Of a stretch of DNA of 64,000 bases, positions 1 to 64,000 are shown piece after piece (the first letter of the stretch is position 1; every line of letters begins with the position of its first letter). Made by a program: the position numbers and the translations under genes. Source of the DNA: an uncultured Gelidibacter sp. (GTDB lineage Bacteria > Bacteroidota > Bacteroidia > Flavobacteriales > Flavobacteriaceae). The DNA is taken from positions 1 through 64,000 of the forward strand of contig NZ_CANMTE010000002.1 in the NCBI RefSeq assembly GCF_947500795.1, written 5' to 3'. The notes beneath the pieces were generated by a model. The model was given only the letters and a program-made list of their open reading frames with translations. It made no database searches and was not told where the DNA came from.

Positions 1-331
1 ATTTTATATAATTGCAGTATCTTTCAAAGTGGCACGGTTTGACCGAAACACGTGGCACCATCACTCCGAAATAGCCAGCTTCATCCTTTTCTAAAATATT
101 ACCTATTTCACTTAAGGATTCTTCATCTCTATAAACACCATTCCTATCATTCCACACTAACCACTCTATTAAATCCTCACGACACCAAGAATTCAATTCA
201 ACTTTAAGGCTATTAGGACTTAAGTCCATTATTTTGTAATTTGGATGTCTGAGCTTTTCTTCTTCTAGTGCATTAAAAGCCATATAATATAGTTTTAAGA
301 TTTCACTCCTAAAGATAGCAAAATTAAACAT
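1..331 (-). CDS. Unrecognised protein, C-terminus beyond window edge
   Basis: An open frame of about 110 codons starts at an ATG (331-329) and runs off the left edge without a stop. A second in-frame ATG at 283-281 is an alternative start. The protein is acidic and looks protein-like (for example LIEWLVWNDRNGVYRDEE), with no signal peptide or membrane segment in the visible part. I do not recognise a family. It is the only gene-like frame left of the ribosomal block and faces away from it. Because the 3' end is missing, whether it is intact cannot be told. Confidence 0.5.
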   Translation of the reverse strand, partial: MFNFAIFRSEILKLYYMAFNALEEEKLRHPNYKIMDLSPNSLKVELNSWCREDLIEWLVWNDRNGVYRDEESLSEIGNILEKDEAGYFGVMVPRVSVKPCHFERYCNYIK

Positions 332-775
332 TAATTGACTGATTATATTACACTTATAAACTGTAAATCTAACTAATCTGAAGAGAAATTTCCTATCCTA
401 TAATATGATGACTAAATTTTAGAAGGTGAGCTCAAAGATTATAAAGGAGCAAAACCTATGAGCATAAATTGGGAACTTCAAGAACCAATGCCTCATTATT
501 TATGGAAAGATGCGGCTAAACTTTCAGTTGGATAATTGCATTATAATGATGTCCATTAACTACCTCCCCACCCCAAATAAATGTTAATAACCTCAATCCC
601 CTTTCAAAAATCCCACCTCAAATAAGGATGGAAACACCAAAACCTACCAAATCCTTAAGATTTTGATTTTGAGGGGTTCGCCCTACGCAAACGGTCTAAA
701 ACTGTTAAAAAGCATTCCAAAAACTGAAAGAATCTGAGCCACAGTAATTTTATCAACAAAATTCGGTGCATACTA
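332..775. other. Gene-poor stretch with a short coding remnant
   Basis: No complete gene is seen. On the plus strand positions 416-535 form a 39-codon open stretch between stops, ending in PHYLWKDAAKLSVG and a TAA at 533-535; it reads like the tail of a lost gene. An ATG at 458 would give only 25 residues. The rest (540-775) is A/T-rich non-coding sequence with no RNA gene that I recognise. Confidence 0.3.
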
Positions 776-806
776 TTTGGTAATCACATAGATTATCGTA
801 AATTTG
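776..806 (+). promoter_or_regulatory. Bacteroidota promoter of rplM-rpsI
   Basis: TTTG at 776-779, a 19-bp spacer and TAAATTTG at 799-806 match the Bacteroidota -33/-7 consensus (TTTG - N19 - TAnnTTTG) exactly. This is the clearest promoter in the window. Transcription would start near 811, leaving a leader of about 65 nt before rplM. Confidence 0.85.
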
Positions 807-810
807 CAAA

Positions 811-875
811 CTCTTTTTATGAGAGGAATGTTTAACCAGTTGCGCTTATGGCGTGACTTATAAAAATTAATTAGT
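811..875 (+). promoter_or_regulatory. rplM leader with stem-loop (candidate L13 leader)
   Basis: The predicted 5' UTR contains a 7-bp stem, GTTGCGC (839-845) pairing with GCGTGAC (851-857) through a five-base loop, including two G-U pairs. Leader RNAs that bind their own r-protein are known for many r-protein operons, and an L13 leader class has been described for Bacteroidia. Placement just before L13 fits that. The stem is seen; autoregulation is inferred. Confidence 0.45.
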
Positions 876-1331
876 GTGAATACATTAAGCTACAAAACGA
901 TTTCAGCTAACAAAGCTACTGTTGATAAGCAGTGGGTTTTGGTTGACGCTGAAGGGCAAACACTAGGTCGTTTAGCTTCTAAAGTTGCAAAACTTTTAAG
1001 AGGCAAACACAAACCTAACTTCACACCACATGTTGATTGCGGAGATAACGTCATTGTTATCAACTCTGAAAAAATCAACTTAACAGGAAACAAGTGGAAC
1101 GATAAAACTTACATTCGTCACACAGGATATCCAGGTGGTCAAAAAAGTTTATCTGCTATGGAGCTATTCGGAAAAGATCCGGCTAGAGTAGTAGAAAAAT
1201 CAGTAAAAGGGATGCTCCCTAAAAACAAATTAGGTGCAGATTTATTCCGCAACCTAAACGTTGTTGTAGGTGCTGAGCACACACATGCTGCTCAAAAACC
1301 TAAAACAATTAACTTAAACGAATTCAAGTAA
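876..1331 (+). CDS. rplM: 50S ribosomal protein L13
   Basis: L13 is an early-assembly protein of the large ribosomal subunit. The 151-residue protein shows the family hallmarks: [16 protein letters not shown] near residues 20-35, [16 protein letters not shown] near 52-67, and [12 protein letters not shown] near 77-88. Length is normal. The start is GTG at 876; the overlapping GTG at 874 is followed at once by a stop. It forms an operon with rpsI, with the stop and next start overlapping as TAATG. Expression is probably set by the promoter at 776-806 and by the leader hairpin. Confidence 0.97.
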
Positions 1332-1717
1332 TGGAAGTAATTCACAAAATTGGCCGTAGAAAGACGGCTGTTGCTCGCGCTTATGTGTCTCAAGGTTCTG
1401 GGAACATAACAATTAATAAAAAAGACATGGCGGTCTATTTTCCTACTGCTACTTTGCAGTACAAGGTAAACCAACCTTTAGTCATGACTAACAATGAAAG
1501 CAACTTTGATATTACAGTAAATGTATATGGAGGTGGTATTACTGGTCAGGCAGAAGCAATCCGTTTAGCTATTTCTCGCGCAATGTGTGAGGTTGATGCT
1601 GATAACAGAGGCATTCTGAAACCAGAAGGATTGTTGACTAGAGACCCAAGAATGGTTGAACGTAAGAAATTCGGTCAGAAGAAAGCTCGTAAGAAATTTC
1701 AATTCTCTAAGCGTTAA
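1331..1717 (+). CDS. rpsI: 30S ribosomal protein S9
   Basis: S9 sits in the head of the small subunit, and its C-terminal tail reaches toward the P-site tRNA. The 128-residue sequence has GRRKTAVARAY at the start, YGGGITGQAEAIRLAISRA in the middle and the basic tail LTRDPRMVERKKFGQKKARK ending KFQFSKR. The start ATG overlaps the stop of rplM by one base, so the two are probably translationally coupled. A strong hairpin terminator follows directly. Confidence 0.97.
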   Translation: MEVIHKIGRRKTAVARAYVSQGSGNITINKKDMAVYFPTATLQYKVNQPLVMTNNESNFDITVNVYGGGITGQAEAIRLAISRAMCEVDADNRGILKPEGLLTRDPRMVERKKFGQKKARKKFQFSKR

Positions 1718-1727
1718 TCTTATTACC

Positions 1728-1773
1728 AACTCGATTGGAAATATGTTCAACTATATTTCCAATCAAGTTTTTT
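1728..1773 (+). terminator. Rho-independent terminator after rpsI
   Basis: A 17-position stem (1728-1744 with 1753-1769) with a single mismatch and an eight-base loop is followed by a T run. It separates rplM-rpsI from rpsB. Confidence 0.85.
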
Positions 1774-1806
1774 AAAAACAAAATTTAACCCAGTTAATGT
1801 TGTCTA

Positions 1807-1822
1807 TCACACCGCGGTGTGA
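1807..1822 (+). promoter_or_regulatory. Perfect palindrome in rpsB leader
   Basis: TCACACCGCGGTGTGA is a perfect 16-bp palindrome, GC-rich in an AT-rich region, about 90 nt before the rpsB start and after the rpsI terminator. There is no T run after it, so it is not a terminator. An r-protein leader element bound by S2, or a DNA operator, are both possible. The function is inferred from position only. Confidence 0.45.
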
Positions 1823-1910
1823 GGGTTTAGTTTAGCATCTAAATGGTAAAGGCGCGCAAAATGCAACCACTTTATCATTGCTAATTCAACAGAACGTAAA
1901 CTATTACAAA

Positions 1911-2687
1911 ATGGAAAAAGTAGAAGTAAAAGAATTACTTGAAGCAGGTGTACACTTTGGTCACTTGACAAGAAAATGGGATCCAAACATGGCTCCTTAC
2001 ATTTATATGGAGCGTAATGGCATCCATATCATCAATCTTTACAAAACAGCTGCTAAAATTGAGGAAACTTCAGAAGCCCTTAAAAAAATTGCAGCTTCAG
2101 GAAAGAAAATTTTATTTGTAGCTACAAAAAAACAAGCTAAAGACATCGTTGCTGAAAAAGCAGGTGCTGTAACTATGCCTTACATCACTGAAAGATGGCC
2201 AGGTGGAATGTTAACTAACTTTATTACTATCAGAAAAGCGGTTAAGAAAATGGCTTCTATTGATAGAATGAAAAAAGATGGTACATTCTTAACATTGTCT
2301 AAGAAAGAACGTTTACAAGTTGACCGTTTAAGAGCTAAGTTAGAGAAAAACTTAGGTTCAATTTCTGACATGACCCGTTTGCCAGGTGCTTTATTTGTAG
2401 TGGACATTAAACGTGAACACATTGCTATTAGAGAAGCCCAGAAATTAAACATTCCAATCTTTGCAATGGTGGATACGAATTCTGATCCACGTCAAGTAGA
2501 CTACGTAATTCCTGCGAATGACGATGCTTCAAAATCTATTGACAAAGTTTTATCTATCGTAACTTCTGCAATTGCAGACGGTTTATCTGAGCGTAAATCA
2601 GACAAAACTGATAAAGATGATACGACTGTAGAGAAAACTGAAAAGAAAGCAGCTACTAAGAAAGTTGCCGCTGACGAAGAAGAATAA
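1911..2687 (+). CDS. rpsB: 30S ribosomal protein S2
   Basis: S2 is a small-subunit protein at the head-body junction. The start is the ATG at 1911, giving 258 residues beginning MEKVEVKELLEAGVHFGH, which is the usual flavobacterial N-terminus; an in-frame TTG-like start at 1878 would add 11 residues with no family counterpart. Hallmarks are GVHFGHLTRKWDPNMAPYIY, ERWPGGMLTNF and DTNSDPRQVDYVIPANDDA. The last 40 residues are a charged Lys/Glu tail, typical for Bacteroidota. tsf follows, as in most bacteria, but with a terminator-like hairpin in between. Confidence 0.97.
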   Translation: MEKVEVKELLEAGVHFGHLTRKWDPNMAPYIYMERNGIHIINLYKTAAKIEETSEALKKIAASGKKILFVATKKQAKDIVAEKAGAVTMPYITERWPGGMLTNFITIRKAVKKMASIDRMKKDGTFLTLSKKERLQVDRLRAKLEKNLGSISDMTRLPGALFVVDIKREHIAIREAQKLNIPIFAMVDTNSDPRQVDYVIPANDDASKSIDKVLSIVTSAIADGLSERKSDKTDKDDTTVEKTEKKAATKKVAADEEE

Positions 2688-2708
2688 TTAAATATTATAC
2701 AATATCTT

Positions 2709-2759
2709 AAAGTCGTTTGTTTCTTTTCTTTGCTGAAAATAAATCGAACGACTTTTTTT
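2709..2759 (+). terminator. Hairpin and T run between rpsB and tsf
   Basis: AAAGTCGTT (2709-2717) pairs with AACGACTTT (2747-2755), and T residues follow directly. It probably reduces read-through into tsf rather than fully blocking it, since no good separate promoter is visible in the 20 bases before tsf. Confidence 0.7.
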
Positions 2760-2779
2760 AATAAATACACTTAGAAATT

Positions 2780-3745
2780 ATGACAAAAATAACAGCTGCA
2801 GACGTTAACAAATTAAGACAAGCTACAGGTGCAGGAATGATGGACTGTAAAAAAGCTTTGGTTGAAGCCGAAGGTGATTTTGATAAAGCAATTGATGTAT
2901 TGCGTAAAAAAGGTCAGAAAGTTGCTGAAAAAAGAGCGGACAGAGAATCTTCTGAAGGTGCTGCTGTTGCTAAATTGAACGATGACAACACTGTTGGTGT
3001 TGCTATTGTTGTTGGTTGTGAGACTGACTTTGTTGGTAAAAACGAGTCTTTCATCGCCCTAGCTAATGATATTGCTGATATTGCTCTTAACTGTACTACT
3101 AAAGAAGAAGTTTTAGCTTCTGATTTTGGTGGAATGACGGTTGCTGAGAAATTGATTGAGCAAACTGGTGTTATTGGTGAGAAAATTGATTTAAACGCTT
3201 TTGAAAGATTGGAAGCTCCTTATGTTGGTGCTTACGTTCATATCAATAAAATTGCTGCTTTAGTTGGTTTCTCTTCTAAAGTTGACAACGTTGAAACGTT
3301 AGCGAAAGATGTAGCTATGCAAGTAGCTTCTATGGGTGCTACTACATTATCTTACAAAGATTTTGATCCTGCATTCGTAGCATCAGAAACTGAAGCAAGA
3401 ATTGCTGTTATTGAGAAAGACAATGAAGAATTAGTACGTTTAGGAAAAACGCTTAAAAATGTACCTAAATACATCTCTATGTCTCAATTAACTCCTGAAG
3501 TTTTAGCTCAAGCTGAAGAAGATGCGAAAGCTGAATTGAAAGCTGAAGGTAAACCAGAGCAAATCTGGGACAGAATCCTTCCTGGTAAAATGGAGCGTTT
3601 TATTGCTGACAACACAACGTTAGATCAAGAAAAATGTTTATTGGACCAAACGTTTATTAAAGACGAAAAGATGAATGTTGAGAAGTATGTTGCTTCTTAC
3701 GGCGATGTTAAAGTTACTGACTTTAAACGTGTATCTTTAGGATAA
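2780..3745 (+). CDS. tsf: Elongation factor Ts
   Basis: EF-Ts exchanges GDP for GTP on EF-Tu during translation. The 321-residue protein has the N-terminal UBA-like domain (residues about 1-50, with RQATGAGMMDCKKALVEAEGD) and the TDFVGKNESF motif near residue 82 that contacts EF-Tu. The rest forms the dimerisation domain with a coiled-coil region. Length is normal for Bacteroidota. It is downstream of rpsB, the near-universal order, and is followed by a strong terminator. Confidence 0.97.
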   Translation: MTKITAADVNKLRQATGAGMMDCKKALVEAEGDFDKAIDVLRKKGQKVAEKRADRESSEGAAVAKLNDDNTVGVAIVVGCETDFVGKNESFIALANDIADIALNCTTKEEVLASDFGGMTVAEKLIEQTGVIGEKIDLNAFERLEAPYVGAYVHINKIAALVGFSSKVDNVETLAKDVAMQVASMGATTLSYKDFDPAFVASETEARIAVIEKDNEELVRLGKTLKNVPKYISMSQLTPEVLAQAEEDAKAELKAEGKPEQIWDRILPGKMERFIADNTTLDQEKCLLDQTFIKDEKMNVEKYVASYGDVKVTDFKRVSLG

Positions 3746-3807
3746 TCAACTCATTCCTGCGACGGCAGGAAACCTTTTAGGTTAAGCGCAAGCTAATCTT
3801 TTATTAC

Positions 3808-3847
3808 AAAAGCCCCGACTTCATTCTTATTGAGGTAGGGGCTTTTT
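3808..3847 (+). terminator. Rho-independent terminator after tsf
   Basis: AAAAGCCCC (3808-3816) pairs with GGGGCTTTT (3838-3846), followed by further T residues. The GC-rich stem and T run make a strong terminator. Confidence 0.85.
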
Positions 3848-4052
3848 GTTTTGTATGCTTGTTTTGAACGATTGATAATACTAGAATGGATGGTGGATTG
3901 GTTTGCTGGAAGAAAACAGCAACTATGGCATTATCCTGGTAATTGTATAACGCCAACCCTTCCTAAGAGGATATAATTATCATAAAAAAAGCACAATCAT
4001 AATAACGGTACTTATAAAATAATTATATTAATACGTATAATTAGAACCTGAC
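3848..4052. other. Intergenic stretch before toxin-antitoxin locus
   Basis: No gene is seen. The segment 3914-3945 resembles 4751-4782 on the far side of the toxin-antitoxin locus (24 of 32 positions identical by hand alignment), so the locus may lie between two diverged copies of the same sequence. Confidence 0.3.
4021..4042. promoter_or_regulatory. Inverted repeat, candidate antitoxin operator
   Basis: AATTATA (4021-4027) and TATAATT (4036-4042) are inverted copies eight bases apart, ten bases before the antitoxin start. Antitoxins with DNA-binding N-termini usually repress their own operon by binding such a site. AT-rich repeats also arise by chance, so this is tentative. Confidence 0.35.
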
Positions 4053-4301
4053 ATGGACGCAAAACTCACTTTAAAATTAAATCAAGAAATTATTAAAAAG
4101 GCAAAAATATATGCTTCAAATAAACAATTGAGCCTATCCCGTATTATCGAAGCTTACTTGCAATCTCTGGTTTCAGAAAAGATAACTTCTGATTTTGAAA
4201 TCTCACCCTTTGTGAAAAGCATTTCTACAGGCACTAAAACACCAAGTAACTTGGATTATAAGGGAGCATACGGGGAACATCTGATGAAAAAATACAAATA
4301 A
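4053..4301 (+). CDS. DUF6364 family antitoxin
   Basis: Predicted antitoxin of a type II pair. The 82-residue protein begins MDAKLTLKLNQEIIKKAKIYA, the beta-strand/helix pattern of ribbon-helix-helix-like DNA binders, followed by LSRIIEAYLQSL. The C-terminal part contains ISPFVKSISTG and LDYKGAYGEHLMKKY, typical of DUF6364 proteins, which are usually paired with PIN-domain toxins. That tail normally wraps the toxin. Here the toxin right behind it is broken, so this gene now stands alone. An inverted repeat just upstream may be its operator. Confidence 0.75.
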   Translation: MDAKLTLKLNQEIIKKAKIYASNKQLSLSRIIEAYLQSLVSEKITSDFEISPFVKSISTGTKTPSNLDYKGAYGEHLMKKYK

Positions 4302-4716
4302 AAAAGCGGTTGTTTAGAGACACAACTGTCATGTTGGATTTCTTGGGTGAACGGGAACCCTTTTATGATGCAATCGCTAAAATTGCCACATTAGCGGATA
4401 CAAACTGACTATTGTTGTTTCTCCAATTTCGTTTGCCACAGTAAATTACTTTATTTCAAAATTTGAAAGTCCAAAAATTGCCAGAGAAAAACTTCGTAAG
4501 TTTAAAATATTGAGTGAAGTATGTTCACTTGACGAACAAACTATTGAAAAAGGACTCAATTCATCAATAAAGGATTTTGAAGATGCGCTACAATATTTCA
4601 GCGCCACCGAATCAGATTGTGAAATCATCATTACTCGGAATGGAAAAGATTTCAAAAAATCGCTTCTGCCGGTGATGACTGCCGACGAATTCTTAAAAAG
4701 TTTGATTAAGAATTAA
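4298..4716 (+). pseudogene. PIN-domain toxin (VapC-like), frameshifted
   Basis: Conceptual translation gives a whole PIN-domain ribonuclease toxin, but in two frames. Positions 4298-4405 encode KRLFRDTTVMLDFLGEREPF and end in TGA at 4406-4408; the next frame continues from 4402 with KLTIVVSPISFATVNYF through DFEDALQYFSA and IITRNGKDF to a TAA ending at 4716. One missing base in the run near 4401-4405 explains the shift. The first codons have no ATG (ATA lies where a start is expected), and Arg replaces the usual Leu before the first catalytic Asp. The acidic residues D-T-T and D-F-E-D-A are otherwise kept. Inactivated toxin or sequencing error are the two readings. Confidence 0.75.
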
Positions 4717-5228
4717 CTTGTAGTATTAAGGAAATAGATTTGTTCATGGAAAACAATAACAATCGCTTTACCCTGATAATGGCGCATACGTAACGATAAT
4801 CGACAATTAGTTTAGTTTAATCATACCTACGCCGCCTTCCCCTCAATCTGACCTGTTTTAAACCGTTTTAGAAAGCTTCTCTCCGCCAATTGATATTGGG
4901 CTTCAAAAGATATAGCACAAGCAATCACATCGCTTATAAACCTTTTTATACATGCTCAATTAGGAACGACTCCCCATTCTATTGTCATCATTTCTAAATC
5001 CTCTTCTTTATCGGTATATCACCCAGCAATCGCGAAGCTCCCCAAAGTTAAAAATGCGCCATTTCAACGCTTCAAATAATTCTATCACTCAAGTATTCCT
5101 AAGCATCATTAAGTGTCTTGTAAACCTCTTAAAAATGCTTGAAAAACGACCTTTGATCAACTTTTAGAGCCGCTTTAATCTTCGTGGCAGCAAAATCGGC
5201 CGTCTATAAAAATTTCAAAATAGTGCAT
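4717..5228. other. Gene-poor stretch with decayed coding remnant
   Basis: No intact gene is supported. On the minus strand 4827-4955 is open for 42 codons without an ATG and ends SFLKRFKTGQIEGKAA before a stop; it reads like the C-terminus of a lost gene. A plus-strand 61-codon frame at 4982-5167 is low in quality and is not called. Segment 4751-4782 is the right-hand partner of the diverged repeat described upstream of the antitoxin. Confidence 0.3.
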
Positions 5229-5257
5229 AAAAAAAACGTCCATCAAATTGATGGACG
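5229..5257 (-). terminator. Rho-independent terminator of TonB receptor gene
   Basis: Read on the minus strand, CGTCCATCA pairs with TGATGGACG around a tiny loop and is followed by eight T residues. It lies about 50 bases beyond the receptor stop codon. Confidence 0.85.
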
Positions 5258-5310
5258 CTTTCTACTTTATAATAACCTCCTAAGAGTGTTATATATATTT
5301 AAAACTTTGC

Positions 5311-8001
5311 TTAGAAGTTGTAACGTAAGCTAAAGTTCCAAGTTCTACCCCAACCGAAGTATCCTTGGTTACCATCAGCAACACCTTCGTAAACTCTGTT
5401 ATTTGATACGTAAGTCCCTTTAGATGGATCACGTGGATCAACATTATCAGTTACCTGAATGTTAGATCTTAATTCAGAAAGATAAACTTCTCCAAATACG
5501 TTGTTCACGTTTAATCTCATCACTAAAGAATTAGTTTTCTCTTTACCTAAAAGCATTTTGTAAGAGATACCAGCATCCATAATGTCATAAGAAGGTAATT
5601 CTACGTTGTTTTTAACTGCACCAACATTAGCGTATAATTTATCATACATTCTATAGTCAGCATCAATAGAGAAACGCTCTAAGATTTCGTAGTCAAGACC
5701 TAAACCAACTGTAAATTGAGCAGCATCTCCAACTTTACCACCGTCAACATCTTGTGATTCTTTAGCCAACACAACACGGTTGTCGTTTCTTGTAGTTGTT
5801 ACTGCGTCACCAACATATTCCCAGTTACCAAAAGAAGCGAATCCTTTAATATCTAATTTTTCAAATGGTTTTGCAACAACATCCAACTCAATACCTTGGT
5901 GTAATTGTTCAACACTTTCGTTAGTGATAAATACTTCAGTTCCTGCAGGAACAACAGTTCCTTCATAATCAGTATCTCTTGTTAAGATTCTTGAAGAACT
6001 TGTTACTCTATCTTTCCAAGACGTTCTGTAAGCGTTTAAGTTTGCAGTAAAGAATTGGCTCTTAAATGCATAACCAGCTTCCAATCCTAAGATTTTCTCA
6101 TTCTCAGTTAATGGGTTTACTTGGTTAGTAAAGTTCAAGTAAATGTTATCGTGGTATGGTTGACGAGAGTAGTAACCAGCGTTTACGTAGATAGAGTTAT
6201 CTTCGTTAAGTAATACGCTACCTCCAGTTTTTAAGTTGTAACCAAAATTAGTTACTTTTTCAGCATCTTTAAACTGAGTTAAGTAATCAAAACGATCTTC
6301 ACGCTCATGGCTTTGGTTAGATACAGATCCTTGGAAGAATGCTGAAAAACCATCATTAGCATACTCTACTTGAGTAAATGCACCACCGTAGTTGATTCTT
6401 TCGCTATAGTCATAGTTGATTCTTTGATCTTCAGCAGCAGTATTGAAAGTTGCGTACCATGGCTCGATTTTATAATTTGTATCGATATTTCTCAATACAT
6501 TGTTAGCGTTATTTCTTTGGTGATCAGCACCTCTTAAGTTAACACTTTCTTGCCATCCGTCTAATCCTACAAAGTTAACTACTTGTCTGTAGTGTGTACC
6601 GTAGTAAGTTCTTAAATCGATACCTGCGTTTAACGTTAAGTTTTCAGCAAGTTCTGTTTCAAAGTTAGTTACGAAACCGTACCAGTTATGGTTGTTTGCA
6701 GATGCACGTAATAAATACCCGCCATCAGAAAAACTTCCAGTTCCAATGTTTCTATTGCTTGCAGCAATGGCATCATAGTCGATTAAACCAGTTTCAGAAT
6801 CTTTAAGTTTGTAAGCACTTCTTCCGTAGTTACCTGTTCCACCACCACGGCCCCAAGAAGCGTATAGTACAGTAGATAATGAAGTGTTGTCATTGATTGA
6901 CCAGTCCCAGTTTAAGTTAGCTACTGGTTTGTGGTAGTAGTTAGTTCTTTCACTTAAATACTGACCATCTAAATAACCGTAGTTATCGTTGAATTTTCTT
7001 CCACGTTGTAAATACGTTGCAATACTTTTTGAGAAGTTTTGATCGTGTTGTTGTGGTGCACCAGTAATCAAGAAGTTGAAGTTATGGTTGTCATTTGCTT
7101 TGTATCCAACAGATACGAAGTAGTTTTGACCTTCACCAAAAGTACCGTGGTTGTAACCATCACCTTGCCAGTGTGTCAACATTGCACTTACACCCCATCC
7201 TGATTCTGTCATTCCGCTGTTATAACCTACTGTAGATTTGAAGTAGTTGTCATTTGCAACACCAGTTTGGATAAATCCACCTTGTCTTCTATCAGTTGCT
7301 TTAGTTACAAAGTTAACTGTTCCACCAACAGATGAAATCGCTAATTTAGAAGAACCTAAACCACGCTGAATTTGAATTGCGCTAGCAATATCAGACATAC
7401 CTGACCAGTTAGACCAGTACATTTTACCATCTTCCATTCCGTTGATTGGTTGCCCGTTCAATAAGAATGCAGTATTATCTTGCTCAAAACCACGAACAGA
7501 GATTCTTGAATCTCCAAATCCGCTTGATTGTCCTGCAACATATACAGAAGGTGTGTTCACCAACGTAGCAGTAACATCACTAGTACCAACTTTAGCTTGA
7601 ATTTCAGAAGCTCTAATCGTAGAAACTGCGATTGGCGTTTTTCTGTCATCAGCTAAATCGATAAGACCAGAACCAACAATAACAACCTCATCTAATGAGT
7701 TATCTGTTAATAAGTTGATTGTTCCTAAGTCTTGACCACTTGTGAACGTAATAGTTTTTGAACCGAAACCTACGTAAGAAATTACTAAACTACCAGAACT
7801 TGCTTGCGTAGTTAAAGTGAACTCCCCATCAAAGTTTGTGGTGGTTCCGTTTGTTGTACCTTTTTCAACAACGTTGGCTCCTGGAAGTGGTGCGTTCATG
7901 TCCGCATCCATAATCTTCCCCTTTACCGTGCTTTGAGAAAAAGCTGCTGTAGCAAATAACATCGCAACAGACATCATTAAGAATTGAGTAAATTTTTTCA
8001 T
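5311..8001 (-). CDS. TonB-dependent receptor with carboxypeptidase-like N-terminal domain
   Basis: An outer-membrane active transporter of 896 residues, energised by TonB. A signal peptide (about residues 1-22, ending ATAAFSQS) is followed by a carboxypeptidase-D regulatory-like domain (about 24-110, with PLPGANVVEKGTTNGT and FDGEFTL), then LDEVVIVG, a TonB-box-like segment, and the plug (SRISVRGF, FLLNGQPINGMEDG). The rest is a 22-strand-type barrel ending in the aromatic residue of LRYNF, the outer-membrane assembly signal. No SusD gene is adjacent, so it is not a classical SusCD pair and its substrate is unknown. It is transcribed alone, from a -7-like box upstream to the hairpin terminator downstream. 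Confidence 0.93.
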   Translation of the reverse strand: MKKFTQFLMMSVAMLFATAAFSQSTVKGKIMDADMNAPLPGANVVEKGTTNGTTTNFDGEFTLTTQASSGSLVISYVGFGSKTITFTSGQDLGTINLLTDNSLDEVVIVGSGLIDLADDRKTPIAVSTIRASEIQAKVGTSDVTATLVNTPSVYVAGQSSGFGDSRISVRGFEQDNTAFLLNGQPINGMEDGKMYWSNWSGMSDIASAIQIQRGLGSSKLAISSVGGTVNFVTKATDRRQGGFIQTGVANDNYFKSTVGYNSGMTESGWGVSAMLTHWQGDGYNHGTFGEGQNYFVSVGYKANDNHNFNFLITGAPQQHDQNFSKSIATYLQRGRKFNDNYGYLDGQYLSERTNYYHKPVANLNWDWSINDNTSLSTVLYASWGRGGGTGNYGRSAYKLKDSETGLIDYDAIAASNRNIGTGSFSDGGYLLRASANNHNWYGFVTNFETELAENLTLNAGIDLRTYYGTHYRQVVNFVGLDGWQESVNLRGADHQRNNANNVLRNIDTNYKIEPWYATFNTAAEDQRINYDYSERINYGGAFTQVEYANDGFSAFFQGSVSNQSHEREDRFDYLTQFKDAEKVTNFGYNLKTGGSVLLNEDNSIYVNAGYYSRQPYHDNIYLNFTNQVNPLTENEKILGLEAGYAFKSQFFTANLNAYRTSWKDRVTSSSRILTRDTDYEGTVVPAGTEVFITNESVEQLHQGIELDVVAKPFEKLDIKGFASFGNWEYVGDAVTTTRNDNRVVLAKESQDVDGGKVGDAAQFTVGLGLDYEILERFSIDADYRMYDKLYANVGAVKNNVELPSYDIMDAGISYKMLLGKEKTNSLVMRLNVNNVFGEVYLSELRSNIQVTDNVDPRDPSKGTYVSNNRVYEGVADGNQGYFGWGRTWNFSLRYNF

Positions 8002-8036
8002 TTTTAACGTTTAAAAATTAGATTTTAAATTTCGCG

Positions 8037-8044
8037 CAAAATTA
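8037..8044 (-). promoter_or_regulatory. -7 box of the TonB receptor gene
   Basis: TAATTTTG on the minus strand fits TAnnTTTG and lies 36-43 bases before the receptor start. No good TTTG is seen 19 bp further upstream. Confidence 0.45.
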
Positions 8045-8167
8045 CAGTATTATTATGATTTAATAATACGAAAAGGTTAAGAAATATTTAACACCACGAA
8101 TTTAACAGATTTTAACATTAAAAACTTCGCTATCAGAATGAAGCTACACGAAAGTTCTTAACAGTTT

Positions 8168-9814
8168 TTACCTAAATTTCTTATAATATGACAACAAATT
8201 CATTGTAGAACTATCATGATTGATAATTTCATCATGTGTATCGAATTCATTTAAAATTTTGGTGGCAAGCTGCTTTCCGAGCTCCACTCCAAATTGGTCA
8301 TAACTGTAAACGTTCCATATCACGCCTTGCACGAAGATTTTGTGCTCGTAAAGCGCTATCAATTTTCCTAAACTTTTAGGAGTCAATTGATTAATTAAAA
8401 TAGTATTTGTTGGCTTATTGCCTTCAAAAACTTTAAAAGGTCTAAGTTGTTTAGCTACCGCTTCACTAACACCTTGATTTTCAAATTCCTTGTTAATAAC
8501 TTCTTCTGATTTGCCATTTAAGAGCGCTTCAGTTTGCGCAATAAAGTTGGACATCAGCTTATCTTGATGATCGGCATTGCCATGTAATGACTTGGCAAAA
8601 CCTATAAAATCAGCAGGAATCAATTTAGTACCTTGATGGATTAACTGAAAAAAGGCATGTTGTGAATTGGTTCCCGGCTCTCCCCAAACAATATTCCCCG
8701 TTTGGTAGGTTACCTTCCCCCCGTTTCTGTCCACACTTTTGCCATTACTTTCCATATTGGCTTGTTGCAGATAAGTCGCAAACTGGTTTAAATATTGCGA
8801 ATACCCAATAACGGCTTCACTTTCAGATTCGAAAAAATTAGTGTACCAAATACCGATTAATGCCAGTACAACAGGAAGGTTTGTTTTAAGATCTTCTGTC
8901 TTAAAGTGCTCATCCATATCATGGGCACCTGCTAACAAAGCATCAAAATTGTCATAGCCTACCGCCAAACTAATGGATAAGCCTACTGCACTCCATAAGG
9001 AGAAACGTCCACCCACCCAATTCCACATTGGGAAAATATTGTTTTCGTCAATCCCGAAGTTTTTGACATTCTCTATATTGGTTGAAACGGCCACAAAATG
9101 CTTGGCAATATCAGCCTCTGAAGCCGATTTTAAAAACCATGCTTTAATGGTATTCGCGTTAGATAAGGTTTCTTGGGTCGTAAATGTTTTGGAAACTATG
9201 ACAAATAATGTGGTTTCAGGATTTAGCTTTTTAAGCACCTCGTTCACATGATCGCCATCCACATTGCTCACAAAATGCGTCGTCAGTTGATTCTTGTAAT
9301 ACTGTAGCGCATCGACTACCATCGCCGGACCTAAATCAGACCCGCCAATACCAATATTTACAACATCTGTAAAGGCTTTATTGGTGTAGCCTTTTTTTGT
9401 ACCATCAACCACACTTGCCGAAAAGTCTTTGATTTTTGCTTTTACCTCATGGATTTCAGGCATAATGTCCTGACCTTCTACCATGATTTTTGCAGACTTC
9501 GGACTTCTTAAAGCCGTGTGCAATACTTCCCTGCCTTCAGTTTCATTGATGACATCTCCTTGGAATTGTTTATCGATAGCCGACTTTAATTCCGTTTCTT
9601 CAGCCAACTCCAACAACAAGTCTAGGGTTTTGGCGTCCATTCTATTTTTAGAATAGTCCACATAAAAATCTTCCCACTGAATGGTCATGTCTGACGCACG
9701 ATTTTCATTTTCAGAAAACCACTGGGTCATATGCACATCCTTGATACTTTTATAATGTTCTTGAAGTTTAGCCCAAGCTTTAGTATGTGTAGGGTTGATT
9801 TTAGGTAGCGCCAT
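8168..9814 (-). CDS. pgi: Glucose-6-phosphate isomerase
   Basis: Interconverts glucose-6-phosphate and fructose-6-phosphate in the cytoplasm (glycolysis and gluconeogenesis). The 548-residue length is normal for the long bacterial form. Both family signatures are visible: GGRFSLWSAVGLSISLAVG near residue 270 and YSYDQFGVELGKQLATKI near 505. The phosphate-binding region VNIGIGGSDLGPAM near 150 and SKTFTTQET near 210 are intact. The start lies three bases after the stop of the M23 peptidase gene, so it is the last gene of an operon with that gene, tryptophan dioxygenase and the DUF3108 protein. Confidence 0.97.
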   Translation of the reverse strand: MALPKINPTHTKAWAKLQEHYKSIKDVHMTQWFSENENRASDMTIQWEDFYVDYSKNRMDAKTLDLLLELAEETELKSAIDKQFQGDVINETEGREVLHTALRSPKSAKIMVEGQDIMPEIHEVKAKIKDFSASVVDGTKKGYTNKAFTDVVNIGIGGSDLGPAMVVDALQYYKNQLTTHFVSNVDGDHVNEVLKKLNPETTLFVIVSKTFTTQETLSNANTIKAWFLKSASEADIAKHFVAVSTNIENVKNFGIDENNIFPMWNWVGGRFSLWSAVGLSISLAVGYDNFDALLAGAHDMDEHFKTEDLKTNLPVVLALIGIWYTNFFESESEAVIGYSQYLNQFATYLQQANMESNGKSVDRNGGKVTYQTGNIVWGEPGTNSQHAFFQLIHQGTKLIPADFIGFAKSLHGNADHQDKLMSNFIAQTEALLNGKSEEVINKEFENQGVSEAVAKQLRPFKVFEGNKPTNTILINQLTPKSLGKLIALYEHKIFVQGVIWNVYSYDQFGVELGKQLATKILNEFDTHDEIINHDSSTMNLLSYYKKFR

Positions 9815-9817
9815 GTG

Positions 9818-11098
9818 TTATTTTTTTGTGATTGAATATCCCTGCTCTATCGTTGTTTCATTTTGATATTGATACGGGATTTTATCCAATTGTATTTTTA
9901 AAGGTTTGATGTAATCTTTGTACTTAACAACCAAATGGTTTGGAATCGATTCTGATGTTGGCAGTTTTTCCTTAAACGGATCTACTTGCTGTCCATTTTT
10001 CCAAAAACGATAGCATACGTGAGGGCCTCCAGTATTTCCTGTCATCCCAACATAGCCAATAACATCGCCTTGTTTTACATACTGCCCTTTTTTAACAGCT
10101 TGATTTCGCATATGTAGGTACTGCGTGCTGTACGTGTCACTGTGTTTAATTTTCACGTATTTCCCATTCCCCCCTTTTTGGGTCGATTCTACTACCGTTC
10201 CGTTGGCGGTGGCTAAAATTGGTGTCCCGATTGGCGCTGCAAAATCGGTTCCTTTATGAGGTCTTAATGCGTAACCGTAATAAGCTATACGTCTATTTAA
10301 ATTGTAACGCGAAGAGATGCGACCAAAATTTACCGGCGCTTTTAAGAAGGCACGTTTTAAACTTTTAGCCTTATCATCAAAGAAATCGCCTTTTTTAGTG
10401 ATAGAATCGGTTTCAAATTTAAAGGCATAAAAATCTTCCCCTTTATGTTGAAAATACGCCGCTTCAATCCCATCCAATCCTGCATAGATGGAATCTTCAA
10501 TATAGCGTTGTTTGTAGATGATCTTAAATTTATCGCCTTTTTGAAGTTTCCAGAAGTTGATGGTCCAAGCATAAATATCGGCCATTTCACCAATCAAACT
10601 CTGTGGCAAGCCTTGGGCATCCATAGTCACCGACAAACTCCCGTTAATTTCACCGGAAGCCTCTTTGGTAACAATAGTGACCGGTTTTTTCTCTTTGTAG
10701 GTTACAATAGAATCCGCAAAGTGGATCACTACATAATCGACATTATTCTCCTGATAAATAAAACACTGCGGCGTTTGCAAACTGTCTTTAGAAAACAGCA
10801 TGGTATAAGGCTTACCAATTTGAAGTTTACGGATATCGTACGAATCTTTCGCACTCTCCGCTATCTGATAAATTTTTGGATAGGTTAAATTATTACGCTG
10901 CAAAATGGTTCCGAAACTATCTCCAGAACGGATCGTGTCTCGTTTTACGATATAATCATTAAGATTAAATCCGAACTCTCTAATTTCAACAGGTTTTATA
11001 TAGGCTTGAAAAGGTGTTTTATTAATTTCTTCCTCGTTTTTACACGACCACATCACCACTCCCAACAATAAGGCTACTACTACACTTTTTAGATACAT
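9818..11098 (-). CDS. M23 family metallopeptidase, lipoprotein
   Basis: Predicted cell-wall endopeptidase anchored as a lipoprotein: the signal peptide ends in VVMWSC with the lipidated Cys at 19. The C-terminal zinc peptidase domain (about residues 265-380) has RPHKGTDFAAPIGTPI (metal-binding His and Asp), YLHMR and GPHVCYR, the three conserved blocks of LytM-type enzymes. The N-terminal half contains an OapA/LysM-like region. M23 enzymes cut peptide cross-links in peptidoglycan, or act as regulators of other hydrolases. It sits between tryptophan dioxygenase (15 bases) and pgi (3 bases), so it is co-transcribed with metabolic genes it has no obvious link to. Confidence 0.88.
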   Translation of the reverse strand: MYLKSVVVALLLGVVMWSCKNEEEINKTPFQAYIKPVEIREFGFNLNDYIVKRDTIRSGDSFGTILQRNNLTYPKIYQIAESAKDSYDIRKLQIGKPYTMLFSKDSLQTPQCFIYQENNVDYVVIHFADSIVTYKEKKPVTIVTKEASGEINGSLSVTMDAQGLPQSLIGEMADIYAWTINFWKLQKGDKFKIIYKQRYIEDSIYAGLDGIEAAYFQHKGEDFYAFKFETDSITKKGDFFDDKAKSLKRAFLKAPVNFGRISSRYNLNRRIAYYGYALRPHKGTDFAAPIGTPILATANGTVVESTQKGGNGKYVKIKHSDTYSTQYLHMRNQAVKKGQYVKQGDVIGYVGMTGNTGGPHVCYRFWKNGQQVDPFKEKLPTSESIPNHLVVKYKDYIKPLKIQLDKIPYQYQNETTIEQGYSITKK

Positions 11099-11113
11099 TA
11101 ACTACTACATTTT

Positions 11114-12046
11114 TTACAGGTCCGTCCCCCAATTTTCTAATTCATTTTCGCTCCAAAGTTCCGGAAAAAATATGCGTCTTTGGTATTTAGGATGCATATA
11201 TTTTTTCCAATCGCTTCCGCCTGTGGCTTCCCCATCACCAGAACCGCTTTCTATATAATGCTTTGCGGCATTGTAATGTGCCATCACCCAAGTTACATTT
11301 ACGGTATAATCATAATGACGCATCGCCTTTACCAATTCCTCATTTTTCTGATCGGCTTCAGGAAGCTCTTTAAATTTGGTCCATAAGTTTTTAGTATTAT
11401 GGGCTTCCATAAATCTTAAAAACTCATCTTTATAGCGCTTTTCAAAATTGACCAGCAAAATAGATTTCTTTCCCGTTTGATAATCTTTCCCTGCGGCTTG
11501 CCAATACAAATGTTCAAACGCATGAGTGTACGAAGTATTGCGATCAATGTCTTTGCGGAAGCGATAATCTATCAAATTAATCAATTCTGTAGATGCAAAT
11601 TCGATCAATCGGTATTGCGCACTCTGAAATCCGCTGGCAGGTGTTAAGGTGCTTCTAAACTTCATGTACTGTTCCACATCCATTCCTTCTCTCATGATAT
11701 TGAAGGAGGTTGTCAACATATCAAAATACCTGCTGATGCGCATTAATTTCGATTCAAAAAACGCGGTGGTAATAGCATCATTTTCGGACACTTGTGATAT
11801 TTCCCAAAGAATCATCTTAAACAACAGCTCATTGATTTGATGATATGCAATAAAGACCATCTCATCAGGAAGCGTGGTTCTCTGCACCTGTAAATTCAAC
11901 AGCGCATCGGTTTGAATATAGTCCCAATACGTAATAGGCTTACTGTGGAGTAAGCCTTCTAAATACGTGTGGGTATCTTGGTTTATAGCAGCATATTTAT
12001 CCTGCAGTTCCTTTAAAATAGGATCGAAATCTTGTGGGTTGGACAT
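11114..12046 (-). CDS. kynA: Tryptophan 2,3-dioxygenase family protein
   Basis: Haem enzyme that opens the indole ring of tryptophan to N-formylkynurenine, the first step of the kynurenine route. The 310-residue helical protein carries YHQINELLFKMILWE near residues 68-82, which matches the distal-His segment of the family, TPASGFQSAQYRLIE near 137-151 matching the substrate-binding SGFQS loop, and WVMAHYNAAKHYI with the proximal haem ligand region, then GSGDGEATGGSDW. Kynureninase or formamidase genes are not seen nearby. It overlaps nothing, with six bases to the upstream DUF3108 gene, implying one operon. Confidence 0.9.
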   Translation of the reverse strand: MSNPQDFDPILKELQDKYAAINQDTHTYLEGLLHSKPITYWDYIQTDALLNLQVQRTTLPDEMVFIAYHQINELLFKMILWEISQVSENDAITTAFFESKLMRISRYFDMLTTSFNIMREGMDVEQYMKFRSTLTPASGFQSAQYRLIEFASTELINLIDYRFRKDIDRNTSYTHAFEHLYWQAAGKDYQTGKKSILLVNFEKRYKDEFLRFMEAHNTKNLWTKFKELPEADQKNEELVKAMRHYDYTVNVTWVMAHYNAAKHYIESGSGDGEATGGSDWKKYMHPKYQRRIFFPELWSENELENWGTDL

Positions 12047-12052
12047 TAGTTT

Positions 12053-12838
12053 TTAAAATTGTACTTTAAATGAATGTTTTAAGCCTTTAAAAGCTTCTAA
12101 ATCGGCTCTCAAAGAACCTACAGCCAAATCGGCTTGTATGCGTAATGGAATTTTATTGTCGTCAGCGCTGACCCATAAGGTCAAACTCTCTTTCTCTTTA
12201 AACACACGACCTGCCATTACATAAGGTCTGAATTTTAATGTTTTTATCGTTCCGAAGGCCGTATTAAGCTCTTCCCTGCCTAAAAATTTGAGTCGGAAAT
12301 TATAATTTTCTTCATCAAAGAACATATTTAGGCTCACCACATCCCCTTCTTTAATAGAGTTGGTATTGTAGTTATTTCTGAGATAGTAAAACGCCGAGAC
12401 CATATCTTGGACGTTCTTCTCGATGGAATAAGACGCTTTGGTCTTCTCCTTCTTGTTATTAACGTGGGCTAAACCCGCATTATGATCAAATTCAACTTCA
12501 AGATCTTTGGTGTGCCCGCCTTCATCAATATCCCTGATGAATTTATATGGCAAGCCCGTGTTTTTATCAAAATAGGATTCATAACGGTCTTTAACCTTAA
12601 AAAACCATTTGATGGCTCCCGAAGTCCAGCCTTTGCCTACCACATGGTAGACGTCCTTTCCATTCAATCGGGCTTCTTTGACTTCCAAAGTGGCATTACC
12701 TGCTTTCAGAAAGCCACTATAACTCATTTTGAATTTGAACCATTCACCTGCCTCAAAGGCATTTTTTTCCTGTTTTTGTTGAGCTGAGGCGCCGAGGACT
12801 ACGAAGAATAACGCAATGATCAATGTAAATTTTTTCAT
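12053..12838 (-). CDS. DUF3108 domain secreted protein
   Basis: A 261-residue exported protein of unknown function. The start is the ATG at 12838, because it gives a clean signal peptide (MKKFTLIIALFFVVLGASA); the in-frame ATG at 12895 would put 19 polar residues in front of it and lies upstream of a -7-like box. The mature part is beta-rich with short motifs such as AGEWFKFKMSYSGFLKAGNATLEV and GRVFKEKESLTLWVSADDNKIP, the pattern of DUF3108, a family of probably periplasmic proteins. It is the first gene of the four-gene operon that ends with pgi. Confidence 0.82.
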   Translation of the reverse strand: MKKFTLIIALFFVVLGASAQQKQEKNAFEAGEWFKFKMSYSGFLKAGNATLEVKEARLNGKDVYHVVGKGWTSGAIKWFFKVKDRYESYFDKNTGLPYKFIRDIDEGGHTKDLEVEFDHNAGLAHVNNKKEKTKASYSIEKNVQDMVSAFYYLRNNYNTNSIKEGDVVSLNMFFDEENYNFRLKFLGREELNTAFGTIKTLKFRPYVMAGRVFKEKESLTLWVSADDNKIPLRIQADLAVGSLRADLEAFKGLKHSFKVQF

Positions 12839-12853
12839 ATCTCTGAATAATTG

Positions 12854-12861
12854 TAAATATA
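12854..12861 (-). promoter_or_regulatory. -7-like box before the DUF3108 operon
   Basis: TATATTTA on the minus strand matches seven of eight positions of TAnnTTTG and would start transcription about 11 bases before the chosen ATG. Confidence 0.4.
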
Positions 12862-12925
12862 ACTTCTTATACGATGCTTTCGTATGTATCCTCAATAATT
12901 ACAATTAGCGTTCCAAAAGTATTAA

Positions 12926-12961
12926 AACAAAAAAACTCCGTCAAATTAATGCGGAGTTTTT
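12926..12961 (-). terminator. Terminator after hppD (bidirectional form)
   Basis: AAAAACTCCG (12931-12940) pairs with CGGAGTTTTT (12952-12961); T runs lie on both strands. It closes hppD and insulates the DUF3108 operon. Confidence 0.8.
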
Positions 12962-12999
12962 AAACCTTTAAAAAAGTTAAATATTTGTTAGCGTTTTAG

Positions 13000-14160
13000 T
13001 TATAGTGTGCCACGCAAAGCTTGCTCTCTTTCGATAGATTCGAAAAGCGCTTTAAAATTACCCGCACCAAAGCCTTTGGCTCCCATACGCTGAATGATTT
13101 CAAAAAACAAAGTCGGTCGATCTTCCACTGGTTTGGTAAAGATTTGCAACAAGTAGCCTTCCTCATCAGCATCAATCATGATGCCCAAGCTTTTTAATTT
13201 TTCAATGTCCTCACGCAATTCATGACTATAGGCTTCCAAACGTCCCGGAACAGCATTATAATACGCTTCTGGTGGTGTCGATAAAAATTCAACACCTCGA
13301 GATCGTAATTTAGACACCGTGGTAATAATATCATCCGTGGCTACTGCAATATGCTGCACACCTGGACTTTCATAAAAATCGAGGTACTCTTCAATCTGCG
13401 AACGTTTTTTACCTTCGGCAGGTTCATTGATCGGGAATTTGATACGGCCATTGCCGTTGCTCATTACCTTACTCATCAACGCCGAATATTCGGTATGGAT
13501 TTGCTTATCATCAAAAGAGAGGAAGTTCACAAAGCCCATCACATCTTCATACCATTTGACCCAAGTGTTCATTTCGCCCCAACCAACATTACCAACCATA
13601 TGGTCAATAAATTTCAAGCCTACAGGCTCCGGATTGTAATCAGATTTCCATTCTTTAAATCCTGGCATAAAGGTGCCATTATAATTTTTGCGTTCTACAA
13701 ACATGTGGACGGTTTCGCCATAAGTGTAAATCCCGGCTCTCACCACTTCACCATGTTCATCCGTCTCCACGGTTGGTTCCATATATGATTTTGCACCGCG
13801 CTTGGTGGTTTCTTCATACGCACTGCGTGCATCTTCCACCCATAATGCTACCACTTTAACCCCATCACCATGTTTCACGATATGGTCGTTAATTGGCGAT
13901 TTACTATTTAGAGGCGTGGTCAATACCAATCTGATTTTATCCTGTTTGAGCACATAACTCACCTCATCTCTCGATCCCGTTTCCAATCCTTTGTAGGCAT
14001 AACTTTGAAATCCGAAAGCAGTTTTATAAAAGTGAGCTGCTTGCTTGGCGTTACCCACGTAAAATTCTACGTAATCTGTACCCAATAGTGGTAAAAAGTC
14101 TGATGCCCCTTCAAAAATTTTCTCTAGCCCGTATTCAACGGATTTTATGTCTTTACTCAT
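13000..14160 (-). CDS. hppD: 4-hydroxyphenylpyruvate dioxygenase
   Basis: Non-haem iron enzyme that turns 4-hydroxyphenylpyruvate into homogentisate in tyrosine breakdown. Start chosen at the ATG at 14160 (386 residues, MSKDIKSVEYGLEKIFEGA); a longer frame would add 23 residues of low quality. Two vicinal-oxygen-chelate domains are present, and the iron ligands of the C-terminal one can be seen: His187 (FIDHMVG), His270 (GVQHIAV) and Glu354 (FFEIIQRMG). The next enzyme of the pathway, hmgA, lies upstream on the same strand, about 305 bases away. Confidence 0.96.
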   Translation of the reverse strand: MSKDIKSVEYGLEKIFEGASDFLPLLGTDYVEFYVGNAKQAAHFYKTAFGFQSYAYKGLETGSRDEVSYVLKQDKIRLVLTTPLNSKSPINDHIVKHGDGVKVVALWVEDARSAYEETTKRGAKSYMEPTVETDEHGEVVRAGIYTYGETVHMFVERKNYNGTFMPGFKEWKSDYNPEPVGLKFIDHMVGNVGWGEMNTWVKWYEDVMGFVNFLSFDDKQIHTEYSALMSKVMSNGNGRIKFPINEPAEGKKRSQIEEYLDFYESPGVQHIAVATDDIITTVSKLRSRGVEFLSTPPEAYYNAVPGRLEAYSHELREDIEKLKSLGIMIDADEEGYLLQIFTKPVEDRPTLFFEIIQRMGAKGFGAGNFKALFESIEREQALRGTL

Positions 14161-14465
14161 AGTTTTCTTTTTAGATGAAAGAAAAAAGAACAGAGAATAG
14201 AGACTTTTACACTCTCTAATTTCTCGCACTCTAGTCTTTCCTTATTTATGTTTTGTTTTTTATGTTTTTCTTTCGGAAAAAAGAGAAGCGACTAGAAACT
14301 TTGTATTCTTATAATTTCCATCTCTTAGTCTTAACTGCTTAATATTCGCATTATTAATTTTTATATCAAATGTCAATTGAAGCAGATCCACTCTCTTCTC
14401 TCTTCTCTATTTTCTATGTTCTATATTCTATTCTCTTAGTACTCAATACTAACTACTCAATACCA
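14161..14465. other. Low-complexity spacer between hmgA and hppD
   Basis: About 300 bases of purine/pyrimidine-skewed, low-complexity sequence: repeated CTCTTCTCT- and TTCTAT-like tracts around 14391-14440 and short repeats of ACTCAATAC around 14440-14463. No gene, promoter match or hairpin terminator was recognised. Such tracts may simply be decayed intergenic repeats. Confidence 0.4.
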
Positions 14466-15620
14466 TCAAACCCACGACCTAAAATAATCCTCATCCGCAA
14501 TTTTCAAGGCTTCTTCAGTTATCTGCAAAGGCTTAAACGTATCGACCATTACGGCCAATTCATCGGTTTTAGTTTTCCCAATGCTGCGTTCTACAGCGCC
14601 TGGATGCGGACCGTGCGGGATACCAGCGGGATGTAGTGAAATATGTCCAGCATCCACATCATTACGGCTCATGAAATCGCCGTCCACATAATACAACACC
14701 TCATCACTATCAATATTACTATGGTTGTAAGGCGCAGGAATGCTCAACGGATGGTAATCATACAAACGTGGCACGAAACTACAGACCACAAAGGCATCGG
14801 TTTCAAAAGTTTGATGCACAGGAGGCGGTTGGTGGATGCGACCGGTAATAGGTTCAAAATCGTGGATTGAAAATGCATACGGATAATTATACCCATCATA
14901 CCCGACCACATCAAATGGATGTGCCGCATAGATCATTTCAAAAATATCATTCTGCTTTTTGACTTTTATGAGAAAGTCGCCGGTTTCATTGTGGGTTTCT
15001 AATTCTTGAGGACGGCGTAGGTCGCGTTCACAATACGGCGCATGTTCCAATAATTGTCCAAACCAGTTACGGTAACGTTTTGGAGTATAGATTGGGCGGC
15101 GAGACTCGACAATGAACAAGCGGTTATCTTCCGTATCAAAATCCATTTTATAGATGATGCCTCTTGGCACAAGCAGATAATCGCCGTATTTGAAATCGAG
15201 ATTTCCCAGATGTGTGCGTAGTTTTCCACTGCCTTTATGTACGAAAATCAATTCATCAGCATCGGTATTTTTATAAAAATAAGCTGTGGTAGACTGTTTT
15301 GGCGCTGCTAAAATGATGCTGCAGTCCGAATTGGTAAGCACTGTTTTACGGCTTTCCAAATAATCATTTTCAGGCTTCACTTCAAATCCGCGGAAGCGAT
15401 ACGATTGAATGTGATTGGCCTTGGCAATTTTAGGAGCTACACTGTATTGCTTTCTAATTTCCTTAACCTGCGTTGGACGTTGCTCATGATAGGAATTGGT
15501 GTACATGCCATCAAAGCCGATGGTGCCAAACAATTGTTCAGAATACAAGCTGCCATCCGGTTTTCGGAATTGCGTATGTCTTTTGGGAGGTATGTTCCCG
15601 AGTTTATGATAAAATGGCAT
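14466..15620 (-). CDS. hmgA: Homogentisate 1,2-dioxygenase
   Basis: Iron enzyme that opens the ring of homogentisate to maleylacetoacetate. The ATG at 15620 (MPFYHKLGNIPPKRHTQFRK) gives 384 residues; an in-frame ATG seven codons earlier lacks family support. The cupin-fold C-terminal part has HPAGIPHGPHPGAVE near residues 332-346, the metal-binding segment, and GYDGYNYPYAFSIHDFEPITGR near 240. Together with hppD this makes two consecutive steps of tyrosine and phenylalanine catabolism. Fumarylacetoacetase is not in the window. Confidence 0.95.
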   Translation of the reverse strand: MPFYHKLGNIPPKRHTQFRKPDGSLYSEQLFGTIGFDGMYTNSYHEQRPTQVKEIRKQYSVAPKIAKANHIQSYRFRGFEVKPENDYLESRKTVLTNSDCSIILAAPKQSTTAYFYKNTDADELIFVHKGSGKLRTHLGNLDFKYGDYLLVPRGIIYKMDFDTEDNRLFIVESRRPIYTPKRYRNWFGQLLEHAPYCERDLRRPQELETHNETGDFLIKVKKQNDIFEMIYAAHPFDVVGYDGYNYPYAFSIHDFEPITGRIHQPPPVHQTFETDAFVVCSFVPRLYDYHPLSIPAPYNHSNIDSDEVLYYVDGDFMSRNDVDAGHISLHPAGIPHGPHPGAVERSIGKTKTDELAVMVDTFKPLQITEEALKIADEDYFRSWV

Positions 15621-15781
15621 TTTTTTGAGTTTAATGATCAATAATTACCCTGTGACTCCGTTGATTACGGCAGGATATGAAACTCTATAAAGATACAATA
15701 ATGCGCGCTTATTCTGGATTCCTTTTGATAAGGAATTGAAGATGCTCTAATAAACCGGTCCAGAAAAGTGTGGTCATGTTA

Positions 15782-15789
15782 CAAATATA
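15782..15789 (-). promoter_or_regulatory. -7-like box for hmgA
   Basis: TATATTTG on the minus strand fits TAnnTTTG. It would leave a leader of about 155 nt before hmgA; the -33 element is not clear. Confidence 0.35.
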
Positions 15790-15887
15790 GAAAAAAGATG
15801 CAAAGCACAGTGGGTTCGATTTTTACCGATAGCGATTTTTTAAAATCTCTTTAATGAAAGCGGCCTACAAACTTTAATACGCTCCGC

Positions 15888-15961
15888 TTGTCACACTGAG
15901 CGCAGTCGAAGTGTATTAAAACCAAAAACTACCTATTGTCACACTGAGCGCAGTCGAAGTG
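15888..15961. repeat. Two 26-bp direct repeats (REP-like)
   Basis: Copies at 15888-15913 and 15936-15961 are identical, 48 bases start to start, and contain TGTCACACTGAGCGCAGTCG. Dispersed intergenic repeats of this type are common in Flavobacteriia genomes. They lie within 15 bases of the 3' end of the patatin-family gene. Confidence 0.7.
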
Positions 15962-15973
15962 CATCATCAAGTG

Positions 15974-18256
15974 CTAAAACCAGAACCCCAAATTAAACAG
16001 CCAAATGCTATTGCCAAGCTCCGGAGAATATGTGTATTTTGCTTCTATAGGCCCCAAAAAGGTTTCTAATCCGTAACCAACAGCATAACCTGTGTATGGA
16101 GAATCTAGCCAATTTCCCGACTCAAAAAGTCCGTAACCGATATTGGCAAAGTTGGCCGCTAAAGTGATATGGTTTTTCTTAAAAATCTCATAATCCAAAC
16201 TCAGCTTCCCTTTTACAAAACTATCTCCAGTGAGCGCCACGTAGTCATACCCGTAAAAAGAAATAAAGTTATTGATGAAATTATTCCCGTAACCCCCCAA
16301 AGCAAAATCGAGCGATTGGGTATTTGTATCGCCAATTTTAAATCCACCCTGGGTGAAAATATTGGCCGATAATTTATCAGTTATTCCAAAAGCGTAGCCT
16401 ATATCTGCCTTGGCAATAGAGAACTTATCAAAATCCGCATTAAAATGTGAAGCATGAAAATAAAGATGAAAATCGCCGCTGAAATACACCCCATTTTTTG
16501 GATAGTATTTATGGTCATAGCGATCCAATCTTAACGTTGCGAAAACTGATAAGTAATCGGTGTTTTCAAAAAATCGTTCTTTATCTTGACCATTAGAAAC
16601 TACAGTTTCTGATTTTATTTTCAAACGCTTATGTTCGCCTCCAAAACTTAAGGCAAAATCCTTTCTAAATAAAGTTTGAACATAAAGCTGATTGGTTTGA
16701 TCTTCCAATTCAATATCAATCTTATTTAAGCCAACCAACGATTGCTCATAATCATTCAAAAACAGCTTGGCATTGACATTTCTATTAAATTGGTTAAAGC
16801 GCGAACGCACACCCACACTCCAATAAAATCCTTTGTCAATATAATACTCAAAATTATAACGGACCTGATCGCCCAAAATCACATCCAACGACATCACATC
16901 ATCATCTAACAAGGCCCGTTTTTTGGTAAAATTAACCAGCATGGCACTTTTATAAAGATCATCATAATGCAATCCGAATTTCAAAAAATTGGTAATGTTA
17001 GTTTCTTCAACAGTAGCCGATAAATTGAAAACGTTAGGTGTATTCGTTTTTTCAAATTCATAATAAAACGTGGTAAAGTTGTTGGTGGCAACCAAATTAT
17101 TCACCCCTTCCTTAAAATCTTCATAACTTACTTTTGTCTCCTCAATAAGTTTCAGTTTACCTAAAATATAAGCACGTGTATACCGATTATTGCCGTGAAT
17201 TTTCACGCGATTAATCGTAATGCTATCCTGCGCTATCAAATCATTGGCAACCGGTCTTGTGGTTCTATATTTTGGAAGCTTTTTCAGATCGTCTAACTTC
17301 AGATTTGCCGCCTTAACCCCATTTTCAATAATTTTTTTGCCTTCACTAAAGGACACCACAGTATAATTTGTAATATCAGGTTTTATATAAATATCCGTAT
17401 CTTTTGCTTTCTTAACCATATCACTAATTGTGCGATAATTATTGATTTGAAGTAAAATGGAAGGCGCAGAATTCAAATCGTCTCGGCTAGCCAATCCATC
17501 CTGTACATCAACGCCAATAATGATATCCATCCCTTTAGCTTTTAGCTCCTCAATAGGATAATTATTGATGACACCACCATCAATTAACACACGATCATTG
17601 ATAATAACGGGCTGAAAAAGCGATGGAAACGCACCACTGGCAGTAACCGTCTGCGACAGATTTCCCTCATCTAAAATGATGGCCTCTCCAGTTTCGACAT
17701 CCGTAGCGATACAAAAGAACGGAATTGGTAACCTTTCAAAACCTGGAACATCAGTTACATGCAAGGTCAACTTTGAAAGCAAATTGAACACGTTTTGACC
17801 TCGAGACAACGCCGACGGTAATTTCAATTTAAAATTAGTAAACGGCAAGGTCACCGCATATTTTTCAGAGTTATCACGCTCGTAGAATGTTTTGGCCGAC
17901 CGCGGTAAATAATCACTGATTAGATCATCAAAATTGACCGATTTAAAAATGGAATCCAATTGCTTACCAGAATATCCCGACGCATATAAAGATCCGATAA
18001 TGGCTCCCATACTGGTTCCCGCCACATAATCAACCTTAATATTGAGACTGTCAATTACTTTTAAGACTCCAATATGCGCAAATCCCTTGGCGCCACCACC
18101 ACTCAATACCAAACCTACTTTGGGTTCTTTCAGTTGCATTAGGGGAATAGAGTCTTGTGCTCCCGACAAAAAAGAAGTGCATAAAAAAAGAAATGTGATG
18201 TAAAGTTTAGTTTTCAAATTATGTGTGTTCAATATGCAGACCTTCATGGCTTGCAA
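15974..18256 (-). CDS. Patatin-like phospholipase with POTRA and outer-membrane barrel
   Basis: A 760-residue fusion of a lipase and its own outer-membrane barrel. After a signal peptide (LYITFLFLCTSFLSGAQ, about residues 18-34) comes the patatin domain (about 45-250) with the oxyanion loop LSGGGAKGFAH, nucleophile Ser82 in GTSMG and Asp226 in DGG, a complete Ser-Asp dyad. A POTRA-like region follows (INRVKIHGNNRYTRAYILGKL), then a BamA/surface-antigen-type barrel ending in GFWF. This is the architecture of patatin-type (type Vd-like) autotransporters. The first ATG is used; an ATG three codons on is equally possible. uvrC ends 18 bases upstream, so the two may be co-transcribed. Confidence 0.88.
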   Translation of the reverse strand: MQAMKVCILNTHNLKTKLYITFLFLCTSFLSGAQDSIPLMQLKEPKVGLVLSGGGAKGFAHIGVLKVIDSLNIKVDYVAGTSMGAIIGSLYASGYSGKQLDSIFKSVNFDDLISDYLPRSAKTFYERDNSEKYAVTLPFTNFKLKLPSALSRGQNVFNLLSKLTLHVTDVPGFERLPIPFFCIATDVETGEAIILDEGNLSQTVTASGAFPSLFQPVIINDRVLIDGGVINNYPIEELKAKGMDIIIGVDVQDGLASRDDLNSAPSILLQINNYRTISDMVKKAKDTDIYIKPDITNYTVVSFSEGKKIIENGVKAANLKLDDLKKLPKYRTTRPVANDLIAQDSITINRVKIHGNNRYTRAYILGKLKLIEETKVSYEDFKEGVNNLVATNNFTTFYYEFEKTNTPNVFNLSATVEETNITNFLKFGLHYDDLYKSAMLVNFTKKRALLDDDVMSLDVILGDQVRYNFEYYIDKGFYWSVGVRSRFNQFNRNVNAKLFLNDYEQSLVGLNKIDIELEDQTNQLYVQTLFRKDFALSFGGEHKRLKIKSETVVSNGQDKERFFENTDYLSVFATLRLDRYDHKYYPKNGVYFSGDFHLYFHASHFNADFDKFSIAKADIGYAFGITDKLSANIFTQGGFKIGDTNTQSLDFALGGYGNNFINNFISFYGYDYVALTGDSFVKGKLSLDYEIFKKNHITLAANFANIGYGLFESGNWLDSPYTGYAVGYGLETFLGPIEAKYTYSPELGNSIWLFNLGFWF

Positions 18257-18274
18257 TAGGTGTTTTAGCTTGTG

Positions 18275-20065
18275 TTATTTACTATAATATTCAAGAATCT
18301 TTTTTGCCCTTGATGCGCCAATAACAGCTTCCAATTCTTCAAAGGTAGCGTTACTGATGCGTTTAACGGTTTTAAAATGCGTCATCAAATCTACAATAGA
18401 CTGCTCTCCTATTCCAGAAATCAATTCCAGCTCTGTAGTTAAGGCACCTTTGCTTCGGCGGTTGCGGTGGTGTTCTATGCCAAAACGGTGGGCTTCATTA
18501 CGCAGCTGCTGAATGACTTTTAAGGTTTCACTTTTTTTATCTAAATATAGTGGAATTGGATCATCCGGATAAAATAATTCTTCCAAACGTTTCGCAATTC
18601 CGATAATGGCTATTTTCCCTCTCAGGTTTAGCATGTCCAAGCTTTTTAAAGCAGATGACAACTGTCCTTTTCCTCCATCAATAATAATGAGTTGTGGTAA
18701 GGGCTCCTCTTCTTCCAACAAGCGTTTGTAACGCCTGTATACGACCTCCTCCATTGAGGCAAAATCGTCAGCGCCAACAACGGTTTTTATATTGAAATGT
18801 CGGTAATCCTTTTTACTGGGTTTACCGTTTTTAAACACCACACATGCTGCCACCGGGTTTGTACCTTGAATGTTCGAGTTATCAAAACATTCAATATGTC
18901 GGGGCTCTTCACTCAGGCGTAAATCGACCTTCATTTGTGCCATTATTCTATTGGCATGGCGGTCCGGATCGATGATTTTCACCTGTTTGAAACGCTCCAT
19001 GCGATAGTATTTCGCGTTGCGCTCGGACAAGTCTAAGATACGTTTTTTATCGCCCAACTTAGGGGTACTGACCTTAATATCTTCACCTAAATCAACCTCA
19101 AACGGCACATATACCTCTCTACTCTTACTGTGGAAGCGTTGTCGAATTTCGGTAATGGCAAGCTGGAGTAACTCTTCGTCCGACTCATCCAATTTCTTTT
19201 TAATTTCTAGCGTATGGGATCTAATGATAGACCCATAAGAAAGTTGCAAGAAATTGACATAGCCATAACCTTCATCAGAAACAATTGAAAACACATCTAC
19301 ATTGCTAATTTTAGGGTTGACAACGGTAGACTTGGCCTGATAATTTTCGAGAATATCAATCTTTTCTTTAATGCGTTGCGCCTGCTCAAATTCCATAGCA
19401 TCCGCATGCGCCCGCATTTGTTGTTTAAATTGTGAAAGTGAATCTTTAAAATTACCTTTCAATATTTCGCGGATCGCGGCAATGTTTTGATGATAATCTT
19501 CTTCGGATTGATAGCCTTCACACGGTCCTTTACAATTGCCCAAATGATATTCCAAGCACACCTTAAATTTGCCGGCATCTATTTTATCCTGAGCCAAATC
19601 ATAATTACAGGTTCGCAGTAAATACAGGCCTTTTATTAAATCTAACAGCGTTTTTACCGTTTTCATACTGGTGTACGGTCCGAAATATTCAGAACCATCC
19701 TTAAAAACGCGACGTGTAGAAAACACTCTAGGAAAACGCTCCTTTTTGATGCAAATCCATGGATAGGATTTGTCATCTTTGAGCAACACATTATAACGGG
19801 GTTGGTATTTTTTAATCAGATTATTTTCGAGAAGTAGTGCATCGGTCTCCGTTTCTACCACAATATGTTTGATGGTAACAATTTTTTTGACCAGTACTTT
19901 GGTCTTGCCGTAATCGTGGTTTTTGGTGAAATAAGAACTCACCCGTTTCTTCAAATTCTTTGCCTTACCTACATACAAAATCTTATCATTGGCATCAAAA
20001 TATTGATACACTCCAGGCTCATTTGGCAATGTTTGTAATTGGATTTCTAAAGTAGGCTTACTCAT
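18275..20065 (-). CDS. uvrC: Excinuclease ABC subunit C
   Basis: UvrC makes both cuts around DNA lesions in nucleotide excision repair. The 596-residue protein has the GIY-YIG nuclease domain (about residues 12-95, PGVYQYFD and ILYVGKAKNLKKRVSSYF), the cysteine-containing region CLEYHLGNCKGPCEGYQ, the UVR motif (AMEFEQAQRIKEKIDIL), the RNase H-like second nuclease domain (ECFDNSNIQGTNPVA, IIIDGGKGQLSSA) and a C-terminal helix-hairpin-helix (LISGIGEQSIVDLMTHF). Length is normal. The predicted -7 box lies so close to the ATG that the transcript would be almost leaderless. Confidence 0.97.
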   Translation of the reverse strand: MSKPTLEIQLQTLPNEPGVYQYFDANDKILYVGKAKNLKKRVSSYFTKNHDYGKTKVLVKKIVTIKHIVVETETDALLLENNLIKKYQPRYNVLLKDDKSYPWICIKKERFPRVFSTRRVFKDGSEYFGPYTSMKTVKTLLDLIKGLYLLRTCNYDLAQDKIDAGKFKVCLEYHLGNCKGPCEGYQSEEDYHQNIAAIREILKGNFKDSLSQFKQQMRAHADAMEFEQAQRIKEKIDILENYQAKSTVVNPKISNVDVFSIVSDEGYGYVNFLQLSYGSIIRSHTLEIKKKLDESDEELLQLAITEIRQRFHSKSREVYVPFEVDLGEDIKVSTPKLGDKKRILDLSERNAKYYRMERFKQVKIIDPDRHANRIMAQMKVDLRLSEEPRHIECFDNSNIQGTNPVAACVVFKNGKPSKKDYRHFNIKTVVGADDFASMEEVVYRRYKRLLEEEEPLPQLIIIDGGKGQLSSALKSLDMLNLRGKIAIIGIAKRLEELFYPDDPIPLYLDKKSETLKVIQQLRNEAHRFGIEHHRNRRSKGALTTELELISGIGEQSIVDLMTHFKTVKRISNATFEELEAVIGASRAKKILEYYSK

Positions 20066-20069
20066 AAAT

Positions 20070-20077
20070 CAAAGATA
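20070..20077 (-). promoter_or_regulatory. -7-like box for uvrC
   Basis: TATCTTTG on the minus strand fits TAnnTTTG exactly, five bases before the uvrC ATG. Transcription would start at about the start codon. Confidence 0.4.
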
Positions 20078-20378
20078 CTATAAGTTCAAAACATTTCCAC
20101 AGAATGAATTTTAAGAATTTCATCTAAAAAATCAGATACTGAGATGCCTCATGAACTATGAGCGAAAACGGATAAAATAAAAAGAAAGAAACCTAACGAT
20201 GGTGTCCCATTGAACGTCTGTTTCAAAAATTAAACAATTGAAACACTACAATTTACAAACCATCAAAAATAGGGTTGGTTATAATTGGTTAATTCATACC
20301 AAAAAAACAAATAGGTGATTTAGGAATTACAATAAAAGAATGAATTTTTATTACCTTGCGAGCCAATTATGTACAAAC
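20078..20378. other. Divergent intergenic region, uvrC and RimB-like gene
   Basis: About 300 bases of AT-rich sequence between two divergent genes. No gene, RNA or clear promoter for the rightward operon is recognised. Confidence 0.4.
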
Positions 20379-20810
20379 ATGCCTAAAAAAATTATTGGCA
20401 GAGTCGATAAAGCCGATTTCCCAACACTTGATCTTTTTGATATTGACATCAAAATAGATACTGGTGCGTACACCTCATCCATACATTGCCATAAGGTTTT
20501 AGTTGATTCTGACACTAATGAACTGGTCTGTTTGTTTTATGATGAAGGCCATCCGTATTACAATGGGAAAGAATTCAGGTTTAAAGATTATACCTTTGCT
20601 AAAGTTAAAAGTAGTAACGGCATTGTTCAAAAACGCTACAAAGTAAAAACGACGATGGTGATATTTGATAAAAAATATCTCATTTCCCTTACCTTGAGCA
20701 CAAGAGAAGACATGAAATATCCTGTATTAATAGGACGTAAATTCTTGACTAACAAATTTATTGTTGATGTCACGCAAAAAAATGTATCTTTTAGCAAGAA
20801 AAATAAATAG
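20379..20810 (+). CDS. RimB-like retropepsin-type protease (DUF785/Zn_protease)
   Basis: A 143-residue protein of the family once annotated as ATP-dependent zinc protease, with an aspartic-protease-like core: IKIDTGAYTSSIHC, with Asp27-Thr-Gly-Ala, and a second strand pair YPVLIGRKFLTNKFIVDV. In Pseudomonas a member of this family (RimB) works with RimK and removes glutamates from ribosomal protein S6. The start is the ATG at 20379 (MPKKIIGRVDKADFP), since the 13 residues before it in the longer frame look like leader sequence. It is first in a plus-strand set with rimK 70 bases downstream, which supports the RimB assignment. Its cleavage target here is inferred. Confidence 0.8.
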   Translation: MPKKIIGRVDKADFPTLDLFDIDIKIDTGAYTSSIHCHKVLVDSDTNELVCLFYDEGHPYYNGKEFRFKDYTFAKVKSSNGIVQKRYKVKTTMVIFDKKYLISLTLSTREDMKYPVLIGRKFLTNKFIVDVTQKNVSFSKKNK

Positions 20811-20880
20811 CCATTTTTGCTCCCTTTTAAATAGCATCATTTTAATCCTTATAAACTAAAAATTAAAGCCATCAAGCTCA

Positions 20881-21753
20881 ATGAACATCATCGTATTATC
20901 CAGAAACCCTCATTTATATTCCACGCAACGCCTTGTTGAAGCGGCAAGACAACGTAAGCACACTTGCGAAGTTATCGATCCTTTAAAATGTGACATTATA
21001 ATTGAAAAAAAGAATCCTGCCATTTTATATAAAGGCCGTGTTTTAGAAAATGTAGATGCTATTATTCCGCGTATCGGTTCTTCCGTAACGTTTTATGGAA
21101 CGGCAGTGGTGCGTCAGTTTGAAATGATGAAAGTATTTTCAGTGGTGGAATCTCAGGCTTTAGTAAGATCTAGAGACAAACTGAGAAGTCTACAAGTACT
21201 GTCTCGTGCTGGTTTGGGAATGCCTAAAACGGTGTTTTCAAATTACACAAAAGATGCGTCAGAAGTTATTGCTTCTGTTGGTGGTGCGCCATTGGTTATT
21301 AAACTTTTAGAAGGTACTCAAGGCTTAGGCGTTGTATTGGCAGAAACCAATAATGCGGCAGAATCGGTTATTGAGGCGTTCCATGGTTTGCAGGCACGTG
21401 TGATTATTCAAGAGTTTATTAAGGAAGCAAAAGGTGCAGACATTAGAGCGTTTATTGTAGATGGTAACATTGTTGGAGCAATGAAACGCCAAGGTAAGGA
21501 AGGCGAGTTTAGATCAAACCTTCACCGTGGTGGTAGCGCTGAAATTATTCAGCTTACTGATGATGAAGAAAATGCGGCATTAAAAGCGGCAAAAGCACTC
21601 GGATTGGGTGTTTGTGGTGTCGATATGTTGCAATCTGCTCGTGGGCCATTAATTCTGGAAGTGAACTCTTCCCCAGGACTTGAAGGTATTGAAGCTGCGA
21701 CCAAAAAAGATATTGCAAAAAGTATTATAAGATACATTGAACGTAACGTTTAA
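20881..21753 (+). CDS. rimK: RimK-type ATP-grasp glutamate ligase
   Basis: RimK adds glutamate residues to the C-terminus of ribosomal protein S6, and related enzymes make other glutamate chains. The 290-residue protein has the pre-ATP-grasp domain (about 1-95), then the ATP-grasp fold with [47 protein letters not shown] and the metal-binding [11 protein letters not shown]. All key blocks are intact and length fits RimK. It is flanked by a RimB-like protease upstream and by an aspartoacylase-family hydrolase eight bases downstream. Whether S6 is the substrate in this organism is not shown by the sequence. Confidence 0.92.
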
Positions 21754-21761
21754 CACCATTT

Positions 21762-22736
21762 ATGTCTAAAGACACGGAGAATATCATTACCATTTTAGGG
21801 GAAGACATTCCTTTAGGGGCGTCGAGAGAAATCAATTTTAATATTGCAAAACTCCATACCTCTACAAAAATTGAAATCCCGATCATAATTGAACGTTCAA
21901 AAATTCCTGGACCTACTATTTTATTTTCGGCAGGAATTCATGGTGATGAAATAAACGGTGTTGACATTGTCCGACAACTGATTGCAAGGCGAATTAACAA
22001 ACCAAAACGAGGCACAATTATTTGTATGCCTATTTTGAATATTTTCGGGTTCTTGAACAGTAAACGTGCATTTCCTGACGGACGGGACCTTAACCGGATG
22101 TTCCCAGGAAGCTCCAATGGTTCTTTAGCCAGCCGCGTAGCACACAGGTTAATGCATGAGATTATTCCGGATGTGGATTTGATTATCGATTTCCATACCG
22201 GTGGCGCAAGTAGATTTAACGCGGCACAGATTAGAATTGTAAAAGACAATCCTGAATTGGATGAATTGGCCCGTATTTTTGGCGCGCCTTTCGTATTATA
22301 TTCAAAACACATTACAAAATCCTTCAGAAACGCCTGTTTTCAAATGGGGAAACCCATCTTACTTTATGAAGGCGGGAAATCGTTTTTTGTAGATAATAAC
22401 ATCTCTAGAGTTGGTGTGGAAGGTGTAAAACGTATTTTGGCACATTATGACATGCTACATCCGCGCATTAAAGTATCGCCACCTAAAGTACCGACCGTTT
22501 TTATTGAAGATAGCAAATGGATTAGAGCCAAACAATCAGGGATGTTCAAAGCTCTAGTTTCGGTGAATACCAAGGTTAAAATTGATGATGTTTTGGGACA
22601 GATTACAGATCCCTACGGAAAGATTTACCACGAGGTAAAATCGAGTATTGACGGGTATATTATTAATGTGAACGAAGCCTCATTAGTCTACCAAGGCGAT
22701 GCCCTTTTTCATGTTACCAAACAGGTGAGTTCTTAA
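21762..22736 (+). CDS. Succinylglutamate desuccinylase/aspartoacylase family hydrolase
   Basis: A 324-residue zinc hydrolase of the AstE/AspA branch of the M14 carboxypeptidase-like fold. Zinc-ligand motifs are visible: GIHGDEINGVD (His and Glu) near residue 56 and DFHTGG (His) near 143, with DLNRMFPG between. The C-terminal beta domain (about 245-320) contains GMFKALVSVNTKVKIDDVLGQI. Arginine succinyltransferase genes are absent, so a role in arginine breakdown is unlikely. Eight bases after rimK and behind a RimB-like protease, it more plausibly acts on glutamylated or N-acyl products of the RimK system. The exact substrate is unknown. Confidence 0.85.
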   Translation: MSKDTENIITILGEDIPLGASREINFNIAKLHTSTKIEIPIIIERSKIPGPTILFSAGIHGDEINGVDIVRQLIARRINKPKRGTIICMPILNIFGFLNSKRAFPDGRDLNRMFPGSSNGSLASRVAHRLMHEIIPDVDLIIDFHTGGASRFNAAQIRIVKDNPELDELARIFGAPFVLYSKHITKSFRNACFQMGKPILLYEGGKSFFVDNNISRVGVEGVKRILAHYDMLHPRIKVSPPKVPTVFIEDSKWIRAKQSGMFKALVSVNTKVKIDDVLGQITDPYGKIYHEVKSSIDGYIINVNEASLVYQGDALFHVTKQVSS

Positions 22737-22745
22737 TCCACAGCA

Positions 22746-23315
22746 ATGGACAAAGCAACATTAAGACGACTCTACAAACAAAAACGACAAGCGCTTTCAT
22801 TAGAAGCGATTGACAATGGGAGTTTGGACATTTCCAACCAACTACTCAAACTTCCTATTTGGAATGCCACGTTCTACCACGTTTTTTTAAGCATTACTGA
22901 ACACAAAGAAATCAATACTGATTATATCCTCAACATTTTATCAGGGAAGGACAAGACTATTGTGATTTCCAAAAGCGATTTTGAGAGCGTTAAAATGACC
23001 CATTACCTATTAATGGATAATACAATTATTCGAAAAAACAAATGGAACATTCCCGAACCTTTTGACGGCATTGAAATTAGTGCAGATAAAATAGAAGTGG
23101 TATTTGTCCCGCTTTTAGCTTTTGATCAGCAAGGCCATCGGATTGGCTATGGCAAAGGTTTTTATGATAATTTCCTTGCAGAATGCCGCCCAGAAACCAT
23201 CAAAATTGGACTATCACTTTTTGAGGCGGAAGAAAAGATTGAAAACGTGTTTGACACGGATATCGCCTTAGATTATTGCGTGACCCCAACTCAGATCTAT
23301 TCTTTCTCTAAATAA
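22746..23315 (+). CDS. 5-formyltetrahydrofolate cyclo-ligase
   Basis: Converts 5-formyl-tetrahydrofolate to 5,10-methenyl-tetrahydrofolate using ATP, in one-carbon metabolism. The 189-residue protein begins with the basic motif LRRLYKQKRQALS and has the family signature HRIGYGKGFYDNFLAE near residue 138, preceded by VVFVPLLAFDQQG. Length is normal. It is nine bases after the aspartoacylase-family gene and is the last gene of the rightward operon. Its final 19 bases overlap the end of lspA on the other strand. Confidence 0.93.
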   Translation: MDKATLRRLYKQKRQALSLEAIDNGSLDISNQLLKLPIWNATFYHVFLSITEHKEINTDYILNILSGKDKTIVISKSDFESVKMTHYLLMDNTIIRKNKWNIPEPFDGIEISADKIEVVFVPLLAFDQQGHRIGYGKGFYDNFLAECRPETIKIGLSLFEAEEKIENVFDTDIALDYCVTPTQIYSFSK

Positions 23316-23959
23316 TCAGTTTCTGTAGTTTCCTCCTCTTTTTCATCTAGGTGAAAGGCTTTTTTATTAAAGACAATCAGCATCCCAATTCCTGTACTGA
23401 TAGCCATATCAGCTACATTAAATACAGGTTCAAAGAAGGTAAAGTAATCGCCTCCAACCAACGGTATCCAATTTGGTAAAACGCCCTGCCATATTGGAAA
23501 ATGCAGCATATCTACCACCTTTCCATGAAATAAGGTATCATAACCTACTTCTGGTAAAAATGTCGCTACTTGACTGTAGCTTTCATCAAATATAATCCCG
23601 TAAAAAACCGAATCTATAATATTTCCTAAGGCACCAGCAAAGATGAGTGCAATGGCCACAATAAGAATATTTGGGCCTTTTTTACGGACCGAAGTCACCA
23701 TCCAATACCCGATACCTATAACAGCCACAATCCGGAAAATAGTCAAGGCTAATTTCGCAGTCCGGTCTGATATTCCCGTAATAAAATCGCTGAGTTTTGT
23801 GCCCCAAGCCATGCCATCATTCTCTACAAATAAGATTTGAAACCATTCAAACACCTCTATTCTATGGTGCAAAGCAAAATGAGTTTTAATATAGAATTTA
23901 CTAACTTGATCAATCAGTAAAATGATGAAGATTAATAGCGTTGCGTTTTTAAGAGACAT
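23297..23959 (-). CDS. lspA: Lipoprotein signal peptidase (signal peptidase II)
   Basis: Membrane aspartic protease that removes signal peptides from lipoproteins after lipid attachment. The 220-residue protein has four hydrophobic segments. The catalytic blocks are seen: IDQVSKFYIK near the N-terminus, GNIIDSVFYG with the first Asp and FNVADMAIS with the second. The family segment FVENDGMAWG is present in place of NxGxAFG. The C-terminal tail is acidic (EEETTETD) and overlaps the convergent folate gene by 19 bases. With many lipoproteins in this window, its role is central to envelope building. Confidence 0.95.
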   Translation of the reverse strand: MSLKNATLLIFIILLIDQVSKFYIKTHFALHHRIEVFEWFQILFVENDGMAWGTKLSDFITGISDRTAKLALTIFRIVAVIGIGYWMVTSVRKKGPNILIVAIALIFAGALGNIIDSVFYGIIFDESYSQVATFLPEVGYDTLFHGKVVDMLHFPIWQGVLPNWIPLVGGDYFTFFEPVFNVADMAISTGIGMLIVFNKKAFHLDEKEEETTETDYLEKE

Positions 23960-23979
23960 GCTTTAGTATTGGATTAGGG

Positions 23980-23987
23980 CAAAAATA
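23980..23987 (-). promoter_or_regulatory. -7 box for lspA
   Basis: TATTTTTG on the minus strand fits TAnnTTTG, about 21 bases before the lspA ATG. A TTTTG at 24010-24014 is a possible -33 element, though spaced 22 bp. Confidence 0.5.
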
Positions 23988-24025
23988 GAATTTAAAATAA
24001 GTAAACCTACAAAAGTTAACAAAAC

Positions 24026-24055
24026 AAAAACGTCTTGCTGGTGCAAGACGTTTTT
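24026..24055 (-). terminator. Terminator after the DksA/TraR-like gene
   Basis: AAAAACGTCTTGC (24026-24038) and GCAAGACGTTTTT (24043-24055) form a perfect 13-bp stem with a TGGT (plus) loop and a T run on the minus strand. Confidence 0.85.
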
Positions 24056-24135
24056 AATTTATCAGTCGCGAAGTCTATCAGTAGATTAGCAAAACGTAAT
24101 CTCTGATTTTCGAGATTCCCAGTTATAAGGGAATG

Positions 24136-24519
24136 TTACTGTTGCATATTTTTTGCTTCAATACTTAAAGTAGCATGAGGCACGAGTTTTAAACGCTCTT
24201 TACCGATCAATTTACCGGTAACTCTACATACGCCAAAGGTTTTGTTCTCTATACGTATCAAAGCGTTTTTAAGGTCGCGGATAAACTTCTCTTGACGGAT
24301 TGCCAATTGCGAGTTTGCTTCCTTACTCATGGTTTCACTGCCTTCTTCAAAAGCCTTAAATGTAGGAGATGTATCATCAGTCCCATTATTTAAGTCGTTC
24401 ATGTAAGCACTTTTAATAAGGTCTAAATCATGAATCGCCTTTTGAATTTTCTCTTGAATCAATTCTTTAAATTCTGCTAAATCTTTGTCAGAATATCTAA
24501 CGTTTAAATCATCAGCCAT
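24136..24519 (-). CDS. DksA/TraR family protein with degenerate zinc finger
   Basis: A 127-residue relative of DksA/TraR, proteins that insert a coiled coil into the secondary channel of RNA polymerase. The N-terminal part (about residues 10-90) is helical and acidic, as expected for the coiled coil. In the zinc-finger region only the first of four cysteines is kept: Cys98 in FGVCRVTG, with Thr101, Ser119 and Ala122 at the other three positions (LVPHATLSIEAK). The surrounding residues still follow the family, so it may fold without zinc. It lies four bases after ileS on the same strand, so the pair is probably one transcript. Confidence 0.85.
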   Translation of the reverse strand: MADDLNVRYSDKDLAEFKELIQEKIQKAIHDLDLIKSAYMNDLNNGTDDTSPTFKAFEEGSETMSKEANSQLAIRQEKFIRDLKNALIRIENKTFGVCRVTGKLIGKERLKLVPHATLSIEAKNMQQ

Positions 24520-24523
24520 AGTT

Positions 24524-27500
24524 CTATAATTTTTGAATAAACAATTTTGTGTTTACATCATCAAAAGCAACTTCTATACCATTTGTTAGGTCGTCTACGA
24601 TTTCCAACGTTTCGGTTAAAGTTTCAGTCTTAATGTAATCTATATTCTTGTTTATTGCGTTAATAATTTGTTCATCTTTTTGAAATTGGACCACAATCCT
24701 ATCTGTAAGCTCATAACCTGAATCCTTTCTTAAATTCTGGATTCGGTTTACCAATTCTCTTGCGATACCTTCCTTCCTCAATTCATCAGTTATAGTGACG
24801 TCTAAAGCTACTGTTAATGGTCCTGAACTTGCCACGAGCCAACCTTCAATATCTTGAGAGGTAATCTCTACATCTGAGAGCTCCAAAGTAATACTTTTTC
24901 CATTAACTTCTATGTCTAAAGTACCCTTTTCCTCAATTGCACTAATATCTTTTGCAATAAAGTTACTTATGACTTGCGCTACCGCTTTCATGTCTTTACC
25001 AAAGCGAGGCCCAAGGACTTTAAAGTTAGGTTTTATCTGTTTTACAAGGATATCAGAAGCATCTTCCAACACTTCAATTTCCTTAACATTGACCTCAGAT
25101 TTGATCAAATCAGCAACCGCCAAAATTTCATTTTTTTGAGCTTCGCTAGAAATTGGGATCATGATTTTTTGAAGCGGCTGACGCACCTTTATTTTCTCCT
25201 TAGCTCTTAATGAAAGCACTAACGATGAAATGGTTTGTGCCGATTCCATTTTATGTTCTAATTCCTTATCCACAAAACGTTCATCATACACTGGGAAATC
25301 AGATAAATGGACGCTCTCAAACGCTTCTTTTTTAGTGACCTTATTCAAATCCATATACAGACGGTCCATATAGAACGGTGCAATTGGCGCACCTAATTTC
25401 GCAATGGTTACCATACACGTATACAAGGTTTGGTAGGCTGAAATTTTATCTTGTTGATAATCGCCTTTCCAGAAACGTCTTCTGCTTAAACGCACATACC
25501 AGTTACTCAAATAATCTTGCGTAAAGTCAGATATCACACGTGCCGCTTTTGTTGGCTCGTAATCTGCATAATATTCGTCTACCTTTTGTATTAAGGTGTG
25601 TAATTCTGATAGAATCCAACGGTCTATTTCTGGACGCTTCTCCAAAGGCATTTCTGGCTCTGAATAGTTGAAACTATCTAAATTGGTATATAGCGTAAAG
25701 AAGGAATACGTATTATATAAGGTGCCAAAGAACTTACGTTTTACTTCTTCAATTCCTTCAAGATCAAATTTAAGGTTATCCCAAGGGTTGGCATTAGAAA
25801 TCATGTACCAACGCGTCGCATCAGCACCGTAAGAATCTAATGTTGCAAATGGATCTACAGCATTGCCTAAACGCTTGGACATTTTTTGTCCGTTTTTATC
25901 CAACACCAAGCCATTAGATACGACGTTTTTATAGGCCACAGAATCAAAAACCATGGTTGAAATCGCATGCAAGGTATAGAACCATCCACGTGTCTGATCA
26001 ACACCTTCCGCAATAAAATCAGCTGGGTAAGCTTTATTATCGTCAATTAATTCCTTATTCTCAAATGGATAGTGCCACTGTGCGTAAGGCATCGACCCAG
26101 AATCAAACCAAACATCAATTAAATCTGCTTCACGTTTCATTGGTTTGCCTGATGGCGATACCAACACAATTTCATCTACAATATTTTTATGTAAATCGAT
26201 TTTAGCGTAGTTCTCTTCTGAATTGTTACCAACCTCAAAATCGGCGAAAATATCAGCGGACATGTGTCCTTTTTCTACTGATTTTTGCATCTCAGCCTTC
26301 AATTCTTCAACTGATCCGATACAGATTTCTTCCTTACCATCTTCAGTTCTCCAAATTGGCAATGGAATTCCCCAATAACGTGAACGCGACAAGTTCCAAT
26401 CGTTAGCATTAGCCAACCAGTTGCCAAAACGGCCTGTTCCTGTAGATTTTGGTTTCCAATTGATGGTATCGTTTAAGGACACCATTTGGTCTTTTACATC
26501 AGTAACTTTAATGAACCAAGAATCTAATGGGTAATATAAAATTGGTTTGTCAGTACGCCAGCAATTTGGATAACTGTGTTTATATTTTTCAACCTTAAAG
26601 GCTTTATTTTCATTCTTTAGTTTCAGCGCCAAACGTTCGTCAACACTTAAATATTCTTTCAGATTGGCAATGACAGATTTTAAACTCTCTTTCTGCTTTT
26701 CGTATTCTGAAACTAATTCGGCGTCATTTAAATATTCAGATTTTACGTATTCGCCAGCAAACCCGTACAATTCATCCTTAATTTCTTTTCTAAAACGCCC
26801 TTGCAAATCTACAAGAGGCACCAAGTTTCCGTTTTCGTCCTTTACCAACATTGGCGGAACTTCAGGGCTTGCTTGTTTAGCGACTAAAGCATCATCCGCA
26901 CCAAAAGTAGGCGCTGTATGCACAATTCCGGTACCGTCTTCAGTAGTTACGAAATCGCCAGAAATTACTCTAAAGGCATTTTCAGGATTGTCATTTGGCA
27001 ATGCATATGGCAATAATTGCTCATAAGTGATGCCTACTAAATCTTTTCCTTTAAATTCTTTGACAACAAAATATGGGATTTTTTTATCGCCAGAAGTGTA
27101 TTCCAACAATTCAGCTTTGGTCTCTACTCTTTTAAACTTCCCATCAAATTGATTGTTGACCAATGGCTTTGCCAAAACAACATTTATAGGCTCAAAGGTG
27201 TATTGATTGTAAGTCTCCACCAACACGTAGTCGATTTTAGGACCTACAGTCAATGCCGTATTACTTGGCAAAGTCCAAGGTGTGGTCGTCCAAGCTAAGA
27301 AATAAATAGTGCCTTCATTCTGTAAAAAGTCAGGAAGTGAAGCTTCATTTGCTTTAAACTGCGCCACAACAGTGGTGTCCGTCACATCTTGATAAGTACC
27401 TGGCTGATTAAGCTCGTGAGAACTCAATCCCGTACCTGCCTTTGGAGAATACGGTTGGATGGTGTAGCCTTTGTAAATGAGTTGCTTCTCATAAATTTGT

Positions 27501-27997
27501 TTCAGCAACCACCAAACGCTTTCCATATATTTTGGCTCATAGGTAATGTACGGATTGTCCATATCTACCCAATAGCCCATTTTTTCAGTAAGGTCATTCC
27601 ACACATCCGTATAACGCATCACGGCTTTACGGCACGCAGCGTTATAATCTTCAACAGAAATGGTTTTACCAATATCTTCCTTAGTAATGCCGAGTTCTTT
27701 CTCAACACCAAGTTCTATAGGCAAACCGTGGGTATCCCAACCTGCTTTACGTTTTACCTGAAAACCTTTCATCGTTTTATAACGAGGAAAAATATCTTTA
27801 ATGGCACGCGCCAAAACGTGGTGTACCCCAGGTAATCCATTAGCAGAAGGTGGCCCTTCAAAAAACACAAACGGTGTGCTTCCTTCTCTGGTAGTTATAC
27901 TTTTATCGAAAATGCTTTTTTCCTTCCAATAATTACCGATATCTTCAGCAACTTTTGGCAAGTCAAGTCCTTTGTATTCAGTGAATTTACTGCTCAT
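24524..27997 (-). CDS. ileS: Isoleucyl-tRNA synthetase
   Basis: Charges tRNA-Ile with isoleucine in the cytoplasm. The 1157-residue class I enzyme shows the HIGH-type block PPSANGLPGVHHVLARA near residue 49, the editing domain with TTPWTLPSNTALTV near 239, the KMSKS block QKMSKRLGNAVDP near 710, and the anticodon-binding and long C-terminal regions. No zinc-binding cysteine tail is seen, consistent with the longer IleS subtype. The DksA/TraR-like gene follows after four bases. Confidence 0.97.
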   Translation of the reverse strand: MSSKFTEYKGLDLPKVAEDIGNYWKEKSIFDKSITTREGSTPFVFFEGPPSANGLPGVHHVLARAIKDIFPRYKTMKGFQVKRKAGWDTHGLPIELGVEKELGITKEDIGKTISVEDYNAACRKAVMRYTDVWNDLTEKMGYWVDMDNPYITYEPKYMESVWWLLKQIYEKQLIYKGYTIQPYSPKAGTGLSSHELNQPGTYQDVTDTTVVAQFKANEASLPDFLQNEGTIYFLAWTTTPWTLPSNTALTVGPKIDYVLVETYNQYTFEPINVVLAKPLVNNQFDGKFKRVETKAELLEYTSGDKKIPYFVVKEFKGKDLVGITYEQLLPYALPNDNPENAFRVISGDFVTTEDGTGIVHTAPTFGADDALVAKQASPEVPPMLVKDENGNLVPLVDLQGRFRKEIKDELYGFAGEYVKSEYLNDAELVSEYEKQKESLKSVIANLKEYLSVDERLALKLKNENKAFKVEKYKHSYPNCWRTDKPILYYPLDSWFIKVTDVKDQMVSLNDTINWKPKSTGTGRFGNWLANANDWNLSRSRYWGIPLPIWRTEDGKEEICIGSVEELKAEMQKSVEKGHMSADIFADFEVGNNSEENYAKIDLHKNIVDEIVLVSPSGKPMKREADLIDVWFDSGSMPYAQWHYPFENKELIDDNKAYPADFIAEGVDQTRGWFYTLHAISTMVFDSVAYKNVVSNGLVLDKNGQKMSKRLGNAVDPFATLDSYGADATRWYMISNANPWDNLKFDLEGIEEVKRKFFGTLYNTYSFFTLYTNLDSFNYSEPEMPLEKRPEIDRWILSELHTLIQKVDEYYADYEPTKAARVISDFTQDYLSNWYVRLSRRRFWKGDYQQDKISAYQTLYTCMVTIAKLGAPIAPFYMDRLYMDLNKVTKKEAFESVHLSDFPVYDERFVDKELEHKMESAQTISSLVLSLRAKEKIKVRQPLQKIMIPISSEAQKNEILAVADLIKSEVNVKEIEVLEDASDILVKQIKPNFKVLGPRFGKDMKAVAQVISNFIAKDISAIEEKGTLDIEVNGKSITLELSDVEITSQDIEGWLVASSGPLTVALDVTITDELRKEGIARELVNRIQNLRKDSGYELTDRIVVQFQKDEQIINAINKNIDYIKTETLTETLEIVDDLTNGIEVAFDDVNTKLFIQKL

Positions 27998-28151
27998 TAT
28001 CTCATTAATTCTAATCGAAGTGCGAAATTAACGATTTTTGATAAAATAGAGGAATTAAATGACCGAAAAAGAACAGCTAAAAAGCTGATCTTAAAAAGCC
28101 TTTAAATAGCAGTTTTGTTGGTTGGAAGAAATCCACGACAATGGCCGAATA

Positions 28152-28616
28152 CTAATGCTCTCTTTGGAATGCTTTCAGGAATCGGTTTGCCTTTTCTAAC
28201 AGTAGTTTTTGTGCTGAAGGTTCTGTTTTAGTTTCTGAAATGACTTTGTTTTTATGAACATACATTTTAGATGCCGTTCCTGCAGATTTGGTATCAATCA
28301 GCACCACATCTCCATCCTTAAAATAATACACTTCGGTTAGTGTTTCAGCCGTAGTTTCAACATTTTTAATTTTATAGAGCGTATTGGATTGCTCATCAAA
28401 ATATACAGTGTATTTGTAATTTCCAATATCCTTAAACCCTTGCGTATCCGTTAGAGCGCCTTCAATGGTCTCCTGTTTTAAATTTTTATTTGCATCTACT
28501 TGAGAGACATAACTATTGATTTCAGTAGTTAGCGATGCCGTAGATTTGCCAGGTTTTGGTCCGCAGGAAGCGAATAAAATCATTCCGAATATAACTAAAA
28601 GGGCTTTTGTTTTCAT
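28152..28616 (-). CDS. Unrecognised lipoprotein
   Basis: A 154-residue protein with a lipoprotein signal peptide: KALLVIFGMILFASCGPKPG, lipidated Cys at 19. The mature part is a beta-rich domain (KYTVYFDEQSNTLYKIKNVE, EVYYFKDGDVVLIDTK) that I do not assign to a family. Its start is only eight bases after the stop of a RelE/ParE-type toxin, so it may be read from the toxin-antitoxin transcript. Its role is unknown. Confidence 0.75.
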   Translation of the reverse strand: MKTKALLVIFGMILFASCGPKPGKSTASLTTEINSYVSQVDANKNLKQETIEGALTDTQGFKDIGNYKYTVYFDEQSNTLYKIKNVETTAETLTEVYYFKDGDVVLIDTKSAGTASKMYVHKNKVISETKTEPSAQKLLLEKANRFLKAFQREH

Positions 28617-28624
28617 ATATTGAT

Positions 28625-28936
28625 TTAAGGTGTGTTTAGTAATTTTTTTAAGGTTTTAGGATTCATGCGATTATTGAAAAACACAATTAAATAAATGATT
28701 TTATTATGCGTTTCTTCTTTAAAATATAAGGAAACATTCTTGTGGATAATCGCCTTTTTAATTCCAAATTCTGTATTTATAGTAGGAAAGTCAACTTGCT
28801 GAGATTTAATTTTCGCCAAAATTGAGGTTGTCAATTCGTGAAACTCCTTAACTTCATTTTTAGTCCATCTTGCTTGGAGATTCTCTATAATTTCAAAGTA
28901 AGTAATTTTAGCAAATTGCGTCCATACAATTTCCAT
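28625..28936 (-). CDS. RelE/ParE superfamily toxin
   Basis: A 103-residue protein starting MEIVWTQFAKITYFEIIENL, the typical first strand and helices of RelE/ParE toxins, and continuing VKEFHELTTSILAKI and the strand HNKIIYLIVFFNNRMNPKTLKKL. Family members cut mRNA at the ribosome or poison gyrase; which applies cannot be told. The ATG at 28936 is preferred over one five codons earlier because MEIVWT is the usual N-terminus. It lies four bases after the antitoxin stop, so the pair is coupled. Catalytic residues are poorly conserved in the family and the toxin looks intact. Confidence 0.75.
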   Translation of the reverse strand: MEIVWTQFAKITYFEIIENLQARWTKNEVKEFHELTTSILAKIKSQQVDFPTINTEFGIKKAIIHKNVSLYFKEETHNKIIYLIVFFNNRMNPKTLKKLLNTP

Positions 28937-28940
28937 AATC

Positions 28941-29174
28941 TTATAGACCATAGGATTTACTGATTTCTTCCATTACTTGATCATGAGAAAATGTTTTACC
29001 ATGCTCAAGATCTTTCAATCCTGCCTTTATAAAAACTTTTTCAACTTCAGAGACATCAGCCGTAAAAGCGTCTTCATGCTCTTTTTTGAATTGCTTTATC
29101 TTGGAAATAAGTGTTTCATCATTCAATCCAATTAGCCATTCTACGAGTTTATATTTTTCTAATTGAATATCCAT
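28941..29174 (-). CDS. Antitoxin component of RelE/ParE pair
   Basis: A 77-residue acidic protein (MDIQLEKYKLVEWLIGLND) ending HDQVMEEISKSYGL, the pattern of flavobacterial antitoxins encoded just before RelE/ParE toxins. It is expected to bind and neutralise the toxin four bases downstream. No clear DNA-binding domain is seen in the sequence, so autoregulation is uncertain. Neighbours radA upstream and the lipoprotein downstream are on the same strand. Confidence 0.72.
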   Translation of the reverse strand: MDIQLEKYKLVEWLIGLNDETLISKIKQFKKEHEDAFTADVSEVEKVFIKAGLKDLEHGKTFSHDQVMEEISKSYGL

Positions 29175-29192
29175 AACGGTCTATTTTAATAT

Positions 29193-29200
29193 TAAAGATA
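29193..29200 (-). promoter_or_regulatory. -7-like box of toxin-antitoxin operon
   Basis: TATCTTTA on the minus strand matches seven of eight positions of TAnnTTTG, about 19 bases before the antitoxin ATG. Confidence 0.4.
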
Positions 29201-29229
29201 GCTAATAATTTGATTTTAATTCCAAGGCA

Positions 29230-30588
29230 CTACACCAAAAAACTCACCAAATCCTCAATTTTTGAGATCAACTGAATTTTGATAACGGTGTTTTTTAAAG
29301 CTATTTTATTGTATTTGGAAACGAATATGGTTGAAAACCCTAATTTTTCAGCTTCCAAAATTCGCTGCTCTACACGTTGTACAGGTCTGATTTCTCCTGA
29401 AAGTCCCACTTCTGCAGCAAAACAGTAATCCTTAGGAATGGCCACATCTTCATTTGAAGATAACACTGATGCCACCACCGCCAAATCTATAGCAGGATCG
29501 TCCACCGAAATTCCGCCCGTAATGTTCAAGAACACATCCTTCGCGCCCAATCTGAATCCGGCACGCTTTTCCAATACTGCCAACAGCATATTGAGGCGTT
29601 TGGCATTAAACCCGGTGGCGGATCGTTGTGGCGTTCCGTAAACTGCAGTGCTCACCAAGGCTTGTACCTCAATCATAAGTGGACGCATTCCCTCCAAAGT
29701 TGAGGCCACCGCATTTCCTGAAAGTTCTTCGTCTTTTTTGGATATTAGAATTTCTGACGGATTGGAAACTTCGCGTAGTCCTGAGCCTTGCATTTCATAA
29801 ATCCCCAGTTCATTGGTAGACCCAAATCGGTTTTTATGGGCGCGCAGGATGCGGAATACGTGATTACGATCGCCTTCAAATTGCAAAACGGTATCCACCA
29901 TATGCTCCAAAATCTTTGGCCCTGCAATATTTCCATCTTTGGTAATATGCCCGATTAAAATAACTGGAGTTGCTGTTTCCTTAGCGAATTTTATAAGTTC
30001 AGTGGTACATTCCTTAATTTGAGAAATGCTTCCTGACGACGATTCGATATAATCACTATGCAGCGTTTGGATGGAATCGATGACCACAATATCAGGCTCC
30101 AATGCTTCAATTTGCTTAAAGATATTTTGGGTTTTCGTTTCCGTCAGAATATAGCAATTGGCACTGTTAGGATTAATGCGTTCGGCACGCATCCTAATTT
30201 GCTGCTGACTTTCTTCACCAGAAACATAGAGTGTTTTATAGGGTAATTTTAATGAAATTTGAAGCAATAGAGTACTCTTTCCAATACCTGGTTCTCCACC
30301 TAATAAAATTAATGATCCGGGAACAATTCCGCCACCAAGCACCCGATTGAATTCTTCATCTTGAGTATTCATTCGTGCTTCTTGGGTCACATCAATCTCA
30401 TTAATACGCAACGGTTTTGATGTGCGTTTTACTGCCGATGTTGGGGTTTTCCAATCTGACTTTTCCTCTTTTTGGATGACCTCCTCTACAATGGTATTCC
30501 ATTCTTTACAAGCCGTGCATTGCCCTTGCCATTTAGAATATTGGCTACCACAATTTTGACAAAAGAAGGTTGTTTTTATTTTGGCCAT
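29230..30588 (-). CDS. radA: DNA repair protein RadA
   Basis: RadA is a RecA-like motor that drives branch migration during recombinational repair. The 452-residue protein has the N-terminal four-cysteine zinc finger (FFCQNCGSQY and GQCTACKEW), Walker A GGEPGIGKSTLLLQI near residue 93, the RadA-specific HKNRFGSTNELG motif near 255, and the C-terminal Lon-protease-like domain (GGISVDDPAIDLAVVAS, FAAEVGLSGEIRPVQ). Length is normal. It is probably transcribed on its own. Confidence 0.97.
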   Translation of the reverse strand: MAKIKTTFFCQNCGSQYSKWQGQCTACKEWNTIVEEVIQKEEKSDWKTPTSAVKRTSKPLRINEIDVTQEARMNTQDEEFNRVLGGGIVPGSLILLGGEPGIGKSTLLLQISLKLPYKTLYVSGEESQQQIRMRAERINPNSANCYILTETKTQNIFKQIEALEPDIVVIDSIQTLHSDYIESSSGSISQIKECTTELIKFAKETATPVILIGHITKDGNIAGPKILEHMVDTVLQFEGDRNHVFRILRAHKNRFGSTNELGIYEMQGSGLREVSNPSEILISKKDEELSGNAVASTLEGMRPLMIEVQALVSTAVYGTPQRSATGFNAKRLNMLLAVLEKRAGFRLGAKDVFLNITGGISVDDPAIDLAVVASVLSSNEDVAIPKDYCFAAEVGLSGEIRPVQRVEQRILEAEKLGFSTIFVSKYNKIALKNTVIKIQLISKIEDLVSFLV

Positions 30589-30660
30589 GCTTGAAAGTTT
30601 AGGCTAAAATAAAACTATTTGAGGTATTAATCTGTATTGAAAATCTTAATTGACCTTTTA

Positions 30661-31830
30661 TTAATCTTCAATGTCAGTTACATTATCATCAACAGCAATG
30701 GTAAGGCCTTCTACCTTTGACAAAATCAAATCTTTATTGATATGATCAGTAGATTCCAGGTCTAAAGCAGACTCATATAATTTTTTAGCGCGTTTGGTTT
30801 TACCCGATTTTTCTGCATGAAGTGCCAGGTAATAGGTGCCGTAAGATGTGTTTGGATTTTGTTTGTTGGCCAATTTTCCTATTTTTTCCAAGGAAGCAAG
30901 ATCGTTGCGTTGCTCTGCAGCTTTCACGATTTTTTCAAATTCTTCTTCAGAAATAGGTTTATGTACTCCGAATAAATCTTCAATTTTTTGATATCGCTTA
31001 CTAATATATTGGTCTAAAGTACCTTCATAAGAAAGAATATCTTCCTTAAACTCTCTATCGCTAATAGGTTTATACAATTCGAAGATCTTGTCTAAAGCTT
31101 GAGACAACGCTCCAGTTACCAACGTGTAATGTGAATCGTCCTTAAAATCTTCAAAATAATACTTCAACGCTTTATTATCTAGCTGTTGCAACTCTTGATC
31201 AGCATTCTTGATGTCACTTCTTATTGGCGCAATATCCTTATCGCTCGTTACCATATAATAAAACACATCTTCCTTTAACCATTTTAATCGGTTACTGACA
31301 TTTTCGACCATTTTCCCTTTAAAATCTGGACTTAAATTGATGTACGCTTTAAACAATGGCTCGTCCTTAAGTAAAAAGGAGTTCATGAAATTGGCCATAA
31401 GATCATGTCCAACCGCCACTTTAAATTTACTTGTGTTGAAATTTCTATCGATATAAGGCATCAACTCTAAGGTGATGAACTCGAAAAATTTAGCTCCAAA
31501 TTCGATAGGCAATCCAGAAACTTCATCATGAAAACTGTCATAAAAACGTTGCTTTCCTTGTACTAAGCCAACAACAATGGCTTCTGGCATTTTATCAAAA
31601 TAGGTTTGAAAGGCTACTTGTCCAACTACGGGCTCAAAAAGATAATCGCCATCAAACACTAAAATAACAGGATATTTCAAATCTGATTCCGGATCGTAAT
31701 TCTTCGGAAGCTGGATTTTTATATCTCTAGTAGAATTTAATTTTCTTGATTGAAACTGCTCGTAAATGGCTTGTGCATTGATAGAAACAGTACAAAACAA
31801 GATGAAGATAAAAGGTAGGGCTCTTTTCAT
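30661..31830 (-). CDS. Secreted alpha/beta-hydrolase esterase with C-terminal repeat region, copy 2
   Basis: A 389-residue exported protein with a signal peptide (RALPFIFILFCTVSINAQA) and an esterase-D/IroE-like alpha/beta-hydrolase domain (about 20-250): PKNYDPESDLKYPVILVFDGD, and AVGHDLMANFM where the usual nucleophile motif GxSxG reads GHDLM. The expected Ser is thus Asp. The last third (EKIGKLANKQNPNTSYGTYYLALHAEKSG) is TPR-like. It is a tandem paralogue of the gene 87 bases upstream, which shares the same domain order. Confidence 0.8.
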   Translation of the reverse strand: MKRALPFIFILFCTVSINAQAIYEQFQSRKLNSTRDIKIQLPKNYDPESDLKYPVILVFDGDYLFEPVVGQVAFQTYFDKMPEAIVVGLVQGKQRFYDSFHDEVSGLPIEFGAKFFEFITLELMPYIDRNFNTSKFKVAVGHDLMANFMNSFLLKDEPLFKAYINLSPDFKGKMVENVSNRLKWLKEDVFYYMVTSDKDIAPIRSDIKNADQELQQLDNKALKYYFEDFKDDSHYTLVTGALSQALDKIFELYKPISDREFKEDILSYEGTLDQYISKRYQKIEDLFGVHKPISEEEFEKIVKAAEQRNDLASLEKIGKLANKQNPNTSYGTYYLALHAEKSGKTKRAKKLYESALDLESTDHINKDLILSKVEGLTIAVDDNVTDIED

Positions 31831-31917
31831 CGTTAAGTAGGTTTTTGATTGGGATGCTAAATATATACAAATTATAGTTAATCTGTATAATTTATTCGAT
31901 GAAATGCACCTTTTGTA

Positions 31918-33057
31918 TTAATTTCCGTCTTTAATAGTATATATTTTATCTAATAAAACATCTTTATCTATAAAGTCAGAAGCCTTCAATAAAAGACCTG
32001 ATTGGTAGTATTGCAGCGCCTTTTTTAAATTGTTTTCCTGCTCATAATACAAGCCTGTGTAATAGGCGCTAATCATGGAATCCGGATATTCCTTACGCAC
32101 CATTCTTGACAATTCCTTTAGGGCATCTATGTCGTTTTTATTAATTGCTGCAGCGGCTACGGCCTTAATATCATTCTCAACAATTTTTTTCTCAAATCCG
32201 TAAAACGACTTAATATCGTCATATTTTTTTACTAAATACTGAAAAGGACCTGCTTCATAGGTCAATACCTGAGTTGTATATTCTTGTTTATTGATAGGTT
32301 TATAGAGTGAAAAAATCTCATTTAACGCCTTCGGGATCCCAAGACCTACCAATGAATAATGGTCAGCATCCGTAAAATCATCAAATCTGTAATGCACTTT
32401 AGGATTGGTCAACGCCGATAATTGCGCGTTGTGAGCCATTATCTTTTCCTTCAATTGGCTGATGTCATTTTCTGCCGTAGCCACATAGTAAAACGAATCT
32501 TTGTTCATTAATGAAAGACGCTCCCGAACCCTATTGGTCATTTCTGGTCCTAAATCTGGACTGAATAGAATAAAGGCTCTAAAAATAGGATTATCCTTAA
32601 ATAAATAATAATTGATAAAATTGGCACTTGCATCATGGCCTGCCACAATTCTAAAATTTGAAACGTTGTATTTACTTTCTATATGAGGGATGAGTTCCAT
32701 GCCGATAAACTCGAAAAAGGATGCGCCCTCATGAGCAGGGAAATAAATTTCCTTATCATAAAATAGATCTTTGTCTCTTGTCTTCGCTTGATTGATGCCA
32801 ACCACAATACATTTTGGCATTTCGCCCCAATAGGCCTGATAATCTAAATTACCTGCAAAAGGTTCAAATAAATAATCGCCATCTAAAACAATAATCAACG
32901 GGTATTTATTTTTATCCTCAGGATCGTAGTTTCGCGGCAATTGAATTTTGATTTCTCTTGTTTCTCCTAATTTTGAAGAATACAAAGGTTCATAAATAAC
33001 TTGGGCATTTATAGAGATGCTGAAGAGAAACAACAAGAGCAGCGTTAACTTTTTCAT
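31918..33057 (-). CDS. Secreted alpha/beta-hydrolase esterase with C-terminal repeat region, copy 1
   Basis: A 379-residue exported protein with a signal peptide (LLLLFLFSISINAQV) and the same design as its downstream neighbour: QLPRNYDPEDKNKYPLIIVLDGDYLFEP, a nucleophile-elbow position reading AGHDASANF (Asp, not Ser), and a TPR-like tail (SAYYTGLYYEQENNLKKALQYYQSG). The two proteins share many blocks and arose by tandem duplication. Because both have Asp at the elbow, they may use another nucleophile or be non-catalytic. The substrate is unknown. Confidence 0.8.
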   Translation of the reverse strand: MKKLTLLLLFLFSISINAQVIYEPLYSSKLGETREIKIQLPRNYDPEDKNKYPLIIVLDGDYLFEPFAGNLDYQAYWGEMPKCIVVGINQAKTRDKDLFYDKEIYFPAHEGASFFEFIGMELIPHIESKYNVSNFRIVAGHDASANFINYYLFKDNPIFRAFILFSPDLGPEMTNRVRERLSLMNKDSFYYVATAENDISQLKEKIMAHNAQLSALTNPKVHYRFDDFTDADHYSLVGLGIPKALNEIFSLYKPINKQEYTTQVLTYEAGPFQYLVKKYDDIKSFYGFEKKIVENDIKAVAAAAINKNDIDALKELSRMVRKEYPDSMISAYYTGLYYEQENNLKKALQYYQSGLLLKASDFIDKDVLLDKIYTIKDGN

Positions 33058-33139
33058 ATAATTTTTTGATTATTTGTAGCTATGCAAGTTAAAGAATAAT
33101 TCGTTTCGTTTAACTATGCTTTTTAATGATTTGTAGACT

Positions 33140-34111
33140 TTAAGATTGTTTAACAACCTTATTTTTACGGTTAAAGATAGGCAAAAACAAGAAAGATAAA
33201 CTTCCTAATATGATGATCATAGCGGTTTGAGATGCCCATATGATCCACCCAAAAGCAATGCTTGGGTTTTCAGGAATATCAAAAACGGAGAATGCAGCGC
33301 CAATGGCCAATGGATACACAAAAATGCCTCCATTAGTGGCCGCTATGGTGAAACTCCCCGCAATAAATGCTATCAAAAGTGCGCCTACTGACACGCCATT
33401 CAAATCATCTACAGCCAAGGTTGTCACGTAGAACATGAGTAAATACATTACCCAAATAAAGAGCGTATGACCGATAAAAGCCCACTTTTGCTCCATCCTG
33501 AAAATACTCAGAATACCATCTAATAATCCCAAAACAAAGTGACGTACTTTCTGTGCTATTTTAGACTGGCTCTTTCTAAGATATAGGATAAGTAGAACAC
33601 ACATGACCACTCCAAAAACACCCATCAACATTAATTTTTGGGGCTGGAAGGCATTTTGTAACAATTCATAAATGAAATCAAACTGAATGAGAAAAGTGAT
33701 GCCCACAATACTGAGAAGAATGAGAAAATCTGCCATTCTTTCCGCGATAATAGTCCCGAAACTCTTTTGAAAAGGAACGCCTTCGTAGTTTGTCAAAACG
33801 GCGGCTCGTAATACTTCACCTGATCTCGGAATTCCAAAATTTGCCAAATACGCGATAAAAACCGCCATGGTTCTATTCGGTAATTTTGCAGGGTAACCCA
33901 TAGGCTCCAATAAATATTTCCAGCGGTAAGCTCGGGATAAATTACTGAGCAACCCAAGGAGCATCCCTAAAGCAATCCAACTATAATTAGCGGATTTAAA
34001 ATAGGGTACAATTTTATCTATCGGTAATTTTGAAAATGTATACCACCCAAAAAAAACAGCCAACAAAAGCGGAAGCGCTATTCTTACTACTTTTTTAGTC
34101 TTGGGGCTCAA
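33140..34111 (-). CDS. Flippase-like membrane protein (UPF0104/lysyl-PG synthase TM family)
   Basis: A 323-residue integral inner-membrane protein with about eight hydrophobic segments, starting PLLLAVFFGWYTFSKL. Conserved blocks of the family are RAYRWKYLLEPMG, NFGIPRSGEVLRAAVLTNYEGVPF and GTIIAERMADFLILL. Family members include the flippase part of MprF and archaeal/bacterial glycolipid-linked proteins; the substrate cannot be assigned. It starts two bases after the panD stop, so panC-panD and this gene make one operon. Confidence 0.87.
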   Translation of the reverse strand: MSPKTKKVVRIALPLLLAVFFGWYTFSKLPIDKIVPYFKSANYSWIALGMLLGLLSNLSRAYRWKYLLEPMGYPAKLPNRTMAVFIAYLANFGIPRSGEVLRAAVLTNYEGVPFQKSFGTIIAERMADFLILLSIVGITFLIQFDFIYELLQNAFQPQKLMLMGVFGVVMCVLLILYLRKSQSKIAQKVRHFVLGLLDGILSIFRMEQKWAFIGHTLFIWVMYLLMFYVTTLAVDDLNGVSVGALLIAFIAGSFTIAATNGGIFVYPLAIGAAFSVFDIPENPSIAFGWIIWASQTAMIIILGSLSFLFLPIFNRKNKVVKQS

Positions 34112-34113
34112 TA

Positions 34114-34464
34114 TTATTTGAGTAAGTTGGTTGCTTCATCAGGAAACACCAAAGAAGGTTTAAAGGTTCTAGCTTCCTCCAAATCCATAAACGCATAGGT
34201 GATTAAAATTAGCGTATCGCCAACCGCTACTTTACGTGCAGCAGCACCATTTAAGGTGATTTCACCAGAATTTCTTGGACCAGGAATCACGTAAGTATCC
34301 AAACGCTCACCGTTATCATTGTTGACAATTTGAACTTTCTCACCCTGAATGATATTCGCGGCATCCATTAAATCTTCATCAATAGTAATGCTGCCTATAT
34401 AATTTAGTTCAGCTCCGGTACATTTGACACGGTGTATTTTCGATTTTACTACTTGTATTTGCAT
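34114..34464 (-). CDS. panD: Aspartate 1-decarboxylase
   Basis: Makes beta-alanine from aspartate for pantothenate. The start is the ATG at 34464 ([20 protein letters not shown]), giving 116 residues; upstream in-frame codons overlap the panC end. Self-cleavage between Gly24 and Ser25 in YIGSITI creates the pyruvoyl cofactor; the site is intact. Other conserved blocks are [15 protein letters not shown] and [13 protein letters not shown]. It sits between panC (13 bases) and the flippase-like gene (2 bases). Confidence 0.96.
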
Positions 34465-34477
34465 GTGGCAAAGATAA

Positions 34478-35326
34478 TTAATTAAGAGCAATGTTGTCTA
34501 TCAGTCGGATATCTCCTGCAAATACCGCTATAAACGCTCTATATGATTTTGATTTTTCTTTTGTTTCAACAGGCTGCAAAGTCTCTTCATCAGCAATTGT
34601 AAAGTATTCCAACTCTAATAATTCATGCTTTTTGAATTGTTCTTCAACCCATTTCGTGACCTCTTCTGCATTTTCCGTGCCAAAATGCGCTTTTGCAGCT
34701 GTTAGTGTTTGGAAAATAAAAGGTGCAACTTCGCGATGTTCTTTGGTTAAACGTTGATTTCTGGAACTCATAGCCAAGCCATCTTCTGCTCTAAAAATAT
34801 CACAACCCACAACGGTAACGCCAAGATTATGTTTTTCAACCAATTTCTGAATGATTCGCAATTGTTGAAAATCCTTCTCTCCAAAATATGCAAAATCAGG
34901 TTTTACGATTTCGAAAAGTCGTTTCACAATAGTTCCTACGCCATCAAAATGTCCTTTTCTGAATTTCCCTTCCATTTGATGCTCTAAACCATCAAAGTCA
35001 AAAGTCTCAGAAGCAATCGCATCACCATAAACATCTTCAACAGTTGGCGCATAAACCAAGATATCTTCAGAAAGCGACTTCAACATTTCAATATCACTCT
35101 CTAAAGTGCGCGGGTATTTTTTAAGATCGGAAGCATTGTCAAACTGGGTCGGATTGACAAAAATACTGACCACCATTTTGGCATTTTCTTGTAATCCTTT
35201 GTCTATTAATGACAAATGTCCTTCGTGTAAAGCACCCATTGTTGGCACAAAACCAAGGGTTTGATTTTTGAGCGCTAACCCATCTAACACGTGTCTTAAC
35301 TCCTCTTTTTTATGGCAGATTATCAT
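34478..35326 (-). CDS. panC: Pantothenate synthetase
   Basis: Joins pantoate and beta-alanine with ATP to give pantothenate, the coenzyme A precursor. The 282-residue protein has the HIGH-type block [16 protein letters not shown] near residues 26-41, [19 protein letters not shown] near 56, and FGEKDFQQL near 146. Length is normal. With panD directly downstream it supplies both the beta-alanine and the final step. It diverges from the half glycogen synthase gene and shares a 112-base promoter region with it. Confidence 0.96.
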
Positions 35327-35351
35327 TGTATAACAAAAAATTAACAGCCTG

Positions 35352-35359
35352 CAAACTTA
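35352..35359 (-). promoter_or_regulatory. -7 box for panC operon
   Basis: TAAGTTTG on the minus strand fits TAnnTTTG, about 26 bases before the panC start. Confidence 0.45.
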
Positions 35360-35390
35360 AGATTTTACTCGCAATCTGCATAAAATTTTG

Positions 35391-35398
35391 TAATTTTG
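35391..35398 (+). promoter_or_regulatory. -7 box for the glycogen-synthase-like gene
   Basis: TAATTTTG fits TAnnTTTG, about 40 bases before the ATG at 35439. Confidence 0.5.
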
Positions 35399-35438
35399 CG
35401 TGTTTTAAATTTTAACTTTTTTTTAAACTACGAGATTT

Positions 35439-36248
35439 ATGAAAGATAAGAGGATATTGTACGTGTCTTCCGAGGTTGTTCCTTATTTACCTGAAACTGA
35501 AATTTCTTCGATGTCTTTTGAGGCTCCAAGAATGGTAAATAAACAAGGTGGACAAATACGAATATTCATGCCAAGGTATGGAAACATAAACGAACGTAGA
35601 CACCAATTGCATGAAGTGATTAGGCTATCCGGGATCAACCTAGTAATTAACGATCTAGATATGCCACTTATTATTAAAGTAGCATCAATCCCTAAAGAAA
35701 GAATCCAAGTCTATTTTATTGACAACGAAGAATACTTTAAGAGAAAAGCAACCTTAACGGATGAAGATGGCAACATGTTTCCTGACAATGATGAGCGTGC
35801 TATATTCTTTGCAAAAGGCGTGATTGAAACGGTTAAAAAACTCAACTGGGCACCGGACATTATCCATGTTAACGGATGGTTGGCTTCCCTACTTCCTGTC
35901 TACTTAAAAGAGTACTACAAAAACGAACCTTTGTTTACGGACAGTAAAATTGTGACCTCCATATACAATCAAAGCTTCGATGGTACGTTAGATGAAGGTA
36001 TGATAAACAAAGTAAAATTTGATAATATTGATGAGGCTGCCGTTAAAGTATTGGAAACTCCTACTTATAACAACCTTATGAAAGTTGCAATTGATTACTC
36101 TGATGCGCTTATAAAAGGCTCTTCTGAACTCCCACAAGAATTGGAAGATTACCTAAAAGCATCAGATAAACCAGTTTTAGACTATTTCTCCCAAGAAGAT
36201 TTTGCTGAACCTTACGCTGAGTTTTACAACACTAAAGTACTCGTTTAA
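35439..36248 (+). CDS. Glycogen/starch synthase N-terminal half (GT5 domain only)
   Basis: A 269-residue protein that matches only the N-terminal Rossmann domain of GT5 glycogen synthases (ILYVSSEVVPYLPE, RIFMPRYGNI, PDIIHVNGWLASLLPVYLK). The C-terminal sugar-nucleotide-binding domain is absent and a stop follows at a natural-looking end (EFYNTKVLV), so this is a stand-alone half protein rather than an obvious truncation. The KxGGL sugar-nucleotide loop after the first strand is replaced by ETEISSMS, so catalysis is unlikely. It is followed 50 bases on by a DUF4270 lipoprotein and glmS, an order that suggests an envelope or sugar-sensing job. The function is not known. Confidence 0.8.
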   Translation: MKDKRILYVSSEVVPYLPETEISSMSFEAPRMVNKQGGQIRIFMPRYGNINERRHQLHEVIRLSGINLVINDLDMPLIIKVASIPKERIQVYFIDNEEYFKRKATLTDEDGNMFPDNDERAIFFAKGVIETVKKLNWAPDIIHVNGWLASLLPVYLKEYYKNEPLFTDSKIVTSIYNQSFDGTLDEGMINKVKFDNIDEAAVKVLETPTYNNLMKVAIDYSDALIKGSSELPQELEDYLKASDKPVLDYFSQEDFAEPYAEFYNTKVLV

Positions 36249-36298
36249 CACCTTAGTAAAACTATTCTATTCGCTTTTCAATCTATTTAAACACATTA

Positions 36299-37912
36299 AT
36301 GAAAAAGACAAAATTCGCCTATACACCACTATTCCTACTTGTAGCACTAATGACTTTGATCATTGGATGTGATAAAGATTATGTGTCTCTAGATTCAGAT
36401 ATTTCTGGACAAAACAATTTTGGTGTGGCTGATAGCCAGTATGAAGTTACTGCATACACCAACAAACTTAACCCTGTTCAAACCAACGGATTGCCATCCA
36501 ATTTATTAGGCTACTATAACAATCTCGTATACGGTTCAACTACCGCCCATGTGGTTTCACAATTGGCACCGGCTATATATGACCCTAAGTTTCCTGAAGA
36601 TGTAAGATTGGATTCTGTGGTTTTAACAGTGCCTTATTTCAGTAAGGCTACAGGCAATAAAGATGGTGTTACAACCTATCAATTGGATTCTGTTTATGGT
36701 TCTTCACCTATCAATTTAAAGATTTACGAGAACACGTACTTTTTGAGAAGTTTTGATCCAAACTCGGAATTCAACAGTCCTCAGAAATATTATTCAGACC
36801 GTTCATTGTCTGCTTCTTCTAAAATTCCTTTAGCATCTTTAAAGGGTACGCAATTACAAAGCATCACTAACTTTAAACCTAGTACTGCAGAAATTGTTCA
36901 GAAAGTTGGCGACGAAGTTACAAGGGTAGCGCCAGCGTTACGCTTAAAAATGGATACTGAATTTTGGAAGAATAAGATCATTCTGAAAGAAGGAGGTACT
37001 GAACTTAGCAACGCGAATAATTTTCAAAATTACTTCAGAGGTATTTACTTTGAAGCTGAAGCTATTAATAACAAGGGCAGCATGATGCTTCTTAATTTTG
37101 CAGCGGCCAATGCAAGTATTATCTTGCATTACTCCTCACCTCCTACCGGAACAGCAACGGAGCGCGTTAAAGGAAATTATCAATTAAACTTCTCTGGAAA
37201 TAGAGCTAATTTCTTTGACAATACTAACACGTTACCAATTCCTCAAGGCAATCCAACTACAGGTGATGAAAAGTTGTATTTGAAAGGTGGACAAGGCGCA
37301 ATGGCTGTTATCAATTTATTTGATGGTACTGACATTGACAGCGACTTAGGTACACTAACGCCATTTGAGGAGTTTAAAAACGCCTATGTTGAAACAGATG
37401 CGAATGGTAAGTTTGTAAAAGCAAAACGTTTGATTAATGAAGCTAATTTGGTGTTTTATGTTGATCAATCGTTGACACAAGGCCAAGAACCTGACAGAAT
37501 CTATATTTACGATACAAAAAACAACAGACCTTTATTTGATTATAGTTTTGATACGGCCGACAATGTGACGCCTAACGACTCTAGAATCAACCACCTTGGT
37601 AAATTGCAACGTGTAAGTGATGACAAAAACTCTCAAGGGGTTAAATATAAAATCAGGATTACGGAACACATCAAGAATCTTTTGTTAAGAGATTCAACCA
37701 ATGTCAGTCTTGGTTTAGCCGTTTCAACAAACGTCAACGCTGAAGGTGGCTCAGTACCACTTTCCGTTTTGTCAACAGAAAATAAACCAGTAAAAACAGT
37801 TCCAGTTAGCGCTATTCTTTCTCCAAAGGGCACAGTGTTATATGGCAACAATACAACCGACCAAACTAAAAAATTATATTTGGAGATATTTTATACAGAA
37901 CCTAACAAATAA
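36299..37912 (+). CDS. DUF4270 domain lipoprotein
   Basis: A 537-residue predicted lipoprotein: signal peptide ending LVALMTLIIGC, Cys at 24. The mature protein is beta-rich, with SDISGQNNFGVADSQYEVTAYT, the SVVLTVPYFS block near residue 105 and VSLGLAVSTN near the end, as in DUF4270 proteins of Flavobacteriia. The molecular function is unknown. It lies five bases before glmS and 50 bases after the glycogen-synthase-like gene, so the three are probably one operon. Confidence 0.85.
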   Translation: MKKTKFAYTPLFLLVALMTLIIGCDKDYVSLDSDISGQNNFGVADSQYEVTAYTNKLNPVQTNGLPSNLLGYYNNLVYGSTTAHVVSQLAPAIYDPKFPEDVRLDSVVLTVPYFSKATGNKDGVTTYQLDSVYGSSPINLKIYENTYFLRSFDPNSEFNSPQKYYSDRSLSASSKIPLASLKGTQLQSITNFKPSTAEIVQKVGDEVTRVAPALRLKMDTEFWKNKIILKEGGTELSNANNFQNYFRGIYFEAEAINNKGSMMLLNFAAANASIILHYSSPPTGTATERVKGNYQLNFSGNRANFFDNTNTLPIPQGNPTTGDEKLYLKGGQGAMAVINLFDGTDIDSDLGTLTPFEEFKNAYVETDANGKFVKAKRLINEANLVFYVDQSLTQGQEPDRIYIYDTKNNRPLFDYSFDTADNVTPNDSRINHLGKLQRVSDDKNSQGVKYKIRITEHIKNLLLRDSTNVSLGLAVSTNVNAEGGSVPLSVLSTENKPVKTVPVSAILSPKGTVLYGNNTTDQTKKLYLEIFYTEPNK

Positions 37913-37917
37913 ATTAT

Positions 37918-39765
37918 ATGTGCGGAATCGTTGGATACATCGGTCATAGAGAGGCCTATCCTATTATTTTAAAAGGATTAAAAAGATTAGAATACAGAGG
38001 TTATGACAGTGCTGGTATTGCGTTATTTGATGGTGAAGACCTCAATTTAAGCAAAACAAAAGGCAAGGTTGCTGACTTACAAGAACTACTAGAAAAAACA
38101 ATTTCAACTAAGGGGAAATTGGGCATGGGTCACACACGTTGGGCAACTCACGGTGTTCCAAATGATGTGAATTCACATCCTCATTATTCCAATTCAGGAA
38201 ACCTTATTATTATTCATAATGGAATTATTGAAAATTATGAATCATTAAAAAAGGAATTAATCCAACGTGGTTACACATTTCAATCAGATACGGATACGGA
38301 AGTATTGGTCAATTTGATTGAGGATGTCATGATCAATGAAAAAGTAAAACTTGGAAAAGCGGTTCAAATCGCATTAAACCAAGTAGTCGGTGCATACGCT
38401 ATTGCTGTGTTTGACAAGTCAAGACCAAAGGAAATTGTAGTTGCCAAACTTGGTAGCCCATTGGCAATTGGTATTGGCGAAGGTGAATTTTTCATCGCTA
38501 GTGACGCTTCTCCTTTTATTGAATTTACAGATAATGCCATTTATCTTGAAGACGAAGAAATGGCAATCCTTAGGCTTGATAAAGACATCAAAATCAGAAA
38601 GATTTTAGATGATTCTTTGGTCAATCCGTATATCCAAAAATTACAACTCAATTTAGAACAGATTGAGAAAGGTGGCTATGATCATTTTATGATTAAAGAA
38701 ATCCACGAACAGCCTTTAGCTATAAAAGACACTTATAGAGGTCGATTATTGGTAAACGAAGGCATTATAAAAATGGCGGGTATTGAAGATAATATGAAAC
38801 GCTTTTTAAATGCAGATCGTATTATCATTGTAGCTTGTGGTACGTCTTGGCACGCAGGATTAGTTGCTGAATATATTTTTGAGGATTTGGCTAGAATCCC
38901 TGTTGAAGTGGAATATGCATCTGAATTCAGATATAGAAATCCTGTGATTACAGAAAAAGATGTGGTAATCGCCATTTCTCAATCTGGTGAAACTGCAGAT
39001 ACTTTGGCGGCTATTAAATTAGCAAAATCTAAAGGTGCTTTCGTATTTGGTGTATGTAACGTAGTTGGTTCTTCTATTGCAAGAGAAACTGATGCTGGCG
39101 CTTACACACATGCTGGTCCTGAAATTGGTGTGGCATCAACAAAAGCATTTACCACTCAAATTACAATCTTGACTTTAATTGCCTTACGTCTTGCAAGAGC
39201 CAAAGGAACTATGTCAAGTTCTGACTATAGAAGACAGTTACAGGAAATGGAATTAATTCCTGAAAAAGTAACTGAAGCTTTAAAAGCAGACAAGCACATT
39301 CAAGCTATTGCAGAAGCCTACAAAGATTCTCCAAACATGCTTTATTTAGGAAGAGGTTACAACTTCCCTGTAGCATTAGAAGGTGCATTGAAACTTAAGG
39401 AGATTTCATACATTCATGCGGAAGGATATCCTGCTGCTGAAATGAAACACGGCCCAATTGCATTAATTGATGAAAACATGCCTGTCATTGTAATCGCTAC
39501 TAAAAAAGGGCATTACGAAAAGGTAGTTAGTAACATACAAGAAATCAAATCTAGAAAAGGTAAGATTATTGGTATTGTTACCGAAGGTGATGTGAGTGTA
39601 AGAGAACTTGCTGATTATGTGATAGAAGTTCCAGAAACCTTAGAAAACCTATCGCCATTACTAACAACAATCCCACTTCAACTCTTATCATACCATATTG
39701 CGGTAATGTTAGGTAAAAACGTGGATCAACCAAGAAACCTTGCAAAATCTGTAACCGTGGAATAG
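37918..39765 (+). CDS. glmS: Glutamine--fructose-6-phosphate transaminase (isomerizing)
   Basis: Makes glucosamine-6-phosphate from fructose-6-phosphate and glutamine, the first step to amino sugars of the cell wall and LPS. The 615-residue protein begins MCGIVGYIGHREAYPI with the catalytic Cys2, and has GHTRWATHGVP and HNGIIENYESLKKELI in the glutaminase domain. Two SIS domains follow (VACGTSWHAGL, ISQSGETADTLAA, GRGYNFPVALEGALKLKEISY) and it ends NLAKSVTVE. All parts are intact. No glmS ribozyme is seen in the five-base gap upstream. A strong terminator follows. Confidence 0.97.
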   Translation: MCGIVGYIGHREAYPIILKGLKRLEYRGYDSAGIALFDGEDLNLSKTKGKVADLQELLEKTISTKGKLGMGHTRWATHGVPNDVNSHPHYSNSGNLIIIHNGIIENYESLKKELIQRGYTFQSDTDTEVLVNLIEDVMINEKVKLGKAVQIALNQVVGAYAIAVFDKSRPKEIVVAKLGSPLAIGIGEGEFFIASDASPFIEFTDNAIYLEDEEMAILRLDKDIKIRKILDDSLVNPYIQKLQLNLEQIEKGGYDHFMIKEIHEQPLAIKDTYRGRLLVNEGIIKMAGIEDNMKRFLNADRIIIVACGTSWHAGLVAEYIFEDLARIPVEVEYASEFRYRNPVITEKDVVIAISQSGETADTLAAIKLAKSKGAFVFGVCNVVGSSIARETDAGAYTHAGPEIGVASTKAFTTQITILTLIALRLARAKGTMSSSDYRRQLQEMELIPEKVTEALKADKHIQAIAEAYKDSPNMLYLGRGYNFPVALEGALKLKEISYIHAEGYPAAEMKHGPIALIDENMPVIVIATKKGHYEKVVSNIQEIKSRKGKIIGIVTEGDVSVRELADYVIEVPETLENLSPLLTTIPLQLLSYHIAVMLGKNVDQPRNLAKSVTVE

Positions 39766-39809
39766 CGATTCCATCAATTGTTACTTTTACAATAAATTTA
39801 CCCTTAAGA

Positions 39810-39849
39810 GGGCCAAAAACTATTAAATCTTAGTTTTTGGCCCTTTTTT
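39810..39849 (+). terminator. Rho-independent terminator after glmS
   Basis: GGGCCAAAAACTA (39810-39822) pairs perfectly with TAGTTTTTGGCCC (39831-39843) and is followed by six T residues. Confidence 0.88.
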
Positions 39850-39978
39850 AATGGATTTATCAATTTTTAAAGTATTTCATTAACAAATTATACTATGCAT
39901 GCATAATTTTTTAAAAAAAACAATTATAAGTATGATTATATTATTTATATTGGTATCCAAATTAACTAATTTCCTAAA

Positions 39979-42729
39979 ATGAAAACAATTCTTAAGATTA
40001 TGCTACTGTTCTGCGTTACACTCACGTATTCGCAAACAACAGTTACAGGAAAAGTAACCGACACAAATGGACAACCGCTACCAGGAGCCAACGTCATTGT
40101 TGTAGGCACAGCCACTGGTACAATAACAGATTTTGATGGTAACTACTCGTTAAACGCTCCTCAAACCCCACCTTTTTCTATTCAGGTGAGTAGTGTTGGA
40201 TTTGATACCGTTACAAAAGAAGTCACCTCAACAACTCAAGCTATCGATTTCAAATTAAGAGAAGGAACCTCTTTAGATGAAGTGGTAATTTCTGCTTCCA
40301 GAACACCAGAACGTGTTTTTGAATCGCCAGTAACTGTTGAAAGATTTGGTCTTAAGGAAATAAAAAACACAGCTTCTGCAGGGTTTTACGACGGATTGGA
40401 AAACTTAAAGGGAGTAGATATTAACACTAACAGTTTAACATTTAAATCAATTAACACCAGAGGTTTCGCCTCGTTTGCCAATACGCGCTTTATGCAATTG
40501 GTAGATGGTATGGACAACTCTTCTCCGGCGTTGAACTTCCCAATAGGAAATTTAGTTGGTATGAATGAAACTGACGTATTAAGTGTTGAGTTATTACCTG
40601 GTGCAGCATCTGCTTTATATGGTGCGAACGCCTTTAACGGTATCCTCTTTATGCGTAGTAAAAACCCATTCGATTTTCAAGGTATTAGTGGATACCACAA
40701 GCAAGGAATCACTTCCCAAGATGCTAGTGGAGATAACACTTATAGAGATTCAGGTATAAGAATGGCTTATAAATTCACTGATCATTTTGCTGCAAAAGTG
40801 AATTTTGGTTGGTTGAAAGGAACGGACTGGACCGCTAATAATTATGCTGGTAAACCAGGTTCAGGAGATACAAGAGCAAGTATTGGTTATGACGGTTACA
40901 ACATTTATGGAGATGAAGTTTCTACAAACATTAGAGCTGCTTCTGGTGGATTAGGGGTTATTCCTGATGTGGTAGTTAGCCGTACAGGTTATGAAGAACG
41001 TGATTTGACTGATTACAATGCGGAAAGCATCAAAGCGGACTGGGGATTATATTTTAGACCTTGGGCTAACGATTTTGAAATTCAATATGTTGGTAAAGTT
41101 GGTACAGGTTCTACAATCTACCAAGGAACAAACCGCTATGCTATTGATAATTTCATTCAGCAACAACATAAAATTGAAGTTAAGAACGACAATTTCTTCG
41201 TAAGAGGGTATGTAGTTTCGGATAATGCCGGCGATTCTTATGACATGGTATTTACCGGAATTAACATCAACCGTGCATGGAAACCAGATCAATTATGGTT
41301 CCAACAGTATATTCAAACTTATGCAGGTGCAACCTTTAATGGTGCAAATGATGCACAAGCGCACGCAGCAGCAAGATCAGTAGCAGAAACTGGACGATAT
41401 GCACCAGGATCTCCTGAATTTAAAGAAGCATTTGACAGAATCATCAAGGATCCTGATTTTTCTAAAGGATCACAATTTAGAGATGAATCTAAATATTCAC
41501 ATGTGGATGCCAATTACAATTTCAGCCACTTATGGGATGTTATCGATATTCAAGTTGGTGGGTCTTATAGAAAATATGAGCTAAATTCTTCAGGTACTAT
41601 CTATACAGATTATGATGGTTCTATCCCTTATTCAGAATTTGGAGTCTATACCCAAATGCAAAAAGGATTTGACCTAGGCGAAGAGATGAAATTGAAGTTA
41701 ACAGCATCTGCTCGTTATGACAAATCAGAATTTTTTGACGGATTCTTATCACCAAGACTTTCTGCTGGTTTAACAGTTAACCAAAACCATAACATTAGAG
41801 CATCTGTGCAAACAGGATTCAGAAACCCTACAACTCAAGATTTATTTATTGGTTTAGATGCTGGTCGTGCCATTTTAGTTGGTTCAGCTCCTGCAAACTT
41901 AGACCGTTACTCGCGTAGTTATGATATTAGTGCTGCCGGACAGGCTGGCTTTGGTCAACCTGCTCAAATTACGCAAACAGGTGGTGCTGCTTATACCAAT
42001 TCCTATTTAGCTTCTTCAGTAAGTGCTTTTGCTAAATCTGAAAATCCTGCCGACTTAGAAATTGGAAATTCAGCGCTTGTAACACCTGAAAAAATCACCA
42101 CTGCAGAAGTTGGATATAGAGGTAAAATTGATAGAGTAGTTATTGATATGAGTGTGTATTATAACAAATACCAAGATTTCATTTCTGGTGAAGTTGTAGT
42201 CGCTCCTTTTTACGGAACTGTAGGTGATAATGGTTTGTCTATAGCAGCAATTGCCAATGGCGATTATAAAGCTTACCAAACTTACACCAACTCAACAGCT
42301 GATGTTAACTCTTATGGAGGTTCTATCGGTATCACTACTAAGGTCTTTGGAGATTTTGACTTAGGAGGAAGTTATACGTACACGAAACAAGATTTCGATC
42401 AAGCGGCTTTCCCTGATTTCAAAACAAGTTTTAACACACCAGAACACAAAGCAAAAATTAATTTTGGTAACGCCAACTTATTTAAAAACTTCGGCTTTAA
42501 TACGGCATGGAGATGGAGTGACGATTACTACTGGCAAGCAACATTTGGTGATGGTGCCATCCCAGCTTATCACGCATTAGATGCACAAATCAACTACACT
42601 GTACCTTCAATTAAATCTACTTTTAAAGCAGGTGCAACCAACGTTCTTGGTGAAGAATACAATACAGCAATTGGTACAGGTTCTATAGGATCAATGTATT
42701 ACGTTTCCTGGACTATCAATAACTTATAA
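39979..42729 (+). CDS. TonB-dependent receptor paired with SGNH lipoprotein
   Basis: A 916-residue outer-membrane receptor: signal peptide (MLLFCVTLTYS), carboxypeptidase-like domain (about 20-100, GQPLPGANVIVVGTATGT, FDGNYSL), TonB-box-like SLDEVVISASRTPERV, plug (INTRGFASFANTRFMQLVDG, LPGAASALYGANAFNGIL) and barrel. The end, YYVSWTINNL, lacks the usual terminal aromatic residue. It is followed 12 bases on by an SGNH-hydrolase lipoprotein, and no SusD-like gene is present. The pair probably handles an esterified or lipid-like substrate; this is inferred from the neighbour only. Confidence 0.92.
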   Translation: MKTILKIMLLFCVTLTYSQTTVTGKVTDTNGQPLPGANVIVVGTATGTITDFDGNYSLNAPQTPPFSIQVSSVGFDTVTKEVTSTTQAIDFKLREGTSLDEVVISASRTPERVFESPVTVERFGLKEIKNTASAGFYDGLENLKGVDINTNSLTFKSINTRGFASFANTRFMQLVDGMDNSSPALNFPIGNLVGMNETDVLSVELLPGAASALYGANAFNGILFMRSKNPFDFQGISGYHKQGITSQDASGDNTYRDSGIRMAYKFTDHFAAKVNFGWLKGTDWTANNYAGKPGSGDTRASIGYDGYNIYGDEVSTNIRAASGGLGVIPDVVVSRTGYEERDLTDYNAESIKADWGLYFRPWANDFEIQYVGKVGTGSTIYQGTNRYAIDNFIQQQHKIEVKNDNFFVRGYVVSDNAGDSYDMVFTGININRAWKPDQLWFQQYIQTYAGATFNGANDAQAHAAARSVAETGRYAPGSPEFKEAFDRIIKDPDFSKGSQFRDESKYSHVDANYNFSHLWDVIDIQVGGSYRKYELNSSGTIYTDYDGSIPYSEFGVYTQMQKGFDLGEEMKLKLTASARYDKSEFFDGFLSPRLSAGLTVNQNHNIRASVQTGFRNPTTQDLFIGLDAGRAILVGSAPANLDRYSRSYDISAAGQAGFGQPAQITQTGGAAYTNSYLASSVSAFAKSENPADLEIGNSALVTPEKITTAEVGYRGKIDRVVIDMSVYYNKYQDFISGEVVVAPFYGTVGDNGLSIAAIANGDYKAYQTYTNSTADVNSYGGSIGITTKVFGDFDLGGSYTYTKQDFDQAAFPDFKTSFNTPEHKAKINFGNANLFKNFGFNTAWRWSDDYYWQATFGDGAIPAYHALDAQINYTVPSIKSTFKAGATNVLGEEYNTAIGTGSIGSMYYVSWTINNL

Positions 42730-42740
42730 AAAATAACACA

Positions 42741-44357
42741 ATGAAAAATATAAAATATTTACTGCTGTCCGCCATTTTAGTAGGTTTCACAGCGTGTAGT
42801 GAAGATGATTATGATTATAACCCCGCTCCTGAACCACTTCCGGAACTAACCGCTGGCTCTGTAGACTTTTCAAATTATGTAGCTGTTGGGGCATCGTTTT
42901 CAGCAGGATTTACAGATGGCGCATTGTTTATAAAAGGTCAGGAAAATTCATTTCCAAACATTTTAAATAACCAGTTTGCAACTGTTGGTGGCGGTTCATT
43001 TACACAGCCATTAATGAAAGATAACATTGGCGGATTTGTTATGGGCTCAACTGTGGTGCAGTCTCCAAGATATTATGTAGATTTATCAGGACCATCACCT
43101 TCACCAAAACTATTGGATGCTACACCAACAACACAATTAACCGAGCGTTTGACGGGTTCGTTTAACAACTACGGTATACCAGGTCTTAAAAGCTTCCATT
43201 TAGGAATACAAGGCTATGGTGCTGCTAACCCTTATTTCGGTCGTATGGCATCTAGTGCCACAGCGACAGTAATTGGTGATGCAGCAGCTAAAAACCCAAC
43301 CTTCTTTACGCTTTCAGAAATAGGCGGGAATGATGTTTTAGCATATGCTACTTCTGGTGGAACAGGTGTAAACCAATTGGGTAATATTGATCCTAGAACT
43401 TACGGTTCAAATGACATCACAGACCCTAATGTGTTTGCAGCGTCATTTAAAGGTGCAGTAGCAGAATTAACAAAAAATGGTGCAAAAGGGGCTGTGGCAA
43501 ATGTACCTTACATTACAAACTTAGCTCATTTTACAACCGTACCTTATAAACCTTTAAGCCCTGCTAATCCGGCGTTCGGACCACAAATTCCATTGTTGAA
43601 TAACATTTTTGGAGCCTTAAATCAAATTTTCGCACAGGTTGACCCAAGCAGAAAAATTGTTTTCTCAGAAACAGCTGCAAGTGCTGTAGTTATTTATGAT
43701 GAAAGCTTAACAAATATTGCTCCGGTAATTGAAGGTGCTCTTAATGCGAGTCCAACATTCCCTGCATTTATTGCACAGTTTGGATTGCCAGCTCAAGCGG
43801 CTCCATTAGTAGCGAATCTTCTTGCAACTACTTACGGTCAAGCAAGACAAGCTACAGCTAATGACTTACTCGTTTTACCAAGTATGAATACTATTGGTAC
43901 CGTTAATATGGCCTCTGTTCAAACATTAATGGCGAAAGGTTTACCTCAAGCTTTGGCGGGTCAGTTTTCTGTAGAAGGCGTAACATTGCCTTTAGCTGAT
44001 AAATGGGTTTTGATCCCAACTGAGCAAGCAGAAATTAAAACTGCTACAGACGCTTACAACCAAATTATTGCAGCGGTTGCAGCAGAAAAAAACTTAGCTC
44101 TTGTTGATTTTAAATCTATTTTAGAGAAAGCTACTACTGAAGGCATTCATGATGGCGATTTTATCTTCAGAACTAACTTGGTGAGTGGTGGATTGATTAG
44201 TTTGGATGGTGTGCATTTAACATCAAGAGGCTATGCACTTATGGCTAACGAATTCTTGAAAGCCATTGATGCTCAGTACGGCTCTAATTTTATAGCGGCT
44301 GGCGTAAAAGCTAACGCTGGAGATTATCCAACAAACTACAGCAAAGACTTAAGATAA
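42741..44357 (+). CDS. SGNH/GDSL-type hydrolase lipoprotein
   Basis: A 538-residue outer-membrane-type lipoprotein (signal peptide ends VGFTAC, Cys at 19). The hydrolase core shows block I with the nucleophile Ser52 in VAVGASFSAG, block III GGNDV, and the catalytic Asp-His pair in SLDGVHLTSRGYALMAN near the C-terminus. SGNH enzymes cut ester bonds in lipids, acylated sugars and similar molecules. Its start is 12 bases after the stop of a TonB receptor, so the two are co-expressed and probably act together at the cell surface. A terminator follows. Confidence 0.88.
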   Translation: MKNIKYLLLSAILVGFTACSEDDYDYNPAPEPLPELTAGSVDFSNYVAVGASFSAGFTDGALFIKGQENSFPNILNNQFATVGGGSFTQPLMKDNIGGFVMGSTVVQSPRYYVDLSGPSPSPKLLDATPTTQLTERLTGSFNNYGIPGLKSFHLGIQGYGAANPYFGRMASSATATVIGDAAAKNPTFFTLSEIGGNDVLAYATSGGTGVNQLGNIDPRTYGSNDITDPNVFAASFKGAVAELTKNGAKGAVANVPYITNLAHFTTVPYKPLSPANPAFGPQIPLLNNIFGALNQIFAQVDPSRKIVFSETAASAVVIYDESLTNIAPVIEGALNASPTFPAFIAQFGLPAQAAPLVANLLATTYGQARQATANDLLVLPSMNTIGTVNMASVQTLMAKGLPQALAGQFSVEGVTLPLADKWVLIPTEQAEIKTATDAYNQIIAAVAAEKNLALVDFKSILEKATTEGIHDGDFIFRTNLVSGGLISLDGVHLTSRGYALMANEFLKAIDAQYGSNFIAAGVKANAGDYPTNYSKDLR

Positions 44358-44380
44358 TTAAGAATTAAAATTTATAATTA

Positions 44381-44409
44381 AAACACCTTTCCAAAGAAGG
44401 TGTTTTTTT
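44381..44409 (+). terminator. Rho-independent terminator after SGNH gene
   Basis: AAACACCTT pairs with AAGGTGTTT and is followed by a T run, about 25 bases after the stop codon. Confidence 0.8.
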
Positions 44410-44457
44410 ATGCTTAAAAAACCGTATAAAAGGAGTTTATAATTAGTTAAAAAACTA

Positions 44458-44465
44458 TATCTTTG
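44458..44465 (+). promoter_or_regulatory. -7 box for atpD-atpC
   Basis: TATCTTTG fits TAnnTTTG. A TTTA at 44436-44439 sits near the expected -33 position. The leader would be about 75 nt and contains a small ACCCA/TGGGT stem. Confidence 0.55.
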
Positions 44466-44545
44466 CAGCGCGAAAAACAAACTACCCAACTCATTTGGGT
44501 AAAAACATTTTAGCAAAAAAATTCAATTCAACATTAAACATATAA

Positions 44546-46057
<1,512 letters not shown>

Positions 46058-46071
46058 TAATAAGTAAGCAG

Positions 46072-46109
46072 TCTACAGTTTTCAGTCTTTAATAACTGCA
46101 AACTGTAGA
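46072..46109 (+). promoter_or_regulatory. Inverted repeat in the atpD-atpC gap
   Basis: TCTACAGTTT (46072-46081) and AAACTGTAGA (46100-46109) form a 10-bp perfect stem with an 18-base loop. No T run follows, so this may stabilise the mRNA end or tune atpC expression rather than terminate. Related sequence AACTGCAAACTGTAG is repeated loosely around it. Confidence 0.4.
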
Positions 46110-46133
46110 TTGCGCACTGCAAACTAAAAAACT

Positions 46134-46409
46134 ATGTATTTAGAAATTGTATCCCCAGAAGCATCCTTAGTTAGCGGTAACGTCGATAGTGTTACTGTTC
46201 CAGGTTTAGAGGGTGAATTCCAAATGTTGAATAATCACGCCGCTATTGTTGCTATTCTTGGTAAAGGAAAAGTAAAATTTAAAGGCGATGCAACCATTGC
46301 TAATGGACAAGAAAAGAACTTCACAAAAGAAGATGGGCAATGGGTAATGCAAATCAACAGTGGAACTGTAGAAATGAAAGATAATAATGTGATTGTGTTA
46401 GTTGACTAA
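46134..46409 (+). CDS. atpC: F1F0 ATP synthase subunit epsilon, short form
   Basis: Part of the rotor stalk, linking catalysis to proton flow. The 91-residue protein contains only the N-terminal beta-sandwich (LEIVSPEASLVSGNVDSVTVPG, GEFQMLNNHAAIVAILG) and lacks the C-terminal helical arm that inhibits the enzyme in other bacteria. The short form is usual in Bacteroidota. It lies 76 bases after atpD, with a hairpin in between. Confidence 0.94.
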   Translation: MYLEIVSPEASLVSGNVDSVTVPGLEGEFQMLNNHAAIVAILGKGKVKFKGDATIANGQEKNFTKEDGQWVMQINSGTVEMKDNNVIVLVD

Positions 46410-46430
46410 CCTTTACATTTTTTACTAGAT

Positions 46431-46464
46431 AAAAAAAAATCACGCTTTTCAGCGTGATTTTTTT
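46431..46464. terminator. Bidirectional terminator between atpC and M61 gene
   Basis: AAAATCACGCT pairs with AGCGTGATTTT around a TTTC loop, with A and T runs on both sides. It serves both convergent genes. Confidence 0.85.
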
Positions 46465-46467
46465 GTT

Positions 46468-48255
46468 TTATACTTTAGATGCCAACCAACTCGATTGCTT
46501 CTCTTTTAGTTTCTTAGTAAACTCTTTCGAATTTGCATCCATCAACTTCAAGTTATAAGAGGTCCCGGTACCAATAGTTAATTCTAATTCCTTTTGAGTT
46601 CCGTATCGTTCAACAACCACAGACTCCTTTTCGCCTACTTTAAAGCCATTTAAAACTGAATTGACACCTACGTTCCCTTCAAGTTCCGTACCGCCTATTT
46701 TGAGCAGCTTATCCCCTTTCTGAAATCCGGCGTTGTAAGAGGGAGAACCGATTTTAGGGTTACTCACCAAGACTTGGTTTCTGACCATGGTTCCAAACTC
46801 AATATCATTTTTAGTTTCTAAGATTACGCCTACATTTTTCAGGAGTCGTTCAAAATCTGGCATGCCACTTTTATGAATATAATTTTCGAAGAAATCATCC
46901 GCCAATGGCTTACCCGCAAATTTCACTAAACTTTGATGTAAATCAGCCACCGTATAACCGACCTCAGTTTTCCCATAAGTATTCCAAACCAACGTCATAT
47001 ACTCATCAAGTGTCAAACCGTGTTCTCTCAAGGTTAAATCTAACGCCAATCCTAACATGCTCCCGTAAGAATAATAGGAAATGAACGTGTTTTCCCTATT
47101 GGTCTCATCCACTGATTTGGCCGCGTCTACAAAAGGCGCTTGGTAACTCATTTCAATCGGATTGAAAAATTGCCTTCCTGGCGAGGTCCACACATAGTTA
47201 AACGTTCTTACCAATCCGTTAATGTAATCTTCGCGACTCATGATTCCTGATCTCACCAACGATAAATCATCGTAATAGCTGGTAAATCCTTCGGCAAACC
47301 ATAAATCGCCGCTCATATTAGCTTTTGAAAAATCGAATGGCTCTAACGATTTTGGACGGATTCGCTCCACATTCCAGCAATGGAAAAATTCATGCGCCAC
47401 CGTCCCAATATTACCTTCCATTCCGCCTTGCGACAAACTTCGTGAACTTGGGATAGCGGTAGAATTCCGATGCTCCATTCCATCACCAGTCGCATTTGGC
47501 ATATAGCAGGCTAAAAATAGATACTCGCCGTAATCAAAGCTTGGTAATTCTCCAAACACCATCATTTGCTCCAACACGACCTTTCTGACCTTTTCAAAAT
47601 AAGTATCTACTTCATCCTCTGAAGCGGCATCATCATGCATTACCAACACTATTTTTTGACCTTTCACATCAAAAGAACGCTCTCTAAAATTCGCAATTTC
47701 TACAGGACTATCCATAAAATACTGAAGATTTGGCGCGTAATAGGTGTTGTTTTGTTGATGCTTTAACTGGGTGGCAATCTTCCAATTTAAATCTTCACGC
47801 ACCTTAAATGTCACTTCCATTTCTTGATGTTCAAGCTCAGGAACATACATAAACGTTGCAGGTATATTTAAATGTGCATGGGTTTCATCAACTTGCGCAT
47901 AAGTACCGTCGCCATGGTTTGCAAACAGCGTGTAACTCACATTTATGGTACCATCATGACCATTTACTTCCCAAGAGTACGGATCTGGGCGAGTTGCTTT
48001 AAGCTCCTCTCCTTTACCGTCAGTAACCTTTACATTATACAAGTTTTTCGCAAATTCATGCAAAGCGTAGCGTCCAGGTGATGAACGACTCATACGAAAC
48101 GTTGCCGTTTCCGATTTTAAATTGCTAAATGTTGCTTGAATGTTAGCTTCATGATGAACAGCATTCTCAAAAGAGATGGTGTATTTTGAAGAAATTTGGG
48201 CTTGCAAAACAAATGAAGCCATGAAAAATAACAGACAGATACTAATACGAATCAT
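46468..48255 (-). CDS. M61 family peptidase with PDZ domain
   Basis: A 595-residue secreted or periplasmic metallopeptidase of the glycyl aminopeptidase (M61) family. Signal peptide is ICLLFFMASFVLQAQ. The zinc-binding motif HEFFH is at 288-292 (VAHEFFHCWNVERIRP), with the third ligand Glu in WFAEGFTSYYDDL about 25 residues later. A PDZ domain occupies about residues 500-580 (SYNAGFQKGDKLLKIGGTELEG). Family members release N-terminal Gly or Ala. The gene is convergent with atpC and shares its terminator. Confidence 0.92.
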   Translation of the reverse strand: MIRISICLLFFMASFVLQAQISSKYTISFENAVHHEANIQATFSNLKSETATFRMSRSSPGRYALHEFAKNLYNVKVTDGKGEELKATRPDPYSWEVNGHDGTINVSYTLFANHGDGTYAQVDETHAHLNIPATFMYVPELEHQEMEVTFKVREDLNWKIATQLKHQQNNTYYAPNLQYFMDSPVEIANFRERSFDVKGQKIVLVMHDDAASEDEVDTYFEKVRKVVLEQMMVFGELPSFDYGEYLFLACYMPNATGDGMEHRNSTAIPSSRSLSQGGMEGNIGTVAHEFFHCWNVERIRPKSLEPFDFSKANMSGDLWFAEGFTSYYDDLSLVRSGIMSREDYINGLVRTFNYVWTSPGRQFFNPIEMSYQAPFVDAAKSVDETNRENTFISYYSYGSMLGLALDLTLREHGLTLDEYMTLVWNTYGKTEVGYTVADLHQSLVKFAGKPLADDFFENYIHKSGMPDFERLLKNVGVILETKNDIEFGTMVRNQVLVSNPKIGSPSYNAGFQKGDKLLKIGGTELEGNVGVNSVLNGFKVGEKESVVVERYGTQKELELTIGTGTSYNLKLMDANSKEFTKKLKEKQSSWLASKV

Positions 48256-48275
48256 GATTTTAAAATTTTGATTCT

Positions 48276-48283
48276 CAAATATA
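48276..48283 (-). promoter_or_regulatory. -7 box for the M61 gene
   Basis: TATATTTG on the minus strand fits TAnnTTTG, about 20 bases before the ATG. Confidence 0.45.
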
Positions 48284-48312
48284 CAATCTTTTATATTCCT
48301 TTCTCGGCGCCT

Positions 48313-48331
48313 ACAGGTATTAAAAACCTGT
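48313..48331. promoter_or_regulatory. Inverted repeat in the bioF promoter region
   Basis: ACAGGT (48313-48318) and ACCTGT (48326-48331) are inverted copies seven bases apart; the outer CCT and AGG extend the pairing around a bulge. It lies 11 bases before a -7-like box, so it could be an operator, or one of the intergenic palindromes common in flavobacteria. Confidence 0.35.
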
Positions 48332-48341
48332 GAGGACTTCG

Positions 48342-48349
48342 TATCTTTA
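48342..48349 (+). promoter_or_regulatory. -7-like box for bioF cluster
   Basis: TATCTTTA matches seven of eight positions of TAnnTTTG. Transcription would start at about the bioF ATG at 48354, giving an almost leaderless message. Confidence 0.4.
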
Positions 48350-48353
48350 CGCT

Positions 48354-49499
48354 ATGATTCCTAAAAAACTTCAAGATAAATTAGAGGCACGAAAAGCGGA
48401 CAATACCTTTCGGAAATTGCGCCAACCTCATGAGTTGATTGACTTTGCATCCAACGACTATTTAGGGTTTTCGTTATCCAAAGAAATTTTTGATCATACC
48501 CATTACTATTTGGAAGAAGCATTCATTTTCCAAAATGGCTCCCGGGGTTCCCGTTTACTAACTGGTAATCACAAACTTTACAAAGATGTTGAGGACTTAA
48601 TTTGCAAAACGCATGATTGCGAAAGTGCCTTGATTTTTAATTCTGGTTACGATGCCAACCTCGGATTTTTCTCAAGTGTTCCCCAACGTGGCGATGTGGT
48701 TTTTTATGATGAATACATCCATGCGTCCATCCGGGATGGAATTTCCATGGGCCATGCCCAAGCCTATAAATTTAAACACAATGATCTTGACGATTTAAAG
48801 CAGAAATGTCAGTTTCAGCGTGAAAGGATTTCTAAAGATTCAGAAGTTTATATTGCTACAGAATCAGTGTTTTCTATGGATGGCGATACACCAGATTTGA
48901 TAGCAATGGCTGAATTTTGTAAAACAAATCATTTCAAGCTGATTGTTGATGAAGCACACGCCGTTGGTGTTTTTGGTGAAAACGGGATTGGTTTGACACA
49001 TAGTTTAGGAATTGATGCAGCTATTTTTGCAAGAATCATCACTTTCGGAAAAGCCCTCGGTTGCCATGGCGCCGCAATTTTAGGATCTAAGCAACTTGCC
49101 GATTATCTCGTTAATTTTTCGAGACCCTTTATTTATACCACTGCCCTGCCGCCCCATTCTTTAATGACCATTAAGTCTGCCTATAAAGAGTTACAACAAA
49201 CCCACGCTATAGAAAAGCTGCACGAAAACATTAACTATTTCAAAGAAAAAGTAGCCGAGCACCAACTGCAAGAACGTTTTATTACGAGTGAATCTGCAAT
49301 TCAATGTTGCATAATCCCAGGAAATGACACCGTTAAAAAAGTTTCGCAAGACTTTTATGCACATGGTTTTGATGTAAAACCGATCGTCTCTCCTACGGTA
49401 CCTAAAGGTCAGGAGCGTCTGCGTTTTTGTATCCATTCCTATAATGCTGAAGAGGAAATCTCAAAAGTGTTAGCGCTTTTAGCTACATTTATAAAATGA
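48354..49499 (+). CDS. bioF: 8-amino-7-oxononanoate synthase
   Basis: PLP enzyme that joins pimeloyl-ACP (or -CoA) and alanine, the first ring-building step of biotin synthesis. The start is the ATG at 48354 (MIPKKLQDKLEARKADNTFR), giving 381 residues; a longer frame would add eight residues ahead of the promoter box. Conserved parts are IDFASNDYLGFS, GSRGSRLLTGNHKLY, VDEAHAVGVFG and the PLP-binding Lys in ITFGKALGCHGAA near 240. It opens the biotin cluster and overlaps the next gene by four bases (ATGA). Confidence 0.95.
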   Translation: MIPKKLQDKLEARKADNTFRKLRQPHELIDFASNDYLGFSLSKEIFDHTHYYLEEAFIFQNGSRGSRLLTGNHKLYKDVEDLICKTHDCESALIFNSGYDANLGFFSSVPQRGDVVFYDEYIHASIRDGISMGHAQAYKFKHNDLDDLKQKCQFQRERISKDSEVYIATESVFSMDGDTPDLIAMAEFCKTNHFKLIVDEAHAVGVFGENGIGLTHSLGIDAAIFARIITFGKALGCHGAAILGSKQLADYLVNFSRPFIYTTALPPHSLMTIKSAYKELQQTHAIEKLHENINYFKEKVAEHQLQERFITSESAIQCCIIPGNDTVKKVSQDFYAHGFDVKPIVSPTVPKGQERLRFCIHSYNAEEEISKVLALLATFIK

Positions 49500-49912
49500 A
49501 AAATGAAACATTTACGACTGTTGCGGTATTTCAATATTCTTCGGAAGCGCAAATCATTAAAGGCAGATTGGAATCGGACGGGATTGAAGTTTTTCTAGCC
49601 GATAACCTCACTATAGATACGGACCCACTGGTGAGCAATGCTATTGGCGGGGTTAAGTTAAAAGTCCTTTCTACGCAAGTAGCTGAAGCCAAAGAGATTC
49701 TGAATTCCATTCAGCCATATGCCATTGACGATGAAGGCAATGCTTTAAATTGCCCTAATTGCATGAGTACGGATGTCGAATTATTCTCCACAATTAAAGA
49801 CATAAAATCCTTTTTCTGGTTTATTTTTGGGTTCCTATTTTCATCACTTCCATTTTATACCAAGCACAAATATATGTGCGACGTGTGTGGAACCGAATTT
49901 GATATAAAATGA
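49496..49912 (+). CDS. DUF2007 domain protein with C-terminal zinc ribbon
   Basis: A 138-residue protein of unknown function. The first 75 residues (FTTVAVFQYSSEAQIIKGRLE, NAIGGVKLKVLSTQVAEAKEIL) match the DUF2007 signal-transducer-like domain. Then come a Cys pair (NCPNCMSTDVELF), a hydrophobic segment (FFWFIFGFLFSSLPFY) and a second Cys pair (YMCDVCGTEFD), which together look like a zinc ribbon. It overlaps both bioF and bioD by four bases, so it is translationally coupled to the biotin genes, although no role in biotin synthesis is known. Confidence 0.8.
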   Translation: MKNETFTTVAVFQYSSEAQIIKGRLESDGIEVFLADNLTIDTDPLVSNAIGGVKLKVLSTQVAEAKEILNSIQPYAIDDEGNALNCPNCMSTDVELFSTIKDIKSFFWFIFGFLFSSLPFYTKHKYMCDVCGTEFDIK

Positions 49913-50517
49913 ACAATTATTTCGTTACCGGTATCTCAACAGATGTTGGAAAAACCATCGCTTCAGCAATTTTAGTAGAAGCCCTCAACGCCGATTATTG
50001 GAAACCAATCCAAGCTGGCGATTTGGACAATTCAGATACGCATAAAGTGCAGCGGTTAGTCTCCAATAAAAAATCGAAATTTCACGACAGTAGTTACTTG
50101 TTGAACACGCCTATGAGTCCGCATGCCGCAGCTGAAATTGATGGCGTTACGGTATCTACTAAAACCATAAAAACACCAAAAACCAAAAAGAATTTGGTGA
50201 TTGAAGGCGCGGGTGGCTTGTTGGTTCCTATCAATGATTCTGAAACCATTCTCGATTTGATCAAACCCGAATATAAGGTGATTGTTGTATCAAGACATTA
50301 TTTGGGAAGCATTAACCATACGCTTTTAACGGTCAATCTTTTAAAATCGAAAGGTTTTGACTTGGCACTAATTTATAGCGGCGAAGCACATGCATCCACA
50401 GAAGCAATCATCGAAAAAATGACTCAAGTCCCAGTCATTGGGCGCATCGATGAAGAGCCTTATTTTGATAAAAATGTGGTGCTGGAATACGCTGAAAAAT
50501 TTAAAGAGACTTTATAA
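49909..50517 (+). CDS. bioD: Dethiobiotin synthetase
   Basis: Closes the ureido ring of dethiobiotin with CO2 and ATP. The 202-residue P-loop protein begins NNYFVTGISTDVGKTIASAIL, with the phosphate-binding loop GISTDVGKT, and has YWKPIQAGDLDNSDT and VIEGAGGLLVPIND. It is slightly shorter than the E. coli enzyme. Its ATG overlaps the stop of the DUF2007 gene; bioA follows 79 bases on. Confidence 0.94.
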   Translation: MNNYFVTGISTDVGKTIASAILVEALNADYWKPIQAGDLDNSDTHKVQRLVSNKKSKFHDSSYLLNTPMSPHAAAEIDGVTVSTKTIKTPKTKKNLVIEGAGGLLVPINDSETILDLIKPEYKVIVVSRHYLGSINHTLLTVNLLKSKGFDLALIYSGEAHASTEAIIEKMTQVPVIGRIDEEPYFDKNVVLEYAEKFKETL

Positions 50518-50554
50518 TACTTCGCAGAATATCCTGGAGATGTTAATCAATACA

Positions 50555-50580
50555 TTGCATTGCGACTGCGCCCAATGCAA
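50555..50580. promoter_or_regulatory. Inverted repeat between bioD and bioA
   Basis: TTGCATTG (50555-50562) and CAATGCAA (50573-50580) are perfect inverted copies around a 10-base loop, 16 bases before the bioA ATG. It lies in the only sizeable gap of the early biotin genes; an operator or RNA hairpin is possible. Confidence 0.35.
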
Positions 50581-50596
50581 CAAATACCGTATACAA

Positions 50597-51862
50597 ATGA
50601 CCCTAAAAGAACGCGATAAAAAACACCTTTGGCACCCACTAACGCAACACAAACTGCACCCAGACACCATTGCCATTGTTAAAGCAAAAGACTGTACACT
50701 TACCGATGAAGATGGCAACACATACATCGACGCCATCGCATCTTGGTACACGTGCATGTACGGACATTGCAACGCTTTTGTTACCGATCGTGTTGCAGCT
50801 CAAATGCAGCAGTTGGATCAGGTGGTTTTTAGCGGATTTACGCATGAACCGGCAATCAAACTTTCTGAAGCCTTGATTTCTATTCTTCCAGAAAATCAAA
50901 ACAAACTCTTTTTTAGTGATAACGGATCAACAAGTGTTGAAATCGGCATTAAAATGGCGCTGCAATATCATTTTAATAAAGGCGAAAAACGCAATATCCT
51001 TCTCGCTTTTGAAGATGGGTTTCACGGTGATACGTTTGGTGCCATGAGCGTTTCTAGCTTATCTGTGTACAACGGTCCTTTTGAAGAGTATTTTTTGGAT
51101 GTGAAGCGAATTCCAACGCCAAATGGTGAAAACCATAACTCCATTTTGAATCTTCTTGAAAAATTGGTTTTGGAGCATGATATTGCCGGCTTTGTATACG
51201 AGCCTTTAGTACAAGGTGCGGCGGCAATGAAAATGCACAACGCAGATGGTCTTAACCAAATTTTGAAGTTTTGTAAAGATCATCACATTATTACGGTTGC
51301 GGATGAAGTTATGACCGGATTTGGAAAAACCGGGAAAAATTTTGCATCTGACTATATGGACACGAAGCCTGATATCATCTGTATGAGTAAAGCGCTCACG
51401 GCAGGATTGCTCCCTATGGCAATTACTTCCTGTTCCCAGCCTATTTATGATGCTTTTTATAGTGATGATATGAGCAAAGGACTCTTCCACGGACATACGT
51501 ATTCGGCTAATCCGTTAGCGTGTACTGCTGCTTTGGCGGGGATAGAGTTATTAAAATCGGAAGCCATACAACAAAACATTGAACGGATTAGTGCGGCTCA
51601 CCAAGGCTTTAATGAGCGTATTAAAGAGCATCCAAAGGTAAAATCGACGCGCCAAACTGGAGTTATTTTTGCGCTCGACCTGAATATTGAAATGGAACGT
51701 TATGGCGATTTACGCGATAAAATTTTCAAGTTCTTTATGGACAATGGCGTCTTCTTAAGACCTTTAGGGAGCACCATTTACATTCAAGCGCCATATGTGA
51801 TTACGGAAAGTGAATTGGAAAAAGTATATCAAACCATTGAAAACGCATTGGACATTCTCTAA
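50597..51862 (+). CDS. bioA: Adenosylmethionine--8-amino-7-oxononanoate transaminase
   Basis: PLP enzyme making 7,8-diaminopelargonate. The ATG at 50597 (MTLKERDKKHLWHPLTQHKL) gives 421 residues and the usual N-terminus; a longer frame would overlap bioD. Conserved parts are YIDAIASWYTCMYGH, SDNGSTSVEIGIKMALQYHF, FEDGFHGDTFGAMSVS, ADEVMTGFGKTG and the PLP Lys in ICMSKALTAG near 268. It lies third of the standard genes in the cluster, with the ketoacyl synthase 82 bases downstream. Confidence 0.96.
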   Translation: MTLKERDKKHLWHPLTQHKLHPDTIAIVKAKDCTLTDEDGNTYIDAIASWYTCMYGHCNAFVTDRVAAQMQQLDQVVFSGFTHEPAIKLSEALISILPENQNKLFFSDNGSTSVEIGIKMALQYHFNKGEKRNILLAFEDGFHGDTFGAMSVSSLSVYNGPFEEYFLDVKRIPTPNGENHNSILNLLEKLVLEHDIAGFVYEPLVQGAAAMKMHNADGLNQILKFCKDHHIITVADEVMTGFGKTGKNFASDYMDTKPDIICMSKALTAGLLPMAITSCSQPIYDAFYSDDMSKGLFHGHTYSANPLACTAALAGIELLKSEAIQQNIERISAAHQGFNERIKEHPKVKSTRQTGVIFALDLNIEMERYGDLRDKIFKFFMDNGVFLRPLGSTIYIQAPYVITESELEKVYQTIENALDIL

Positions 51863-51944
51863 AATATTTAATCACATTTGGAAATAACATAGTGTTTCCT
51901 ATTCCACGCTCGAGATAGTTTTATTTTTGCTTAAATTTTAAGTT

Positions 51945-53111
51945 TTGCTACAACCCGTTTCTATCACTGCTATTAGTTCCATTTCCCCACTAGGAGAGAC
52001 TACACCTGATATTTGGAAGAATTATCAACATAACGGCCATTGTCTTTCTGAAAAATCTTTTGGGGACATTAAAGCGATGGTGGGTCAGTTACCTTCTGTG
52101 GTAAAATCGGCTATTAAATCTTTACAACACTCCGATTCCCATTTTAAGAATTTAGATCCATCGGTTTTGTATGCGATTTACACGTCGCGAAATGCAGTAG
52201 CTGAAGCTGGTTGGACTTCCAAAGATAATTTCGGAATCAATATTGGTTCCTCGCGCGGTGCAACTGCTTTATTTGAAAAATACCACGAAGATTTTCTTAA
52301 TCGTGGGCGCGCTCAAACATTGAGTTCACCTACGACCACATTAGGTAATATCTCCTCTTGGGTAGCGCACGATTTGCAAACACAAGGACCAGAAATAAGC
52401 CATTCCATAACTTGTTCTACTGCTTTACATGCTTTATTAAACGGTGTGGCATGGATAAATTCTGGAATGTCAGATAAATTTTTAGTTGGTGGTAGTGAAG
52501 CGCCATTAACAAATTTTACGGTCGCTCAAATGCAAGCCATAAAAATTTATGCACCGCTTCCTCCACAAACGAACGCTAATTTTTATCCTTGCCGATCTTT
52601 AGATCTCCATAAAACAAAAAACTCCATGGTACTTGGCGAAGCGTCCGCTATGGCGTGTTTAGAACGCGGCATTTCTGAAAATGCGTTGGCCAACATCATT
52701 GGTATCGGGTATGCTACAGAAGTCTTGGAACATAGCGTCTCAGTATCTTCAGACGCCCAATGCTTCCAACGCTCCATGAAAATGGCTTTAGGGACGATAA
52801 ATCCGAATGAAGTAGATATAATTGTCACTCACACCCCTGGCACCATAAAAGGAGATTCGTCAGAATTGAATGCTATAGATGCCGTTTTTCTGGATAAAAA
52901 ACCCGCCTTAACTACCAATAAATGGAAAATTGGCCACAGTCTTGGCGCTTCTGGCCTATTAAGCTTAGAGATGGCCATTTTAATGTTGCAAAACCAAGAG
53001 TTCATCAATGTGCCTTTTATAGAAGCGCAAACGCCACAACGTATTAAAACCATTATGGTAAATGCGGTCGGATTTGGGGGAAATGCCGTCTCCATATTAA
53101 TATCTCGATAG
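51945..53111 (+). CDS. Beta-ketoacyl-ACP synthase-like protein in biotin cluster
   Basis: A 388-residue thiolase-fold condensing enzyme of the KAS I/II type with the complete catalytic triad: Cys157 (SITCSTALHALL), His296 (VTHTPGTIKGDSSELNAID) and His331 (KIGHSLGASGLLSLE). It is somewhat short for a FabF. The start is TTG at 51945, three bases after an in-frame TAA, so no upstream start is possible. Its position between bioA and bioB suggests a role in making the pimeloyl chain, perhaps in place of, or next to, general FabF/FabB. It could equally be an ordinary fatty-acid enzyme. Confidence 0.85.
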   Translation: MLQPVSITAISSISPLGETTPDIWKNYQHNGHCLSEKSFGDIKAMVGQLPSVVKSAIKSLQHSDSHFKNLDPSVLYAIYTSRNAVAEAGWTSKDNFGINIGSSRGATALFEKYHEDFLNRGRAQTLSSPTTTLGNISSWVAHDLQTQGPEISHSITCSTALHALLNGVAWINSGMSDKFLVGGSEAPLTNFTVAQMQAIKIYAPLPPQTNANFYPCRSLDLHKTKNSMVLGEASAMACLERGISENALANIIGIGYATEVLEHSVSVSSDAQCFQRSMKMALGTINPNEVDIIVTHTPGTIKGDSSELNAIDAVFLDKKPALTTNKWKIGHSLGASGLLSLEMAILMLQNQEFINVPFIEAQTPQRIKTIMVNAVGFGGNAVSILISR

Positions 53112-53211
53112 ATTCGCAGTAGAAGTGGCACTTTTCCACTCATAGCCTTTTTTTAGCATCAAAAAAGTTCTCATTAAAAAGTTAATAGATTCAGTTCTCA
53201 AACCTTTTCTT

Positions 53212-53219
53212 TATTTTTA
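53212..53219 (+). promoter_or_regulatory. -7-like box before the serine hydrolase gene
   Basis: TATTTTTA matches seven of eight positions of TAnnTTTG, five bases before the ATG at 53224. It may be an internal promoter. Confidence 0.3.
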
Positions 53220-53223
53220 AGGT

Positions 53224-54333
53224 ATGAAATATGGTTCTCTACTTATAATTTTTATGATGATGGGTTGCGCATCTGTCAGCCCAATTAAAAAAGCAATCTC
53301 TGCTGATGATGTAAAACTCAATACAATCATGAAGCAGTTGCCTTTACATGAAGTACAAGTACTGTTTTCTGAAGTCATTCGCGATAAAAATGGCCATGTA
53401 AAATTTTTGGAAGATCAGTTTCAAGTTGATGATGCAACGTATTTCTACCCTGCGAGTACTGTAAAATTGCCCATCGCCCTATTGGCATTAGAAAAGTTAA
53501 ATCGCAACGCTTTAGTGGATAGAGATACACCTTCTAAAGTGGAAGATGACACCATCGTTTCAACCTTTACTAAGGATATCATCGATATATTTGCGGTTAG
53601 TAGCAACACGGCCTACAATCGATTATTTGAGTACCTAGGTCAAGATGAGATCAATCAGCAACTAAAAGATAAAGGCATTAATGCTAAAATTTATCACCGC
53701 TTGTCCATCCCAAATTCCGCCAATTTAACCACAAAACCATTGTTGTTCTACAAAGACGGTTCCGTCATATATAAGACAGAAGCCAAGACCAATCAACCTA
53801 TGGCACCTTTACAGTTGAACAGCCTCAGCAAAGGTGTGGGTTACACCATTGGCAACAGCTTGGTCCAACAACCCATGGATTTCTCTATGAAAAATTACCT
53901 ACCGGTAACCTCCTTACATGGCATATTGAAGCGATTGCTATTCCCTGAACTCTTTCCAAAACAGCAACAGTTTGCGTTGACTGAAGCCGATCGCAAATTC
54001 TTGATTGACGCCATGTCCATCCTTCCAAAACAAGCGGGTTATAATCCTGAAGATTTTCCCGATACCTACATGAAATATTTAGTTGTAGGCGATTCAAAAA
54101 GCACAATGCCCGAAGATTTGGAGATTCATAATAAGATAGGTTCTGCTTATGGCTATCTAACCGATTCTGCCTATATCATCAATAAAAAAACCAATCAAGA
54201 ATTCCTAATAACGGCGACCATACATGTGAATAAGAACAAAATTTATAATGATGGTGTTTATGAATATGATGATCTTGGCATTCCCTTTTTAGCAGCTCTT
54301 GGCAGAAAATTGATATTATACCAATTAAAATAG
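53224..54333 (+). CDS. Class A beta-lactamase-like serine hydrolase, lipoprotein
   Basis: A 369-residue penicillin-binding/beta-lactamase-fold protein. The signal peptide ends FMMMGCAS, Cys at 15, so it is membrane-anchored outside the cytoplasm. Active-site motifs are present: Ser78-x-x-Lys81 in YPASTVKLP, an SxN-type motif in AVSSNTAYNR near 126-128, and KIGSAYG in place of the KTG box. Family relatives are beta-lactamases or peptidoglycan/ester hydrolases. No Glu-containing omega loop could be confirmed, so antibiotic hydrolysis is not claimed. It lies between the ketoacyl synthase and bioB; since it acts outside the cytoplasm it is an unlikely pimeloyl-ester hydrolase. Confidence 0.82.
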   Translation: MKYGSLLIIFMMMGCASVSPIKKAISADDVKLNTIMKQLPLHEVQVLFSEVIRDKNGHVKFLEDQFQVDDATYFYPASTVKLPIALLALEKLNRNALVDRDTPSKVEDDTIVSTFTKDIIDIFAVSSNTAYNRLFEYLGQDEINQQLKDKGINAKIYHRLSIPNSANLTTKPLLFYKDGSVIYKTEAKTNQPMAPLQLNSLSKGVGYTIGNSLVQQPMDFSMKNYLPVTSLHGILKRLLFPELFPKQQQFALTEADRKFLIDAMSILPKQAGYNPEDFPDTYMKYLVVGDSKSTMPEDLEIHNKIGSAYGYLTDSAYIINKKTNQEFLITATIHVNKNKIYNDGVYEYDDLGIPFLAALGRKLILYQLK

Positions 54334-54479
54334 ACACAAAAAACGTCCATTTCTAAGATTATCTAAAGTTAATTTTCATCACCTTTAGTTGTGCTGAAAA
54401 ACAACAATTTAAATCACACTTAAGTACACCACCAAAAAATTTATAGGCTTTCGGAAGATTTCTTTCATATTAAATAAGT

Positions 54480-54487
54480 TATTTTTA
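54480..54487 (+). promoter_or_regulatory. -7-like box before bioB
   Basis: TATTTTTA matches seven of eight positions of TAnnTTTG. Transcription would start about 19 bases before the ATG at 54511, which supports that start. Confidence 0.35.
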
Positions 54488-54510
54488 CCTCATCATTGAA
54501 ATTGACTAAC

Positions 54511-55605
54511 ATGACCAACATAAGACATAACTGGACAAAAGAAGAAATTCTCAATATTTATAATAAACCTTTTATGGAGTTGCTTTATGAAGCAGCAACA
54601 ATACACAGGCAGCATCACGACCCGAACACGGTGCAGGTGTCTACCTTGCTTTCCATAAAAACGGGAGGTTGCCCTGAAGATTGCGGCTATTGTCCGCAAG
54701 CAGCGCGTTACCATACGAATGTTGAAGGCAATGATTTGATGAGCGTTCAGCAAGTAAAAGCGCAAGCCTTACGTGCAAAATCAACAGGAAGTTCTCGTGT
54801 ATGTATGGGAGCAGCTTGGCGTAATGTAAAGGACGGTGAGGAATTTGATCAAGTTTTGGAGATGGTACGTACCATCAACAAATTGGATATGGAAGTATGT
54901 TGTACCTTGGGAATGATTACTGAAAATCAGGCACAACGTTTAGCTGAAGCCGGATTGTATGCTTATAATCACAATTTAGATTCTTCAGAAGAATATTATA
55001 AAGAAGTCATTTCTACCAGAGGTTATGAAGACCGTTTACAAACGATAGACAACGTACGTAAAACCAATGTTACGGTATGTAGTGGCGGAATCATTGGAAT
55101 GGGAGAAAAAATTGAGGATCGCGCGGGCATGTTGGTGGCATTATCCACTTTAAATCCGCAACCAGAATCTGTACCGATCAATGCTTTGGTTGCCGTAGAA
55201 GGTACCCCGTTGGCAGATGAAAAACCTGTTGAGATTTGGGACATGATCCGTATGGTAGCTACTGCTAGAATCGTGATGCCAGAAACTCAAGTACGGTTAA
55301 GTGCAGGCCGTACCCAAATGAGTAGAGAAGGTCAAGCCATGTGTTTCTTCGCTGGTGCAAATTCTATTTTTGCCGGCGATAAATTATTGACGACTCCAAA
55401 CCCAGACGTCAATGAAGACATGAAAATGTTTGAAGCATTAGGCCTTAATCCGCAAAAGCCATTTACTAAAAAGGTGCAACCACAAACGGTTGAAGCAGCA
55501 GAATCTAAATTTCAAGCGTTAGGAGAAAAACCTAAATGGACACGCCCTGATCATAAAATTGAACGTAATGAGATTGCAAAACAACAATCGAAGGTTTTAA
55601 AATAG
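54511..55605 (+). CDS. bioB: Biotin synthase
   Basis: Radical SAM enzyme that inserts sulphur into dethiobiotin. The ATG at 54511 gives 364 residues; a TTG five codons earlier is possible. The iron-sulphur cluster cysteines are seen in GGCPEDCGYCPQAARY (Cys54, Cys58, Cys61), with the sulphur-donating cluster ligands in RVCMGAAWR, EVCCTLGM and the Arg in VRLSAGRTQMS. It finishes the pathway begun by bioF-D-A, though it may have its own promoter. Confidence 0.96.
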   Translation: MTNIRHNWTKEEILNIYNKPFMELLYEAATIHRQHHDPNTVQVSTLLSIKTGGCPEDCGYCPQAARYHTNVEGNDLMSVQQVKAQALRAKSTGSSRVCMGAAWRNVKDGEEFDQVLEMVRTINKLDMEVCCTLGMITENQAQRLAEAGLYAYNHNLDSSEEYYKEVISTRGYEDRLQTIDNVRKTNVTVCSGGIIGMGEKIEDRAGMLVALSTLNPQPESVPINALVAVEGTPLADEKPVEIWDMIRMVATARIVMPETQVRLSAGRTQMSREGQAMCFFAGANSIFAGDKLLTTPNPDVNEDMKMFEALGLNPQKPFTKKVQPQTVEAAESKFQALGEKPKWTRPDHKIERNEIAKQQSKVLK

Positions 55606-55620
55606 TCAAAACTTAGGTCG

Positions 55621-55634
55621 AAAATTGCAATTTT
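55621..55634. repeat. 14-bp perfect palindrome after bioB
   Basis: AAAATTGCAATTTT reads the same on both strands, 15 bases after the bioB stop. It may be a protein site for the cupin gene promoter or part of a weak terminator; an AT-rich palindrome could also be chance. Confidence 0.25.
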
Positions 55635-55704
55635 AAGAGTTCTCCAAAACGTGTTAACATGTTAATATTTAACATACATTTTAATACGTTTCGTAACCAT
55701 TTCT

Positions 55705-55712
55705 TAACTTTG
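55705..55712 (+). promoter_or_regulatory. -7 box for cupin gene
   Basis: TAACTTTG fits TAnnTTTG, about 20 bases before the TTG start of the JmjC-like gene. Confidence 0.5.
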
Positions 55713-55731
55713 CAGCCTAAATTTTTGAACT

Positions 55732-56601
55732 TTGGAATTAGACCTACAAGACATTCCTCGAGTAAAGACGATTACTAAGGAAGATTTCATTAAATTCTAT
55801 TTTAAGCCTCAAAAACCAGTTGTTATTGAGCGCTTTATCGAAGATTGGCCGGCATATGAGAAGTGGAATTTAGACTATATCAAGTCTGTTGCAGGAGACA
55901 AAGTTGTACCCTTGTATGATGACCGTCCGGTAAATCATGAAGATGGTTTCAATGAGCCTCACGCCAAAATGAAAATGGCAGATTATATAGATCTTCTAAA
56001 GCGGGAACCTACAAAATTTCGCATTTTCCTATGGAATATTCTTAAGGAAGTTCCACAATTACAAAAGGATTATTCGTACCCAGATTTTGGTCTAAAACTC
56101 ATGAAGGTTCTGCCGATGTTGTTTTTTGGCGGAGAGAACTCGCACACCTTTATGCATTATGATATTGATTTGGCCAATATCTTCCATTTTCATTTTAACG
56201 GCAAAAAGCTGTGTATTTTATATGATCAAAGACAAAATCCATTCCTTTATAAAATTCCGCATTCGTTAATTACGCGAGAGGATATCGATTTTTCCAATCC
56301 TGATTTCGAAAAATGGCCCGCACTAAAAAAAGCTAAAGGCTATAGAACGGAATTGAATCATGGTGAAGTGCTTTATATGCCTGAGGGTTATTGGCATTAT
56401 ATGAAATATATCACGCCAGGGTTTTCCATGAGCTTACGCGCTATTGCGAGAAATCCGAAAAATTTAGGAAAAGCCATCTATAATATAGTGGTCATGCGTC
56501 ATTTTGATACTGTCATGCGTAAATTAAAAGGTCAAAAATGGATCGATTGGAAGAACGACAAAGCCTTTAGCAATACTCAAAAGAGTTTAGAGCAGTACTA
56601 A
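55732..56601 (+). CDS. JmjC-like cupin (cupin_8) protein
   Basis: A 289-residue protein with a double-stranded beta-helix of the JmjC/FIH type. Iron-ligand residues are in place: His142-x-Asp144 (TFMHYDIDLAN) and His222 (GYWHYMKYI), plus the facial-triad context GEVLYMPEGYWH. Such enzymes are 2-oxoglutarate and Fe(II) oxygenases that hydroxylate proteins, including ribosomal proteins, or small molecules. Start is TTG at 55732, forced by an in-frame stop six bases upstream. It follows the biotin cluster but has its own promoter-like box. The substrate is unknown. Confidence 0.85.
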   Translation: MELDLQDIPRVKTITKEDFIKFYFKPQKPVVIERFIEDWPAYEKWNLDYIKSVAGDKVVPLYDDRPVNHEDGFNEPHAKMKMADYIDLLKREPTKFRIFLWNILKEVPQLQKDYSYPDFGLKLMKVLPMLFFGGENSHTFMHYDIDLANIFHFHFNGKKLCILYDQRQNPFLYKIPHSLITREDIDFSNPDFEKWPALKKAKGYRTELNHGEVLYMPEGYWHYMKYITPGFSMSLRAIARNPKNLGKAIYNIVVMRHFDTVMRKLKGQKWIDWKNDKAFSNTQKSLEQY

Positions 56602-56621
56602 CGTATTTTAAAAAACATAGC

Positions 56622-56629
56622 TATATTTG
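56622..56629 (+). promoter_or_regulatory. -7 box for small outer-membrane protein gene
   Basis: TATATTTG fits TAnnTTTG, 27 bases before the ATG at 56656. Confidence 0.5.
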
Positions 56630-56655
56630 CCCAAATTAAAAACAAAACTTATATC

Positions 56656-57147
56656 ATGAAAAAACTGATTGTAATCCTATGCATTTTAAACGTTTCTTTT
56701 GCTAATGCACAAGCTTTTAAAGGTAATGGCGATAATAAATTGCAGATTGGCGCAAATTTTCAAGACTATGCAACTGGAATCAATGTAGCTTTTGATTATG
56801 GTTTAGGCGAAAACATTTCCGTAGGTGTTTCCGGTGCATATGCCTTAGGCGTAAAGGAAGAATTAGATGCTAGTTTTGGTGATCGTTTTGACCTTAAAGG
56901 ACGTTTCAACGCACACTTAGGAAGTGTTTTGAACATTGATGAAAATTTTGATCTTTATCCAGGTTTAAACTTGAGTTTAAAGAATTTTGGTGGCCATGTA
57001 GGCGCACGCTATTTTTTCTCTGATGGTTTTGGAATTTATGCTGAAACGGTATTCCCATTAGCAAAATATGATACCACTATTACAAATCCAGCTGAAGAAA
57101 TCCATAACCAGTTCGTGGTAAATATTGGAGCGACATTTAGCTTATAA
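56656..57147 (+). CDS. Small outer-membrane beta-barrel protein (DUF6646-like)
   Basis: A 163-residue exported protein with signal peptide LIVILCILNVSFANAQ and a series of amphipathic strands (KLQIGANFQDYATGINVAFDYG, GENISVGVSGAYALGV, GGHVGARYFFSDGFGIYAET), ending VVNIGATFSL. The pattern is that of an eight-stranded outer-membrane barrel; I associate it with DUF6646, from memory. The role is unknown. It follows the cupin gene but has its own -7 box and a strong terminator. Confidence 0.75.
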   Translation: MKKLIVILCILNVSFANAQAFKGNGDNKLQIGANFQDYATGINVAFDYGLGENISVGVSGAYALGVKEELDASFGDRFDLKGRFNAHLGSVLNIDENFDLYPGLNLSLKNFGGHVGARYFFSDGFGIYAETVFPLAKYDTTITNPAEEIHNQFVVNIGATFSL

Positions 57148-57167
57148 TAAAAAACTAATTGCTATTT

Positions 57168-57206
57168 AAAACTGCGTTGTTCTTCGGAATGATGCGGTTT
57201 TTTTTT
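57168..57206 (+). terminator. Rho-independent terminator with UUCG loop
   Basis: A 14-pair stem including G-U pairs (57168-57181 with about 57186-57199) closes on a TTCG tetraloop and is followed by T residues. Confidence 0.85.
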
Positions 57207-57230
57207 GTGAATATTCTTAAAATGAATTGT

Positions 57231-57274
57231 CAAACCTCAAACCTCAAACCTCAGAACCTCAAACCTCACACCCT
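57231..57274. repeat. Tandem CAAACCT repeats
   Basis: Three perfect CAAACCT units (57231-57251) then CAGAACCT, CAAACCT and CACACCCT. It lies between the terminator and the end of recX and encodes nothing. Simple slippage repeats of this kind occur in flavobacterial intergenic regions. Confidence 0.7.
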
Positions 57275-57280
57275 ACATTC

Positions 57281-57751
57281 TCAAAACAACTCATTGACCT
57301 TGTCATACACCAAATGACTTTCCCAACCTCTATAAAAGAGGTAATCGGCTAGTTTTTTCTTTTTCTTCATTGGGTTTTTTTCTCGGATAGTTTCTGCCTT
57401 CTTTTCTGCAAGTGCATGAAACGTATTCAAGTAGTCCTGATCGCTAATAGTTTGAAGCGCCTCCGCAATCAGTGTTTTACCGATTTCCTTTTGTTTAAGT
57501 TCCCGCGTCAAACGTTGTTTGCCCCATTTTTTAATTCTGAATTTCCCGCTGACAAATGCCTTTGCATAGCGTTCTTCATTTAAAAAATTGTCCTGCATCA
57601 ATTTCACAACAATATGGTCAATTACCTCAGGAATCATTCGCATGGTATATAGTTTTTGGGTGACTTCCTTATGACAGCGTTCTTGATAACTGCAATAGCG
57701 CTCCATTTTTTTTAAAGCCTCCTCAACCGTATACGTTTTATGTGTTTCCAT
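57281..57751 (-). CDS. recX: Regulatory protein RecX
   Basis: RecX binds RecA filaments and limits RecA activity. The start is the ATG at 57751 (METHKTYTVEEALKKMERYC), giving 156 residues; a six-codon longer frame is less likely. Helical repeats typical of the family are seen: SYQERCHKEVTQKLYTM, FLNEERYAKAFVSGKFRIKKWGKQRLTRELKQK and KLADYLFYRGWESHLVYDKV. recA is not in the window. A TATTTTTG box lies four bases before the ATG. Confidence 0.9.
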   Translation of the reverse strand: METHKTYTVEEALKKMERYCSYQERCHKEVTQKLYTMRMIPEVIDHIVVKLMQDNFLNEERYAKAFVSGKFRIKKWGKQRLTRELKQKEIGKTLIAEALQTISDQDYLNTFHALAEKKAETIREKNPMKKKKKLADYLFYRGWESHLVYDKVNELF

Positions 57752-57754
57752 ATG

Positions 57755-57762
57755 CAAAAATA
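57755..57762 (-). promoter_or_regulatory. -7-like box for recX
   Basis: TATTTTTG on the minus strand fits TAnnTTTG, four bases before the chosen recX ATG, so the transcript would be almost leaderless. Confidence 0.35.
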
Positions 57763-57830
57763 GCAACATTTTGTTAATAAGTTAAAAATTATAACACGCT
57801 GTTTATGAGCTATTTTAGTCTACCTTTAAT

Positions 57831-57851
57831 TCCTTGTGTTAGTAACAAGGA
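57831..57851 (+). promoter_or_regulatory. Stem-loop before type IX secreted protein gene
   Basis: TCCTTGT (57831-57837) pairs with ACAAGGA (57845-57851) around GTTAGTA, 15 bases before the ATG at 57867. A TACCTTTA box at 57821-57828 (seven of eight) just precedes it, so the stem would be at the 5' end of the message. Confidence 0.35.
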
Positions 57852-57866
57852 TTTATTTATGCAATT

Positions 57867-60800
57867 ATGGATAAAACACTAAATCTCGTAGTATTAGCAT
57901 CACTGAGTTTTGTGTTTTCCACGGTTGGCCAAGCTCCCGAAATCAAAGTCGAGGGCAATGTAGGCACCTATCCAGAAATTGTAAGTGGCGACACCAATCC
58001 ACAAGGCACCGATAATACCCTGTTTGCTGCACAATTTATCGGGTCTTCACAATCTAAATCGTACCGCATTCGCAATCTAGGGAATCTCAACTTAACGGTT
58101 TCTAGTGTGAGCATCTTGGGTGCAAATCCGGGTGATTTCACTATCACAACAACACCTAGCGCCACTATTTCACCTGATAGTTTTTCGCTTCTAGAAATAC
58201 AATTCGCACCCTTAGTTTCGGATGTAAGAAACGCCATTGTTTCAATCATAAATAATGACAGTGACGAAAACCCTTACACATTCGCCGTACGTGGCACCGG
58301 ACGATGCGTAACTGCGAGCAACACCATATACCCAACGAGTGGTCCCGTAGGCACAATTGCCACAATTATAGGCGCTAATTTTGGGCCAACAACCGCTGCA
58401 ATCATCAATGGCATACACATGCCGTTAACGCTAATAAATTCCACTACTATTGAAGTCAAAATTCCCAATGGCGCATCAACAGGGAATATCAAAATTGTGA
58501 ACACTCTTGGCTGTATAAGCATAACGCCCTTTACGGTTATAGATAGCGCCATTGGCGGCTGTGAAGGAAGCATGTTTCTATCCGACTTATTTATTAGTGA
58601 AGTGACGGATGCTACCGCTGGCGGATTAAGTTATGTTGAAATTTATAATGGGACAGGTGCCACAATTGCGCTTGAAAACTATGCATTAGCGATTTATAAT
58701 AATGGTGTCTCAAGTCCAACGAACACATTAAAACTAAGTGCTGTAAGCCTAGCTCATAATTCAATTTACACTGTTGCCATGGGCATTTCCAATAATCCAA
58801 CTACAGGGAACACTTGTCCTCAGATTGGGGGAAATGGGCAATTGGCAAATCAAACGAGTACGGTGGTAGGCATCAATAAAAAGGACAATGAACATGATCT
58901 TATCCGTTTGATGAAAAATAACAACACAGTGGTTGTTGATGAATTCGGTACATATCTGGATAAAGATTGGATGGACACTACAATCATAACAGGCGATCGT
59001 GGCTTTAACTTTAGACGGTTAAATTCTGCGTCGATTCTTCCCAATCCTACTTTTAATCTGGCCGATTGGAATGCTATTGATTGGGTAGGTTCGGGTGCAA
59101 CGTCTTGTGGCACGAATGATTATTCGAACATTGGAATCTATGATTTCTCCGGTGGTGCTCCTCCCACAATTACGATTCACCCAATTTCACCATCTTCCGC
59201 TTGTAGTTTATCAGCATCATTATCGGTGCAAGCATCTGAAGGCGTGTCAGGCGGCCTGCCTTTAGCCTACCAATGGTATTACAATGCACCCAATACTTCA
59301 AATTGGATCGAAATTTTACCAATGGACACAACATATTCCGGTCAGCAAAGTTCAAACCTCAGCATTTTAAATTTGGAAAATTTTGATGGGTATCAGTTTT
59401 ACGTACAGGTTCGCGAAAACGGAATCACATGCTATAAAGCCAGCCATGTAGTACCCATAAAAATTAAAAAAACCAGTTGGACTGGTACGCATTGGAGCCC
59501 AATCTTACCAAACAGCAGTACAGTCACCGTTTTAAATGCAAATTACACTACTAATGCTACCAACGGCAGTTTTTCAACGTGCAGCCTCGTTGTGAATTCC
59601 GGATACAGCTTACATATTACGGACGATCATTATATAGAAATACTAAACGATGTGATTGTTAAAGGAAACTCACCTTCGGATTTTGGAGAAATCGTAGTAG
59701 AAACTAAAGGAGCTTTTGTACAAAGAGGCGATGATTCTTCAGCTGGAAATTTCACGATCGTTAACTCTGGCACCTCACGTGTTAAAAAGTCGACTCCCAT
59801 TAAACAGAAATGGTATGCTTATACCTATTGGAGTTCTCCGGTTGGCACGGAAACCGTGGAAAGGGCATTGAGTATGGCCTTGCCTAATCGTCGGTTTTAT
59901 TTTGATGCTTCCAGTTATTTAGATGCTGATGGAAATGATATTGATGATAATGGAGACGATTGGAAACTGGCGACCGGCCGTATGATACCAGGCGTCGGCT
60001 ATGCAGCAACTTCCAAAACGACAAGTATCCCATTTCCTAGAATTGATGAAACCGAATTTAGTGGCGCTTTTAACACAGGAAATATTTCCGTGAATATTAT
60101 AACCAATAACCTCCCCACAGACAATGATTGGAATTTAATTGGCAATCCCTATGCATCTGCCATAGCTTTTAAATTGGTCCACAGCGCAAATCCTGATGTT
60201 ATTGATGGCGCTGCCTATTTATGGTCTCACTTTTCTCCTCCCTTGGCTAGCAATCCTGGGAACCAAGTTTTGAATTTTAATAGTGCAGACTATGCCGTAA
60301 TTACAACAGGAAGTGGAAATGCAGCAGGCGCAAGTAAAATCATTCCATCGGATTATATTCCGTCAGGTCAAGGCTTTTTCGTGAAAGGCATTCATAGCGG
60401 TGGCACATTGACTTTTAAAAACGCTATGAGAATGGCCGATGTCTCAAGCAATGCACAATTTTTTAAATCTGCTCCCACGGATATAGCTAACAAATACTGG
60501 ATTAATCTTACTTCGGATAGTGGAATATTTAGTCAAATTCTCGTCGCTTATGTAGATGATGCCACTGACGGTTTTGATGGATTCACCTATGATGCCGAAC
60601 GAAATTTAGCGTCTGGTATTGGTGCAAATATTTATACTGAAATCCCAACACGCAATAAAACATATGTTATTCAAGGGAAATCTCCCGCTAGTTTAACATT
60701 GGAAGAAGAATTACCAATAGCATTTTACACTACCATTACCCAGCCCACCAACTATAAACTATCACTCGCCCAATCACAAGGAGCGTTCTTTGAAGAGAAC

Positions 60801-61190
60801 AAAATTCATATTAAGGATAATTTACTGGACATTTCCCATAATTTATCTCAAAGCGACTATAGTTTCACGTCTGTCATCGGCGACTTTAAAGATCGATTTG
60901 TAGTTCATTTTAAAACCCAGACGTTGTTACTTGAAGATGCAGTTGTGGAGTCGGATATGCTATCGATAATCGAACTTAAAAATGGAAGTGTTCAATTTTC
61001 TATCGGGCAACATCTCTCTATAAAATCAGTGGAAATTATTGATGTTTTAGGCAGAACCTTATATCATTTCAAAGGTAGTTCTAACAAAGAAATTTATGAA
61101 TTAGGCGACACAAGTCAAGCTGTTTACATTGCCCGAGTGAGGCTTTCCAACGACCGAATCATTACAAAACGCATACTAAAGCGCCATTAG
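57867..61190 (+). CDS. Large multidomain secreted protein, type IX sorting tail
   Basis: A 1107-residue exported protein. After the signal peptide (VVLASLSFVFSTVGQ) come a choice-of-anchor D / ASPM-SPD-2-Hydin-like Ig domain (about 25-143, SYRIRNLGNLNLTVSSVSI, LEIQFAPL), an IPT/TIG domain (about 145-222, IYPTSGPVGTIATIIGANFG), a lamin-tail-like domain (about 230-375, DLFISEVTDATAGGLSYVEI) and long beta regions. The C-terminus (IKSVEIIDVLGRTLYHF to ARVRLSNDRIITKRILKR) is a type A sorting domain for type IX secretion, so it is expected at the cell surface or outside. No enzyme motif is seen; adhesion or matrix function is inferred. Confidence 0.88.
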   Translation: MDKTLNLVVLASLSFVFSTVGQAPEIKVEGNVGTYPEIVSGDTNPQGTDNTLFAAQFIGSSQSKSYRIRNLGNLNLTVSSVSILGANPGDFTITTTPSATISPDSFSLLEIQFAPLVSDVRNAIVSIINNDSDENPYTFAVRGTGRCVTASNTIYPTSGPVGTIATIIGANFGPTTAAIINGIHMPLTLINSTTIEVKIPNGASTGNIKIVNTLGCISITPFTVIDSAIGGCEGSMFLSDLFISEVTDATAGGLSYVEIYNGTGATIALENYALAIYNNGVSSPTNTLKLSAVSLAHNSIYTVAMGISNNPTTGNTCPQIGGNGQLANQTSTVVGINKKDNEHDLIRLMKNNNTVVVDEFGTYLDKDWMDTTIITGDRGFNFRRLNSASILPNPTFNLADWNAIDWVGSGATSCGTNDYSNIGIYDFSGGAPPTITIHPISPSSACSLSASLSVQASEGVSGGLPLAYQWYYNAPNTSNWIEILPMDTTYSGQQSSNLSILNLENFDGYQFYVQVRENGITCYKASHVVPIKIKKTSWTGTHWSPILPNSSTVTVLNANYTTNATNGSFSTCSLVVNSGYSLHITDDHYIEILNDVIVKGNSPSDFGEIVVETKGAFVQRGDDSSAGNFTIVNSGTSRVKKSTPIKQKWYAYTYWSSPVGTETVERALSMALPNRRFYFDASSYLDADGNDIDDNGDDWKLATGRMIPGVGYAATSKTTSIPFPRIDETEFSGAFNTGNISVNIITNNLPTDNDWNLIGNPYASAIAFKLVHSANPDVIDGAAYLWSHFSPPLASNPGNQVLNFNSADYAVITTGSGNAAGASKIIPSDYIPSGQGFFVKGIHSGGTLTFKNAMRMADVSSNAQFFKSAPTDIANKYWINLTSDSGIFSQILVAYVDDATDGFDGFTYDAERNLASGIGANIYTEIPTRNKTYVIQGKSPASLTLEEELPIAFYTTITQPTNYKLSLAQSQGAFFEENKIHIKDNLLDISHNLSQSDYSFTSVIGDFKDRFVVHFKTQTLLLEDAVVESDMLSIIELKNGSVQFSIGQHLSIKSVEIIDVLGRTLYHFKGSSNKEIYELGDTSQAVYIARVRLSNDRIITKRILKRH

Positions 61191-61230
61191 TCTAGACATT
61201 GAGAGTCAAACCCGAAAGATAATAGATGCC

Positions 61231-63642
61231 TTAGAGCGCATACTTTAACGACAGTATTAAGTTACGTCCTGGCGCTGCGATACCTGAAGAATAGGTCTTG
61301 TAGCGTTGATCGGTGATATTCTCCAATCCAGCTGTTAATGATACAGCATCATTCAATTGATATTGCGTTCTAAAATTAAGCGTGTACCAAGATGGCGCAT
61401 AAGGATTTCCATTACCATCTTTAGCGTACATATATCCTTTGTCCTGTTCTGAAGGTGCCAGTTGGTTGTTTGACAATTCACTGTTGTATGCTGCAAAAGC
61501 ATCAAACTGTAGCTTGTCCTTTTGCCATATCAAATGTGTCGTACCAAACTGCGGTGCGGCATGACGTAGCGATGTGCTTTCACCATAATCATCTTCTTCC
61601 CTACCTCCAATAATGTTATAATTGGAAGTTAATTTAAAATCATCAGTCATATTCACCAGCAAGCCCACTTCAAAACCATAAATTCTCGATTCTGCCGCAT
61701 TCTGAATGGCCTGTACAGTACTCATCTCACCATCATACATCACTTCAGACTTCCCATTCAGATTAAAATCGCGACGGACCAAAGTATTATCCAAATAGGT
61801 ATAATACGTAGCCATATCAAGAATTACTTTGTTTTCGAAGTTGAATTTCACACCTAATTCGAGTCCGTAGGCATATTCCGGTTTTAAGTCGTGATTAGGT
61901 ACTACCACCGCACCAGGCTCTGAGTCGAAAACTTTGCCTATATCATCAATATTTGGCGCTCTGAATGCAGAAGACGCATTAAATTTTAATGCAATAGTTT
62001 GGTTGGGATTCCAATTGACTCCCGCCGTCCCTGTAAAAGCTCCCGTATTGATTTTAGTAGTGCTATACGGTAAATTTAAATAGGTGTTATTCTCAGTAAA
62101 GTCGGCATTTAGGACCACATGGTTGTAGCGTACGCCAGTTTGGAATACAAACTTCGGATTAGGTTTGTATTTTAAACTGGTATAGGCGGCTACAGATTGC
62201 CAATCGGAGCCTGTTGGATAGCGTGATACCGTAGGCAGGCTCGTGCCTGTTTTAATGTATTCTTCACTTCCTGAAGACGTCACAAGATTGTAAATATATT
62301 CCAATCCGTAGAACAATTCGGTTCTTGCACCGAGCTGTTTTTCTAGATCTAAATTAGCAGAAACAGCGTCTACAGCTTCTTCCCTCACATTTCTAATTGG
62401 CTTATTAAAATCTCTATCCATACGACTTTCCTGAAAATTCTGATAGGCAACTGTCGCCTGAATTTTATCGTATAAATTAGAATTACTGCTCAATTTGGTC
62501 ACCTGTATGTTTCCCATAAACCAACGTTGCGGACCATAATTCCACTCCGCAGAGCGCAAATTATCACCTTTATAGCGAATCAATCGGTCGTATCTGGAAT
62601 AGTCTGAGGTTGTGGAATAGTGCAGTCCTAAATCAAACGTCCAATCTTCCATTGGTTCATATCTGACTTTCTGTAAAAAGTTAATTTGATCATAACCCGT
62701 AGGCTTTTGAACTAACGGATAGGCATTCGGAACCATTTGGTCAACGCCATCTATAGTGCGAACATACTCATATCTTATATAATCCGAAGGTCCGTGACTT
62801 CCCATGCGCAAATCGTCAAAATCAGTGTAACTAACACTACTGAAAAACGCCCATTTCTTAAGTCCGAAATTTAAATCGATATGACCCGTTTTTTCGTTAT
62901 TGGCTGTCGCATATCTTGCTACCGTATTTCCTCTAAAATATAATGAATCAGAATATGACAAATGCGGTTTACGGGTGTAAAAACTCATAACACCACCAAG
63001 CGCATCACTTCCATAAACTACCGAACCTGCGCCAAGGGTGACTTCCGTATTGTGAATTGCAAAAGGATCTATAGAGAGTACATTTTGCAAATTCCCGCCT
63101 CTAAAAATGGCGTTGTTCATTCTTACGCCATCTACGGTTATTAAAAGCCGATTGGTAGACAACCCTCTAATCATCGGACTCCCACCTCCCATTTGACTTT
63201 TTTGAATAAAGACATTTCCTGTACTTTCCAATAAATCGGCGCTGGTTTGTGGATTTGAAAAAGCAATAGATTTTGCGGTGATATTCATAATTTTCTGAGG
63301 AATATCACGCTTACTCTGTTGAAACTTTGATGCCGAAAGTACAACTTCATCCAAACCTTCAATTTTAGGTTTTAAAAAGATCGTTTTATTGTTAATCTCA
63401 GAGACCTTGAAGTTTTTTGTTTTATATAACAAATGCTCTACAAATATCAGCTCATCAATTGAAAACTGACCCAAGTTGACAACGCCATCAATATCAGACA
63501 TTGTAGATTTTGATTTTGAAGCATTATATACTAATGCACCTGCAACGGGAAGGTTCGTTTTTTCTTCTAAAATTTTAATGTGTTGTGATTGGGCAGAAAC
63601 ACTTAACAGCAGAAACATACAGCATGACAACAAAAATTTCAT
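61231..63642 (-). CDS. TonB-dependent receptor, haem/haemoglobin-type
   Basis: An outer-membrane receptor of 803 residues. The start at 63642 (MKFLLSCCMFLLLSVSAQS) gives a clean signal peptide; an upstream ATG would add five residues. After a short carboxypeptidase-like region comes LDEVVLSASKFQQSKRD, then the plug with GGGSPMIRGLSTNRLLITVDG and VRMNNAIFRGGNLQNV, the pattern of haemoglobin/haem receptors (HmuR-like), and the barrel ending LILSLKYAL. Substrate is inferred from the plug pattern only. No haem-binding neighbours are present. It lies 20 bases after recO on the same strand. Confidence 0.88.
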   Translation of the reverse strand: MKFLLSCCMFLLLSVSAQSQHIKILEEKTNLPVAGALVYNASKSKSTMSDIDGVVNLGQFSIDELIFVEHLLYKTKNFKVSEINNKTIFLKPKIEGLDEVVLSASKFQQSKRDIPQKIMNITAKSIAFSNPQTSADLLESTGNVFIQKSQMGGGSPMIRGLSTNRLLITVDGVRMNNAIFRGGNLQNVLSIDPFAIHNTEVTLGAGSVVYGSDALGGVMSFYTRKPHLSYSDSLYFRGNTVARYATANNEKTGHIDLNFGLKKWAFFSSVSYTDFDDLRMGSHGPSDYIRYEYVRTIDGVDQMVPNAYPLVQKPTGYDQINFLQKVRYEPMEDWTFDLGLHYSTTSDYSRYDRLIRYKGDNLRSAEWNYGPQRWFMGNIQVTKLSSNSNLYDKIQATVAYQNFQESRMDRDFNKPIRNVREEAVDAVSANLDLEKQLGARTELFYGLEYIYNLVTSSGSEEYIKTGTSLPTVSRYPTGSDWQSVAAYTSLKYKPNPKFVFQTGVRYNHVVLNADFTENNTYLNLPYSTTKINTGAFTGTAGVNWNPNQTIALKFNASSAFRAPNIDDIGKVFDSEPGAVVVPNHDLKPEYAYGLELGVKFNFENKVILDMATYYTYLDNTLVRRDFNLNGKSEVMYDGEMSTVQAIQNAAESRIYGFEVGLLVNMTDDFKLTSNYNIIGGREEDDYGESTSLRHAAPQFGTTHLIWQKDKLQFDAFAAYNSELSNNQLAPSEQDKGYMYAKDGNGNPYAPSWYTLNFRTQYQLNDAVSLTAGLENITDQRYKTYSSGIAAPGRNLILSLKYAL

Positions 63643-63662
63643 ATAAGGGAGAGTCAATTTTT

Positions 63663-64000
63663 TTAATTAAATACTTGATTTAACACTTGAAGTGATTTCG
63701 GTTTTCTGAAATCGGTGAGGTGCAATTCAAAATAAAATAACAATGTGTTCAATAATGTTTGCCTCTGTGCAGAGGTCATTTTTACTGTACTTAGCTCATC
63801 AAATTTTATGCCCAATAGCGCTTTTAGGAACTTTAAATTTTCTCCTGTAATGGTATAGTGATTTTGAGGTTTCAATTCAAACGTTCCCGTGCTTAAATTG
63901 AAGTATGGAAAGCTTGATTGGCTCGTGTCGGGATAAAACCCCAAATGCTTGGTCAACTCTAGTAAAAACAACAAATGGAAGTTGGCAAAATCGGTTTCAT
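63663..64000 (-). CDS. recO: DNA repair protein RecO, C-terminal part
   Basis: The frame is open to the right edge, so only the last 112 residues are visible. They begin ETDFANFHLLFLLELTKHLGF and match the end of flavobacterial RecO, which loads RecA on SSB-coated DNA with RecR. The segment FFYPDTS-like YPDTSQSSFPYFNL and the helical tail ending LQVLNQVFN are typical. The N-terminal OB-fold lies outside the window. The haem-type TonB receptor follows 20 bases on. Confidence 0.85.
   Translation of the reverse strand, partial: ETDFANFHLLFLLELTKHLGFYPDTSQSSFPYFNLSTGTFELKPQNHYTITGENLKFLKALLGIKFDELSTVKMTSAQRQTLLNTLLFYFELHLTDFRKPKSLQVLNQVFN

Follow-up and report, generated by a model that had tools for sequence, protein, structure and literature searches.

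The stretch of DNA analyzed here, 64,000 nucleotides in length and referred to as the window, carries three intact open reading frames on its forward (+) strand that encode a RimB-like protease, RimK and a zinc hydrolase of the AstE/AspA family. They are followed by a folate gene:

20379..20810, + strand: RimB-like retropepsin-type aspartic protease (PF05618) with a DTGA motif; an alternative in-frame ATG lies at 20340
20881..21753, + strand: RimK ATP-grasp glutamate ligase / poly-alpha-glutamate synthetase, assigned by profile score and match to 7qyr
21762..22736, + strand: RimK-linked AstE/AspA-family zinc hydrolase, assigned by PF24827, clade placement, conserved residues and predicted structure
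22746..23315, + strand: 5-formyltetrahydrofolate cyclo-ligase, assigned by profile match; also next to the hydrolase gene in same-family relatives

The intergenic gaps are 70 bases between the RimB-like gene and RimK, 8 between RimK and the hydrolase, and 9 between the hydrolase and the cyclo-ligase, confirming the same-strand layout described in an earlier note on this DNA. The cyclo-ligase was rejected as a member of the module, since among the loci read a position 3' of the hydrolase is confined to the window's family and near kin such as Aquimarina.

Identity of the three proteins

The first protein matches PF05618 at 59.5 bits (cut-off 27) and contains the DTGA catalytic motif, but reaches only 63.7 of the 200 bits required by the NCBIfam RimB equivalog NF052261. 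From its sequence we regard it as a divergent PF05618 member, for which the label 'RimB-like' used in the earlier note is apt. RimK passes the NF007764 model for S6--L-glutamate ligase (393.4 bits, cut-off 331), and its residues 1-289 match the solved RimK-type ligase 7qyr with an E value of 1e-110. The hydrolase scores 120.4 bits against PF24827 (AstE_AspA_cat, cut-off 25), and its genome has no other PF24827 match. The same note had called both RimK and the hydrolase intact, as indeed they are: each reading frame is complete and scores above its family cut-off. True AstE, aspartoacylase or DoeB identity for the hydrolase was rejected because it fails all three curated cut-offs, with 23.6 of 305.65 bits for succinylglutamate desuccinylase (AstE, TIGR03242), 25.3 of 180 for aspartoacylase (PRK02259) and 94.7 of 402.7 for DoeB (TIGR02994).

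Family alignment predicts H60 and E63 (an HxxE motif) together with H145 as the zinc ligands of the hydrolase, N111-R112 as a putative substrate-carboxylate pair and E203 as the putative catalytic residue, roles that we assume carry over from the M14/ASPA families. R102, R158, R189, W253 and R255 are also conserved. The zinc ligands, N111, R112, E203, R102, R158 and R189 are invariant (100%) across 193 bacterial rows classed as RimK-linked (166 distinct), a set in which some genes occur twice and from which a Legionella lytica row was moved to the outgroup despite its placement within the clade. The arginines and E203 are likewise kept in all seven haloarchaeal rows. R158 and R189 are missing from 10/10 DoeB-type Pseudomonadota paralogues compared, and profile alignment finds no equivalents in DoeB itself; they are not confined to RimK-linked members, both being kept in four of seven Bacteroidota outgroup rows (L040, L042, L043 and L045). 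Judged from these residues the active site is intact, and the invariant arginines would suit an acidic substrate.

The predicted structure of the hydrolase (pLDDT 93) is most similar to those of DoeB and close relatives (Z 31-35; 33.9 for DoeB itself), followed by the CphZ dipeptide hydrolase (Z 26.8) and by carboxypeptidases (Z 17-18), including CCP5 (Z 17.0). By both sequence and fold the closest solved and named relative is DoeB, an N-acetyl-diaminobutyrate deacetylase. Fold likeness alone shows no function for the hydrolase.

Association of the hydrolase with RimK

Across 148 genomes of the window's phylum, an orthologue of the hydrolase is present in 44 of the 48 that have a full RimK and in none of the 100 that do not. 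The pattern recurs in 249 Pseudomonadota genomes (63/91 with full RimK, 0/158 without, the latter including G375, where RimK, RimB and the hydrolase are present as adjacent fragments). Pooling both surveys, the orthologue is found in 0/258 genomes lacking a full RimK, although the P values for co-occurrence treat genomes as independent and ignore shared ancestry. The converse situation, RimK without the hydrolase, occurs in 4/48 and 28/91 genomes, respectively. RimK adjoins the hydrolase in 61 of 80 titled loci and lies within 6 kb in another 4; for the remaining 15, a genome search was possible in 14 cases, and RimK was found elsewhere in 14/14. In the window's phylum, 30 of the 48 genomes with a full RimK have RimB, RimK and the hydrolase gene directly side by side, an adjacency far beyond chance. 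The linkage proposed in the earlier note therefore stands, both in the count of adjacent families and in the lack of any orthologue among the genomes without full RimK.

Phylogenetic analysis places 62 RimK-linked rows, together with one Legionella lytica row, in a single clade (support 99/98) that contains the window hydrolase, whose genome has RimK. The Legionella lytica copy has no RimK in view and has lost catalytic residues. In a first tree the RimK-adjacent rows did not form a single group, because unlinked orthologues sit among them. Hydrolases of this AstE/AspA-family type make up a single conserved group that goes with RimK. G162, a metagenome-assembled genome titled Gammaproteobacteria, has a Bacteroidota-type copy in the tree, which may reflect transfer or bin contamination. 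A search of phages for the hydrolase returned six distant matches and nothing closer. The family is also found in Hymenobacter, which is not a marine genus.

Gene order is variable. The 65 Pseudomonadota hydrolase copies comprise 32 in the order RimB-RimK-hydrolase, 4 as RimK-hydrolase-RimB, 7 as RimK-hydrolase and 22 that are unlinked. These unlinked copies, and the breadth of the parent family, might suggest that a general N-acyl amino-acid hydrolase has simply been carried along in the operon. However, 22/22 unlinked copies are in genomes with RimK, and the 0/258 count given above argues against incidental linkage, which was rejected as extremely improbable. The pairing persists where RimB is absent: in four genomes of the first survey of 148 RimK adjoins the hydrolase and RimB is missing, G037 in the same survey combines RimK and an unlinked hydrolase with no RimB, and RimK and the hydrolase occur without PF05618 in 5/22 further genomes and in 2/63 Pseudomonadota (G162 being in both sets). 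In five genomes of genus g2, RimB and RimK are fused elsewhere and the orthologous hydrolase keeps its place. The hydrolase is thus tied to RimK rather than to RimB. Since it is found only with RimK in bacterial genomes searched whole, it probably belongs to the RimK/RimB glutamate-chain system.

The hydrolase also occurs in Haloarchaea, where 3 of 12 loci read have a RimK-RimB hybrid beside it on a plasmid; the two hybrids scanned have the RimK domain first. The other nine loci contain ion transporters, copper ATPases or unrelated genes, with no annotated RimK in view within the locus. At the Salinigranum hydrolase locus a 'carboxylate--amine ligase' is encoded ~2.5 kb away.

Proposed glutamate-chain turnover and its possible roles

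We favor, with moderate confidence, a reading in which the three genes work as a cassette that turns over alpha-linked glutamate chains, the hydrolase being its exo-hydrolase. RimK, the writer, would build chains from glutamate, whether attached to an acceptor protein or free as poly-alpha-glutamate, RimB would cut them internally, and the zinc hydrolase would take glutamate off the chain ends or split the short oligomers left by RimB, giving free glutamate as the product. RimK synthesis and RimB cleavage are taken from published work, in which RimK with RimB gives free chains as long as 28-36 glutamates and a stretch of five is enough for RimB cleavage (PMC11957791); the genes, co-occurrence, zinc site, arginines and fold come from the present analysis. 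We infer cleavage of Glu-Glu (or Glu-acceptor) bonds by the hydrolase, with the RimK product as its substrate; an eraser role is plausible. As an association, the proposal in the earlier note of one writer plus two erasers is well supported by the genome counts; the tail of ribosomal protein S6, the RimK substrate that the note cites, is not supported as the target here.

S6 in this organism ends in the basic sequence RRRTKLKQKA, so a role for the window RimK in S6 modification is doubtful. Basic S6 ends are also found in 10/10 RimK-bearing genomes read from the window's own family, and S6 was accordingly rejected as the main target here. That the hydrolase might nevertheless trim or cap an S6 glutamate tail, as a second eraser next to RimB, would fit the published action of RimK and RimB on S6 (RpsF) in Pseudomonas, its company with RimK even where RimB is absent, and the glutamate-ended S6 of two of the five hydrolase-bearing Pseudomonadota read (G267 and G412). 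Besides the basic ends, this reading has to contend with G004, which has an acidic S6 tail though no full RimK, and with the haloarchaeal plasmids that carry hybrid and hydrolase, yet S6 (PF01250) is absent from 4/4 archaeal control genomes, the haloarchaeal one included. We consider it quite doubtful.

Because DoeB is the nearest relative, small-molecule N-deacylation is a possible activity of the hydrolase, which might remove an N-acyl cap from, or make or recycle the acceptor for, a small glutamylated RimK product. In mammals aspartoacylase acts on N-acetylaspartate beside RimK-like NAAG synthetases, a model for such an arrangement. The N-acetyl hydrolase activity of DoeB, the nearest characterized homologue, and the conserved carboxylate-binding N111-R112 pair are consistent with this. 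The lack of counterparts of R158 and R189 in DoeB and the 10 DoeB-type paralogues, and the usual presence of the polymer-cutting protease RimB in the same operon, argue against it, and we judge it unlikely.

A further question is what the chains are for. For what follows we take K05844 to be RimK. The main product may be free poly-alpha-glutamate, an osmotically cheap polyanion made as salt falls and released as salt rises, with S6 a side target in some lineages: RimK would lock a large glutamate pool into the polyanion upon a salt drop, and RimB and the hydrolase would free glutamate upon a salt rise. This is a possibility that we raise tentatively. MscS, CorA, MgtE or Na/H antiporter genes are found in 13 of 31 RimK-linked Pseudomonadota loci and in none of 39 control stretches ~100 kb away, a comparison that leans towards the case loci because the ion-transporter profiles were seeded from them. 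Independently of those profiles, Pfam MscS matches number at least 9 against 0.58 expected from genome density, with the related genomes not being independent. An earlier single-query scan of 46 Pseudomonadota loci gave four CorA-type, three MgtE, one MscS and one Na/H match, with none in 19 controls. Individual loci include Vibrio europaeus (rimK-hydrolase-rimB-MgtE-CorA-MscS) and Photobacterium sp. GJ3 (RimK-hydrolase-CorA-MscS-MgtE), with ion-transport neighbors also in Salinivibrio kushneri and Vibrio nigripulchritudo, and in Natronosalvus the hydrolase lies with MscS and an antiporter, no RimK being in view. The plasmid-borne hybrids in Haloarchaea, with a haloarchaeal control genome lacking S6, point the same way. 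Published work reports Photobacterium damselae rimK 52-fold up at 1% versus 3% NaCl (PMC10308900), and K05844 among functions commoner in brackish than marine genomes (PMC10219603). On the other side, such neighbors occur in just 7/80 Bacteroidota-type loci and 0/15 unlinked Pseudomonadota loci, and the family extends beyond marine genera, for instance to Hymenobacter. The glutamate-chain system may serve salt or ion balance, beyond ribosomes only. More speculatively, RimK, RimB and the hydrolase could store glutamate reversibly to keep osmotic and ion balance in marine and halophilic microbes, bacterial and archaeal alike, with RimK polymerizing glutamate beside mechanosensitive channels that would otherwise dump it, and ribosome glutamylation being a later, lineage-specific use.

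RimK is usually read as a ribosome modifier, though the S6 proteins of this organism and of its relatives with RimK lack an acidic tail. A third gene found solely in the company of RimK provides a direct genetic handle on the product of RimK in these organisms, and in those with RimK but no RimB the hydrolase is the best candidate for the eraser that is missing. Should the ion or osmotic link prove true, a widespread 'ribosomal' gene would belong to an osmolyte-handling system common to marine bacteria and Haloarchaea. Our results also suggest a better name for part of the proteins annotated as 'succinylglutamate desuccinylase/aspartoacylase family protein'.

Comparison with known systems

DoeB (EutE), the N-acetyl-diaminobutyrate deacetylase, shares the two-domain fold of the hydrolase, but is set apart by the curated score and missing arginines described above. 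The cytosolic carboxypeptidase CCP5, a tubulin deglutamylase and thus an example of the polyglutamate-trimming chemistry cited in the earlier note, has a metallocarboxypeptidase fold like that of the hydrolase, a likeness in fold only; cytosolic carboxypeptidases are eukaryotic, have other accessory domains and are no nearer to the hydrolase than many other carboxypeptidases.

The Rim system of Pseudomonas (RimA-RimB-RimK; Little 2025, Grenga 2020) likewise has a RimB-type protease adjoining RimK, that is, one writer and one cutter, and GGDEF genes near some Vibrionaceae plasmid loci are a further likeness. The Pseudomonas operon as published is rimB-rimK, with or without rimA, whereas the window adds the hydrolase, and S6 of this organism lacks an acidic C-terminus. 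In the Rim/Rlo papers searched, the word 'desuccinyl' is absent, as is 'aspartoacyl' in those checked for it, and our searches found no paper tying the RimK-linked hydrolase to RimK. The RimBK hybrids of Flavobacteriales and Rhodobacterales (Little 2025) combine the same two activities, and the g2 genomes have both a hybrid and the orthologous hydrolase. The window genes, in contrast, are separate, and the two haloarchaeal hybrids have the reverse domain order.

The novelty that the earlier note saw in such a role for an AstE/AspA member holds for glutamate chains, but poly-amino-acid breakdown by the family has a precedent in CphZ. The cyanophycin polymer is Asp-Arg rather than glutamate, and CphZ is remote from the hydrolase by sequence (profile E 3e-6 over ~60 positions). 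Nevertheless, the cyanophycin system has a comparable layout, with an ATP-grasp synthetase, a polymer cutter (cyanophycinase) and, in CphZ, a hydrolase that shares the fold class and releases individual amino acids.

The cassette and its occurrence in Bacteroidota

The earlier note described a RimB-like protein, RimK and an AstE/AspA-type hydrolase encoded on one strand, with gaps of 70 and 8 bases and a folate gene following, and open reading frames and family profiles bear this out. The run comprises four open reading frames, the last gap being 9 bases:

20379-20810, + strand, RimB-like retropepsin-type protein (PF05618, 59.5 bits; cut-off 27)
20881-21753, + strand, RimK (393 bits against a curated cut-off of 331)
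21762-22736, + strand, AstE/AspA-family hydrolase (PF24827, 120 bits; cut-off 25)
22746-23315, + strand, 5-formyltetrahydrofolate cyclo-ligase, the reading frame after the hydrolase

The RimB-like protein does not reach the RimB equivalog cut-off (63.7 against 200 bits). The hydrolase is the only PF24827 match in the window's genome and falls below the cut-off of each of the AstE, aspartoacylase and DoeB profiles. To the left of the cassette, on the opposite strand, uvrC and a patatin-like gene were recognised by eye. The same genome encodes a second, remote RimK-like ATP-grasp protein of about 350 residues (locus L081, G000:C1:694687-695169; 42 bits to the RimK profile).

We searched 148 genomes of the window's phylum, judged from named relatives to be Bacteroidota (survey one), with PF24827, PF05618 and the RimK profile NF007764. 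Full RimK (at least 285 bits) is present in 48 of them, 42 of which exceed the curated cut-off. The earlier note had proposed counting how often the three genes adjoin across Bacteroidota: they are contiguous in 30 of the 48. The remainder have RimB-RimK with a PF24827 member elsewhere (nine; in G041 a contig break lies between), RimB-RimK with no PF24827 match in the genome (three), RimK adjoining the hydrolase in a genome lacking RimB (four), or neither gene adjoining RimK (two). All 42 genomes with PF05618 have it adjacent or fused to RimK. An orthologue, called at 224 bits or more against the window hydrolase, occurs in 44 of the 48 full-RimK genomes and in none of the 100 others (Fisher P 2e-33, uncorrected for ancestry); the sole PF24827 matches above 52 bits among those 100, in G095 and G135, score 91 and 70, hence the count of zero. 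Five genomes of one genus have a RimB-RimK fusion elsewhere and retain the orthologous hydrolase next to the folate gene, and a sixth with the fusion (G057) lacks the hydrolase.

Survey two ran a profile of 28 aligned RimK-linked hydrolases (A1) against titled genomes, a set that probably overlaps in part with survey one. The best 80 loci of at least 571 relatives are nearly all from Bacteroidota and their relatives, with one MAG titled Gammaproteobacteria and one titled Holophagae. Among these 80, the order is RimB-RimK-hydrolase in 43 and RimK-hydrolase in 18, RimK and RimB lie up to 6 kb away in four, and RimK is out of view in 15; the genomes of 14 of these 15 (all but L104) were searched, and every one contains RimK above cut-off. 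RimK and the hydrolase are present with no PF05618 match in 5 of 22 survey-two genomes searched.

Occurrence in Pseudomonadota and Archaea

Survey three covered 249 genomes of Pseudomonadota, the phylum of the Gammaproteobacteria-titled MAG (G162), using A1, RimK and PF05618. A1 scores are clearly separated: 65 copies at 310-427, six second copies at 250-278 and the remainder at or below 151. The orthologue is present in 63 genomes, all with RimK, and 28 RimK genomes lack it. Regular occurrence of the hydrolase without RimK, which the earlier note regarded as contrary to its proposal, was not seen in survey one, nor in survey three, where the A1 search found the orthologue in 0 of 158 genomes without full RimK (P 3e-37). 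One of the 158, G375, has adjoining fragments of RimK, RimB and the hydrolase. The case that the hydrolase is associated with RimK in bacteria is very strong.

Gene orders in Pseudomonadota are RimB-RimK-hydrolase (32), RimK-hydrolase-RimB (4), RimK-hydrolase (7) and unlinked (22). The RimK genomes have both hydrolase and PF05618 (61), the hydrolase only (2), PF05618 only (16) or neither (12); very high RimK scores suggest that some in the last two classes are enterobacteria and Pseudomonas kin. Named plasmid-borne cases come from Vibrio, Salinivibrio, Phaeobacter and the cyanobacterium Acaryochloris. The six second copies (open frames of 429-542 residues) represent a longer paralogue with a clade of its own, and RimK is present in all their genomes; four of them (L239-L242, in G271, G307, G239 and G362) were compared as rows.

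At 3 of 12 haloarchaeal loci, on plasmids of Halorarius, Halolamina and Salinirubellus, a RimK-RimB hybrid and the hydrolase are arranged back to back; a scan confirmed the domains of the hybrid for the first two. The hybrids at L252 (2500-3885, - strand) and L254 (3543-4865, - strand) have the RimK domain first and RimB second, whereas the bacterial hybrids seen have the opposite order, which suggests that the haloarchaeal fusion is independent. At the other nine loci (Natrinema, Haladaptatus (two), Halobaculum, Haloferax larsenii, Salinigranum, Natronosalvus, Haloarcula pelagica and Halomontanus), annotated RimK is out of view within the locus.

Remoter AstE/AspA-family genes adjoin other RimK-like ATP-grasp genes at L072 (G053:C30) and L042 (G064:C11), which score 46 and 17 bits to RimK, so this pairing may have arisen more than once. 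RimB-less RimK at L050, L051 and L065 (G134, G107 and G130), loci with or without the hydrolase, adjoins genes of about 220, 667 and 248 residues, probably succinate dehydrogenase/fumarate reductase subunits by size and sequence.

The hydrolase and its candidate substrate

We aligned 222 hydrolase rows, of which 193 bacterial rows (166 distinct) were grouped as RimK-linked. The zinc ligands H60, E63 and H145, the substrate-carboxylate pair N111-R112, the catalytic E203, and R102, R158 and R189 are invariant in all 193, and W253 and R255 are kept in at least 99%; we take the roles of these positions from known relatives. R189, 14 residues ahead of the catalytic glutamate, resembles the substrate-binding R168 of ASPA. 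The arginines are kept in 7/7 haloarchaeal and 4/4 second-copy rows. R158 and R189 are found in none of the 10 DoeB-type Pseudomonadota paralogues compared and in four of seven Bacteroidota outgroup rows, and therefore mark a group wider than the RimK-linked one; R255 and Q156 are more narrowly distributed.

In a 91-row tree, a row from Legionella lytica joins 62 RimK-linked bacterial rows in a single clade (99/98). A separate clade (100/100) holds the seven rows from haloarchaea. The L. lytica row, on a long branch, is changed at residues 102, 112, 158, 203 and 255; this plasmid copy (L262, 4986-6011) looks inactive. The structure model of the hydrolase (mean pLDDT 93) most closely matches 3cdx (Z 34.9), DoeB (33.9), 3na6 (33.2) and 2qj8 (31.1), followed by two Shewanella proteins (29), CphZ (26.8), Csd4 (19), AstE (18.8) and ASPA (18), with carboxypeptidases and CCP5 at about 17-18. 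Judged from its residues, there is a strong case that the hydrolase is catalytically competent. Exo-cleavage of glutamate chains would be its most likely single function, a reading we hold at about even confidence, slightly lowered because R158 and R189 are not exclusive to the RimK-linked group.

The S6 tail did not hold up as the target in the window's organism, where we consider it unlikely: S6 there ends in the basic RRRTKLKQKA. We read 30 S6 tails, the window's and 29 from 30 other genomes (none from G239). The end is basic in 10/10 RimK-bearing genomes of the window's family; in six other survey-one cassette genomes it is acidic in three (G026, G022, G123) and non-acidic in three (G049, G146, G072), and it is acidic in one (G004) of five genomes without full RimK. 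With such mixed ends, the nature of the S6 tail and the presence of RimK do not go together in Bacteroidota. Among five Pseudomonadota with the hydrolase, S6 has a terminal glutamate in G267 and G412 and another residue in G203, G254 and G178; terminal glutamate also occurs in RimK-only genomes (G335, G368) and in RimB-RimK genomes without the hydrolase (G223, G227). A role involving S6 is possible in some Pseudomonadota. A search of 14 control genomes for S6 (PF01250) was positive in 10 and negative in all four archaeal ones, which include a haloarchaeon; to our knowledge archaea in general lack the protein. Little and co-workers (PMC11957791) report that RimK together with RimB yields free chains of poly-alpha-glutamate as long as 28-36 units and that RimB needs no more than five glutamates for cleavage. 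They also report that the D. psychrophila hybrid left the S6 tried unmodified, and that rpsF, or the C-terminal glutamate it encodes, is missing from some bacteria.

Ion transporters and the comparison with cyanophycin

MscS, CorA, MgtE or Na/H antiporter genes occur in 13 of 31 Pseudomonadota loci where the hydrolase is linked to RimK (most of these loci span about 14 kb), in 0/15 unlinked hydrolase loci and in 0/39 control stretches about 100 kb away in 22 of those genomes (P 4e-6 for linked, 1.5e-4 for all, against control, with search profiles seeded from the case loci). An independent Pfam count of MscS (159 matches in 116 Mb) predicts 0.58 in the case regions, against at least nine observed, in at least eight genomes, of which related ones are not independent. 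Such genes adjoin the cassette on Vibrionaceae plasmids but are present in only 7 of the 80 best-scoring, Bacteroidota-type loci. In Natronosalvus (L346, 2591-5655) the hydrolase has a mechanosensitive channel on one side and a diadenylate cyclase on the other, and a cation:proton antiporter is close by. We take K05844 to be RimK. The rimK gene of Photobacterium damselae is 52-fold up at 1% versus 3% NaCl (PMC10308900), and a comparison of aquatic genomes counts K05844 among the functions that are commoner in brackish than in marine bacteria, with charge changes of proteins as the suggested reason (PMC10219603). The cassette may have an osmotic or ion-related role.

In the literature, judged by titles and abstract openings, we found no description of the hydrolase as part of a Rim system. 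Iyer and co-workers reportedly surveyed ATP-grasp amidoligase gene neighbourhoods in 2009, and the association with RimK may already be on record there.

A known parallel is cyanophycin, whose synthetase CphA1 is an ATP-grasp enzyme. CphA1 synthesises the polymer, cyanophycinase cuts it, and CphZ is its dipeptide hydrolase (PMC10206079); CphZ is annotated under the same family name as the window hydrolase and acts in breakdown of the cyanophycin polymer.
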